From contig JAHRBC010000001.1 of NCBI GenBank assembly GCA_022702545.1, positions 1,922,001-1,986,000 on the forward strand: DNA of 64,000 bases, in the 5' to 3' direction. Source of the DNA: Phycomyces nitens (lineage: Eukaryota > Mucoromycota > Mucoromycetes > Mucorales > Phycomycetaceae). A model generated the notes under the pieces. That model was given only the letters and a program-made list of their open reading frames with translations. It was not told the DNA's origin and did no database searches. Made by a program: the position numbers and the translations under genes. Within the stretch, counting starts at the first letter, position 1. Every line of letters begins with the position of its first letter. This document shows, piece by piece, positions 1 to 64,000 of this stretch.

Positions 1-918
1 AAACCGTCTTAATAGAATAACAAGGGCTATAACAAGCACTGCTTTTTTCTCTATACCTTGAAATCCTTAAATGTATTTTAATACCCGATCACCTTTATGA
101 ATCTCTTTATTGAATGATTTATTTATTTATTATTTTCAAAGTAATAGTAATAATAATAATTATAATAACAATTATAATAATAATAATAATAATAATGATA
201 ATTAAATTCCACGTAACTAAAATCCAGAGTGTCTAGCTGATCAACTGTTAATGATGACAATGATGATGTTAATGATGATGATGATGGCAAGGTCCATATA
301 TATATATATATACTATATTATATATTTTATAATATGATACATTTTAAAATGCGCGTTTCTTTATTTTTATTTTATAGAATTAAATAAAATATAAAAAAAA
401 TATAAAAAATATAAAAAAAAAACCAGACGCGCAAATGCGTGACATTTAAGAACATTCAAATTCCGGAGCGCGTAATTTTCGCGCTTTTTTTTTTGCAAAA
501 AGGGGTTCAGGCACGCTTTCATATTAGATTTAACTTTTTTTTTTTTCCTTCTTCTTTTCGTCTTGGTTCTGATACACGCGCCAAGGCACGAACAATAGGC
601 TTCACTAGAGCCAATCTTGTGTTTTTTCTCACTCTCTATTTTTTTTAATAATAATAAAATAATAATAATTAAAAAATAAATTATAGACCCTTGGATTTTT
701 TATTTAAATATATTTATAAATGATATAATGTCTATACATGTATATAGCTTTATACATTTTATTCATATATATATATATATATATACTCATACCATTTTTC
801 AATTGTCCATATTTTCTCTTTTCCTTTAAGCTTGGTTACTGCTTTCAATAATTTTCTATACATTATTACTATTATTACTATTTTTTAATTATTTTTACAT
901 ACTTTTTGTTTAATTATA
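1..918. other. AT-rich intergenic DNA with simple repeats
   Basis: No supportable gene. The stretch holds TAA/ATA runs (about 140-200), a GAT/ATG-rich patch (about 250-285), TA dinucleotide runs (about 298-325 and 765-785) and many poly-A/T tracts. A 69-codon open frame at 439-648 is Phe-rich and low-complexity and is not credible as a gene. Confidence 0.6.
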
Positions 919-1528
919 ATGTATCACACCGATTTAAATACCACTTTACACCTCTCAGAACACCATCTTCCTCCACATGACAGTCCTCCCTCTGCGATAA
1001 AGAGCCCATCACATCACCACCACCAGTACACCCAGGGTACTGAGAAAGATGTCACCAAAGTAAGAATCTGGATCCCTTGTATATCAATAAACCATCATTA
1101 CAACATTACCATTCTCGCCTCCATGTTTTTCTTTAATATTTGTTATATAAATAAATAAATAATACGATAAATTGTATCTTTAGCACCTAGAGATCCTAAA
1201 GACTCGTCTTGGATTTGCTCGTTTCAAATTAAAAAACGGTTGGGAAAAAAACGGCCTTCAGGATGTCGAGGGCATGTGGAAAGAAAGACAAAAGAAGATA
1301 GTCGATCAGATACCAACTCCTCGGATGACTCAACGTGATATAATTGAAAAGCGTGTCTATATTCAATCTCCCGGTGCACGATCCGCACAGACCAAGAGAG
1401 CAAGGTTAACGCGCTCCCTATCCAACCCAACTGAACTCTTGGATTCCAAAGATCGCACAGACTCCCTTACGTTTGCCTGTGCAACTGCAGCATACAGACC
1501 AAGGGCAAAAGACGATAGTTTTCTATAG
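919..1528 (+). CDS. Small Whi5/Nrm1-domain (GTB motif) protein, putative G1/S transcription repressor
   Basis: Two exons, 919-1059 and 1184-1528, joined in phase 0 across a GTAAGA...TTTAG intron, give a 161-residue protein. Exon 2 opens with a segment reading LEILKTRLGFARFKLKNGW followed by EKNGLQDVE (about residues 49-76). This matches the short Whi5/Nrm1 family motif (L..RL..A..K...GW....L.E.E), by which Whi5, Nrm1 and Whi7 contact SBF/MBF factors. By family knowledge such proteins repress G1/S genes or act in negative feedback. The N-terminus is His/Pro/Ser-rich and the C-terminus is basic with several S/T-P sites, including one at IPTP, as expected for CDK-regulated disordered proteins. 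The start is the first in-frame ATG after a TA-rich leader. Target factor and exact orthology (Whi5 or Nrm1) cannot be decided. Confidence 0.75.
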
Positions 1529-2439
1529 TTTTCATTCTGGCCATTCCAATTCACTAGTGTAGTTGCTTGGTCAAGGTCGAATTTGATTACTTATTATTAT
1601 TATTATTGTATTATTGTATTAAACATTTGAATATCCATATATCTCTAACAACCTCTACATCTTATGTATTCAGATGTCAATATCCACTCCATATTCAATT
1701 GACTATCCTCATTTGCCAATTCTGGTACACAATAAACATTCTGATCCCATTCTACAAAGTTTCCTTTTACCAGCCAGACCAATAGTCTTTCTAGTCTCTG
1801 GTCCAAGACTTGGCTGCACCATTCGATCTCTAGCCCATCTGCCACAAGCTGATCACTGTCCATGTACGTCTCTTGCAAGATAAGGCTGGGGTCTGTATTG
1901 GGGACCATAGTTAGGTATGTCGAGATAGGCATCAGGGAAAGAAAGGATCTCGATCAAACCATCCTTGACATTATTAACAAAAAAAATGGCCAACAATAGA
2001 GCCTTGGACAATGGATATTAAAGAGATGCCGATTGTATAAACGGAATATTATGGTCAAGATAGGCCGATTATTGATCCTATATTAGATCCATTATATCCT
2101 GGTGTCTTTAGCCCCAGAATGGTATCGAGACCATCATGTTTGATTAAGGAAAGTACACGCAATTCTAGTTTTACAACATTTTCTTACACTTGGCATTCTT
2201 ACTAATTCAAAGGCAAGTCAGATGGCTCATTTCTCCAATAATCGAAATTTTTGGGTATCAATCTTAAAATTCACAATATGATTTCTGTATTTTACCCGTT
2301 ACCGTGTCCCCCCATTTATTTCATGAAATCAATCATTCAATTTTTTTTTTAAAAAAAACAATACAGAAAAATATCATTCAATAAAGCCAGACATTAGAGG
2401 AGGTCAATTATATACACCAAATCACCCCAAAGCACATTC
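1529..2439. other. Intergenic stretch with an unassigned minus-strand open frame
   Basis: A 95-codon minus-strand frame at 1645-1932 has protein-like composition (DQLVADGLEIEW, QRLERLLVWLVK), but no family is recognised. The DNA just upstream on that strand reads plausibly in a different frame, which suggests a broken gene or transposon relic. There is no convincing promoter or splice structure. Confidence 0.35.
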
Positions 2440-2940
2440 AATCATCTATCCTTGCACCTATAGCCACCCTTCCTCCTCCATTTTCTCGCGCCCCAGAAAA
2501 CCAGTGGCCCATATTTTGGAACTCCAGTCTTCCAACACAGCATCCTCATAGTCTGGGGGAGACTGATAGATCAAAAAATTCCATGTCACCAAAGATTATA
2601 TGACAGGAGAGTCAAGGATGTTGAAAGTCCAAATTGTATGATTTGCACCAACCTAGATGATTAATAGCATATTTTTTGGGGGGGATTGCCCTTTAAAAAG
2701 ATCAGTATGGAATATCATTGCCAACAGATTCATATCTAACCATGCTACACTGCAATTTGTACATCTCACACTGCCTTTGCCCTCCAACATCAATAAAACT
2801 CAAAAACACCACTGCCAACATACACACTGTACTAGGTTGCACTCCTAATGATATCTGGTCCGCTCATCTCAGACTACTATTTGATGATATACCGCTTAAC
2901 CCCAACTTGACAGCCCCAATAGCTACGTTAGCTATTTGAT
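2440..2940 (+). mobile_element. Decayed C-terminus of a LINE-type (non-LTR) retrotransposon
   Basis: On the plus strand, broken frames read in order FWNSSLP, ILIVWGRLIDQKIPCHQRLY, DRRVKDVESPNCMIC, then after two stops and a +1 shift CPLKRSVWNIIANRF, ending in WSAHLRLLFDDIPL. The order (W..L......CH.RLH.R....S..C..C....E...HLF..CP....VW) is that of the zinc-binding tail that follows the reverse transcriptase of fungal LINE elements. At least two frameshifts and two stops show it is dead. No reverse transcriptase or endonuclease core was found upstream, so only the 3' end survives. Confidence 0.6.
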
Positions 2941-3551
2941 GGGTTGAAGCAGAGGAGTCTTTAGATCTAGTCCTCTAGATATATACATGTTACACACGGT
3001 TAATTAAAACCCAATAAACAATACAAAAAGATTATTCAATAATAATAATATAAAAAAAAGTTATGATTCTCTTGGCTCAATGGATTTTATGCATTCTGAC
3101 CGCAGTAAAATCCAATCGGCACTGAGAAATGCATCAAGCAATTCCATGTATATAGATACATGATTTTCAACCTGATCTGAACAGATCGACCGTATATAGT
3201 TAATAAACCACTTTTTATTATTTATTTTACTGCGGCAAGTCTCTTTGATAGATCTATTTACAGACCTTTACGGGCCGTAAACACTCCATGTTGTAACCAA
3301 GATGCCATTGTCAATGTAAGCAAAAAAAAAGCTCAGCTCTTCATTTCGGTGCGGGTATATTTGAGCCGTCTTTGAGAGTATTTTGGGTTTTATTTTGGTA
3401 CGATCTATAGCCAAATTCTAAGTTTATGATTCGACATCAAATCAGCATAGACGTACAGAGTCCTGTTTGTATAAATACCGCTTGATATTCTCTCGTGGAT
3501 TTCCAGATCTCCTCAGTAAGCATATTTTCCTAGCATCTCTTGTGCTTCGAG
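2941..3551. other. Upstream region of the ABC transporter
   Basis: No gene seen. The region contains AT-rich runs and presumably the promoter of the ABC transporter gene. A TATA-like box lies about 80 bp before the start codon and is listed separately. Confidence 0.5.
3470..3477 (+). promoter_or_regulatory. TATA-like box of the ABC transporter
   Basis: TATAAATA lies 75-82 bp upstream of the ATG at 3552, in the usual range for a short 5' leader. Inference from position and sequence only. Confidence 0.45.
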
Positions 3552-6500
3552 ATGGCAGAGAATATACGAACCGATCTAAAGTCGTCTGATGGCAAATATG
3601 AAGTTCATCATCAGTCATATCCCAACTCGGTTGAAACAATAATCGAAGGCACTGTTGGTACACATGGAACCTATGGTGAATCCGAGTCCAATGCAGTTAA
3701 TATCGAAGGTACGCTTTACAGACATCAATATCTATCTGTTTACTAAATCAACAAATATAGAGGCCATTGGTCAATACGAAGAGCTCAAACGCGAGTTTAC
3801 TTCCTTGAGTCACAAATCATCCCACGCAGGAAAACTCGAGGAAGGAAATGCTCAATCAGATGCCTTTGATCTCGACGAATTTCTCCACGGTGTATCTTCC
3901 GAGGCAGATAAGGCTGGACACACAAAGAAGCATCTGGGTGTAATCTGGAGAGACCTGGTCGTAAAGGTAGATATTATATCTTTTTTTTTTGTTTTTAATC
4001 GAATCTAACCTTTTTGTTTCCACAAGGGAGTTGCTGCAGAAGCCAATACCATTGCCACTGTTGCTAGTTTCCCACTAGGCTTCTTCCGCTCGCTCGGATC
4101 CTTCTTGTTCAAATCAAAGGTTCCTGAAAGAGTCATCCTTCGTGGCCTTACCGGTTTCTGCAAAGATGGAGAAATGGTACTTATCCTTGGTCGTCCAGGT
4201 GCTGGCTGCACAACACTGCTCAAGATTATTTCCAACCTACGCAAATCTTACACTACAATTGAAGGCCACGTATCTTATGGAGGCATTGATCCTGTCACTT
4301 TTGCTGACCAGTACCGCGGCCAAGTCTGCTACAATGAAGAAGAGGATCAACACTATCCTACCCTTACTGCTAAGCAAACCCTTCAATTCGCACTGCGCAC
4401 GAAGACCCCGGGATCGAGACTTCCAGATGAATCCAGGCATGATTTCGTGAACCGGGTTCTCTACATGCTTGGTAATATGCTTGGTCTAACCAAGCAGATG
4501 GACACAATGGTCGGCAATGCCTTTGTACGAGGTCTGTCTGGCGGTGAACGCAAACGTCTCTCGATTGGCGAACAAATGACAACATCTAGTACCATCAACT
4601 GTTGGGATTGCTCCACTCGCGGTCTTGATGCTGCTTCTGCCCTTGATTTCGTCCGTTCTCTTCGCATAATGACAGATGTACTCAACAAGACCACAGTGGC
4701 TACTTTCTATCAGGCGTCCAATAGCATCTTCAACCTCTTTGACAAGCTCATCCTTCTTGATGACGGCTATTGTCTCTATTTTGGCCCTGTAGAACAAGCC
4801 AAGCCATACTTTGAGAAGATGGGTTTCTTTTGTCCTCCACGAAAATCCACTCCCGATTTCTTGACTGGTATCTGTAACCCTTTGGAAAGAGAATTCCAAC
4901 CCGGTTTCGAAAAATCTGTCCCACAGTTTGCACACGAGTTCCAAGATCGTTACCTTGGTTCTGACATTCACCAATCGATGATGGCTGAGCTGGAAGCCTA
5001 TGAGAACCAGCTCTCAAGTGATAACCAGGCTCAAGAATTTAAACAGGCCATGAACGAGGAGCACCAGAAACGTGCTTCAAACAAGAGTCCCTTTATTGCC
5101 TCGTTTTACCAGCAAGTAGTCGCTCTCTTGATCCGTCAATATTATCTCCTCATCAAGGACAAAGAAGCTCTGTTTTCTCGCTATGGCACAATCCTGATCC
5201 AGTCTCTTATCACGGCTTCTTGCTTTTATGATCTTCCCCTCAGTGGAATCGGTGCATTCTCACGTGGTGGTGCTCTGTTCTTTGCTGTTATCTTCAACTC
5301 CTTTATTGCTCAGAGTGAACTCATTCGATTCTTAATGGGTCGTCCTGTCCTAGAGAAACACAAGCAATATGCTCTCTATCGCCCTTCTGCATTCTATATC
5401 GCTCAAATGCTCATGGATGTTCCATATGCCCTTCTCCAAGGTAAGAATCATTTCTATAAAGTCAATAGTAATCTAACAACCTCTCTAGTCTCTCTGTACT
5501 CCTTATGCTCTTACTTTATTATTGGTCTCAACATGACGGCCGGAAAGTTCTTTACTTTCTTTGTCTTGTTGTTCTTTATCAATATGACTATGAACGGTTT
5601 CTTCCGTATCTTTGGTGCAATCACCAGGAGCTTCTTTATTGCCACCCAGTTGTCTGGTATTGTGCTGGTTTCAGCAATTACCTATGTTGGCTACAGTAAG
5701 TATCATTTACTCCTCAATATAATTATTTTTTTAACATATTTTTTTTTCAATAGCAATTCCTTACCAAAAGATGCATCCCTGGCTCTACTGGCTCTACTGG
5801 GCTAACCCTCTGGCTTATGGTTACAAGGCCCTTTTGATCAACGAAATGAATGGCCAGGAATACACTTGTGAAGGTGCCGGAAACGCTGTTCCCTATGGTC
5901 CTGGATATGACAACTGGGACTACAAAGTCTGCACTATGACTGGTGGTGTCTCTGGCGAGAGCTTTGTCAAGGGCGAGTCCTATCTTATGGAGGCACTGAC
6001 CTATAGACCATGGGAAGCTTGGGCGCCTGATTTTATTGTCGTCATTGGCTTCTTCATCCTGTTTACACTTCTCTGCGCGCTTGCTATGGAGTACATTGAC
6101 TCTAGTGGTGGTGGAACTACTACCAAGTTTTACATTCCCGGAAAGGCTCCCAAGCCTCGCACAGATCAAGAAGAAAACGAACGTCGCAAGCGTCTTGCAA
6201 AGATTACTGACGAAATGGACGGAATCTCTACCGGTACTACCTTTTCGTGGCAGCATGTCAATTACACTGTTCCAATTCCTGGTGGCAGCCTCCAACTTCT
6301 CAATGATATCAATGGTATCGTCAAGCCAGGCCATCTCACTGCTCTCATGGGCTCTTCCGGAGCAGGAAAGACCACTCTTTTGGATGTTTTGGCTCGTCGC
6401 AAGACCACCGGATTTGTCGAGGGAAACATTATTCTCAATGGCGAAGCTCTTATGAATGATTTTGAGCGCATTACTGGCTATTGTGAGCAGATGGATATTC

Positions 6501-8131
6501 ATCAACCTGCTGTCACTGTCCGTGAAGCTCTTCGATTCTCTGCTTATCTCCGTCAAGATGAATCTGTTCCAAAGGCCGAAAAAGATGATTATGTTGAAAA
6601 GATTATCCAGTTGCTCGAGATGGAAGACATTGCCGATGCTCAGATTGGCATGGTTGAATACGGCATTGGTATCTCTGTCGAAGAGCGAAAGCGTCTCACC
6701 ATTGGCATGGAATTGGTCGGAAAGCCCCAGCTTTTGTTTTTGGACGAGCCTACTTCCGGTCTTGATGCCCAAAGCTCCTATAACATCATTCGCTTTATCC
6801 GCAAGCTCGCTGATGCAGGCTGGCCCGTTCTGTGCACTATCCATCAGCCTTCTGCTATCCTATTCGGCCATTTTGATCATCTTTTGCTACTTGTTCGTGG
6901 TGGAAAGACGGCCTACTATGGCGAGATTGGCCCTGATGCTCACACAATGATCGATTACTTCCAGTCCAACGGTGGTCCCATCTGTCCTCCTGAAGCCAAC
7001 CCTGCTGAATATATTCTCGAGGTTGTTGGTGCTGGTACCGCCGGAAAGGCTGTTCGTGACTGGTCTGAAGTATGGGCTGGATCAAGAGAAGCCAGAGCAC
7101 TCGATGCCGAGCTTGATGCTATTGAGAAAACTGCCAACAAGAATCCCACTAGAGAAGCTCGTACATATGCTGCCTCCCACTGGACTCAGTTTAAGCTTGT
7201 TCACAACCGAATGGCCTTGGCTTACTGGCGCTCTCCTGATTACAACTTTGGTCGTTTCTTCAACATTGTTGCCACTGCTCTCATCAACGGTTTCACCTAT
7301 TGGAAGCTTGGGCATTCTGCTTCAGACATGCAAAACAAGCTTTTTGCCCTCTTTTCTACCTTTATTATGGCTATGACTCTTATTATTCTGTCTCAACCCA
7401 AGTTCATGACCGAACGTCTATTTTTCCGTCGTGAATATGCCTCTCGCTACTACAGTTGGTTCCCATGGGGACTATCAGCTGTCTTGGTCGAGATTCCCTA
7501 TGTTTTTGTATTTGCAGCATTTTTCCAGTTCTGCTTCTACTGGACTACTGGTATGTCCAACGTTGCCGAGTCCGGTGGCTACTTTTACATCATGGTCGTC
7601 TTCCTTGTCCTCTGGGCTGTCACTCTTGGTTTCGTTATTGCAGCCGCCTCTGAGCTCCCCACAATGGCCGCTGTCATCAATCCCTTGGTCATGTCTCTCC
7701 TAATTCTTTTCTGCGGTCTCATGCAGCCCGAGTCTGCCATGCCAACCTTTTGGAGAAGATGGATGTACTGGCTCGATCCATTCCATTACTATGTCGAAGG
7801 CCTTGCTGTAAATGAACTTGAGAACCTAACGGTCGTGTGCACAGACGATAATCTCCTAAAGTTCTCTCCTCCTCCTGGCCAGACATGTGGCGAGTACATG
7901 AGCAACTACTTTTCATATGGAGGTCCTGGTTACATTGCCAACCCTGATGCTATGCAGCCTGAACAATGTGGTTACTGCAATTATAAATCGGGTGAGCAGT
8001 ATTACTCAACTGTCTATGGTTGGGATGCTGCTAACAAGTGGCGTAACTTTGGTCTTATTATCTGCTACTTTACTTTCAATACCCTTGTGTTCCTTTCATT
8101 GGTATACTGGAGAAGAAAGGGAAGACGATAG
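3552..8131 (+). CDS. PDR-type (ABCG, full-size) ABC transporter
   Basis: Five exons (3552-3708, 3761-3966, 4027-5440, 5489-5695, 5754-8131) encode 1453 residues in the fungal order NBD1-TMD1-NBD2-TMD2. NBD1 has the degenerate Walker A GRPGAGCTT near residue 176, signature VRGLSGGERKR near 288 and the altered Walker B region CWDCSTRGLD near 314. NBD2 has a canonical Walker A GSSGAGKTT near 861, a degenerate signature (SVEERKRLTIG) and FLDEPTSGLD near 989. This asymmetry, with one degenerate site in each half, is the family rule for Pdr5/Cdr1-like pumps, so it is not damage. Both membrane domains are present, with the large Cys-rich extracellular loop before the last helix. It is expected to sit in the plasma membrane and export drugs or lipids; the substrate cannot be read from sequence. 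All introns are 48-60 bp. Confidence 0.95.
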
Positions 8132-10961
8132 ATGGGATGTATTAAAACTATCTCTAATTAATTAATTAATCGACTATTCACCTTTACATATATAATTTAA
8201 CGTATATTAATACTGTATTATCTTTATCATTTAAAACAAAACAGTTAACAACTCTATATTTATGATATTTATAAATTCTCTAATAAAAAAAACTGTCATT
8301 TTTTATCATTGTGGTTGTCTGTACTTGACAGACAAAGTTGTCTATAGACTGCCAAGGATAGATACTCGAAAACAAAAATGCAGCCTAGAGGACTGACATG
8401 CCATTTGCAAGTCTTTTATCACTCAATAAACATGACCATATACATACTATTGGTGTACATTTATCAACACATAGCCCAAGATATTTAACCTTGCTTGAAT
8501 CCTAAAAGTAATCATGTGAGACATATTGAATGTGTCGTTGTAGTAAAGTGTTTTTAATTAGCAAAATGTCTGCCAACTCATCCCAAATGATCTCTTGTTT
8601 TTTTTGGTCTCTGTAAATTGGACAATTTAAACAATTTCTGATACAATTTTTGGGATTTTTGAAAATCTTGAATATATATAAATCTTTTATATATATATAT
8701 AATTAAAGGTGGGGTGGAATGCTCCATACAAATATATTTACCGAAATATAAAGGATTCTAGAATTTACGGAATTCGTAAAGTAGTATATATAAAAGGGAA
8801 CTGGGCTATTTTTGTTATATGGAAAAGCATTATTCCGCATTGATATTTCCGATCCGGTGGCAATCAGATTTTAAAAAACACATGTCACTAGAGCTTTAAG
8901 TTTTGAAAGGATACATCATCTATGCATCATTTATACTAGTATATTTAAATAGTCACAAGCCCTTTTGTGAAGCATTCAAAACATATGATATCCAGTGAGC
9001 TTAAATGGACACGGGATAGAGTATACTAATATAAGATCAATATTTTTATATCTATTATACTTTATTCTGTAATTAAAAGCCCATAGTAACTGGGGCCTAT
9101 AAAAAGTTTATTTTATTTTCTATTTTAAATACCCATACGTATCAAGAGAATACATAATACATGTACTCCTTGGTATATTTATCCGAGCCGTCTATCTGTA
9201 CCATTAACAGTAAATACTTTTGGCTAGTCAATGTTATTCCGAGTATAGCAGACGATAAGTTTGGACAACCAAAAAAAAAACTATTTTCTCATATTTACCT
9301 TTTCTTTTTTTGTTAGTGCTAACAAAGGCCAAGCCAACTCTCAGAATACCAACCACAAAATATCATTGTGTTTCACACGATCTATATAACGACAATTACT
9401 TTTCAACCAGATCCAATTTAACCAACTGCCGTACCTTATTTCAACAAACATTGGCCTGGAATAATGTAACTAGAAAGTGGTGGACTACCAAACAGATACC
9501 TTTGATATGTATACTGATTTATACTCGTCTTTGGTCCCTACCAATTCTCCAACTCCTTTTCAGTCTATACAATATTCTTCTACTCAAAGTGCACGGACCA
9601 CTTTGAGGTGACTCGAAAATAAATAATCGCCTTTCTTGGACCTGTACTCCGTTTTTAAGTTGCTACTATACCGATCAAGTCCAATTCTCAATTATTTGTT
9701 GATAAGCGTCTTTTTCTTCTTTTTTTAAAAAAAAGAAAAGGTCATTGATAATCAGACATATTGTCAATGAACTGTAGCTTCAGGTTGGATTACTACTGTC
9801 AGTATTTGTATTAGTATGGACTGACAATAATATATCAAGCTCATAATCTACAGCATAACCACGCTTAAAGTTATTCTCTAGCCAATACTGCCGAAATATA
9901 TCCGTATTGCTAAATAAAAAATAAATTCGCATTGAAAAAAAAAGTTTAAAGATTCCAGATATACTTTTGTGATTATACAGGGATACCAGAATCCCCAGTT
10001 AATCAAACTCTTAATATTCAAGTTATAAATAGAAAGAATCTATCATTATTATTTCTGAATTAAAATGGCTTATGACATGCTTATTGACAACAGAGTCAGT
10101 ATGATTAGTAAAGAGTGCTGATATAAACCAATGGTCAATGTCATGGCAACAGCTGATTAACATTTATTACCATGTATTTATAAAGTTTTCTTTTTCTTTT
10201 TAGAAAATATTATTATTCCTAAATGTCAATACAGTACGTGTAATTGTTTTTCACATTTGCATAATAGCCATGGTTTCCAAGTAAACTAATGACACATTGT
10301 TCAACGTATAAAGGGTTTATATATGGATGTATTATTTGATAACAAAATCTAGACAAATATTATTTTTAACAGATATTTATAAAATTAGCTTGAATACGTT
10401 TAAACCTGGTTAGGTTTTAATTTTGTTTATTAAACACGGGCAACGTATCAAGACCCAAATATTCATTACATTATCCTGTCTTTCCACCAAGAGTCTATTT
10501 GTGATACTTTCTTTTTGAAGTTGATATGTTCCTAAATGTCATGTCCTTTCTTTTTTTTTCAAGTAAATTGGTTGTAAAAGAGGCATGTCTTTATTTTATA
10601 ATTAGTACCGAGAGTTGGGGTTGATAGATAGGATTCTTGATTACTATCATTTACAAAATCTTGATATCAAGCTATGTTCACTCAAAGGGGGTTGAGCCAT
10701 ATACAACAACTTGTATTTTTTAGTGTAAAACAAGAAAAAGTGCTTTTCTATTTATTTAGTTATTTATTGTCAACCATATTTACAAGTTTTTTACGTATGA
10801 AAAGCTGATTCCACATGTACCAATACTATTATCATTCTTTATAGATTGGATATCAAATGTGAATAATATGTAGTTTTGACAAGGTTGGCTTAATGATAAT
10901 ATTAAACTGACTGTATGTATAATCTTTGGCGGGTGTACCTCTTAATTCATTTTCTTCTTCT
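8132..10961. other. Gene-poor AT-rich region
   Basis: About 2.8 kb with no recognisable gene. A weak plus-strand open frame near 9310-9606 is preceded by an acceptor-like TTTTTGTTAG. Another frame of the same stretch reads Q/N-rich and then TDTFDMYTDLYSSL before a stop at about 9607, but stops interrupt it. The rest is homopolymer-rich DNA. Confidence 0.5.
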
Positions 10962-11480
10962 TCAAAAGTCCAGCACTAATTGTGGGAGGATGATTTCGAG
11001 ATGTTCAATATCGATTTTGCGAGAGGCATCTTTAGGAACCCCAGGTTTCTCAGCTTCATCAGAAGCTCGATGGACAGCCTCTAGAGATAAAAAAAAATAC
11101 ATTTACATGCCATGCAATAAAACCCACCCTTTAATCCAATCTACTACTAACTACTCTGGTAGCAAAATAATATTTAATCCCTTTTTATTGTCTTGTTTTT
11201 GAATCTATACGCAAATGTACTTTTTAGTATTATTATTACCTGCTGTGAATAACCTAAGGAATTCGCATGAGAGTGCTAATGCATCCTTGCTGACTATGTT
11301 TATAATTGAGTTTACCATTTCTTTATTTAAAGAAGAAGAAAAATTAATACTTTTAACATTGTTTTCTCCCCAGGAATGTTTAAACATGGCATGGACAGTT
11401 TCCTGCAAGTACGTTTAGCATGGTTGCTGGCCTGTACTTTGACCTACAGATGGGAATGTGTCTTGTTCGGGTTCATTCAT
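10962..11480 (-). CDS. MHF2: CENP-X / MHF2 histone-fold protein
   Basis: Three exons (11448-11480, 11240-11402, 10962-11080) give 104 residues. The C-terminus reads EAVHRASDEAEK, then KIDIEHLEIILPQLVLDF, matching the diagnostic CENP-X ending (VDVDQLEKVLPQLLLDF in human). The middle exon supplies the first helices of the histone fold (ETVHAMFKHSW ... NKEMVNSIINIVSKDALAL). By family knowledge it pairs with CENP-S/MHF1, both at kinetochores and in the FANCM/Mph1 DNA-repair complex. The first exon, only 11 codons (MNEPEQDTFPS), was chosen because the 45-bp intron GTAGGT...TTGCAG places ETVHAMF in frame at the family's usual N-terminus. An alternative start at the internal Met would delete part of helix 1. 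Confidence 0.88.
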
Positions 11481-11975
11481 TGTCAATGGTTGAATTCCAT
11501 CTTTTGTTTTCCTTTAATTTGACGCCTAGACTTGCGTATGTGTGACGGTATTATTGTTTGGCGGCTTATTGGATTCAAAGACACTACAAAGCAAGCTGTG
11601 TAGCCATATACGTTTTGGCCATGGCTTTTCTATATATTGCGGCTGAATGGCCTTTTAGTATTGGCAAAATAAAATAAAAAAGATAAAAACGTACAACAGT
11701 GCAGTACAGGACAGTACAGTACAGTACAGGACAATGCAGTACAGTATGATACAATTGGTTCAAATACAAAGCCTAACTATCGATGGTCATATATGCCGCG
11801 CACGGCCCACTCACATTGGTTGTAATGTATGTTTCATTGCTAAATACAAGCGCTTTCCAATTCAATTATTTCTTTTTTATTATCATCATCATTGATTAAA
11901 TAACCAGTAAAGATTGTGCATTGAGGAAGATAAAAAAATTGTGGATAATGTTCCAAAAGGGCGTTTGAATGACCA
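11481..11975. other. Intergenic region with a pentamer repeat
   Basis: No gene is seen. An imperfect ACAGT/ACAGG pentamer array is annotated separately. Confidence 0.5.
11694..11747. repeat. Imperfect ACAGT pentanucleotide array
   Basis: About ten units of ACAGT with ACAGG and GCAGT variants, directly readable in the sequence. It is a simple microsatellite between two convergently spaced minus-strand genes. Confidence 0.8.
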
Positions 11976-14027
11976 TTAAGGGTGAGGAGGGTGTTGAGGA
12001 GGAGGCGAATGAATGCCAAAGAGCCCACCTGAAATACGTCTTGAAGGATCTCTTCTGGAAAGACTGCTGGAGAGTGAGTTGATTGAGCCTAAGGATAGAA
12101 AAAGGTTGCAATGAGACCAAATGTACTGAATAGTAGTTTTTTTACCTGATCTGGACCGATTGATGGCATGGTCAGGGATAGCTTGTGGTGATACAGAGCT
12201 ATGTGACGAGACCGAGTGGTCATTAGCATGTAAGATTGATCCAATGGTCGAGGAAGATGCACTGTTGTCGAGTTGGAGAGGTGGAATTGGGCTATTAAAG
12301 TAACCAGACGTCTTTTCGGATGTCAAGGAACGTTGGGAAGATGTAGAGGTCGATCGGTTGGCCTATAAAGTCATTTTAGAATAAACGCTCAATGACCGAG
12401 AGTCAGCCATAGTTTACCCTGACATGTCTTCCAGGAGAGGGAGGGACTGAGCGAAAGACGGGAGGTATACTGGAAATAGAGAGTTGAGGTTACTGAGATC
12501 AACTGCCAGTGCTCTTACCCTTCATCTGCTGGTATGTCATCGATTGGGAGATTGTTCTCTTTACGAAGCTGGATCAATTCACTCTTGTACTTGTTGCACT
12601 GTTGGTATTTTGCCATGTCTTTTATGAAGAAAAAGGTAAACGTCTTGTTGAGGTATGGTTTTACAAGACTTACATTCTCTCTCCATCTCAACTGCCTTGC
12701 TTTTCAGAACACCGACCTCCGCCTTGAGGACTTCAATAAGACCTGTCGGAGGTGCTTCTCCGAGAGCACCGGGCGAGTGAGGAATCCACTTCTTGGCACT
12801 ATAGAATATTACTTGTTCAGAGATGCACTCTGTTGGGGCCATTGGACTTACTTTAGAGACGGAGAGGTGCCTGCACCGGTTATGGCTGGGCTCATTGGCA
12901 AGGATCCTGGGTTAGCCAGGTCTGCGAGGCCATAGGAAGAAGTGCGCGAGGGTGACTGAGAAAGGGTTTGTTGCATTCGGAGCGAGTCGAGCTGTTTCTG
13001 AAGCTTGTTGACAATGTACTCCTGCTCCTGCTCTAGTGCATTTTCGAGATCGATTTTCTCTTTCTGGAGCTAATTTTAATCAGAAGAAAGGGATAAATGA
13101 ATCTGACTAGAGCCCAGGCTGTATATAGCCTACCTGGGAAAGCTTCTTTTGGAGCATGTTGGTCAGGTACTCTTCTTCCTGCTCGACCTGAACCAACAAT
13201 TCTCCTTTTTCCTTCTTTAATCCAGAGATACGCTTCAATAGCTTGTTTGAAATATACTCTTCCTCTTGTTCTGCCAATGCCGTCTATATATATATATATT
13301 TGTTAGATCGTGTCTCCAGTGCCTCAAGTTTCTCTAGTGCCTCTGATGGCCTACCATGTCTACAGTCATCTGTCGTAAGAGTTGGTTATCGTGTCTGAGG
13401 ATATTGACGTGCCCTTGCTCCATTTCGAGTTCAAACTCAAGTTTTTTGATGCGCGCCTCCTGTGCCACGCATGTCTTGTGCAACTTTGTGGTCTCTTCCC
13501 GCAGAGCATCCAAATTATGAATGTCCATCAAGATATCAATCTTTGAGATTGTGTCACTAGATTACATGTGTAAACAAGTGTTAGTTTTGGGCACGGCTGG
13601 AATAAAGACTTCTTCCTTGATCATCCAATCAATCAATCATCCAATCAATCACCAAGTCTTACGTCTGTGAGCCTGATTGAAGTCTATCCAAGGTGGCCTG
13701 GAAAGCCTTTGCGCGTGAAGCTAGGTCGGCTTCCAGAGTTGCCTTGTCTTTACGGGCCTATGGTTATGTTGGTTAAATTGGATGTGATCTGGTATCATCA
13801 TTACCTTGTCAAGTTGTTCTCGAAGGGAGTCTGTGAATTTCTGTTCTCCTTGCTGCAACTCCTTTAGAGACTGTTCATCCTACAACAAGTAAATAACCAG
13901 ACAAGCACAGTAAGAAATGTCTTACTGGTAGTGCAGTATGATGCGTATCAGAGCCGGTCGAGAGGGAGGTCTGGGGGATGTTTGAGGTCTGGCTGTCCAG
14001 TGTCAGTTCTGCATGCGTCATGCTCAT
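11976..14027 (-). CDS. CCDC6-like coiled-coil protein
   Basis: Eleven exons (13926-14027, 13805-13879, 13663-13757, 13355-13556, 13134-13283, 12852-13069, 12674-12798, 12519-12618, 12418-12469, 12146-12362, 11976-12088) sum to 482 residues, close to human CCDC6 (474). The centre carries the hallmark repeated segments AEQEEEYISNKLLKRI, VEQEEEYLTNMLQKKL and LEQEQEYIVNKLQKQL. These correspond to the EQEEEFISNTL / EKEEEFLTNEL / EQEQE..VN units of the CCDC6 (DUF2046) family. They are preceded by a heptad-rich coil (about residues 35-160) and followed by a Ser/Pro-rich disordered tail. Animal CCDC6 is a scaffold linked to DNA-damage and cell-cycle control; the fungal role is unknown. A leader extending in frame to 14111 exists but is less likely than the ATG at 14027. 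Confidence 0.82.
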
Positions 14028-15963
14028 GATGAAACAATGGGTTGAAAGTGCGGTGTCCTTTTTGTTATGTAAAGTACAAATCAAGTCGGCTGAGGTATTT
14101 AGGATACCCAAGGAAGTGAAAAAAGTAGTGAAAGAGAGAAAGAGACAAGTATTAAGTGGGGCGATGAATATGAGAATCTCAAATAAGCTTTCTAGAGTAT
14201 TTTATATAACATAAATTAATGTAAGAGAGTGCGTGATTAATCGTTTTGATTGGATCACAAAAATTAAAATATTAATCTTATGAAAACTACCGGACAGGAC
14301 TACAAGACAAGTATGTGACATCACATAAACTTTCATTACACAGCATGTTGCTCGGACTGCTAATACATGACAAAGAGGTTTCAAGTGTCAATCCCATCAA
14401 GCTCTTGGTTGCTGAGAGTCCAATTGGATATCTCAAGGCCCAGAGTTGGTTTTACGGCGTTTATATATATATTCAAAACAAGAACACGAGTCTTTATTGC
14501 ATTATGTAAAAGTTGATATGCTTTATCAAAATATCCGTAATTGACCACAATTGCACATCACCAGGCTAGCTTATCTGTAATGGTTTATCTAAAAGCTACC
14601 AATCGCCATATTCTCTTTTCCAAAAAAGAAAACCTTTTCTTTCTTTCTTTCTTTCTTGTCCTGGACAGAGATTGGCTCTTTGGCAAGTAATGGAAACATT
14701 CATTTGGTCTCAAGCCATGTAAACACATTTACAATCGTATTTTTTAATACAGATCTCGAGACTTTTCAACAAGTTCCATTCAGCTTTGGTTGGGATTTCC
14801 CTTGACATTAGTGTTGGTTAATGTAATAAATGTGCCTTTAGAAGCTATGCCTCTATCAGACCAGCCGTTTTTTTTTCACAAGGACATTTTTGCATGTCCT
14901 TCTTTCATTAATATGGTGTCTTTGTTTTTTTTTTAAGAAATAATCTAAAGCCATTGAGAGACTCAAACACCTTTTTTTCATTTTTGCACACTTATCACAA
15001 ATGTTTTCTTGGGTGCAGGCTTAACTATGAGGTACTGAATCAGTTTTGTAGTAAAGATAGACTCCATGGCCAAGTACATTGACAAATAAAATAAAAATAT
15101 TGAGCACAAAGAGTCAATTATCAAGCAGCTCAAGAATCACCCCCCAAAGTCACAACAGGTCCCTTGTTTTGAAATCCAGAAAATGTTCATTTTCCAAGTG
15201 ATATAAATCATTTATACATCTTACAAACCACTGGATCAAGAGGATATTTGGCTTATGAATAAACAGGCAATTGTCTGCAACTATCGACTTTCGTTTTTCT
15301 TTAATAATAAAAAAAGACACGCCAAGGTCAAAAAGCTGAAACTCACATTAAAGCACATGGACAAGGGTTGGTTTTGTAGTATTCACTCGTGCAAATATTC
15401 AAATGTCTTGGTCAGACTTGAAACAAGATATATAAATCTAAATCACCACATTATATTTCTATACCATCTACTTACATTATGGCTACAAGATATGGTCCTT
15501 GGATCTGGACCTTTACGGCGCCTACTTGGTGCATGAATTATCGAGATTGGTTTGTAGTTTAAACTCGTTTGAAATCCGTTACAAAAGAGACCATTCAGAT
15601 TTCGAATAAACCCAAGATTGCCAGCTTGATATCATTGGGCTATTTGACGTTTCCAAGGAAAAAAGAAAGTTTATATGGCCATCAAATCAGCACCTACTGC
15701 TGCTTGTAGGCTGCCAAAAAAAAAGAAAAGTCAATTCTACTAAATCAGAATTCTGTTTGGTATCCTGCTACCTATTTTTTTTTGTTTTTGCCTCCTGGTA
15801 CTGCCAAAGGGTGAAAAAAGGGGGACGAAGAAGATACGTCATGAGCCAGCCTTCTTCAACTTTACAAGTATATAAAGTTAACCTTGTCTCCCTTTTTATC
15901 CATTGGATCCTTTTTTATTTATTTTATTTCATTTCTACCTTTCTTTCGAGGTACCACTTAACC
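14028..15963. other. Intergenic region between divergent CCDC6-like and LIM genes
   Basis: About 1.9 kb without a supportable gene; presumably it holds both promoters. A TTTC tetramer run lies near 14636-14657. Open frames here (for example 15255-15536) are AT-driven and show no family pattern. Confidence 0.5.
15869..15876 (+). promoter_or_regulatory. TATA-like box of the LIM gene
   Basis: TATATAAA about 90 bp upstream of the ATG at 15964. Positional inference. Confidence 0.45.
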
Positions 15964-16507
15964 ATGGACTGCTCTATATGTTTAAAGACTGTATATTTTG
16001 TCGAAAAGGTAGAAGCCAATGGACGGCCATACCACAAGACATGCTTCAAGGTAATGATGATATAGATGCTCTATTAAAGACTGTTTATATTAATAATCAA
16101 CCCATTCATTCTCTCTAGTGCACAGAGAGCGGATGTCGATTGACACTTGCCAATTTCCACTACTGCGAAGGCCGGCTTTTTTGCCCAAAGCATGTTCCCA
16201 AATTACAGGCCATTGTTCGACGTATGTAAACCACTGCTTTATATATATATATATATGTTTCTGTTTGACTTGTGTATTTTGGCTTTCTTTATCTTGAACA
16301 TTTTATATAAAAAGGGATGCAGGAGGTATCTACAAGAGCAAAAGAGGGGAGAATAGGGGATGTGGTAGAGAATATAAAGATTATATTTATATTTATATTG
16401 ATATTGATATTGATATTGATTTCTGCCTTGTACTCATTCCTTTGATTTTTTGGTGCATTGATTTTTTTTCTTTCTAGTCGGAATCGTTCAAGAGGCATCC
16501 TAGTTGA
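15964..16507 (+). CDS. Single LIM-domain protein (CRIP/CRP-like)
   Basis: Four exons (15964-16050, 16119-16221, 16315-16364, 16478-16507) yield 89 residues. One LIM domain fills residues 3-54: C3-x2-C6, H24-x2-C27 form the first zinc site; C30, the Cys of the ESGC turn (C35), C51 and H54 (LFCPKH) form the second. The size and layout resemble the small animal CRIP proteins. The tail of about 30 residues is basic and ends KRHPS. LIM domains mediate protein contacts, often with actin regulators; no partner can be named here. The last two introns are inferred from splice signals: an intron starting GTAGAG removes an AT-rich stretch of repeated TATTGA-like units. The C-terminal 20 residues are therefore less certain than the LIM domain. 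Confidence 0.8.
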
Positions 16508-16777
16508 ATAATGCCAGAGACATGTTTTCTCTTTTTATAAAAAGTGTCAAGATTTAGCGTTGTGCAAGAGGTGCCAATAATAATTATAAAGATGTTCATA
16601 GTAATAAAAAGCATTTGTTATATCTCGAATTGCATTATTGTATTGCCCTGTAAGAAACGCCGGGCAAGGGAACAAGGGCTGAAATCAACTTTGGATTAAG
16701 ATGAGTTGACTTGGGATCTAAGGAGTTGATGGCTAGGATAATGATAATTCTGTATTTATTTATTTATTTTATAAACA

Positions 16778-18625
16778 CTACTGAAAAGCTTCTTGCTCAG
16801 ATGTTGGACGTAGAGAACTTTGGTCGAGGGGAGTGTAGATTAGATAGCCAACAAAGCCAAAGTAAATGGCAGCTATTCCCATCAGGACAGGTGGATAAGA
16901 GTATTCTTTCAAAAACCCAATGCACAGATGAACATTAAAGCCAAAAAGAATCCAGGAGATTGTCCAGCACATGGTGTGCATCCAGCGGCTGTTTTTAAAC
17001 GTGCTTGTCATTATTCTACTTGAGCTCGTAAGCTTAAGGATTGGAATAATGGCCATTGGAAGGCACAGACTACAAAAATCCATATATATAATCAATCAAC
17101 TAGTAACATTTCTGTTGATCAAACAATCGTACCTCTGTAACACGTTTAGTATTTCGCCCAAGGTGTCAAATCTATTGACAGCCAGCACAGCGACCATCAT
17201 GCTTGGAACCAATGATACGGTGCGTGTGAGGGCAACACGATGCCATTGCTTCTTGAAAATGGCCCCAAAGAAGCCTTCTACAACCTAGACAGATTATATG
17301 TCTTAGTAGACATTTTGATATAATAATCAAATTACATATTGCCCGGCCAATGTGCCTGTCATGGTGGAGCTTTGGCCGGCTGCAAGTAGACCTGCTGCCC
17401 ACAGATACCTGGCATATTCACCCAGGGTATTCCGCAGTACTTCAGAAGCATCGTAGAGACCCGGAAGAGTGTCGAGGGTGTTTCCGGGCTCATAAAACAC
17501 TTGGGCAAATACCACGACAATGGCCAGATTTATGAAATAAGATGTCAGGAGAGCCAAGCCTGATTCAATGGCAAAATAAAAGTTTGCCTCCCTGAGTTTT
17601 CGTTCGCTCGGCTTCTCTCCTAGATTTCGAGACATGACCAAGGCGCTTTGGGTAGTGTCAATATAGAGCCGTCGTTCGAATGATTGTAATCTAGGACTTG
17701 CCTGTGAAGGAACATATTGTGAGGCATAATGACGGCTCCTACCATGCCAACTGCCTGGACAGTCGCATTTTTAGGGATTTCGGGTACAAATATGCCATAA
17801 AGAATATTTGGAATACTGGGATGGGACGAAATCATTTCAGCCCAGAAACAGGCAATCATGACTCCAATCAAGGACATGAAAAAGACTTCAATCTTACGAA
17901 CACCATATTGTTGCAACCACATGAATATAAATGTATCAAAGGCTGTGATCAACACCCCTACTGGAAGTGTAAATCCAAAAAAGATCTTTAGGGCAATGGC
18001 AGTGCCCACGATCTCTTGAATGTCAGAACCAATGATGGCGAGCTGAGTAAAAACCCACAAGATATAGCCTATGGGCCGGCTGTAGCTGTCCCTGATCAAC
18101 TGAGCCAGGTGTTTGCCGGTAACTACCCCCAGCCTGGCCGAGAGGATCTGTATAACAAGCCCTTTATATATATACATATATTGATAATTATTAGGCTTTG
18201 GAGGCTAACCAAGCATTTCAATTACCAGCCGCATGAGCCCACAAGAGCAGCCAAAGAAGCTTGTATCCTGCGACTGCACCCGATTGAAGGTCGGACTCGA
18301 GATTACCAGGATCCAAATAGGCAATTGACCTAAAATCCATGAAAGGTACAATCGAATTAAAAAAAAAAAAAAAGAGCGAGTTGCAATTTGTTCCTGAATT
18401 TACGCACATTAGCCAGCCCGGTCCACTATAGAGCATCAACTTTTTCCAGGAAAAATAGGCTTCCTTGTCCTCCTGGTCCTGGTGGGTATCAACCTGACCC
18501 TTGACATCCACTTCGACATTCCATTCGTACTCTAATGGGTCATTCGACAGGGCCTGGTAAGAAGGTGTCTTTTGGGTCAATAAGCTGTCACGCTGGCTCG
18601 GACTGCCTGCATTAGTTCTGTCCAT
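16778..18625 (-). CDS. Nramp-family divalent metal transporter (Smf-like)
   Basis: Six exons (18408-18625, 18226-18329, 17702-18161, 17336-17645, 17133-17284, 16778-17069) give 511 residues. The two metal-site motifs are intact: SIAYLDPGN (DPGN at about residues 79-82, TM1) and MPHN (about 253-256, TM6). The stretch [16 protein letters not shown] and the GQ(Y/F)V.EGF segment are family-typical. Family members move Mn2+, Fe2+ and other divalent metals with protons, at the plasma membrane, endosomes or vacuole. Two splice sites are unusual. Intron 1 uses donor GTGCGT, which is required to restore [11 protein letters not shown]. Intron 3 uses a GC donor (GCAAGT), which restores NMFLHSALVMSR. The acidic, soluble N-terminal 60 residues precede TM1. 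Start at 18625; an in-frame ATG at 18661 would add 12 residues. Confidence 0.93.
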
Positions 18626-18954
18626 TGAAGGGAAGAAGGCTACAAAGATGCAGTACCACACAAGAATAAAAAAAGGCTTTAATTTATTCTTAAATATTTT
18701 ATTTTATTCTGCTGGTGAGGTATGCATGTACCGCATTGAATTGAACCTTTTCCATTTATGGATATCTGACAATCTACGTCACATTTAGATTGGCCTCTCT
18801 CCCATTGGTTACATTTCATGGTTGAAGATTACAGGAATATAATGTTTAATGAAATGGATAGTTGGAAAGGGCAAGAATGAGGATAATATATATATATATT
18901 AAATTATTATTATTATTACTTTAGAATACATGTATTGAATATAAAATGCCCTAT
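18626..18954. other. Spacer between two minus-strand genes
   Basis: AT-rich, with a TA/TAA run near 18885-18920. It must hold the Nramp promoter and the 3' flank of the coiled-coil gene. Nothing else seen. Confidence 0.4.
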
Positions 18955-20219
18955 TTACAGAATAACTTGCTTTACCAACCGACGTCTCTCTCTGTTCCAT
19001 TCATCAGTCTTTTCACCCAGGCAAAGACGCTTCTCTACCTGGACTGCCACTAGGTCGAGCGAGTGTTGGTCACACCATTGAAGCAAGAGGTCCAGCTGCT
19101 GTCGGACAGCCCACAAATAACGCTGAATGGGTGAATAGTATGCTTTGGTTTCGTCATCTTTGTTTTCCATTCTAAAACAGACTATTTAGCTATCAATCTT
19201 TAATCAATCAATCAATCTTACTTGTCTGGGGACTCAATCGGAGGTAGAGATGGACAAAGTTCACGAGCCTCTTTAATGGCCTCATAGGCAATCTGAGGAA
19301 AGTACACCTGTCCTTCCTTGATCTCACTCTCCTTGTTGGACATGCGGAGATCAAGAATGGCTTCCAATAAAGCAGTATCGGCCGTTGTGAGACAGATCCT
19401 GACTCTCTCAAGATCCTTGTCCGAAACAATAGCCTATTTTCAAATAAGAAGAATAAGCTTAGTACCTAAAGTCACGGAATTGAACATTTACCTTTTCAAT
19501 CTCGCTTTCCAAAACCTCAATCTCTTGTTTCAGGGTAGCCTCTGACTCAAAGTCCTGGTCTTTTAATAACTATAGAGGTGTCAATACACCAACAATACAC
19601 AATACTGATTTCACATTTCACTACCACTTGCCTCGTTCAACAGCTCAGTCAGATCCTCACGGTAGTTTTTCAAGGTTCTATAGTCAGCATTGTGCTTTTC
19701 GTTCTATAAAGTAGGTCAGTATCTCCACCCTCTTTATATATATATATATTTACTTGCCTGTCTCTCAACATCCCGAACACGCTCGTCAACCTCATCAACC
19801 AGAGCCTGTGCCTCTTTAACCAGCTCTCCGTCAATCTTCTTATGCTTCTCTACTCGACCTTTTTCGGCGAGCAGCTCACACTATTGCCCGGCTCAGTATA
19901 TTTTATTTAATTTTACAATTGCACTTACAGTTATGGACAACAAGAACCAATGGAGACTCCAGGAGTTTATGCTGATTTCTTCCTTTTGCCAGTAAGCCCT
20001 GTAGTCATGGCGTGAGTATAAAAGACTTTTTTTTTTACAAAATACTTACAGTTTTGTAAGTTTCTCATCGAGATTCTTTTGCAGAGGCTTCTTTTCCATT
20101 TCCAATTGCTGAATGGTGTTCAATGTCTTGAGACATGGCTCCTCGACATGCACAAGACCAGCTACGGCATGGGTCAGGTCGTCCAATGCAGACAGTTGAG
20201 CAGGAGTGATGGTTGACAT
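18955..20219 (-). CDS. Uncharacterised coiled-coil protein
   Basis: Seven exons (20050-20219, 19929-19998, 19758-19880, 19632-19703, 19492-19569, 19222-19433, 18955-19171) join in frame to 313 residues. No family is recognised. Heptad-like charged helices dominate residues about 35-190 (for example EKHKKIDGELVKEAQAL, QEIEVLESEIEK). The last 70 residues are predicted to be helical and basic (RYLWAVRQQLDLLLQWCDQH). Two of its six introns use GC donors (GCAAGT), which are needed to keep frame at ERQ/NEKHNADY and LLNE/LLKDQDF. The second exon (19929-19998) is the least certain because its product (AYWQKEEISINSW...) is unlike the rest. It could be a structural cytoskeletal or complex subunit, but nothing in the sequence establishes that. 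Confidence 0.65.
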
Positions 20220-20618
20220 TATATATATATATATATATTTAAAAAAATAATTACAAATGAGAGCAAGAGTAATAAAAAAGAAAAGGGTATTTTATACAAA
20301 AAGAACCAATGATCCATTTTCTGTAATTAATTTCTTACCCCGCACTGTCTCCAAAAAGAATATTGGGATTAATCCCGCTTCCCATGTACTTTGGGAACAG
20401 CGGTAAGAAGTTGGAAGAGTTTTTGTGTGTGTGTGTGTGTTCGTGTGATGTGACTGAATAATAATATTTATAATACAGAATAAAAAGGTATCCTTGAGGG
20501 CAATGTGCATTATTGGAGGCAGATTGTATATATAGATAGATAGATAAATAGATAGATAGTAATAATAATAATAATAATAATGTAATAATAACAAGAGGAA
20601 ATAATAATCTTTGCAGAG
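20220..20618. other. Spacer rich in microsatellites
   Basis: TA run at about 20221-20239, GT run at about 20424-20440, GATA-type run and AAT run at about 20530-20582. No gene. Confidence 0.6.
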
Positions 20619-23600
20619 TTAATGTTTAATATCGTCCAATGGAATAGGCTCGTTCGGAAGCTGCTCTAAGTGGGCTTCTCTTTCTCGGCCATTCTTTAAT
20701 ACAAGTTCGATTTCACGAATTATATCATTGTCATACGGGTAATATTGGTGAAGGATGTGTTTGGCTGCCACACGGGGTACCAAGCAGGTAACAACGGCAA
20801 GAATCAGTACCAGCCAATAGAATCCAGTACCAAACAGTCGCAGATGGCCAGCAAAAATAAAGGTGTTGAACTGGGAATAAATGGCAACGAATACATAATA
20901 GACCAGAATCGAGGCAGCAATGATGACAACTTGGATCCAAGTGTAACCGTAGAGCGAGAATGCAATAAACAGGTTTGCCACACACACACCAATACTGGAC
21001 ATTATTGTACCCATTTCATAGATTCCATTGGTCGAGAATCCAGCGACATCAAACGCACCGGCAACAAACAGCATGTAGGGGAAAAAGAAGGAAACCGCAG
21101 ATTGGTAGATTGCATCGACAACCATAAGCCAGAAATGCCAGGTCTTGAACTTGTCATTACGAAGTCCCATGCGGTACAGCTCTGGGTAGCGAAGAGAAAT
21201 CCGGGCAGAGAGGTCTTGGTCCCAGATGCCGAGGAAGATGATGGGGAGCGAGGTAAAGATTAGATTGTAAAGAGTAACAAGAGAATAGTCAAAGGTCATT
21301 GAGCCATTGAACCTAGACGTGGATTGTCAGCAAACATAATAATAATAATAATTGATATCTCAAAACAACTTACTGGCAAAATATCTGGTACCAAAACAGC
21401 ATAAAGGTCCATACAATGTTCTTGAAAAAGAAGCCTATAATCATCTCGGCCGTACGCAGATAGGACCATCGACCATGGACTAGCAACATCTTGTGGAGAT
21501 ATCTGAACTGAGCAATTGCATAATCAGACGCCATCACAGCCTGTCTTCCTTCAACACCACTGATGCCCACTCCAACGTTGGCTGACTGGATCATTGCTAC
21601 ATCATTTGCACCATCACCAATGGCCAGTGTCATCACCTTGAGCCCCTTTTTGACCAGCATTACAACCTGTGCCTTTTGTTTAGGGCTCACTCGGCAGCAG
21701 ATCACACTTGCACACTGCATTCCAAGGTCCAGCAGCCCATCCTTACACTCATTCAACAGCGCATACCGAAGTGTGGTGCCGTCAATGACCAAGGCACGCT
21801 TCTTACCCAGATTATTTTCGGATGGCTTGAGGGCCTCTTCAATCTGAGCCTTTGTTTCGTCTCTTGTCTGGGCCTTTATTATCACCAGCTCCATGTCGAC
21901 CGTCAAGAGGTTACAGGAAAAGCCAATATTGATAGCCGTCTCAGTCTTGTCGCCCGTCAGGACCCAAAGTTTGATGCCGGATTTTGATAGCTCGGCAATA
22001 GTCTCTGGTACGCCTTCCTGGAGTCGATCTTCAATGGCAGTTCCGCCCATCAGCAACATTTCACGCTCAATTCCCTCGCACACCTCATCGATTTTCTCTT
22101 CTCGGCCATGAATGCTCGAATTGGCTTCCTCGAATCGCTTGTTCCATGCAGTATACTCTTCCTTGGCAATAAATCGGTAAGACAAACACAGGGTTCGGAG
22201 GCCCTCATTGGCAAACTCCTCCAAGGCGTCAGAGGTAGTTTCGCGTAAACGAGCTTGAGACTCGGCCAAGGCTGTCTGGTTTCCAAATTCGGTACACAAA
22301 CGTTCAAATATGATTGAATCGGCACCCTTGCAGAGTAGCACGATCTTGTCACTGCCCTCAGGTTGGACAATCACGCTCATTCTTTTACGTGTCGAGTTAA
22401 ATTCAAGGACATTGAGCAGAGAGAATCTCTGTTCCTTGCCTTTCACAAGTACCGTCATCGTTCGGGTCTTGTTATTGAGGTTCAGGAACACAAAGCCAAG
22501 ATCGCGTGCGGTGCCTACAAGCGCAGCCTCATCAGGCGACTGTGCCTTGTATTCAATCTCATCTTCATCATCCGGGTTGCTTTGTTCGGGGATTGCAGTG
22601 TGACAAAGTGCCAGTGCAAGGCCAAAGTGCTCCATCATTTGTGAATGTTCATCATCTTTGCCAAGATCCTCAAAGAAGGCAGGATCAATAAAGGTTGGGT
22701 CTCTAACATGGGGGTTGTCGAATTGCTTGGCCTGTATTTCGAGCATTCGTCTTTTTTCTTCATTCATAAACTCAACATTGGCCTCTTTTTCGGTTTCGTT
22801 TGAAAAAGTCGATTCATAGTCGTGTATTTGGCCAGAGTTTTCGGTATGACGAGTGTTTTGTGTACGGAGGCGCGCGCCTTGGCTGGCTTCAGTTGTGCCA
22901 AGACCATAGGATACACCATCGATCGTGCATTTGCGAAACTCCATTACGTTTTGAGTCAGGGTGCCGGTCTTGTCAGAAAACACGTATTCAATCTGGCCTA
23001 GATCGTCAGAAATGTTCCATGTCTTTGGAATACATGGAGAGTCGGTTGGGGCATAGTACATGTCAATGTCTGAATAGATAAAGTAGGCCTAATAGACAAT
23101 GGTTTAGAGACAGATTAAAATAAAAAAAGAGAGTGCATTGAGACTTACAGCAAATGTCTTTACAATTTCAACCGAAATATAGAGTGAAATTGGTACAATA
23201 TTTTGGTACAAAATTAACGTAACCCTATAAACAAACAATTAATTAGTTGGAGTTTTGGTGTCTAGAAACAAACTTACCAAAATGTCAGGAATCCAGAATA
23301 TGAACCACTGCTTCCCTCAATGTCAAAGTCAAAATAACGGGATGACCCTTTGCCGTTAAACTGAACACTATCGATCACCGAACTCACGATACACATAATT
23401 GCCAAGATTACGAAATTGGCAATAACCTTTAAAGATGTATATTAGGAAGTGTCTCTTTTAATAGATTTAGAAGCTTACATGTGGATTTGTTCCCTTGGCC
23501 ATCTTGCTACGCTTCGAAGGCGTCTGACCAGAATTGAGCATGATCTTTGTCTCGGCTCCGGTATAGACCACCATACAGATAACCCATTCGGTGTTCCGTA

Positions 23601-24921
23601 GTACACATCCTCGAAGGAGCATGTTGTTGTATGTAACTGGGTCAGATTTCTGATGCTGAACTCCTGAGCGCGTTGTTGCCGCTTCGTCTACCTCTTCGAT
23701 TTCCCAACGAAGAACGCCGCTGTATTGGTATAGGTTCACATGAGGTGGCTCGCTCTCGATATAGAATCTTGCCCTCTCACAGTCATGGACAGTATTAAGG
23801 TCACTTGTGCCGGGCAGACCCTGCCGAGCTTTGAGATTTGTCTCACCGTCAAGATTCTGTGTCTCGACATAGCACAGGTTGTCTGGGTCTGATGTAGAAA
23901 GTACAATGACATCTGCGGGCACGTCTTCATTATTACGGATTTTGATATAATCTCCTACTTGTACATCCTGCCAGAGAGTATCAGCCCATGTTGCCTTGCA
24001 GTCCAGTCCAGGAGGATCTGTTGGGTGACTATCGCCACAGTGTAGGCCTGGTGCGACTGTAGAGGGTCGGCGAGCAGTGTCGTTTGTTGCAGTGCGGTAA
24101 AGGACAGAGTGGGGAATTGAGCCAGGTCGATAAGGCTTCTGGCCCTGAGTGCTGTTTGGTTTGAGCATTCTACTGATCGAACGCAGGGTGTCTGAGCGAG
24201 GTCGGAGCTGGTGGACTCTTTTTGGTAGACTCAAGGGCAGGGCCTGGTCTGAGTTACGAGGAGATACGGGGTCTGTAAGAGGTTGCTTCTCTTCTTTAGG
24301 TTTACGCTGTTTGGAGTCTTCTGATTTTGCGCTTCTATAGAGACGGGCATACTTGTTTTCTATGCCCAATATCGTGCAGGTGAATCCCCACGCGACCTTG
24401 AAGGCGTGGAAGCGACCTTTGCTTATTTCTGGCAAATTGACATTGCGCCAGTTTTTCAGGCCAAGTACCTTTGACTTGTTCACTCGCTTGTCACTTTGGC
24501 TACGCTTCGTGTCTTCAATGGCATCCTTGATAGCCGTAATGACGATAATGACAATCAGAGGCAGGGCAGATACTGCAGGCTCTGTGACGCCAAAGATGGG
24601 AATGCATTGGAGGACGACGAGGAAAAGGAAATAGAGGTTGGCGACGTTACGAAATTGTTCAAACAGGTTTTTTGGTACAAAGGAAACGAGAGTGTATTTT
24701 GCGGTTCTAATTCGATTGTTTGCATAGTGTCGGTCGATAATACGTCCTTTGTGGTCATACTCGGACTGGGGTAACTTGGTATTTACGTAAATATTGCGAC
24801 GTTGTTGCATGTACGACGATGTCGACTCTGTCCTCTGGAGCTCTTTTTGTTCTGCTTCATTCTTGAGTTGCTCTCTAGTTTTTTTGTGGAATAACGCCTT
24901 GACTCGAAGAGATTTGTTCAT
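20619..24921 (-). CDS. P4-ATPase phospholipid flippase, Dnf1/Dnf2-like
   Basis: Five exons (23479-24921, 23278-23426, 23149-23224, 21374-23088, 20619-21312) give 1358 residues. Visible P4 features: PISLYISVE in TM4; the catalytic site DKTGT with Asp near residue 595, preceded by TWNISDDLGQIEYVFS as in fungal Dnf proteins; QNLDGETNLKAR in the actuator domain; KGADSIIFERL in the nucleotide domain; and the hinge GDGANDVAMIQ. A long Ser/Pro/Arg-rich cytosolic insert (about residues 190-310) between TM2 and the actuator domain is typical of Dnf1/2 and argues against Drs2 or Neo1. The last exon covers TM6-10 and ends in a short tail. Family role: flipping phospholipids to the cytosolic leaflet at the plasma membrane and endosomes, with a Cdc50/Lem3 partner, which is not encoded here. 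Confidence 0.94.
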
Positions 24922-25938
24922 GGTTGTTATCTAATATGATGGCGAAACTACAAGTCCAAAGGATATGCGACAGATGTGTACAATTGTATAATTATAAAGC
25001 CGTGTAGAATTAATACATAAGATAAAGAAGAGAAAAAGAGAGAAAGGCTTAGTTCCTGGGAGTGAATAGAAAAATAAAAATATAATCTAAGCGGGAAACA
25101 TAATCTTTTCGTACTCAAGGGGGAGAGGACGACAGAAGGGGAGGGGGGTGGACTGACCGACAAAGGCCCGCAAGTTTAAAAGCAGGGTATCCTATTAGAT
25201 ATCGTTGTCCCACGTGGAGAAGGACTCTTGTCGACTCTAGCGACGATCCGGTACTTTATTGAACCAGTCCTCGGCTAAACACAGGCCGCATATTCCCACC
25301 TTTGGGGTTTAGAGATGCCCACACCACAAAAACTAAAGTATAATTGAGTAGCATTGGACAGTGCAGTATTCAAAATGGCTTAATGTTGCCACCATTCAAG
25401 GTTTTTTTTTTAAATGGCTGTATATGCATTCTAACCCCTTTTTTCCCCAGATGCTCTAGTCGACTATTTAATTGACAGAAACGCCACCAGAATAGCCTAC
25501 CAGTCCATTTTTTAAATTATTAATATAAGCTTAAGTTTCTGGAACATCTTTTGCAACAATATTAAAAAAGGACACTATGCACGGATACTGCCAGGCACAA
25601 TAAACAGTTTTACCGTACAAATAATATACCGATTTTATTCGCCGCGTATGTTTCTTGATGATAACAGGTTATGTTTGATACAATGTCTTACACCATTATG
25701 TCGGTTAAAATAATTAAATGATCGTAAAGAGTAAATCACTGCAAATTTATTCTACCTTTTATTATTGTCACTTTCCATTTTTGGAAGCCATATTTACAAT
25801 CCCAATAATAAAATAAAATTGAGAAAATCTGATTGCAAAAAAAGAAGATCTTCCTCAGACTGGCTAGATTATCTTTTTCTACTGGATGATCTTTTACACA
25901 AAGTTTGATATATAAAAGCACTCGATACCAGAAGCTTC
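24922..25938. other. Intergenic region upstream of the flippase
   Basis: About 1 kb of AT-rich sequence without a supportable gene. A GC-richer patch around 25130-25310 lies just upstream of the flippase start and is the probable promoter region. Confidence 0.45.
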
Positions 25939-27969
25939 TTAGTTTATAATTATTAAAAAGTAAATGGAGATAATATTCACCACAAGGAACAATAACGACA
26001 GAGGTCTATCAACTAAAAGAGAGGTCCAGGTCTGGATAGGATAATTCACGTACAGCCAAGCGCGTAAGATAATATAGGAGAGGAAAAATATCAAGATTCC
26101 AGCCAAAAGATAGGCATGTGCAATCACATAGAGTGACAGACAAGCAGCCACTATATGTACAACTGGAATTCTTGCAAATACCCTCTCCATTAAATGTCAT
26201 ATATCCCAGTAAAGAGGATCAAGGTACCACCTTGAAGAAGATGGGTCCTGAGGAATATCATACATCTCCTTGTCATAAAAACCGAGCAAGCTGGATCTTC
26301 TATCACTTTGGCCGCCCGGGTCGCGTCGGACCTCTTCTCCGCTGTGGCCATTTATAATCATATCGTCATTCGGGCCCATTTGCTTCCGACCCAGAATCTC
26401 GTTATTGCCCCGAGCCACTATCGAGCATAGGCCTATGTCAGGAATCGTGCCATTTGTAGAATCCGGTCGTGAATCCTCAGTCCAGAAATTACCGTGAAAA
26501 TCATTCAAGGGATGATTGACACCAAGATACCGAGATTGAAAGTCGTTCATGATCGTATTTGGGTCATGACACAGCTTGGACTGCTGGTCAGCCTCCCTAT
26601 CCGTACTTTTTGCCCGTCCTTGGGGCTCTTGGTGCAAAGGAAGGTACTCAATCGCAGTGTAATAGCTCTTTTTATCCAGAGAACCCTTTGCATCCGGGGA
26701 CTTGTTGTCTATTGTCATTGATACCCTGTTTTCTATAGTTCTATTACATGCTTGACAGTCCGTGCCACCCAAACGCGCTTGGGCACCTTTGTTATCGGAC
26801 CCATTAGAATTAGAAGGAGCATCGCTATCGGACTCGTAAAGTTCAAAGGCGTCATGATTAGGCCCAAGGGGTTCCAAAGAGAATGGCTCGGCCCAGCACG
26901 CAAACCGTAGCAATTTCCCATTCTTTGGCTTTCGAAAGGTAAACTGAATCGAATTCTTGCTTTCTCGGACAAGGCAACTGCTTGGCAATCTCTGGTCAAA
27001 AAGTTTATCAGCCAGACCATCGGTGTGCTCCTTGCCATTGATTAAGTCTGGTGTCTCTACTCTTTTTATTTTTTCATTTGTCTTATTGCACTTTTTGCTC
27101 TCTTGATCACTTTGTTGTCCTAGCTCTAGAGTGTCCTGAGCAGGTGCTCGATGGATAATAGTGTATAAGCGTGTATGAATATGCTCGCGTTTCTCTACAT
27201 AATTTCTTTTCTTTTCATGATTTAAACCTGTTGTGGTTTTTGGTTCTGGTGTAATATCACTTGTTTGAACGAGTGGGTCAACCAAAGAAACTCGATTTTT
27301 GGCTTGGGATTCTATTAATCTTATTGACTTTGGACCATCAGATGTGGTTGCTGTATCTTTAATCATTGCATGAGCTGCAGAACCGAGAGTAGTCTCAACA
27401 GACGGATCATATGCAAATAGTGGGGACTCTTTGAACGGATCAAAGGGGACAAAGGGTTCAGGAAGCAGTGTATCTTTCCAGTCCTTTTTATTCTGTTGAT
27501 TTTTTTCTATTGCATGTTTTCTCTTGTGATGCTTAGAACTTGATGGAGACCGGGATTTTCCTTTGCCCTTTGAGTTTGCTGGACATACAGCAAGAAAAGA
27601 TTCGCTTGTCGGTCTATCTTTACTGCTGTTGGTTAGACTTTGGATTTCGGTATTCATCGTATCACTGCTTCCAGGAACCGATTGAGAAATGTAATCTATG
27701 GATTGAACTGTCGTTGGAGGGACTTGTAAGATTGTATGATTTGGCTCGTTTCTAGAATGGCGATGGGTTCTATGTGAGGCTACTGGCTTTGATCTAGATC
27801 TCGATCTTGATCTTGATGGCGGCAATGAAGCAGGAGGGTCTTCCTCATCTTCTTGGGAATCATCCAAAAGACCTTTGGCCACCACCTTTTCGTAAAATCG
27901 CTCTATTTTATTTGGTTTCTTTCTACGCAATAAACGGTCTAGTAAAGATCGCTTGAATGGGTTTGACAT
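25939..27969 (-). CDS. Unrecognised protein with SR run and C-terminal membrane segments
   Basis: A long minus-strand exon (26231-27969) is followed by a short one (25939-26170). A 60-bp intron (GTGGTA...TTGCAAG) joins SSSR to IPVVHIV in frame, for 656 residues. Residues 1-580 are hydrophilic and probably disordered: a basic start (RLLRRKKPNKIERFYEKVV), an acidic patch, an RS-dipeptide run (about 51-60) and many Ser/Asp/Asn. Exon 2 encodes two or three hydrophobic helices (VVHIVAACLSLYVIAHAYLL, then PLSLLFLVVNIISIYFLIII), so the protein looks tail-anchored in a membrane. Without splicing, the long frame stops at 26197 and an 83-codon frame begins 7 bp later. The single spliced gene is preferred because both halves then use one reading frame. 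No family is recognised. Confidence 0.6.
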
Positions 27970-28382
27970 GGTATTTATTGGAAATACTGGTAAGCTATAG
28001 TCTAACGACAATGGCTATTGAGCAAAAATAGAGGATTGGGAAAGATATTTCTCTTTGCTTTTATGTCTTGCAAGAACTGGCCTTCACAAAGGCCCTAAAT
28101 GATGAAGGTTCTCTTTCTCTACTCATTATTTCTTGCCCCATTATCCCCGTGTCTTTCACTGATCGTTGCCAGATTCAATACCGCCTTTTGTGTCTGACTA
28201 CAATGGAATAGAAACTGTATATATCTAAAGACAAACCTTTGTCTCTCTAAAATAGTGAATGCCGGGTCCATTCGGGGCCCGACGCCCTGATCGCACCTCT
28301 GGGTCTGGGCTCTAACTTGTACGCATCTGCATGCCAGCCGAGAGACTTCCTCTTTCGTCTCCCACCAAGCACCGTATTAACG
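27970..28382. other. Divergent promoter region, SR/TM protein and RPL24
   Basis: No gene. Poly-pyrimidine tracts and TATATATCTAAAG near 28217 precede the plus-strand RPL24 start. Likely shared regulatory space. Confidence 0.4.
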
Positions 28383-29148
28383 ATGAAGTAATGTATTTCG
28401 TTCATCCATCCATCCATCAATCCGATGCATCGGCCATGAGTGTACTTGTCGAATTCCATCTGACTGATTCTATACATCTCCTTGTGCTTTGTTGACCTCT
28501 TTCACTATAATAATTTCACCAGGCTTGAGATTTGCTCCTTCTCTGGCCACAAGATCTACCCTTCCAAGGGTAAGACTTACGTTCGCATTGACAGCAGGTA
28601 AATAATCCGGGATATGAGAGGGGATATGGGGACAGAATCCAGAAAGATTACTAACTTTATAATGTCATTAGAGTAAGCACATTATCTTACCCAATTGACG
28701 CCATTCAGAAACTAAACAGATATATTACCTTGTATTACTTTGCATTGTTACTTTTTTAATATTCTAGAGCTTCCGTTTCATCAACGGCAAGTCCGAGTCC
28801 TACTTCCTCCAGCGTCTTAACCCCCGCAAGATCAAGTGGACTGTCATCTACCGCCGTTTGAACAAGAAGGGCATCACCGAGGAGATTGCCAAGAAGCGAT
28901 CCCGCCGTACTGTCAAGCACGAGCGTGCTGTCGCCGGTGTCTCTTGGGATGCTATCCGTGCCAAGCGTAACCAGAAGCCCGATGCCCGTGCTGCTGCTCG
29001 CCAGGCTGCTATTGCCAAGTCCAAGGAGGCCAAGAAGGCTGCTGCTGCCACCAAGAAGACCACCACTGGCTCTGCTGCTCAGGGTGCCAAGGTCTCCAAG
29101 CAGGGTGCCAAGGGTTTCGCCCCCAAGGCTGCTGCCACTTCCCGTTAA
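28383..29148 (+). CDS. RPL24: 60S ribosomal protein L24 (eL24)
   Basis: The protein is unmistakable: [22 protein letters not shown], then [20 protein letters not shown] and [15 protein letters not shown], and a Lys/Ala-rich tail, 153 residues. Coding exons are 28383-28387 (ATGAA only), 28523-28597, a proposed 1-nt exon at 28672 (A), and 28768-29148. Exon 2 ends with two bases (AG) of a codon and exon 4 begins exactly at a codon (AGC), so they cannot be joined directly. The single A at 28672 is framed by CATTAG and GTAAGC, with a perfect CTAAC branch-like site upstream. It completes AGA (Arg27), where yeast and human have Lys. Total coding length is then 462 nt, divisible by three. A one-base error in the assembly is the main alternative. 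The small exon 1 supplies Met-Lys, as in other eL24 proteins (MKVE). Confidence 0.93.
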
Positions 29149-30929
29149 GCATGTCTTGATTTGTTTTTTTGTTGAAAATAAAAATGATGTAACCAAAGTG
29201 GAGTAAATTTTTGATGGGATTTTTTTGAGATTGAGAAAAAGGTTATAATAGTTGTTGGTTATTTTGATGAGCAAACAAAGTGGGATGTGTGGAGACAGGT
29301 AGGTGTGTTGAGTAATTAAAGAGCACTGTCCATTTTTAAAACGTGTCCCGCGGGTGAGCCAAATTACAAACGTCTTTTTGTAAATGTGGGGGAGAAAACA
29401 GAATTTTGTACTCCAGTGCCATAAGGATATCGAACATGTATACAAATAAGAATCATCTTAATATTAAAAAAAAAACAAAGACCAATGGTTAATATTATCT
29501 CGTTTGATGATTGTATGTTCTGCGATGAATAAGTTTGACCAGGTACTATTGAACCTGGAGTCCCTGATTTGCATCTCATTAGACTTTTAATAATTGCAAA
29601 ACCATATACTGTGAGAATTCAAATATTCATGTTAAATGCCTTTAATATTGTGTAAAAAATAAGATGTCTAGAAATAAATAAGGGTGCTTTCATTCGTCAA
29701 AAGTAAATATCTGTGTATCAGCTCCCAATGGTAGCCTCGACGTCTTACCATCGTTCCACTTGCCTTTTTCTGACTACCAAAAAATCCTTGTGTTTAGATC
29801 AAGCTTTTTGCTGCTGGATCAGAGAACTGCTGCTCTATTTTCTGAGGCGGTTTCCAATACGTGGTCTGACCAATTTTGATGCCGAATTGTGCTTATACAT
29901 AATAATAGGTTTTCAAATGTCTTGTTGAATGCCATCAAGGACATTTGGTCCAGAATTATTACGCTTTTGAACACAGTTCTTTCCTCGTTCCATTCAATCT
30001 ATAAATGTCATATGTCACTACTTTCTGGCTGTATTTTCTTACTCTGACTCTCTCATGGGAAGATCATCAACAATATTCTAAAATAAATTTACCCAGTTTT
30101 TCCCCAGTCGCTTTTACCAGAAAGACCATGACACAATAAACCTTTGGATAGAAATCCCAACATTTAACCATGGTTTTGGGAACCTAAAGATTGGGAATAT
30201 TTCTGGCCTGTCTCCAAAGGAGTTTGGAGACACATTCGGTTTTTGCGGGGCAAACAATATACACCATAAAAATAAAAATAAAAAACCAGCCTGGAGGAAC
30301 TACCCGAAGGAAAACAGTTGTATGGCAAGCTTTCCTTCCCGCCTCAATTGATTTGCTCATTTACATTGAGGTAGGCCCAAGATCAGGTTATTATTTCCAT
30401 ATATTCGTGCCTGATCCAATAGGAGGACGTGTAGGACATGAAAGGCTGTTGTGTTCAAAGACTTCCGAGGAACCATACAGGCGTCCTTCCAAGTTTGTGT
30501 TCCAGAAAGCCTGTATAAAGCACTTTAGAGTAGTACGAGACCTGATTACATAAGTAATGTCTACCTTCATATCCGAAGCTGTCCAATTGCACCTCTATAA
30601 TACCAAAGATCAACGAATCGCCCACAATTTGACACACCCACACTGATCCCGCTGATTTTTTCCCCTCTTTTACTTTTTCAGGTTGTGTGGGGAGCTGTGT
30701 TGTCCCGTCCAATCATTTCTTGTCCCTAGCGGAATGTACTACTTTTTATACCAGATTTATATTTTGCACAAAGACATCTAGTTGTGGACACAAGTAACCG
30801 ACCCGCCGTATTAATGAGTTGTAAAGCAAGTCAGCCATGGACTATATAAACCCTTTCCGAAATATTCAATTATTGCAGTGTCTCCTTCTCTCTTTCTCAC
30901 TTTAATACATCTTTTAAGTCGAGAACACA
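29149..30929. other. Intergenic region
   Basis: About 1.8 kb with no recognised gene. Open frames at 29713-29928 and 30191-30553 (120 codons) have no family pattern and no splice context. The final 100 bp is the sugar-transporter promoter. Confidence 0.45.
30843..30850 (+). promoter_or_regulatory. TATA-like box of the sugar transporter
   Basis: TATATAAA 80-87 bp upstream of the ATG at 30930, followed by a CT-rich leader (TCTCCTTCTCTCTTTC) as often seen in highly expressed fungal genes. Confidence 0.5.
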
Positions 30930-32772
30930 ATGGGATTTGCTACCAGATTGACGTCTAATGTCTATGTATGTATTGAGTACCTTTTGTATTCAACACCACA
31001 TCTAATATCCTTTTGACGTTCTCTCTTTTTTTTTTTCAACAGGCAATTGGTGGGTTTGCTGCCATTGCTGGTATCTTGTTCGGTTTCGATATCGGTTCCA
31101 ACTCTGTAAGCATTCAACAGTTTCCAAACCGAGATCAAGATCCTAACAAAAAAAAATTTTAAAAAGGGAATTATTGGTACCAAACAATACCTCCTCTACT
31201 TCGACAGCCCTAACGATCTTCTTCAGGGTGGTATCAACGCAGCTCTCAGTGCTGGTTGCTTTGTCGGTGCGTTGGTTTCTGGTTACCCTGCCGATCGTTT
31301 CTCTCGTAAATACACCTTGATGGGTGCTTCTCTTCTCTTTATCGTTGGTGCTGTCATTCAGGCTGCCTCAAACGGTGTCCCTATGTTGTGTGCTGGTCGT
31401 GTTCTTGCTGGTCTGTCTGTCGGTGTTACATCCATGGTTGTCCCTCTTTATCAATCCGAAATTGCTCCCAAGGAAATTCGTGGTCGTATTGTCGCTGTTC
31501 AGCAGTGGAGTATTACCTGGGGTATTATGATTTCGTAAGTATTTGATGATTTCAGACAAGAGCATTAGATCTCACCTTTATGCAGTTTCTGGATTCAGTA
31601 CGGTTGTCAGTTCATTGAAAGCACTGCTGCTTTCCGTATTCCATGGGGTGTACAGGGTATCCCTGCAGTCGTCTTGTTCTGTGGCATGTGGTTCTTCCCC
31701 TTCTCCCCCAGATGGTTGGCCGATCATAACCGTATGGACGAGGCCATGAGAGTTCTTGCTGATATCCACGGTGATGGTGATGTCAACCACCCTCGCGTCC
31801 AACAGGTAAGATACTATTTACCAATTATCAACAAATCTGACACATCACTATAGGAAATTAAAGAAATCCAGGCTGTTATCGACTTTGACCAAAACGTTGC
31901 TTCCCACCGTTATGCTGATCTCCTCAAGCCTGGAATCCGGTACCGTGTCTTCCTTGGTGTCTGTCTTCAGATCTGGCAGCAGTTGACCGGCATGAACATC
32001 ATCATGTTCTACGTCGTCTACCTTTTCCAGCAGGCTGGTATCGGAAGCGATCAGGAAGCCACACTCGTCTCATCTGGTATCTCTTACGTTGTTAATGTTG
32101 TCATGACTGTTCCTGCTATCCTTTTCGTTGACAAGTGGGGTCGTCGCCCTACCATGATTTTCGGTGCTCTTGCCATGTCCGCCTTCCTCTGGATTGTCGG
32201 TGGTGTCTTGAGCTCTGGTGAATGGTCCCTTAACGAAAAGGGCAAGTGGACTGTCGAGTTGAACAGCAAGCCCAAGGCCGATCTTGTTGTAGCTTGTATC
32301 TATCTCTTTGTCGCTTCCTTTGCCACCTCCTGGGGTCCTCTCGGATGGATTTACCCTGCCGAAATCTTCCCTATCCGCGTCCGTGCCAATGCCGTCTCTC
32401 TCTCCACTGCCTCCAACTGGCTCTTCAACTGGCTCCTCAGTTTCGTTGTCCCCATGTTGATGCAGCGTCTCCGTTTCGGTCTCTACATGCTCTTTGCCGG
32501 CTTCAACTTCTTGATGGCTATCCACATCTTCTTTGCTTACCCCGAGACCAAGGGCTTCACTGTAAGTTTTACAAAATTAGATGCTAAATTTTGGAACAGG
32601 TTATTAAATGACTTTAATTTTCTAGCTTGAAGAGATGGACATTGTATTCGAGCACAGCCCTCGCAAGAAAATTCCTCGCTCTGTTATCGAGAAGGAGTCT
32701 GCCGATCGTTTCCGTACCCCAAGCACCGGCTCGATCAACGAGAAGGAGATGATGGCTACCAACGATGTTTAA
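30930..32772 (+). CDS. MFS sugar (hexose) transporter
   Basis: Six exons (30930-30965, 31043-31105, 31167-31534, 31586-31805, 31854-32561, 32626-32772) give 513 residues with twelve expected membrane helices. Sugar-porter signatures are present: LFGFDIGSNSGIIG in TM1, ADRFSRKY after TM2, GRVLAGLSVGV with PLYQSEIAPKEIRGR, the QQLTGMNIIMFY motif of TM7, DKWGRRP, WGPLGWIYPAEIFPIRVR in TM10, and PETKG after TM12. By family, it imports hexoses across the plasma membrane, probably with protons. The codon usage is C-ending-rich and strongly biased, unlike neighbouring intergenic DNA, which suggests high expression. Substrate specificity cannot be read directly. Confidence 0.95.
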
Positions 32773-33789
32773 AAAGTCAATTCTTTTAAGCTGCATTCCC
32801 CTTTACCATTTTATCTATCCACTCTTCATTCCTAATTAGTTATTTATTTCATTGTCTCATGATTCTGAAGCATTAATTTTTATTCCTACCAAATATCAAA
32901 TATATTTTATCTTTATAATATGAATGTGCGTTCTTTTTGACTTTATTATTATTACTATTATTAAAAAAAACCTTTTGCACACTATATGACACGACACTAA
33001 ATATCAATCTGTTTTGTTATAAAACAATATGAACAAAGGCAAATAGAGCTGCTGTCAAACTAGAGTTTTCTTGCTAATTGATTTTTGGGTGTGTTGGGAA
33101 AAGTTTAAACCAAATATCTCTGGTGACACGTGTGTGCTATAAATTATCCATACGCACCAAGGAGCAAAGCATTGTTATAACCAAGCAAAGTATTGTTATA
33201 TCCAATCAATGTTTGACAACTAGAAGAGCATTATAATCTGCTATAGGCATGGCTATTATGCGATTAGAATGTGTATGTACAAATCATTCAACCCAATTTT
33301 TTTTTTAAATAATAATAATAATAATATTCCAAGATTCTTTGCAGAAAATACAAAAGGTGTTTGTACATTTACCCCCCAAAAAGTACACCTGTAATTCCAT
33401 ATGCACTAAAAAGTACAACAATCTCATTTTGTAACCAGATAATGGGTGCAACTAAAAGTGTATTATTCAACTTGACCCAACATGTCAATTATTGTTTACC
33501 CTTGGTGACATCTAGTTGAATCCGAAAATCTCCTGTGTAAATGGGTGGTCTCGGATTGTTTGTCTGATAAAGCATACTTTTACCCTATAGACCCTACCTT
33601 ATTGGTAACAAGTCCACATGCGTCCCTAGTAATGGCGTAAGGTGTCTTTCAAATAGCCACGCAAAAGAGAAAGAGAGAAAGAGAGAGAGATGTAAAGGAG
33701 AAAGGGGACATGTTCGTATAAATAACCAGAAAAAATGTGGAATTTAATAAAGTCCATCTCCAACAACTCATTTATTTTCTTTACCAATT
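32773..33789. other. Intergenic region
   Basis: No gene. It contains a short near-direct repeat (AAAGCATTGTTATAACCAAGC then AAAGTATTGTTATATCCAA, about 33166-33206), an AAT run near 33308-33325, and GA-rich repeats at about 33664-33690 upstream of the secreted-protein gene. Confidence 0.5.
33717..33724 (+). promoter_or_regulatory. TATA-like box of the secreted-protein gene
   Basis: TATAAATA 66-73 bp upstream of the ATG at 33790, immediately after a GA-rich tract. Positional inference. Confidence 0.45.
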
Positions 33790-34452
33790 ATGCACATACA
33801 TTGTCTGGTTACAGCTCTGGCCATCACAGCTACCTTTTTGGTTCAGGCCGTTCCACTCCCGGCAAAAGCGTATAGCCAAAGTCTCCATAGACGCTCGGGC
33901 GTCACAGTAAAATCTTCGCCTCATATCCACCAAGAGTTCACAACCACAGATACTTCCACTGAGCCGTCTGATAAAAGTACAAAAGGCGAAGGGCATGGTG
34001 TTAATGTCACTACCGTTTCGTCCCCAGTAATTCACCAAGAGACCATATCCATCGACACAAACACCAATACAACCACCAAAACCACTTCAGATACCACAGT
34101 TTCGTCTCCAGTAACCGTAACCAAGACTGAGGATGGTCCAGAGGATGGAGCCAAAGAAGGTCCAAAGGAGCACACAAAGCGCTCAGACCACCATATCAAG
34201 ACTACACCAAAGATTGACGAATCATCAACCTCTGTTGATACCTCCATAGGCTCAAAAGATAATGCCAACCCTGCTAGTGTGACGATATACAACTGTCCAG
34301 GAGCTAGAGAGGTGCTTATTACTTCTCATGCATATCCTCCTGCAAACCAACCTAGTCGGCCCAGATCAAATGGTCCATCAGTTAACCCTGCAGAATCTCA
34401 TGATTTGGACTCTCCACAGAGTGTGACTCACTCGGCTTCCCCTGATACTTGA
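33790..34452 (+). CDS. Secreted Ser/Thr-rich protein with internal repeats and dibasic sites
   Basis: A single exon of 220 residues. Residues 1-20 form a clear signal peptide (hydrophobic VTALAITATFLVQA, cut likely after A20). Mature-chain features: dibasic RR at 34-35 and KR at 130-131, both typical Kex2 cleavage sites. There are three loosely repeated blocks, V38-T57, V72-T92 and H134-T151, sharing SSP.IHQE and a run of TTxDTxT. The composition is dominated by Thr, Ser, Pro, Asp and Lys with almost no hydrophobics or Cys (one at 170-180), so it is probably disordered and O-glycosylated. No GPI signal at the C-terminus. The family is unknown. Candidates are a Kex2-processed repeat (KEP) precursor or a wall-associated mannoprotein; neither is proven. 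Confidence 0.7.
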   Translation: MHIHCLVTALAITATFLVQAVPLPAKAYSQSLHRRSGVTVKSSPHIHQEFTTTDTSTEPSDKSTKGEGHGVNVTTVSSPVIHQETISIDTNTNTTTKTTSDTTVSSPVTVTKTEDGPEDGAKEGPKEHTKRSDHHIKTTPKIDESSTSVDTSIGSKDNANPASVTIYNCPGAREVLITSHAYPPANQPSRPRSNGPSVNPAESHDLDSPQSVTHSASPDT

Positions 34453-36963
34453 TCTGATTAGACTTTATCCAAGAATATTTCATTTGAGATTTTAGTATAT
34501 TAAAGCAAATGTCTAATCAGAAAACTTGGGATTTGTATTAAAAGCCGGGACATGATGTGGTATGTATAAAGCCATGGCCTTTACAGAAAATAATAATAAC
34601 ACATAATATTATCAAATGCCGCTTTTGTGGTACTCTGGTCAAAATTAAGGGAAAAAAGGGTACGAAATAAACCCTGGGTACACAACAATAAAGCAAGGGT
34701 TCTGTATATATGCTTATTATAATAATATCGCTTGCTTTTTAATAAAATATAAACATTTTCTTCTTCTTCAAAAGTAATAAGGTCTGGCCATACTTCTTCC
34801 AAGGAACCTTGTTACTGTTTTTAACAACAAACCAAGTACTATATAATAATATTGGTATGGAGTCTTGCTTATATAATTATGTCTAAGCACTATTACCATT
34901 TCAATTCTTCCAGTCTGTATTTTGCGGGTCCAATCTAAAAAAAATCACACGCACAAATCTGATCCCTTGGGGGGGAATCTTTTTTTAAAGAACGTCAAAT
35001 CAGTCTTGTTGAACAAACTCAAGAGTGCTTAATAGTTTTATTGTCTTTATAAACAATGCCCATCAATAATCTTGTAAATTAAATAAATAAATAAAAAGGA
35101 ATATTCTAAACTCTGGTAATTATATTTTCATATTATTATTATTTTTAAAAAAAGACTCGAGGTGGATCGTTGATCTTGCAATTACTGCATCAGACTAAAT
35201 TCATCATCTGGGATTACTTGGATCCAGGACCTCATCTCTTGAATGTATTCTTGCATGTACATACATGCCTCATTATCACTAATATAACATATTACACATA
35301 GCTGGAGACCTTGGATATTATCAATGCACACTATACACATATAGTAATGCCCGGATAAGAAAACAAATTTAACAAACTCGTATTTTGTGGTATTCAGTAT
35401 CATGGCAAAATATCAAAGTTGACTTTTAAATGTATTTTTTTTCCATACCTCTGTTTATACGAAGCATGCTACAAGTATATATTTACAATAAAGATCTCAA
35501 CCAAAACTAGCGTTTCCCAACCGATATTTCAAGTCCGAGGAAATATGAATCAGAAACCAAGTTTATCAGACAATTATTTCCAGAGGTATAACTCTTAAAG
35601 ATGTATGCTGAATACCAAGTCTTTAAATTTGCACCCCTTTGATAATAATATATTCTCAAATATAATTGCATGTGTCATTAAACTAATACAAACTTTCATT
35701 CCCGAGAACTATATACAGTTCTACAGTTCGATTGATTCACATTGGTGTTGATTCTAGAAATTGTCAATTTTTTTCTCTCTTGATGAACATTAGACGCATA
35801 TCCTAAAAATAAAGTATGCTCAAAGACTTTGGTCTTCACTTGTAATGCATATACATATATTATGTGTGCAGAACAGTCTAAAGAATGTGATGGTTGGGAT
35901 TCCAAAAGGACGTTATGATTATCAATTATAGATGTTGACCAGCCAAAAAGATATTTGTAGATAATTAAGGGAGGTTGAAGTAGTTAGGAGTAATTCTTTC
36001 AAAAAAAATATCGTCATAGATTAGAAATCGATTCTATTATGAATCAAGCAAGATCATCTTGCTGCTCATGCAATATGATGAATATAGGATCATTGATAGT
36101 CAATAAACCAAGAGTTCTTTGTGCCAACAGACGCACCACAGCTCAACTAAAGACATGCTCCTAGATTAACTGATAGTATTCGAGAACACGACTGTGGCTC
36201 CCATGCAGGCCCTACAATTCAAACAAAGGAGTGACATTTGTAGTAGTCTGGGAATATATGTATTTAGACATCACACTACTGTTGTCTAGTGAAGGATGTA
36301 GATCCCATGAGGCTTGTGTGCAGAAAAGTACATTGACAATTTTCATAGCACGAGCTTGTTTTTTTTTGAAGCGGGTTTGACTAAATGGTTTTCGATTGCC
36401 TAATAAACTGCACTTAATGATCCGGTACTATTGTAGTGAAATAATGTACGAATTAAACAAAAAGATGAGACTTTCTCTTTAAAACTCATACACAGCATTA
36501 CTATGATAAAATGATAAGAAATGACATGGCGCTTAGTGCATAATCCGGATATAACCAATTATGAATTAATAAATGTGACCTATAGAAGGAAAGCGGCTTA
36601 TATTAAGAGACCATAAACTATTATAAATTCAACATTGCCAAGCCCCCCTCAAATATAGTTTTATCATGATTCGGCTTTTTCTATAATGAACATAAATCAA
36701 CATTTTTTTTGTTAAAGTAAAAGATAAAGTAGTTTGAGCTAAGAGAGCGAGACAGAGAGAATCTTTGACATTTGTTTAATACATCTATAACTTGTTTTTA
36801 TTTCAATTGAAATTTCCATGTCTTGTCTGGACGGTTACAATTTGTTGAGTCCAAAATTATATGGATATTACAGTTTCTTTTTTTTTGTACTTTTTTTTTG
36901 AAGTACCTGTACAGCACCCAAAAAGAAAAGAAAAACAAAGTACAAGCTGTATTGGAATTCTTT
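34453..36963. other. Gene-poor AT-rich region
   Basis: About 2.5 kb with no supportable gene. A 73-codon minus-strand frame at 35182-35403 has protein-like composition (IQGLQLCVICYISDNEAC) but no family. A 12-bp GTACAGCACCCA at about 36909-36920, just outside the inverted repeat, is inverted relative to TGGGTGCTGTAC inside the left arm. Confidence 0.45.
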
Positions 36964-37585
36964 TTGTGCGAAAGCTCTCTGTGTCCAAAGCTAATCACTT
37001 GATTCAGAACCAAGATCTAGTATCTGGAGAGCTTTGCTTTCTAGTTACTGTATAGCAATAATTGTCTTTTTATTATTAGTATTCTTGTATGCCAACCAGC
37101 TGTTTTCATCTTATTTTCACAAGTACTTGAATAAAAGTATATAGTTGTATATAAAGCCATTATTGCTGAGAATTTGGCTGCTGAGCATCTTTGGTAATCT
37201 ATACTTTAAATAACTGGTTCCCAAAGGGCCCTTGTTCTCTAGAGTATGTAGTTGGATATAGATTGAATAGTGAAAAACAAAGAGAATTTATTACAAACCT
37301 TCTTTGTAGACATAAAATTTGCATTGTTTATATCGTTTATATATTTTATAAATAAGTAACCATAGATCCAACATGTAGAACAAAGTAGATAAAAAGTCCA
37401 AGTGGTAGCAATCCTAGATGCCACCAAATGTGCCTTGGTAAACCAACCTTTTTTTTAAAAAAAAATTAGAGCTACTTGGACAAAATAAACCGTTTCGATA
37501 GTAATTCTTACACCTGAATAAAACAGTGTTTATTTTGGGTGCTGTACCAGATCGAGAGTTCCAAAATTTATCAAAGAAAAGTTTG
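36964..37585. repeat. Left arm of a long inverted repeat
   Basis: About 620 bp starting TTGTGCGAAA and ending AAAGAAAAGTTTG. It matches the reverse complement of 39480-40100 with only a handful of differences (for example TATAGTTGTATA versus TATAGCTGTATA, ACACCTGAAT versus ACACTTGAAT). Both arms carry the same 62-codon open frame (37239-37427 minus, 39637-39825 plus), which follows from the duplication and need not be a gene. Confidence 0.93.
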
Positions 37586-39479
37586 AGATTAATTAAAGAA
37601 AACTACGCAACTTTCACAATACAAACCATTTGGCTCGTAAGAATAGTATACATTAAAGAGTTTTAAATGATTTCAGGCAACGTAAAACTGTTGACAAGTC
37701 TAATGACAACAAGTATGTCGCTTCAAAAATAAATTGCCACAGTAATTTTGGCTAATAAAAGACAAAAAAAAGCATTCAAGATACCCAAGAGAACTTGAAT
37801 ATGACCATTCAAAAGGACCACCGCAACACACGGAAGTTTTAAGAACGCCTATTACTTTTATTAAACTTTAGAATTACTCCACAAGTTTAATGGTAGAGAT
37901 CCAGATATCTCGAAAAAAATCTAAAAATTTATCGCTTAAATATGCCATGTCTTATATTGGTTGGAATATCACAAGTGCCAACGGAATAGATAAAGTTTTT
38001 TCTTTTAAAAGCCTCAAAACATTGGTCTTGACCTAATTTATACCCGAGAACTACCTTGACAAGAAAGTCTGATTAGGCAAATAATATCTTTTATGGTGTG
38101 CGTGATTTTTGGAGTATTCTGAAAAGGAAACTAATGTTTTTTAGGAACTTTTTAAAATTTGGTGTCAAGAATTCAGAGAATGTACTAGCTATATCCCTTG
38201 AAATCTGATTCTATATGTCTTGTATACATTTACAGATATATTGTCACCATCTTTTATAACTTTTTTTTTGGTTATTAAAGTTATATATAATTACTTGAAG
38301 ATGTACTGTAAAACTGAGCAGGTTTTCTTTATTCTTGATGTAGTTTTGTATGCTATACTAACATGGTTTTTTTATATACTAACACTCCTAGCAGCAGAGT
38401 CTGATTTTGTACAAAACATGTCAAGTAACAATTTATTTCTATCCCATGGACATAATCTCAAAGGAAGATTGAGGAGAATAACCCAGTATATTGCACCAAT
38501 GCAATCACCTCCTAACCCAACCTCCAATTGATCTTTTACCTTGTGGATCTTTCTGAGCACAGTGTTAGAGGTTAAAAAGAGATATACATGAGGAAAAAGG
38601 GAGGAGGAATTTAAAACATGTTTTTTTTCTCACTTTTAACAGCCAAACTTATAAAACTAGCAATTATTGATTCCTTTAAAGCCATTGACAACTTTGACAA
38701 GAAACATTAAACATGTATCTGTACAATTACTTGTGCCTTGTTTCCAATGAACTCCTTGTATATGCCCAAAATATATACTTGACAAAGCATGAGTACATTG
38801 TTCATCAGATCAGAATTTGGATATCTAAAGACGCGTAGTCTGGCCTTGTGGTAATTACGGAGTGTCTGTCTTGTGCAAAAGTTAAATTATGTTGAAAGGC
38901 GTATATTTAACCATTTTGCCTTTTCAAACTATGTACAGCAAAAACTAAACTGAATTATTGTTTGCTACGCACAGAGATCTGGAAGAAACATCATTCTAGG
39001 TGAATGGGCTAAGCTTTGAGAAGAGCAAAAAAAAATGGTCTGTACAAAAAGCCCTATTACAACAGAAACCTTGAGTAAGTTTATATTTATAAGAAAATGA
39101 ACGAGTTTAATTTTTGAAGAGGTTCTTGTCCAATCTTTATTGGTTTTCTAAACCTTTTAGAGATTTTTAACATTACTTTGCAGAGAAAGTTTCCAAGATA
39201 TTTTCTAGACTGAGATGCAAAGTCTTCAAGTCATTTAAATATAAACTATCGGATACCTCACTAACTCTAAATTCATTACTTTTCAATTGTTATCTCGTTT
39301 TGCAGTCTTATAAACCAACTATGGCTGCTCGTTTTTATTAAGTTTATGAGAATATAAAAATATATGGATATGAATAAAGATATTTTCGAGGGTAGATGTG
39401 GTTTCTCGCCAATTATTGGGATAAAAACATTATGCGTAATATCCTGGTCATTTTCAGATCATATCAGTATCTCAAGTAC
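37586..39479. other. Spacer of the inverted repeat
   Basis: About 1.9 kb of AT-rich DNA between the arms. The largest frame (38220-38531 plus, 103 codons) begins with hydrophobic, AT-driven sequence and resembles no transposase. No DDE or other recognisable catalytic region was found. Confidence 0.5.
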
Positions 39480-40100
39480 CAAACTTTTCTTTGATACATT
39501 TTGGAACTCTCGATCTGGTACAGCACCCAAAATAAACACTGTTTTATTCAAGTGTAAGAATTACTATCGAAACGGTTTATTTTGTCCAAGTAGCTCTAAA
39601 AATTTTTAAAAAAAAGGTTGGTTTACCAAGGCACATTTGGTGGCATCTAGGATTGCTACCACTTGGACTTTTTATCTACTTTGTTCTACATGTTGGATCT
39701 ATGGTTACTTATTTATAAAATATATAAACGATATAAACAATGCAAATTTTATGTCTACAAAGAAGGTTTGTAATAAATTCTCTTTGTTTTTCACTATTCA
39801 ATCTATATCCAACTACATACTCTAGAGAACAAGGGCCCTTTGGGAACCAGTTATTTAAAGTATAGATTACCAAAGATGCTCAGCAGCCAAATTCTCAGCA
39901 ATAATGGCTTTATATACAGCTATATACTTTTATTCAAGTACTTGTGAAAATAAGATGAAAACAGCTGGTTGGCATACAAGAATACTAATAATAAAAAGAC
40001 AATTATTGCTATACAGTAACTAGAAAGCAAAGCTCTCCAGATACTAGATCTTGGTTCTGAATCAAGTGATTAGCTTTGGACACACAGAGTTTTCGCACAA
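39480..40100. repeat. Right arm of a long inverted repeat
   Basis: Reverse complement of the left arm at an estimated 98% or so identity by eye. The outer terminus reads TTGTGCGAAA inward, the same as the left arm. No clean target-site duplication flanks the pair; AATTC occurs a few bases outside each end but at different distances. Confidence 0.93.
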
Positions 40101-41140
40101 CACCAAATTCAAATATAGTGACTTGTGCTTTTAAAGTGGGTGTGTCTATATTTGATATTGTTGAGAAACACTATTCTCGTAGCATCAGATCTATAGATAT
40201 GATTCTACATGGATTACCAGCTCACTCTTTAAATACTATACAATCATATGACATGATTTCTAGACATAAAAACACAGCTTATTCTGGTGTCCATAAAGAT
40301 CCACTCCTTATATCACATGGTATACAGGAAATTCTCTTGATCTGTGATAAGAGATGTTAAGTTTAGTGCAGTATTCTGCCATGTCTAACCATAGACTTTT
40401 GCCCTTTTTTAAAAAATATATAACTATTCTAAAAACACATTCATCAGTTGTTCCTGAGTGTAACAGATTTTTTTTAAAAAAAAATCGGGGAATTGATTTG
40501 AGTTTTCGAAAAGAATACTAACACTTCCTAGTACTATTTATACATTAAACAGGCCCCGAAATATATGACGATGATGGCAATAGTGATAGTAACAAGGCTC
40601 ACTTTTATATACAATGATCTATATTTGAGTAGGCCAACAGACTCGTAAAAAAAAGTATGCGCAGTAAATCAAAAGTTCAAGTCATCTTGGATTTGTACCT
40701 GTGTATCTTGTAGTACAGATCCAGAAGAAGTCCATAGATGAAGAGGTTTAAAAACGGTTACTCACATTTCAATTTATACTATTTTAAAATGAACTCCAAA
40801 TAAATAAATAAAATAAAAAAGAATGGTAGATGAAAAGACACTTGAAAATTGGCCGATGGATTACAAAGCTACAAGATGTTCTTTATTAAAATGTAATAAA
40901 AGAAAGTGGCAAGATATTTAACTAGGAAAATGAAAGTTTGAACATCGAGAGCAAGATAGAAGATGTGTATGTATATATAAAATAACTCTATTGTTTCTGC
41001 ACCAACAAAGAAATGGAACTTCTTTTTTCCTTGGGTAGTCTATTATATTCTTATGAATGAGATTGAAGGGATACTAGACGAATAAGATGGCATTCATTCA
41101 AAAAAAAAGGCAGAATAAATGAAAAAGGGGGGCTTCTTGT
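40101..41140. other. Intergenic region
   Basis: No supportable gene. A 95-codon frame that starts inside the right arm (40076-40360) reads fairly protein-like (VGVSIFDIVEKHYSRSIRSID) but matches no family. It is possibly a relic. Confidence 0.4.
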
Positions 41141-42696
41141 TTAATGAGACTTTTTATAGACTCTCAGACCATCATCCTTGTGGTCTTTCTTCAATGCCAG
41201 GCCAATACGCTCGCCCTCGGAATCAAAGGTAGTATAAAAGGCGTTTGTAAAAGTAGTGCCAAGTACCCAGTCACGCTCCGAGTTACCACGGCTAAGACGT
41301 GTGGTGCAGTAGCCACAGCAATCGGTGGCGTTCTCTCTTTGGACCCAGTACTTTGCAGGCAGTTCAACAATGTGGTCTTCAAGAGTCAGCTTGAGAGTAG
41401 GGAGTTTATCAGCCTCACAGCAAACGAAGCGGTAGGTCTTGTCAGAGGCATGATATCTTCCACCAAAAGTGTCATGGAACTTGTCAGCTAAACAAGAAGT
41501 TTTGTTAATAAAACAATAGAAATTTTATATTATTATTATTATTACCTTGATGAGGAGGCATTACAATGAATTTGCTGGAAGTGCTAATGGAAGCAATGGC
41601 ATTGGGCAACTGCTTCATGTTGAGTTCGTTATCAAAGTTGGCATCACGAATACAGACGTCCCAGCCATCTGCATATTCATCTCCAGTATTGGCAAGGGGA
41701 ATATATTCAACTTCGCCGCTGATAGCTGAAGTATCGACACCACCTATTGAAATGAAATACAAAAATAAATATTCTGCAAGTTATTATGTGTTTGAGTAAC
41801 TTACCAATAACAAGATAGCCTGCAACTTGTGTTTGTGGATGGTAGTTACGTTTGACAAATCCAAATCCGCCAGATACAACACCAGAGCTACTGCTAGATG
41901 AAGATGATGTAGCAGCATCAGAGGTGGTTGTGTTTGTGGCTGTATTAGTTGAACCATCGGTTGTAGTTGAACTACCGGTTGTGGTAGAACTATCGGTTGT
42001 GGTAGAATCTGTTGCAGTGCTTCCAGTTCCAGATTGACTAAAGCCATCGTCGCCGGTAGATGTAGTGTACATGCCAAACTGGGCACTTTCGACACCGTTG
42101 GCTTGTTGATAAGCATTAGGCACAAAGGCAGACGCAGGCAGAGAAGCATCGCGCTTGGAAAGTCCAGAAGATGAAGATGTGTGGAGTTTGGTGCTGTTGA
42201 AGTTGACGGAGCGTCCGAGGCCAAGATAGCCATCAAAGCCATCGCTGAATCCGCTCATACGGTAGGCTCCACCAAAAGGCATGTCGTGCACTGTCAGACC
42301 AGAGAATTCAAAAGTGTCGAGGTACACATGTGTATCCACACAGCTGTCGCCGTATTCAACCGAAAATTTCTCGCCCGTGGAGGTAACGGTGGAAGAACGT
42401 CTGGCGTAGTACGTACAGCGGTCCAAGCAATTCTCGGACTTGCAGCGGGAACCACGGACCCATGAATAACCTGTGGTAGTATCGAATGCCACGGTGAATT
42501 CTTGGGGAGGAGTGCCGATTTTAACTATTCCGGCAAGGGCACCGTTGTCTAGCTGGTAACCGGCTGCTTTGGTAATTCCGGACTGACCAGAAGTGCTGGT
42601 GCGACGGAACAATGGGATTTTGACTGGCGTCGGGTCTGCGGTGACGGAGAGCAGTAAGGGAGCAACGGCTGCGATAAAAAAGGCAGAATAGCGCAT
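41141..42696 (-). CDS. Secreted pepsin-like (A1) aspartic protease homologue, probably catalytically dead
   Basis: Three exons (41805-42696, 41546-41743, 41141-41487) give 478 residues with a signal peptide (1-20). The bilobal pepsin fold is recognisable: GIVKIGTPPQEFTVAFDTTTG contains the first catalytic Asp (D72, as D-T-T instead of D-T-G/S); the flap VEYGD has Tyr115; DGYLGLGR follows. In the second lobe the catalytic motif (normally xxD-T/S-G-T/S) reads AIASISTSSKFIVMPP, so Asp is replaced by Ser (S349) and Gly by Ser. A Ser/Thr-rich linker of about 50 residues (221-270) is inserted between the lobes. Without the second Asp the pepsin mechanism cannot operate, so a binding or structural wall role is more likely. 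Other family members with noncatalytic sites exist, so this need not be a pseudogene; the frame is intact. Confidence 0.85.
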
Positions 42697-43423
42697 CTTA
42701 TGGTTTGGATTTACTGTCTATCAAGTGCCAAAAATGGGTGAAAAAAGGGAGATTGCAGGTGCAATAAATGTGTAAAAAAGGGGTAAATCTAATTTCACAA
42801 GAATTTTTTCTTCTGATGCTGATATCAGAAAATAAACAAAGAGACTATTGTCAGATAGAGTCCAATGTTATCAAGGGATTGAAAAAGGGCTTTGTTGGAG
42901 GTGTGTATTGTCCTTTTGGTTCCCAAGATGTATGTCCAAAGGTCAAATGGAAGCCGAGAAAAGAGTGCAAGAAGAAAGAAAAAGGAGCGCACTCAGGGCA
43001 AAACCGAGGACTTATAAAAGGCTGAAAAAGTTGACTAAATGGATATGGCATACTTGTAACGGAGAGACAGAGGAGCCCCAAATATGGACATGCGAACATA
43101 TATGTATATTTATATATTTATAATCTGTATACAAAAGAGGGATTTCGGATAACAAGACTACACAGTGTTGTATGGTGCCATTCACACCTTTTCCTTTGTA
43201 TGAGCCATATTGCCCCATTGCCGACCTGATTTGCTTGCCCTTTACATGTAATAATCATAATAATAATTTTGATTTAATATCCGGTCCATTCAGCAGCAAT
43301 AAACGGGGCTCTCGATCGAGTTCCCATGTTTTCCTCTGTGTCTAAAATAGACTCAAAAAACGCTAGCCACGCTCACTTGTTTTCCTTTTTTTATATATAA
43401 AGCACCAGTCACATTCTAGACTA

Positions 43424-43600
43424 ATGTTAAGACAAGTTGCCCTCCGTACCTGGACGTTACACTAGCACTGGCCATTTTCTGAAAATAGACCTCTTTGTTG
43501 TTCTTTATTTGGAATCTTGGCAATATTTTTTTTGATCCTATAGTCCCTGGCGGCAGAGAAACAGCAGCTTATTTGTTATGATCCATTACGTACCATTATG
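43424..43600 (+). pseudogene. Possible decayed first exons of a nuclear gene
   Basis: A TATA-like TATATATAAA at 43392-43401 precedes an ATG at 43424 that reads MLRQVALRTW, like a mitochondrial presequence. About 100 bp later an acceptor-like TTGATCCTATAG is followed by PGGRETAAYLL and then a stop. No continuing gene or family is seen. Very tentative. Confidence 0.2.
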
Positions 43601-44194
43601 TATGAAGCTAAATATATGACCATCTCAATTACAATTTGAGAGCAATTATTGTGCACTCGATAGCCAATTGCCATTTACTCTTAATATAGATCCCCTGCTC
43701 GTCTTCTGTCCATTAGACATGGGCTTTCTCCTTGGATCTCATTACTTTAGCACCGGTGGCGCACAAATTGGCCAAATTGCCTTTAATAGTTGGATATAAA
43801 TCACCGCTCAGCAACTATTCCGTTTCCATGGTATGAATTTAGCCTAAACTGACAAATGTCAGATCTTCCATACCTACATATTCTTAAAAATAATAATAAT
43901 TGTTTTTTTATTATTTATTTAGCCGTAGAGTCTTTTTTTATTTTTATTATTATTATTTTTTAAAAAAAAGCGTATATATATATATATTCAGCTCTATAGA
44001 CACATTCTAATCGTATATCTCGATTTGTATTTAAACATAAACTTGATCTCGGAGTGTACTGCATTTGTAATACTAATTGCTAAATATTCAAGAACAATTT
44101 TGCATCAATAATACATATTTGCGATTACTGATGAAATACAAAGCAATTATGTAATTCAAAGTTCCAGATGCAAGCAATTGTACATAAAAACATC

Positions 44195-44226
<32 letters not shown>

Positions 44227-45343
44227 TCGATACAATTCTGGTACGTATTCCTACAAGCCAAGACAACCCGCGGTTAAGAAAATGTGAATTCAAACTCTTT
44301 GAATTATATAAGAAACAGCATTCAGGAGGAGGTGATATTAAGGGCTATCTGTATCGAGATCATTTTATTGTTATTCCTAAAGCGTATCAATTATAACGAT
44401 AAGCTAATAACAAACCCCTTGCTGTTAGTGACACCAAAGAAGGCTGAACCATAGTAGGACAGGATTCGAGTACGACCATTCTGACGTCTTAAATTACTCC
44501 GTCTGCAAAATCTTGGCTGACAGATACAACTATTATTTTATTGTCATTATGTAAGGGATTATTTTTGGGGTTTCTTTAATTGCAACCCGAGGCTACAAAT
44601 ATTTATAGGTTAGGATCACCAAAGCATACACTATATATTTGGATAATCTGCATAGCTTCAATTCAAACGGATTTGATTCATATTACCGCAAATGGCTTAT
44701 TTATTAACTAATTAACATTTCTTAATTATTCATCTCGGCTGCGACAGCCATGCTGGATTTAATATTGAATTTGTATTATGTCTATCCTTTTTGCCATGGA
44801 AACAAAATAAAAATAAGAATACTGGATAATTAAACACTACTTGAATGCATGATCCAACCAAACAACATGATCTTTTTCTCTACAAACACTAAAGGTGGTG
44901 TGATAAAGTATCCAAGGGTCCTGGGTAACAGGCAATCAACAATCAGAGATACAAGTCACAGAACTATCCATTAATTGCAAGTTGATCAGGAATATGCTTA
45001 GAAGGTGTAAAGTCTTGGTGGGTCAAGCCAATCTGTATGTTGGGAATCTTACAAACTCTAGTTTAATTTAGCTTGGATAAACATTTAAATGATTAAACCA
45101 AAAAAAAAGTGTCAAACTCTGGGTCCAGGAATTGAGTCATAGCACATTGGATTGCTAGCCATTCATGAAAGCTCTCTTTTTTTTCGTTTCAGTTTCTGAC
45201 CGACAGAGGAAATAAACTGAACCACATTTTCATACTTTATGTATTTGCTCGCACCTAATTCGTGGCTTGCTTTCTGCTATGTCGGTTAATGGTATATATA
45301 TATTATTGGCATGTCCAGACCTTGTGGGCGAATATGGTAGTAA

Positions 45344-45490
45344 ATGGCTTGTCTCAATGAGATTGATAATCTTGAACTCGTGCAATCGTTGGACAATATA
45401 TCTAGGATGAGACCAACGATTCAAAAGCTGTTAAAGATCAAGGCGGCTGTTGATATCACTGCCAAAAAGCGCAAGGCTCATAATGTCTAA
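45344..45490 (+). other. Short coding-like open frame of 48 residues
   Basis: The frame opens at ATG 45344, preceded by ATGGTAG, and reads MACLNEIDNLELVQSLDNIS, RMRPTIQKLLKIKAAVD, ITAKKRKAHNV, then stop. It is amphipathic and charged, quite unlike the surrounding AT-driven frames. It could be the last exon of a small gene or a gene relic. No family recognised and no upstream exon found. Confidence 0.3.
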
Positions 45491-46458
45491 TCAATACCCT
45501 GGGTGCGTGGCTGGATTCATAGTCTATGCCAAGGGAATAAGACCAAGATAAATAAATAGTATTTGCTTCAGCTCTAATACATTCCAAAACACATTATGGT
45601 ATCCGCCAAGTAAGAGACTGATTTCATTCAGGCATGAAAGAGTGTGCTTAAAAAGCAAACTGTCATCTGTACGCATTTTATTGGGATCGCCTATACTTTT
45701 ATTGAGCCATAATCACTTGTAATGTTTCCTCTTTTATATGAAAATGTATATTCATACCAACCTGCTGATATTGGAGAGTTACTCAAAATACTACTTTTAT
45801 ATCTGGAGATGCGAAATTGACCTTGATTGCTTTGTAACAGTGCTAGTCACCCATATACTGTTTCTAGAACTTTGTTCTCTGATAGCCATTTCCTTCTAGA
45901 CCTCAAAATAAACGTAATTTGCAATAGCTTACCTGAAACTAAACTAAACTAAAATAAAAACACCATCCCATTGTGTGTGTGTTTTTGTAAAGAAGTCTAT
46001 AATGGATTCACCACAAGGCCACTCTTTCTTTTTATTAATGCCCTCTGGATTAGATCCATGTAAGAATATTATTGACACTGTTGTTACATTGTACTATTTG
46101 GAGACTTGAGCTTGTGATAGATGATCCAATGTAATTGGTTTTATTATAAACGATAATACTTTGTTTCAGGAGAGTCAGTCTTTTTTGTCATGTTTCTCTT
46201 ATTTCAAGATCTTTTGCTAAATATAGAAAACACGTTGCTTATTGTTTTACATCATATGGAGCTTGGAATCGTTGTATTTCAGATTGTTTCCAATACTTTC
46301 TTTGCGTCAATTGAAAAACTTATTGGTGTGAAACATATTAATACCCAGACATCCCGACATAAAATTTGCGTTTGATTTTTTACGTTTATGATTACCAAAC
46401 TCAAAAAAAATTATACCTTTACCAGTCTGTAAAATGCAAAAGGTATTACCTAATGAGC

Positions 46459-46485
46459 AATACAATACAATACAATACAATACAA
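46459..46485. repeat. AATAC pentanucleotide array
   Basis: Five perfect AATAC units, directly visible. Simple microsatellite. Confidence 0.85.
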
Positions 46486-48605
46486 GGGGATGCAAGCCAT
46501 ATTACATTTAATGGAGGTAACAGTATAAAAGTCACTGGTTTCAAAAACCTAATAGACTAGCAATCAAACACTTTATGTAAACCGAGAATGATTGAATACA
46601 AACTGATTTTCAAGAAAATCAAACATTTTTTTTTAAAAAAATAATTATATTTAGACATGGAACCTCATTTTTAAGAGCTTGATTGCCTTGATATGCCATG
46701 CTCATCTCAAAGCTTATTTGTCATAGAACTAGTGCACAAGTGTGTATATATGGTTATAGCCTGCCTTGAAAATCAGTCATTTATAAAGAAACATTTGCTA
46801 AACTGTGCTTACCAACATTTTGGAATCTAAAGATTATTATAATTTGTCTATTATTTCGGATTTTAGCATTAAAACGGTGATCTACCGAATGTTGGTGGAC
46901 CAAGAATAGCTAGACATAAACCAACCTATTTGGGCAGCAAGTTAAAGTGTACGCGTTATTGAGTCAACATGATTTGATACCAATCATTATTGTAACCAAA
47001 TGGAGAAAATCGATAACTCAATATTCAGAATTACGGTTATAGTTCTTGCAAGTGCTACGAATAGTATTTCTTCTTCTTTAATATTTTGGCTTATTTCCAA
47101 AAAAGATTTGGATAATTATTAATGAATACGTATAATTTATTCATTTAAAGCAAGAAAACAAACGGAATATTATATAGTTTTCTAGTAATCAAATGCTTTA
47201 TAAAAAGCTTCTTCTTCTTTATTATTATTATTAATGCAAGTGTAACTATGTTATTTGAATATACGATACCTTGGTAATGTAATCATAATAACAAACGTCT
47301 CGATTTCCAGATACCGTAATGTCAAAGGGCGGTTGTTTAAATGAAAAAGACGGCTTATAATTTATCAACTGATGGGGTTTTTTTTTGTCAGAGGATAAAG
47401 AGACTGGAATGTTTGAAAGGTAGATTGACAGATATTTTGCAGAGGATACAGAGAAACAGACTTGAGTTATTTTCATTACGTCTGAAATCACTTTCAAGAC
47501 CTTTAATAGGTTATATATTCTATGAAATCCACATTCTAATCATTGCTTCAATTTCACATATTCATTCTAATCATATAAAACAGCCAAGAAGCTATTGGAT
47601 ACCTATTTTTGCAGACTAAGAATATAAAAAAGTGTCTTGCATAAAGGGTCTTGAGTTTTAGGGAAAAGACTTGTCTAATAAAAGCATATTTCTAACAAGG
47701 TCGACAAAACTGTAAATGGCCCAAGGTAATTCTGTCATAATTTTGGAAAAGACACTGTTAATAATAGTGCCTCACAACATGGATAAATAAATACTTTAGA
47801 CTGAATTAAAATTATTGTTACTGATCCAAGAAGCATTTTTTTGTATTAGAGATAACGTTATTGGATTCAAGAACCATGTTGTAGGCTATTAATTCTAATC
47901 TCGTAAAGGCATATACTTTCAAAACAAAATTGTCCTGAATAGCTCCGATTAAATATGTCACGAATATTTTGCGTTTGTAGTGGGATACTTGAAAACTCAA
48001 AATGACTCGAGACTCTTTTAATTGATACATTTATTTGGCATTTATGGTCTGCAAATGTAATGGTTTTTGAGTATAGCCATAAATATATATGTTCTGGACC
48101 ATTAATTGTACAGTAAGCAATGAGGTGTTTAGGTTGTAATTAGGCAATAGTTGTATACCTTTGGTTTCGCCGGATAAAACTACAAGCGCCGATTATATTT
48201 GAGAAATTTATATTTTATTGGTTGCTTTGACCGTTTCTTTTTGCCCATGGATTTTAGAAAAAGAATCTTATTGGACTAATGGCTTTGGTAATTGCAAGTT
48301 AGGCCGTGTTTTATAGCCATTAATTATCATCACTTTTCAATTTTGAATATTCAGCAGAGTTTTCTTTTAAACAAGCCAATTGAGGACTGTAGTAGACTAA
48401 ATAGCAATTATTGAGACCAAGAGAGCTTGTTGCCATAGATGGCCATCACAAGCAACCCACACTGTATACACAAAATTAATGTCCGGGTTCGACGTCATTA
48501 GAATAATGTGTACCAAAGCGTAACTGTGGGTGAACGGCTCTCGAAAAAAATAAAGGGAGGCAGACCACAGGCACTTTATCCAAAAAGGATAGATATACAT
48601 CTGTC

Positions 48606-50089
48606 ATGGCAGGCATCACACAGGGTCTGGATCTGCTTAATCATACAAATTGAACTGCAGACACAATAGACTGACTCTTTGGAATTTAGACGAAGCTACA
48701 ATTTATGATCGTCAGATTAGACTTTGGGGATTAGACGCTCAACAAAGGCAAGTGGCCTTGCGATTTATTATTCTTATTATTATATCAAATCTTGCTGAAC
48801 TGAGAGATCAACAGGATCCAAAAGGCAAATGTTCTCGTAGCCGGAATACGTGCATTGAGTAATGAGGTCTGTAAGAATCTTGCTCTTGCAGGCGTTGGAT
48901 CTATCACTCTATTGGATCACCGCTGTGTAGTAGAAGAGGACTTGGGAGCACAGTTTTTATTACGTGAGGATTCTGTTGGAAAGAACGTGAGTCTATCTGT
49001 TTATTTATCGATTACCGTACTCCAAGAAACTCATTGTGAATGTGGTCTAGTGTGCAGAGGAAACGGCTCCTAGAATAAAGATTTTGAACCCAAGAGTCAA
49101 TGTCATTGTGGACCAAGAGGATATCAATGCCAAAAGTGACGCGTATTTCGAGACGTTTGATATTGTGTGTCTTATTGGAGCAGAATATGATCTGATGGTA
49201 AATGCTCCATAGACCAACAAGGGGATCTGGTGTGCTAAGATATACGATATAGAATAGAATAGATTGTGTGAGACGAAAGGTGGGCAAGCCATTCTATGCA
49301 GCCGATGCTTTTGGGTGGATAGGCTACATATTCTGTGATCTGAAAGAACATAGCTATGTAATGTAAGTAAGCCAAAAAAATATGCCTAGAAATTTTGACT
49401 TTCTTGCTTGTAGAGAGAAGCGCACCTGGGCTCCTGGTGTCAAACAGACCGAGGATCCAGACATTGTTCGATCCACAGAAACAGAATCTTACATAAGTCT
49501 GGCTACTTCCCTGTCGAAGAATTGGTCAAGCACACCTCCCAGGATTCTCAAGAAACGGGTGTCTCCTATTACATTTATGATTCAGAGTATGTATGATTGT
49601 GTTGAATTCACAAGTATCTTATCAAGTCAATTATAGTCCTACTCGAATTCCAGAGAAGAGTGAAGCGATCTCCCTATGAAAGCGAACTTTCAAGATTGAT
49701 AGCCCAAAAAGCCGACCTTTTAAGAGAGATTGGTGTAGATGACCCCAGTCTGTTGAATGACATGTATCTTGGGTGAGTACTTTGTGGTCAAAAAGACAAG
49801 GAGGCTGATGCTGAATGGTTTGGTTATTTAGAGACATTGCCACATTGATCCATACAGAAATGGCTTCTGTATCAGCCATTGTAGGAGGGTTTCTGTCACA
49901 AGAGATACTCAAAGTACTTTCTGCAAAGGACCAGCCACTCCAGAATTGGTTCTACTATGATGGACGTGATGGTAAGACCCCCTTTATCAATGTCTTTAAA
50001 GAACAAACACATTTTTGGCTGAGTAGAGTCTGATCTGGTTCCCTTGATGTTGTGTTGTTGTAGGTTCGGGGCGTGTTCAACAGCACTAA
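48606..50089 (+). CDS. AOS1: SUMO-activating enzyme E1 subunit Aos1 (SAE1)
   Basis: Nine exons (48606-48624, 48690-48747, 48815-48986, 49051-49197, 49253-49362, 49414-49586, 49637-49772, 49832-49971, 50064-50089) give 326 residues; human SAE1 has 346. The ThiF-type fold is clear: DEATIYDRQIRLWGLDAQQR, ANVLVAGIRALSNEVCKNLA, GVGSITLLDHR, EEDLGAQFLLRE, then KPFYAADAFGWIGYIF and the C-terminal ASVSAIVGGFLSQEILK. It lacks the catalytic Cys domain, as this subunit should; it works with Uba2. Exon 1 (MAGITQ) is inferred: a 65-bp intron with donor GTCTGG restores MAGITQDEATIYDRQ, because no in-frame ATG exists otherwise. Intron 2 uses a GC donor (GCAAGT), required to join AQQ-R-IQKANVLV. The start is the least certain part. 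Confidence 0.9.
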
Positions 50090-50224
50090 TGATGATAATG
50101 ATAATAAAGAGATGGATATACTGGCTGTTTATTTTTGGCTACCAAAGCCACTTCTACCCATGGACTGATTCCTTTTCATATATATTCATTGATAGAATCA
50201 TTTTTATTAAATATATATATATAA

Positions 50225-51070
<846 letters not shown>

Positions 51071-51882
51071 AGGACATGTCTCTTTAATTCGCCATTTATA
51101 ATTCGATATGCTTATGAATCGTGAGATTGTTTCAATAAAAAATATATAAACTGTTCTTCATTGTTACCTATACAAATCAATTGGAAATTAATATATATAT
51201 ATATATATATACACGCACATATATATATATATCACGTGTTGAATCACTGTTGCTTTGGACTCATGACGCACTCTTTGAATGGACATCTTGGCTGGGAGGA
51301 TTTAATGTGGTCCCAGCGAGGCAATAGTCAAATCCACAGATCCATTGGATTTTACAGGTCACGAATATTTAGAATGTATTGATTTCTTTATTCACACAAG
51401 ATGCTTGTTAAATTTGATGTTTTGGCACATTGGACAGATAGTTATTAATGCTGGATCTTTTGAAATTGAATGATACCTGGGTTTATTAATAGAGTCAAAG
51501 CAACAGCAATAATAAATGTTGGATCAATTACTGTCCCCATGTATAGAGCCCATGTATAAAGACAATACTCGACTAGACATTCTCGGCTTCAAGCTGGCAG
51601 AAATATAATGTTAAAAGCAACAGGATTGAATAATAATAATAATAATCATATAAACATCCATTTGCTTGTCGTTTCTCAACGCTTGGTCAAGAATAACTAA
51701 CATTGACCTTTAAGCGATTAAAGACATATAAGTCCTCTAGTCTCTTTGTACAGGGTCTATTATAGACGCCCGCTGTTTCTCACAAGTACCGTATTGGCGA
51801 ATCATTAATATTATATCAATAATCTTGACGACCATATTTCTCCAAATGTTTATTTATTTATATATATATATAGGTTTGTATG
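51071..51882. other. Convergent intergenic region, H3 and HOM3
   Basis: No gene. TA/CA runs lie at about 51190-51235 and an AAT run near 51630-51648. It holds the 3' ends of two converging genes. Confidence 0.5.
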
Positions 51883-53886
51883 TTAAAAGTAAGAATCGAC
51901 GCATGGGTCAGCATCGAGAAGCCTTTCATGAATGGCCCTCATTGCTGTAATAGAGTCAGACTCTTTGACAACACATGAAATGTTGATTTCAGAAGCACCT
52001 TGGGAAATCACCTCGATATTGATGTTTGCAGACGCAAGCGCAGAGAACATCTCGGCAGCAACTCCTACAGTATTCTTCATCTTCTTACCCACCAGAGACA
52101 CAATGGCCATGTGGTTCTTCCTGTTCACCTAAAGGAGATCTGTGTTATCGATTGTAAAAGACAAAGTATCTCAAAATACCTTTCCAAGTCTGTTTAATTC
52201 CCCCAGGACCTTGTTGAGTAAATGCTCGGGTACATTGGAACCCATGACCAAGGACACATAGACTTCTGAGGTCGATATCAAGTCAATTACGATATTATGA
52301 TCGTCCAAGACCGAAAAGATCTTGGCCAGAAATCCATGGCTGAGATTCTTCTTGTTAGAATGAATGTTGAGGACGCAGATGTTGTTCTTTACGGTTATAG
52401 CCGAAGGAGATTTTCGTGACAAGTCTGAATGATATCCATTCTTTGCCAGGAAAGAGGGAGATAGTGGTGGTGTGATGTGGCTACTTGGAATATTATTGGG
52501 TACATCTGGAAAGACGACCGTGCCTTGTCCCACCGGATTCTCTACGTTCTTTATTCTAATCGGAATACTAGATCTGATGACCTGGTCCATGGTAAAGGGA
52601 TGTATGACTTCTGAGCCATAGTAAGTCAATTCGGCTGCTTCTTCAGGCGTAATTATTGTAAGAAGTCGCGCACTCTTTATCTTGCGAGGATCAGCAGTGA
52701 AAATACCATCGACCTCTTTCCAGATCTGCAATTCATGGGCATTTAAACCAACTGCCACCAAAGCAGCACATAGGTCTGTGTAGCCCCTTCCCACGGAAGC
52801 TAATAAGCTGCCAGGAACATTACCAAAGAAACCTAGTCATACGTCAAATAAGGCATACTATCATCAGAAATATTGGAGCAAAATAGAGGCCTCTATTGAT
52901 ATTACCTGTAATCACCGGTACCTTGTTGCCGCATCCATGGACAATACTAGCCATACGCTGACCAACATAATCATAGAATTCTTGATCAAGTACAATAAAT
53001 TCACGATCGATAATATCGTTCAATACCACAAGCTCGCTGTCGATTCCCTTTAAAAGACATTAGATTCATTGTGGCCCCAACTCGTCTTCAATTATCCCTG
53101 CATCATAGCCTCCCATGGAATGTTCCTCTTAAATCACAATTTAATTATCTGAACTTTTTATTTTGTTTACCTTATCCTGCAGAACTGCAGCCACAACCAT
53201 ACAGGCCAGTTTCTCCCCCATTCCAGTCACAACATCTTTAGATCTTGGAGAAAGCTCACCCAGGATCTTTAAATGGCTTAAATACCGAGGCATACTATAT
53301 GCACATATTATCTGTCTTACCTCTGTGGCCTGCAAAAAGGACACAAGATTGCTCATTTCTAGCTCTAGCTGATTCTCGAGCTGAAATAATATACGAGGCG
53401 TCTGAATGTTCTGCCGTGCCGTGTCCAAGTGGTCTTGTAAGATTTGCTTTACGATTGACAGGTACCGACCCTTGCCTTTTAATGCATATTCAGTGGCCTC
53501 CAAGAGTCTTGTGTACAGCAAAGCTTGTTATCACCAATTGCTTTTATCGGTCAAAACCCGACGATCTTGTGCCTTACCTGTTTGTTGTACCCATCTCCTT
53601 TGTTTCTCCACTACGGGCAGAACAAACGATGGCAACCCGTTTGGTCTTCAAATAGAACCTACAAATCAGCAAGAATTATGATGAGCACAATAGAATAAGA
53701 AATGTCAGAAATAGGTTTATGCAAAACGAGAAATTGGGTTGGTATTCTAATGATTCATTTTTGAATTCTTGTAACTCACGGCGTAATATCGGATGCAATG
53801 CTATCCAGGAACTTTCCAACGCTTGTTCCACCGTATTTTTGCACGACCCAAGGAAGATTTGGTTGATTGTTTATTAAAAGGGACAT
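51883..53886 (-). CDS. HOM3: Aspartokinase (Hom3-like)
   Basis: Six exons (53780-53886, 53578-53658, 53171-53507, 52906-53047, 52180-52832, 51883-52128) give 521 residues, against 527 for yeast Hom3. The kinase start is WVVQKYGGTSVGK (residues 13-25), followed by VAIVCSARSG. Exon 5 holds GRGYTDLCAALVAVGL, LQIWKEVDGIFTADPR and ITPEEAAELTYYGSEVIHP, the substrate and nucleotide region, then two ACT domains (NICVLNIHSNKK..., then HMAIVSLVGKKMKNTVG). It phosphorylates L-aspartate, the first step towards Met, Thr and Ile, and the ACT domains give threonine feedback control in fungi. The 123-bp intron 53048-53170 was chosen over a retained reading because it joins LQDK to GIDSELVVLND in the family frame. 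Confidence 0.96.
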
Positions 53887-55879
53887 TGTGAACTATCAAA
53901 GACAAGCCAATATTTATTATTATTGTTATTATTTTGCTAATATAAGAAACTAGACTTACTAGACGATTACAAGATCAATATCAAAAAGATTTGGATCTTT
54001 TAAAGGAAATGGGACAATTGAAAAGTACGACATTTGCAATATCCTTGTTTTTTTGCCCCTTTTTATTAAAATCAAAAGAGATTCTAGGACTGCAGGTCCA
54101 TAGCTTTACATCACAGATTAACATATTCCTCACATGAAACCCAATTCGTACAAGATTCCAGCTCTATACAATTATAAATTAGACTTGGTACCGTTATCTT
54201 TTTTTTCTTTCTCTTGTGATTGGATATCTTATTGGACAAGGCCAAGTGTGCACTCTTTGTAAGTATACGAAAACCCCTCTAGACAAAAAGCACGAATAAA
54301 TACGACATTTGATCCTATGACAAGATCGAATACAATCTATACAGATTCATCAGACACTCTAATAGAAAAAAAAAGGTTTCCAAGCACAGATGCACAAACA
54401 AATGTAAATGACCTGCTTTCAATCTACTTTATTATCAAAATATTCTTATTTATTGTATATTCTTGATCTTCATCTTGGTCTGATTCCAACTCGACTACAG
54501 AATATTTATTGTGCTTTCTATATAAACTTTATTATTATTATTACAAAATAGGTCACCAAGAAAATGCACATTACACTCGAGAACCTAATTTTCTGTAGAT
54601 GCCCATTACATACAAAAATAGCATTTTCTTGATAAAAGACGTAAACTTGAACTCTTGGTCAAACATTCTGTAGATTTTCTGATCTATAGAGTACACTAGA
54701 TAGATTCCAAAAAAAAGAAGTAGTAGTAGTATTCATGACCAGGATATCCTTGTCAATTATATGTTGTAGAGTAAGAATTGTATACATTAAAAGGTAGCTT
54801 TGAATAGGCGTTTGCAAGGTTGAATTGTACATTTTAATACTCGATAGAATTGTAGGATTATAGGTAAAATCTACCTTGCAATCATGAACAATAGATTGCA
54901 TGTGCAAAATATTCAGTCATATTGAGCCTAGTGAAAAGCAAGTTGGATTCTCTTTTACACTAGTCTGTATCGTCTAGCCATTAAAAACCAATATAGATTT
55001 ATAATCTGTAAAAAAAAAGTTGCATAATCAATCGATATATCTTTGTATGGTAAAAAGGTATTCTTATGTTGACTGAAAAGCTTCAAAATATCGATTTATC
55101 TCGATACTAAGTTTAATGTGTTGTGTATTTTGTGATTTGTGATTTGGGAAACAAATGGCAAATATTCAGCTGTAAATGATATCAGACATGGTGGGTTTCT
55201 ATACCATTAGTACCTAGATGATTGAAGCAAGGCTATTTATGCACGGTGCAGTTCAATTGTATACTATCAAAAGAGAGACTAGAATAGTGTACATGATGCA
55301 TTTTCAGTTCAAACTTAATGGTGCTGGATTATATGGATAGACAGAAATCTCGAATTGTGCAAGCCATTTGTCAATTGGGCATCATAAATCGGTAATTCGT
55401 GGTTTTTATGATATGGACACAAAGGAGATGCCTGTAATTATTGTATCGAATCATAACACTATATATTGATACCACAAGATTCATATACAATATTCTTGGC
55501 AATTTAACCAAATAAGACTGTATCAATTGCTGGCAAGTCCACAGACGTCTTGGCCACCAACACTGCAGCTATCAAAAGCATGACTGATAACCATTGAAAT
55601 GCACGCAATAGTCTTATTAAATGGAACATATAGTATGCTAATAAAACAAAAACTATAATATTTCCTCTTCATAATGCTGTACTCTTTTCTAGTGGCCTAT
55701 AAAGTCAATTGGATCATATTCCAAGCATTTTTATGGGCAGCCCAAAAACTATCCGGCATGGATTCCTACTGCCTTTCTCAAAAGCAAGGAGAGTCACATA
55801 AACCCTGTAATGGCAGAGAAAGGGTATACAAGCCACGCCTTGTGCTCTCTTTTTTTTTGGTTGGAAATATGCAGTTCAA
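53887..55879. other. Divergent intergenic region, HOM3 and PUS1
   Basis: About 2 kb, AT-rich, presumably containing both promoters. A plus-strand segment after an acceptor-like TTACTAG (about 53968-54040) reads RRLQDQYQKDLDLLKEMGQL, but no gene model can be built around it. Nothing else seen. Confidence 0.45.
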
Positions 55880-57759
55880 ATGTTAATTGGAATCGTACGC
55901 AAAGGTTTACCGTCTCGTTTCCGAAACACATTCTCCGCAATGGCCGCATCATCAAAGGCAACCCCAGCAATGACCAGCGAACCTAAACTCAATAATCCAG
56001 AACCGAAAACTCCCGAAGAAGTAGACAGTAGACTTCTTCCAGTAGCAGACACTCCCAGTGGATGGCCAGAGCCACCAAAAAGAAAACCAAAGACTGGCAA
56101 AGAACGCAAGGAGCATTTTATGAAGAACCGGTCATGGAAAGCCACAGAGTCCAAACCAAAGTGGGAAGACAAGAAGGATGACAGACCGCCTCAGACCGGC
56201 GAAAAGGAGCCTCGACTGCCAAAGAAGAAGGTGGCTATGCTTATAGGCTTCAACGGCACTGGATATCAAGGAATGCAGTCGTATGTACCATTAGACCAAG
56301 TATTAAAGGCACGTAGGATAACATCATATTTCATAATTATCCTACAGAAACCCTGATGCCAAGTCTATCGAAGGTGATTTGTTTGATGTTCTCTGCAAAG
56401 TTGGTGCCGTATCAAAGGACAACTCAAATGATCCTGCCAAAGTAAGCCTACAGCCAATTATCAAAATACGCGCTAACCATTATACACAGGTCCAGTTGGT
56501 GCGCGCAGCACGTACAGATAAAGGAGTCCACGCTGCTGGGAATCTTGTTTCTCTAAAGTTAATCACCGAAGATCCTGATTTGGTGTCCAAGATCAACGAA
56601 CTTCTTCCTGAACAAATTAGAGTGTGGGGTAAGATATATGGAGACACGGATAATGATAAAATCATATTTAATATTGGCGAAAATAAATGATATAGGCTAC
56701 ACCGAGACTTCGCGTTCGTTTCATGCCAAGAGCAGCTGTGATTCACGTACCTATGAGTACCTGCTCCCCTCTTATACTCTCATGCCACCTCACAAGAAAG
56801 ATCTCAAGGATTGTCCTGGGGCTGAAGATGACAGAAAGCTGTTTGTAGACAATAGTTCAAAGGTGTATTATGTGTCTCGTAGTACACCTGAAGAAATGGA
56901 AATCAAGGATAAGTACCGAGTAGAGAAACACGTATTTGAAAAGTTTAGAGACTCTCTTGACATATTCAACGGAACACACAACTTTCACAACTATACTGTG
57001 GGACGTGGCTTCAGGGACAAGAGCTCCAATCGACATATGATGAACATTGAGGTAATAAGACAGCTGATGTACTGTGTTGTACCTAACTGTCTATGCAGGC
57101 ATCCGATCCAATGTTGATCGAAGGCACAGAGTGGATTAGCGTAAAGCTCCATGGCCAGTCATTTATGCTTCATCAGATCAGAAAAATGATATGCAAGTAC
57201 AATAGTGTCATTTACTCAACAAGTATTAATCTATGGGGGTAAATAGCAATGGCTGCAATGATTGCTCGTAGTGAAGCCCCCATCTCTTTGATCACAAAGT
57301 CATTTGAAGGAGAGAGGATCAACATACCAAAGGCACCCGCACTAGGCTTATTATTGGAAAGACCAGTTTATGATATCTATAACAAAAAGGCAACCAAGGC
57401 CAACGAACATGATATCTTGACAAAATCTCCTGAAGAAGCCAAGAATCGTGAATATATAGACTTTGATAAATACAAGGTAAGGCCAAAACAAGCTTTACAT
57501 TGATACTTATTTGATTCCATAGAACGAAATCAAGGACTTTAAGGAAAAATGGATCTACAAAAAGATCTTTGAGACCGAAAAGACCGAAAGAGTGTAAGTA
57601 TTCATACAAGTAGCGCGTATTATTATATCTAATGTACCATTTATTAGGTTTGATGACTACTTTATTCTCTTGGATTCTACTCCTGCAACTGATTATAACT
57701 ACATTAACCCAGAGGGAGTTATTCCCGAGGAGTGTATCATTGTTACAAAGCACACATAA
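55880..57759 (+). CDS. PUS1: tRNA pseudouridine synthase Pus1
   Basis: Eight exons (55880-56280, 56348-56441, 56490-56628, 56696-57051, 57099-57192, 57247-57476, 57523-57593, 57648-57759) give 498 residues. Family marks: VAMLIGFNGTGYQGMQ, then VRAARTDKGVHAAGN with the catalytic Asp at about 175, SRTYEYLLPSY, THNFHNYTVG, and LHGQSFMLHQIRKMI joined to SMAAMIAR. This is the TruA superfamily, eukaryotic Pus1 type. Pus1 modifies several uridines in tRNA and some other RNAs in nucleus and mitochondria. The first 24 residues are basic and hydroxylated (MLIGIVRKGLPSRFRNTFSA), like a mitochondrial presequence, with a second Met at 21 that could make a non-mitochondrial form. Intron 5 has a GC donor (GCAAGT). 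The 3' end lies 7 bp from the convergent Hsp70-like gene. Confidence 0.95.
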
Positions 57760-57766
57760 CAAAATA

Positions 57767-60156
57767 TTAAGCACCATAATTGCAAACAACTTGAAAGGAT
57801 TGATCTCGAATGGAAGCCTCAACCTTCAACTCAACATCTCCAAAATGCATCTATAATAATAAAAAATACTAGTTAAAATAAAGTATTTTATTGATCCAAG
57901 GCTTACCTTGATGTTCAAGTCAATCTTATCTCCATTTCTTGCACCAGGCAGTTCAGGCATTGGGATCTGAAAGTCAAAGAGCTTCTCTACACCAGGCTCT
58001 TTTGTGTATCGAGGCTCGCTTTCATTACTAGAAACAAACATGGTGCAGACAGTATGGTGGGGGTATATAGTGGTATAATTGCGACTAAAAGGTTCGCCAG
58101 TGTCTAGAGATCGCTTTTGTTATTATCTCTTGTATTGGCCATAATTACAGAAACTTACTCAACGGCTCTCCTCTGCGTACATAGGTAGAGAATCGGTGAT
58201 CGCAGCGATAAGTGCCATCTGGCTTGCGAATTCTGTATTCTATAGGGTCGACACCATCCACAAATGCATTTGTGATGTCGATACCATACCATACACGAGA
58301 CACACGGGTCGAGACCTTGTTAGGATTCAATCCAAAGTAGACTGCACCACGACACACCGCCATCTCTAGAGACAATATAACGAAAGCCTTGTTTAAATAT
58401 CCACATGGCCCATACTTTTAGATCATTTTACCTGGCCTGTTGGGCTTAATGACCAATATGCCTTCGGGTCTGAACTCTTGGTCAATTCGGTGATAGAGAT
58501 AGTTGGAAGCACCAAATCCACCCACTGTGAAGATTGCCTTTAGATTTCTAGTCTCGCTCTTTTGCTGATGAATAAGTCCAATAACATCTCGAACAACAGG
58601 CTCAAACACCAATTGCTTCAATTCATCCACAGTAAACAAAAGTTGACCATCACTTAGGCCAATCTCAGGATTTGACTTTTGTACCAGCCCAAGACTCATC
58701 GGTAGTTGCAAACTATGATCCTCACTTCCATCAAATATTGGCTTTATCATATCTATACGGCAATTTGATCAATAACATTTCCACGGCTAGCTCTTTTGTT
58801 GTCTGGAAACACTTGCCTATAAAATGCTCCATCATACTGTCCATGGACTTTGCTGGTATATTGGTAACAACCTTTTTGAGCTTCATCTTCAATAGCTTCT
58901 TCATGTTTTTATCAATAAACATGGATCCACACGACTTTCCGACTCCCTTTGTACTCTCTCTGAATTTGCGGTTTCCATTTGCGTCCATCTTTACAGTGAA
59001 TACGATAAGATCCACAGTTCCACCTTTATAAGCACATTAGCACACACTGAGCCCTGAGAATCTAAACTAATATTCATACCTCCAGCATCACAAATCATAA
59101 ACTCATCACCATCATTCATATTAAACTGATCGCATGTATTCTCACAATAGATAGCGGCGGCCTCGGGTTCAGAGATTAGCATGAGTCGATCGTGCTCGTC
59201 ATCTTTACTGATAATTCCAGAAAGAATGGCAGCCTCACGCATCTTTTGCTTGGCACCATCTGTCCACATTGCCGGGACCTAATAAAAAAAGGTATACAGA
59301 GTTATACATGGCCTATAGACCGACATCAAGACTTACGGTCAAGCAATACCGGTATCGGCCTCTGAGGGTCTGGGTGTAGCCTTTTTCCATCTCGGTTTGA
59401 ACATTCTCATGAAACTTTCTCAGATAATCTTTTTTCGTGTGTGTGTTTAATAGAAAAATATATAGTAAGGCCAAAGTCTAGGCTCTGCTTTAATCTATCT
59501 TACCCGCAATGATTACAACTGGATCGAGATTTCCCGGTGGTTTCTTTAGAACACCTTCCAGCCCTTCGTCCAGATACAGCTTAAACTGCTGGAGCAATAG
59601 ATACTTTTTTGTAAGGTTGGCCTTTGCACGTTCTCGACGAGCAGCACTTCCCCAAAAGGTGAGTTCCTTGATTGGATATTTTAATGACTAGGATTCAATA
59701 CGCGTATGGATTGTATAGCAAACCTTGGTCTCGACATCGTACAACTGTAGGCAGAACACAGACCCCCCAAATAACAAAATGGTTAATAAGAGCAGATAGT
59801 ACTACCCGAGGGGGGCTTTTATACATACGCTCATGGTTGGGACCTTTTGAAATATAAAGGTGTGAGTATACAATTATGGAGCGAATTAAACATACTTTTC
59901 CATAGTGATGGGCAGTCTGCTTGGGCCTATATGTCAATACGCTTGTTAGTTGGCTAGTTTGACCCGTGAGCTTATAAATCATACCATGATACGATATCGC
60001 AGACTTCGTTGTCTGAGGATATGATACTAAAGGCTGCACCAGAATAAGTTGTGCCTAGAAAATAAACGATTAGCTAATGGCGACATTGTTGTATAATGTA
60101 CCAAAGTCAATTCCAACGACGACTCGGTAATCGTTAAAGCCAGGGTCGAAATCCAT
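57767..60156 (-). CDS. HSPA12-like Hsp70 family protein
   Basis: Thirteen exons (60102-60156, 59985-60054, 59896-59926, 59829-59843, 59724-59744, 59504-59666, 59337-59428, 59080-59278, 58817-59023, 58432-58752, 58159-58365, 57907-58103, 57767-57850) sum to 553 residues. The actin/Hsp70 nucleotide fold is visible: VVVGIDFGTTYSGAA (phosphate 1), MICDAGGGTVDLIVF (phosphate 2) and FTVGGFGASNYLY (adenosine site). The substrate-binding half of true Hsp70 is lacking, and LISEPEAAAIYC plus the short C-terminus match the divergent HSPA12 class, which is multiplied in Mucoromycota. Its function there is unknown. Exons 4 and 5 are only 15 and 21 nt (VPTMS, LYDVETK). They are supported by frame and by typical family text (TPT.LLYD..T). 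Intron 9 uses a GC donor. Confidence 0.88.
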
Positions 60157-60732
60157 AATGAGGAAGAAGAGAGATGCATTTCTAAGCCATGTTTAAACCT
60201 ATATATTTTTGTTTGTACGAGCCCATGCTTAGTTCAGTGTAACTAATGGGTTTGGATCAAATATATATATAAAAATATATATAGAGATCTAGAGACATGG
60301 TTGGAGACCAACCATTAAAATTGCATCTCTTTGATCGACTCCAATAGATACAAGTGTATATTTGGACCGTATGGTTTCCTTGAAAGAAGTCTATGGGTGC
60401 CATGGCTGATTGAGATTGCCTTTTTTGTCAATTAATTGTCCTACTCCTTCATTAATACATCTTTAAGATCAATATTCACACGATAAACAATGTTAATAAA
60501 TAAGACATCAATCAATAACAATCGTTCAATTGAACTCCTTGCCACCAACCAATTCGATGCCACAGAATACCATCTTTCTTAATAATGACCCCAAATCAAA
60601 GCCAATGCGGGGTTGTAATCCCGGGTTGATTTTTGGTGACAGGACCTGAAAATATCGATTTAAAAATGATTAATTTGCCATGCTGTACGACGCCTATTCT
60701 CCAAATTCACTCTTCTTTGGTGGAAAAGACGA
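60157..60732. other. Divergent promoter region
   Basis: Separates the Hsp70-like gene (minus) from an unknown gene (plus). TA-rich runs at about 60257-60285. An ATG at 60682 opens a 27-codon frame that ends before any splice site and overlaps the chosen start of the next gene in a different frame. Confidence 0.4.
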
Positions 60733-62302
60733 ATGGTCGGTCAAGATAGAGAGTCACTCTTGAGAAAGGGTCTTTTTACACCAATCACACCTCCCAGACA
60801 ATCTCTTCAACAGGCATGGAATGAAGAATACTCGGACTACAATGAACATGGAGTTCCATGCACACCATTGAGTCTTCATCGAGATCGTACTTTGACAAAG
60901 AAGCCACCAAGAACAGAAAGCAAGGTATACAAGGCCTCTTTTTTTTAAGAGACACACACACAGCATATATTCCCTTGACCAACTGAATGTTCTGTATTGT
61001 AGGCGACAGATAATAAAGGTTCGCTATTCTTTTCTTCTTCCTTTTGATCTCTACTACTGCATACATCTAAACATGGACTCTATTAGGTCTATATGAATCA
61101 CCCATAGTCCATAAGAATCAAATGGCGTATTCACCAGCCTACAGCCATATCTCAACCCCAGATGTGATTCTCTCTGACGGCACTGATGATGCCAGCCCAC
61201 TATTGCCAAACAGAACCCCTGCAAATCCATATCACTGGGAGGAATGTACAACTCCTCAATCGAGCTATAAATACCGTCGTACGGATCTTATCAGTCGATT
61301 GATGGAAGAAGACATGCGTCTAGAAAGAATAGAGCAAAGCATACATGCAATTGGGGAAATGGTATTTGAGTACATTGTCAATATTGGATATAAACGTCTT
61401 TATATATTCTAGGCCTCTAGCATCTCTAGGGAATCACACGAGGCAATGTCAGTCTTCAAGTGCACTCGGTCTACACCAACCAGAGACTTGCTGGCCACCA
61501 AGTCCAATACTGCCTTACCTGACCCTTTTCTGTCCCGTCCATTCTTGAACAACCAGACCAGCACAATGATGAATGTCCCAAACAAGGCACCAACCCCTCG
61601 TAATCTAAAAGTATTATTTCATTGTCGTCATTTCATTCTTTCCTGTACTAATCATGATTATAGTCAGAAACAAGGCCCAAACAGAGGGTAGATACAGAGT
61701 ATAAAGATTTAAAGAGGTAAGTGTTGTATGTAAAGAAAATTATACTGTGGTTATTTTATTTTTTTCACAATTGATAAATGATATCCTTGTGGCCATGGTG
61801 ATTTATTAGAAGAGTAGACAATATCTATATCAATGATTTACTATCTCGTCAATTAGCAAAACCTGGATCTATTAATCATGTTCCAATCATCAATCATTTG
61901 TACGCCAAAGTTGAATCACAAAACAAGCCTATCCATCAGCCATCATTCGATAGACATAAACCATCAGAGAGAAGGAATAGATTGAGAGATCATGGTCATC
62001 CATATAGGCGCCAAGTAGACAAAGAAGATCGTGCGCCAAATCAGATACGAACCCTGAAAGAAGAGTTGGATTTGGCCCAAGAAAGAGACTCCAAGATCAG
62101 GAAAGAAAAGGAGAATCAGGATATCAAAAAGAAGAGCTTTTATTTGGAAGAAAAAGAACACGGTCAATACAGACTCGATGAAGAAGATCCTATACTGGTT
62201 GATCTGCTAAGCACAGATATAGTCTGGAAGGATAATGTTGGGCACATTTCAGGCGACGAGTGGACGTTTACCGGAAAACACTATGTACTTTGTGAAAAAT
62301 GA
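60733..62302 (+). CDS. Unrecognised hydrophilic coiled-coil protein
   Basis: Six exons (60733-60924, 61003-61018, 61087-61361, 61413-61610, 61664-61716, 61810-62302) join in frame to 408 residues; exon 2 is only 16 nt (ATDNK). No family recognised. The N-terminal half is Pro/Ser/Thr-rich with SP/TP motifs (LFTPITPPRQ, GVPCTPLSL, KAPTPRN). A helical block ISRLMEEDMRLERIEQSI lies at about residues 140-160. The last exon is a highly charged coil (RTLKEELDLAQERDSKIRKE...), ending in a compact segment DIVWKDNVGHISGDEW TFTGKHYVLCEK. This looks like a regulated, mostly disordered nuclear or cytoskeletal protein, but no function should be assigned. The start at 60733 is the first ATG in the exon-1 frame. 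Confidence 0.62.
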
Positions 62303-62910
62303 TAGGCAGATTTACCTGCTTATTGTACCTTTTTTAAACAAAATATAATATGACTATATATGACTATATATATAATATCTTTAATTCTTAATAATAAATG
62401 CCAAATGTTCTCAGTAATGAATCGACTAGTAAGCATGTTTGCCATATTTTCCCCCTTTCTTTTTTGGTCAGCTTCAAGGTCTATTGTGGCTAAGTTAATC
62501 ACTCTAAATAAATGGGATATTAACTTCCCGCTCTAATCTTATTGACCAGTTGGACAAAGCTTAATTGTCACCAAGTTTTGTTGCAGTCAAACTCAAATTA
62601 GAACAATACAAAGCATTGGATTAACTAGACAGACAAGTATAAAGAGGTATAGATACAATCATTAAAAGACAGTTTGCTTATGGGATTCATATACACCAGC
62701 ATATTGATCAAGTAGGCTTACCAACAAAAAAAGCAATCATAGACACATCTGGGAGTTTTTTTTTTCCTGGTCTCTAGGCAACCGTGACAGTCAATACCTG
62801 GGTTTGAAATGGAGACTTACCTTCCTAAAGCGTAACAGAGAAAGAAAAAAGTTTTTTTTTGACAAGCGAGTTTGAGTTACAGGTTGCATCCACACCACAT
62901 TTAATTCAAC
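62303..62910. other. Intergenic region upstream of TSR1
   Basis: About 600 bp, AT-rich, with a duplicated TATGACTATATA (about 62350-62372). Presumed 3' flank of the upstream gene and promoter of TSR1. No gene seen. Confidence 0.45.
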
Positions 62911-64000
62911 ATGGTAGAGCATCGCCATCGCCCCGGATCGATGCACCAATCGAACAAGCCGTTCAAGTCGCGGCACTCGACCAAGAGCGCTCTTCGCGAG
63001 GTGAGCAAGGGAAAAGTGAACCGGACACCTGTCAAGCAAGCAGCCTCCAAGATCGTCTCAAAGGTCGATCGTCGCAATGCTGCCCGTACAATTCAACAAT
63101 CCAAGCGAGAGGAAATCACCCGAGTCAATCGTCTGTTCGAAGGTCGTCATGGTGCACCAAAGATCGTCCCTGTTCTTCCTCTTTGTCCCGACAGCGATGT
63201 CGAGGGAGCCATTGCTGCCTTGTACAAGTCGCTTGGACAGACTGCTCCTTTGGTGGGCAATGAACCTTCTGTCCTGGACGTTGAGCGTTTCAAACAAAAG
63301 ATTCAATTTGTCCCTCTCCGTCGCAACTTTATCGATGTCTTGGATGCCTTCAAGGTTGCTGATTTTGCCATTATTCTCTTGTCTGCAGAGGTAGAGGTCG
63401 ATAAGTTTGGCATCAACTGTCTCTTGGGTATCCTCAACCAAGGCTTGGTCAATATTGTCCCGGTTGTTCAGGTAAGATGTTTTGAATATTTCCAAAATAA
63501 TAATAATTGTGTATTAAAAAGAAAGAGGTTTTGTATTGTACCATTTGTAACATTAGCACATTGAAGCCTCTGCACCCAAGCTTCGTACCAATATCAAGAA
63601 ATCCCTCTTGACCTTCACACGCCAATTCTTCCCCGAGGAAGAGCACCTTTTCTCCCTCGACACCGATAACGACTCTATGAACGTCATTCGCTACCTTACC
63701 TCCCAGCGCCCCAAAGCATTGACCTGGCGTGATCTCCACCCTTATATGCTTGCTGACGATGTCCAGTATGAAGCTACTTCAGAGGTATTAAAAAAAAGAA
63801 TGAAAAAAAAAGGTTTTTTTTCTCTATTGTTGTTATTGCTGGATCGGTTGTCGTACAGTTGAACTATTGGCTAATATTGTGGTGGTTGTGTCAGGACAAG
63901 GGCGTACTCAAGGTTACTGGTTTTGCTCGCGGAAACCCCTTTAACGCCAACCGTCTTATTCATCTTCAGAACTTTGGCGATTTCCAATTGCAGCAAGTGA
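62911..64000 (+). CDS. TSR1: Ribosome-maturation factor Tsr1 (5' part, cut by window end)
   Basis: Exons 62911-63471, 63557-63784 and 63895 onward code the N-terminal 298 or so residues. The start MVEHRHRPGSMHQSNKPFKS and KVDRRNAARTIQQSKREEIT match the basic Tsr1 N-terminus. The GTPase-like domain follows (IVPVLPLCPDSDVEGAI, then FIDVLDAFKVADFAIILLSA, then INCLLGILNQGLVNIVPVVQ). As in other Tsr1 proteins the G1 P-loop GxxxxGKS is absent, which separates it from the sister GTPase Bms1. Tsr1 is a 40S biogenesis factor that occupies the translation-factor site of pre-40S particles. The last complete stretch reads FARGNPFNANRLIHLQNFGDF. The gene continues past 64000, and the final GTGA could be either coding sequence or an intron donor. 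Confidence 0.93.

Follow-up and report, generated by a model that had tools for sequence, protein, structure and literature searches.

Single-nucleotide exons of nuclear genes have been described in print in plant APC11 (PMC4674806), plant VPS55 (PMC8831610) and the CYP621A gene of Fusarium (PMC12940212), the last of which was published in 2026 in a paper that presents it as the first case in a fungal gene. The plant exons, that of APC11 being a single A, are kept across many species and missing from annotations, and their splicing was shown by cDNA, reporter assays or RNA-seq (PMC4674806, PMC8831610). The APC11 introns are argued to be removed one after the other (PMC4674806), and intronless plant APC11 copies are attributed to reverse-transcription-mediated intron loss (PMC8831610). 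CYP621A is a rarely expressed P450 gene in which a G forms the middle of a Gly codon; its flanking exons are one base out of phase, the AG-N-GT candidate has an ordinary intron on either side, the expected length is marked by an intronless relative, automated models err at the junction, and RNA reads exist (PMC12940212). Two further systems are related. Fungal stwintrons (spliceosomal twin introns) consist of two contacting introns that need sequential removal and retain no base, while placozoan mitochondrial cox1 also has a one-base exon, but one that is mitochondrial and not spliceosomal (PMC5436844).

The RPL24 (eL24) gene examined in this study, from Phycomyces nitens, a member of Mucorales within Mucoromycotina, shares with CYP621A the fungal nuclear setting, the one-base phase difference, the AG-N-GT candidate between ordinary introns, an uninterrupted relative that marks the length, and automated models that err at the junction. 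In contrast to CYP621A, it is a ribosomal protein gene of Mucoromycota, its uninterrupted marker lies within the same genome, its candidate base is an A in an Arg codon, and the exon is predicted from genomic sequence. The candidate exon resembles those of the plant genes, which are other genes in other organisms, in that it appears to be kept across many species and is missing from annotations; like the APC11 exon, it is a single A. Compared to a stwintron, the locus would likewise require sequential removal of two contacting introns, but would retain one coding base, which is needed for the frame. No one-nucleotide exon in RPL24 or in Mucorales was found among the papers listed in the literature searches, two of which listed 30 of 735 and 20 of 1,623 papers (most subscription journals lie outside their coverage). 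The original prediction had cited one plant case as precedent and had known of none in a fungal ribosomal protein gene; the first statement was too narrow given VPS55 and CYP621A, and the claim of novelty is trimmed because of the Fusarium exon, while a ribosomal protein gene as host is new among the papers listed. The candidate would place a one-nucleotide exon in a core ribosomal protein gene and in a second fungal phylum, which would demand routine and accurate processing by the spliceosome.

The window, the whole stretch of 64,000 nucleotides that was analysed, contains the eL24 gene at 28383-29148 on the + strand. The gene belongs to the PF01246 family, with both large exons exceeding the Pfam cut-off, and the best PDB chain for its protein is 9axt_Bi (E 2.4e-45, residues 1-135). 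The gene almost certainly has four coding exons (5, 75, 1 and 381 nt), of which the third, A28672, would complete codon 27 (AGA, Arg), and we infer from the genomic letters that this base is spliced into the mRNA. The splice-site scores come from a simple gene model, for which the window and 20 further stretches of 10 kb each served as training sequence (264 kb in all). It predicted 133 introns with a median of 67 nt and a 75% quantile of 87 nt; its longest introns (95% quantile 338 nt, with a limit of 400) are probably wrong in part. Percentiles were ranked against the 113 of these 133 predicted introns that are no longer than 200 nt. The features below include the counterparts in two further eL24 copies of the genome, C5 and C9.

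28383..28387, + strand: coding exon 1, ATGAA; the spliced translation begins MKLEIC; structure matched in the C5 and C9 copies
28388..28522, + strand: intron 1, 135 nt, GT...AG; counterparts of 155 nt (C5) and 98 nt (C9)
28523..28597, + strand: coding exon 2, 75 nt, phase 2 end, GACAGCAG; within the PF01246 match
28598..28671, + strand: intron 2, 74 nt, GTAAAT...CATTAG; donor ranked at the 83rd percentile, acceptor at the 65th (113 predicted introns)
28649..28655, + strand: branch-site-like TACTAAC in intron 2, branch A at 28654; 7/7 match, 17 nt before AG
28672..28672, + strand: putative exon 3, a single-nucleotide A, third base of codon 27 (AGA, Arg); matched in C5 and C9
28673..28767, + strand: intron 3, 95 nt, GTAAGC...TTCTAG, phase 0; donor ranked at the 32nd percentile, acceptor at the 63rd (113 introns)
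28768..29148, + strand: coding exon 4, 381 nt including the stop; begins AGCTTC after CTAG and ends ATSR*

Every coordinate of the original prediction, together with the donor GTAAAT and the CATTAG/A/GTAAGC context at 28672, held on re-reading of the sequence, and so did its central observation that exons 2 and 4 are out of phase by exactly one base. Removal of all 170 nt between them leaves no base and shifts the frame, which then closes after 57 codons, 287 nt short of the normal stop, and a stwintron was rejected on these grounds. Recomputed with A28672 included, the coding sequence has the 462 nt that had been claimed for it (stop included), or 153 codons with AGA at codon 27; the predicted join is GACAGCAG-A-AGCTTCCGT and the spliced junction would read GACAGCAGAAGCTTC. 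When internal exons are limited to 60 nt and introns to at least 40 nt, the window gap, with its single AG-N-GT, permits no canonical frame-restoring exon other than A28672. A zero-length recursive splice site, in which AG and GT abut, was also rejected, because one base lies between them (AG-A-GT). The two introns are of ordinary size for the genome, as had been proposed, and the branch-like motif noted upstream of 28672 proved to be a perfect TACTAAC, a 7/7 match found in 2 of the 113 reference introns. In the C5 copy the corresponding motif of intron 2 matches at 6/7 positions, at 25 nt, and matches in intron 3 are weak in both copies.

A family profile search of the assembly (48,981,352 bases, 11 contigs) gave seven exon matches, which represent three eL24 copies and one copy of Rlp24, an old paralogue of eL24. 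Besides the window copy (on C1), these are as follows.

7432094-7432981 (L009): eL24 copy C5, interrupted at codon 27, with an intron 2 of 88 nt and an intron 3 of 183 nt
G000:C9:3460614-3461173 (L010), - strand: eL24 copy C9, uninterrupted at codon 27, with intron 1 kept (98 nt)
G000:C4:5426088-5426361 (L008): Rlp24, with an ordinary phase-0 intron after codon 27

The C5 copy repeats both the one-base mismatch and the AG-A-GTA of the window: its gap reads GACAGCAG-GTAAAT, then AATCCAG-A-GTACGT, then TTATAG-TCTTTCCGT, and the predicted join is GACAGCAG-A-TCTTTCCGT. Between the two copies, the similarity of introns 2 and 3 does not exceed that of shuffled sequence, while intron 1 is still alike, partly through a CATC repeat. 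At codon 27, C9 reads GAC AGC AGA AGC TTC CGT, the exact predicted splice product, without interruption (GACAGCAGAAGCTTCCGT), and thus supplies an uninterrupted homologue in which the added base is visible. All three copies encode an identical 153-aa protein; their pairwise DNA differences (28, 27 and 22) are all synonymous, with 0 replacements, and in each copy, C9 included, all 16 Arg codons are CGN except for the AGA of codon 27. Both interrupted copies behave as working genes, because their proteins are identical and their genes differ at the DNA level by synonymous changes only; selection of this kind on exon 4 of the window copy and C5 would be expected solely with exon 4 translated in the correct frame. 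A single genome offers a natural test set, with two eL24 copies that carry the putative exon and one without it. The observation behind the original prediction is confirmed, and, with C5 matching the window and C9 holding the predicted junction, its interpretation as a single-nucleotide exon is very probably right.

Several other explanations of the mismatch bear directly on these copies. One missing base at the edge of exon 2 or exon 4, through an assembly or sequencing error, would produce an identical mismatch around a single ordinary phase-0 or phase-2 intron. This is very unlikely, because two separate loci with different introns, C1 and C5, agree in the mismatch; moreover, both carry a matching AG-A-GTA that is among the rarest-scoring site pairs in 264 kb, and records from other species break at this junction too, so that we give an error hardly any credence. 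Alternatively, the frame could be restored without a third exon, either by an intron with non-canonical borders, displaced by one base (AGG|TAAATA...TAG|), or by ribosomal frameshifting. Read from the sequence, such a shift would give AGG-AGC in the window and AGG-TCT in C5, both in frame and both Arg-Ser, but it would require a TA...AG intron or a -1 shift, and inspection of the joined sequences by eye revealed no slippery X XXY YYZ heptamer. In addition, C9 has AGA, with the base of the micro-exon, rather than AGG, and the paired AG-A-GTA in both gaps would be left unexplained; the chance that either process operates here appears negligible. A third possibility concerns C5, where, under the same limits as above, exons of 1, 10, 25 and 55 nt are all canonical and frame-restoring, so that a middle exon of 10, 25 or 55 nt is formally possible. 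None of these longer exons is available in the window gap, however, and they would lengthen a conserved segment by 3 to 18 residues in just one of the copies, whose proteins are otherwise identical, which makes a longer exon in C5 exceedingly improbable. The single A is the preferred reading for both copies, with introns of 74 and 95 nt in the window and 88 and 183 nt in C5 against the median of 67 nt; the 183-nt intron is long, yet on the order of intron 1 of C5 (155 nt).

The quality of the splice sites was compared with that of other sites in the genome. The first donor, which is common to both copies, stands at the 83rd percentile and the acceptor before the A at the 65th (window) and 79th (C5), while the donor that follows the A is not a strong one (32nd and 13th, respectively). 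Among 1663 AG-N-GT sites on both strands of the 264 kb (528 kb), two have a combined splice score at least as high as that of the window site, one of them being A28672 itself, and eight reach that of the C5 site: the two eL24 micro-exons, two coding AAG|G|GTAAG sites in exon 2 of the same genes, and four elsewhere. When the window and C5 gaps were shuffled 5000 times with dinucleotides preserved, AGAGT (50-nt flanks) occurred in both in 0.16% of the shuffles and YAGAGTA in both in none. The trained gene finder predicted no exon of 12 nt or less in the 264 kb, and without guidance it misses the micro-exon structure, skipping exon 2 in the window and C5 copies; its role here was to supply splice matrices and a null, not independent proof. 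In C5 it scores the micro-exon structure at 74.1 bits versus 71.0 for a structure with a false donor. Another pair, AG|G|GTAAAA at 33584 of the window (- strand), outside predicted genes, exceeds A28672 in its combined splice score.

For the window copy alone, the trained model prefers a structure without any micro-exon (84.5 bits versus 79.2), in which one intron, 28598-28769, ends at a GAG acceptor (CTAGAG-CTTCC); the exon that starts at 28770 is in frame and the protein is one residue shorter, VRIDS-SFRF. That acceptor nevertheless scores -0.12 bits, at the 12th percentile of the 113 introns, whereas the TAG two bases upstream scores 2.40. It is absent from C5, which reads TTATAG-TCTTTCC, and hence cannot explain the paralogue, which has the same mismatch. 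The GAG acceptor would also delete residue 27, which is present in C9 and, judged by pattern, in all 55 listed records from outside Mucoromycotina. Taken together, these points make use of the GAG acceptor a slim prospect, if a marginally better one than the explanations considered above, and the one-base exon remains the favoured structure.

The comparison with related species called for in the original prediction was made at the protein level; eL24 DNA of relatives was sought in genome-contig and viral-contig collections and none was found there. The best 120 of 272 matches to eL24 were all read and grouped by the organism name shown (P0114, which has no name, was assigned to Umbelopsidales by resemblance), and the junction was considered unbroken if it had the pattern VRxDS(R/K)xFRF. 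Among these best 120 of 272, 19 of the 65 Mucoromycotina records are unbroken compared to 55 of 55 others, leaving 46 failures versus 0; by order, the unbroken records are 19/57 in Mucorales, 0/7 in Umbelopsidales and 0/1 in Endogonales. These records are not independent species, since several species are present more than once. The 19 unbroken records may be correct, well-supported models or copies without these introns. In the 46 failing records, exon 2 is in frame in 30, in another frame in 10 and absent in 6. Ten of the 30 in-frame failures read GKTY|TFRF or similar, with VRxDSR omitted through a false phase-0 donor; the simplest reading is that such a donor is chosen because the true donor is out of step with the phase-0 start of the next exon.

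Splice phases in the other species can be deduced only from such faulty protein models, several of which point to a phase-2 donor. In P0064 (Rhizopus arrhizus) the sequence is DSR-LSVSST, the shifted reading that results if a phase-2 donor is joined directly to the following exon; in P0015, P0017 and P0063, a false acceptor within exon 4 has been paired with a phase-2 donor; and P0012 and P0084 read DSR-Y, as in read-through into a phase-2 donor. Nine further records have DSR-V(R/S/C) or DNR-VC, which back-translation leads one to expect from read-through of a GT donor after the codon, a weaker form of evidence because an ordinary phase-0 intron could give it too. Conservation of the exon is visible at the DNA level in C5 and, indirectly, in other species through the faulty records.

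Rlp24 served as a control for annotation quality. Among 50 named Mucoromycotina records in the best 120 of 5481 matches (the unnamed P0143 excluded and the variant DAK allowed), 1 fails at the codon-27 junction. The two listings are of similar depth: relative to the top bit score, the weakest listed match reaches about 62% with eL24 and 63% with Rlp24. Fisher tests gave p = 1.8e-15 for eL24 versus Rlp24 and 3.4e-18 for eL24 of Mucoromycotina versus others, values that are guides only because the records are related. With 1/50 failures in Rlp24 against 46/65 in eL24, generally poor annotation does not explain the excess, and the micro-exon would offer a simple reason why so many listed Mucoromycotina eL24 records fail at one spot, making it a test case for annotation pipelines. 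No Phycomyces name occurs among the 120 listed eL24 records, while Rlp24 records of P. nitens and P. blakesleeanus exist, the protein of the C4 locus being 100% identical to the former and 98% to the latter; the eL24 models of Phycomyces may be absent, unusually long or concealed within a cluster.

Splicing of the proposed exon most likely proceeds by ordinary intron definition, with introns 2 and 3 removed sequentially, because a single nucleotide cannot let both of its sites be occupied at once. With CAG ending exon 2 and TAG ending intron 2 (in C5, CAG), intron 3 would have AGA-GT as its donor context both before and after removal of intron 2. The stronger first donor and the TACTAAC hint, as a guess, that intron 2 is removed first. 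It might also be speculated that skipping of the A, with its early stop, acts as an on/off control of eL24 supply via mRNA decay.

The one-nucleotide exon is probably old in Mucorales and Umbelopsidales, and an origin predating the split of these orders is the simplest reading of the records. It is likely that the exon arose once before that split, was kept in a core, presumably abundantly expressed gene, survived duplication and was lost only through cDNA-derived intron replacement. The common ancestor would have had a phase-0 intron after codon 27 and another intron one base upstream, and C9 would later have lost both, probably through cDNA, with its 5'-most intron retained. Loss of the two 3' introns and retention of the 5' intron would fit cDNA-mediated loss, as proposed for the intronless APC11 copies (PMC8831610), and the AGA of C9 looks like a remnant of the split codon because no splice site there needs it. 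There are two potential routes to such an ancestor. Intron 3 may be the older one, as in Rlp24, with intron 2 gained one base upstream; the phase-0 intron of Rlp24 has the exact position and phase of eL24 intron 3, a correspondence that could reflect a shared old intron or coincidence. Alternatively, a base at the exon edge may have been lost and rescued by a cryptic one-base exon, as proposed for CYP621A (PMC12940212), with extra gene copies able to carry the loss in the meantime. Three of the four introns flanking the A in the window and C5 (74, 88 and 95 nt) are near the usual size, the fourth having 183 nt, and these sizes slightly favour two introns over one split intron.

The window also contains pieces of several other genes. 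On the + strand, long open frames with ABC transporter, ABC-2 membrane and PDR/CDR domains mark a PDR-type ABC transporter region at 4009-8131, and pieces of a sugar transporter gene and of Tsr1 are found at 31854-32630 and 62905-63564, respectively. On the - strand lie a piece of an Nramp transporter gene (17620-18204), a phospholipid-translocating P-type ATPase gene with at least three open frames (20619-24930), a piece of an aspartyl protease gene (41707-42717) and a gene piece encoding an amino acid kinase with an ACT domain (52171-52836).
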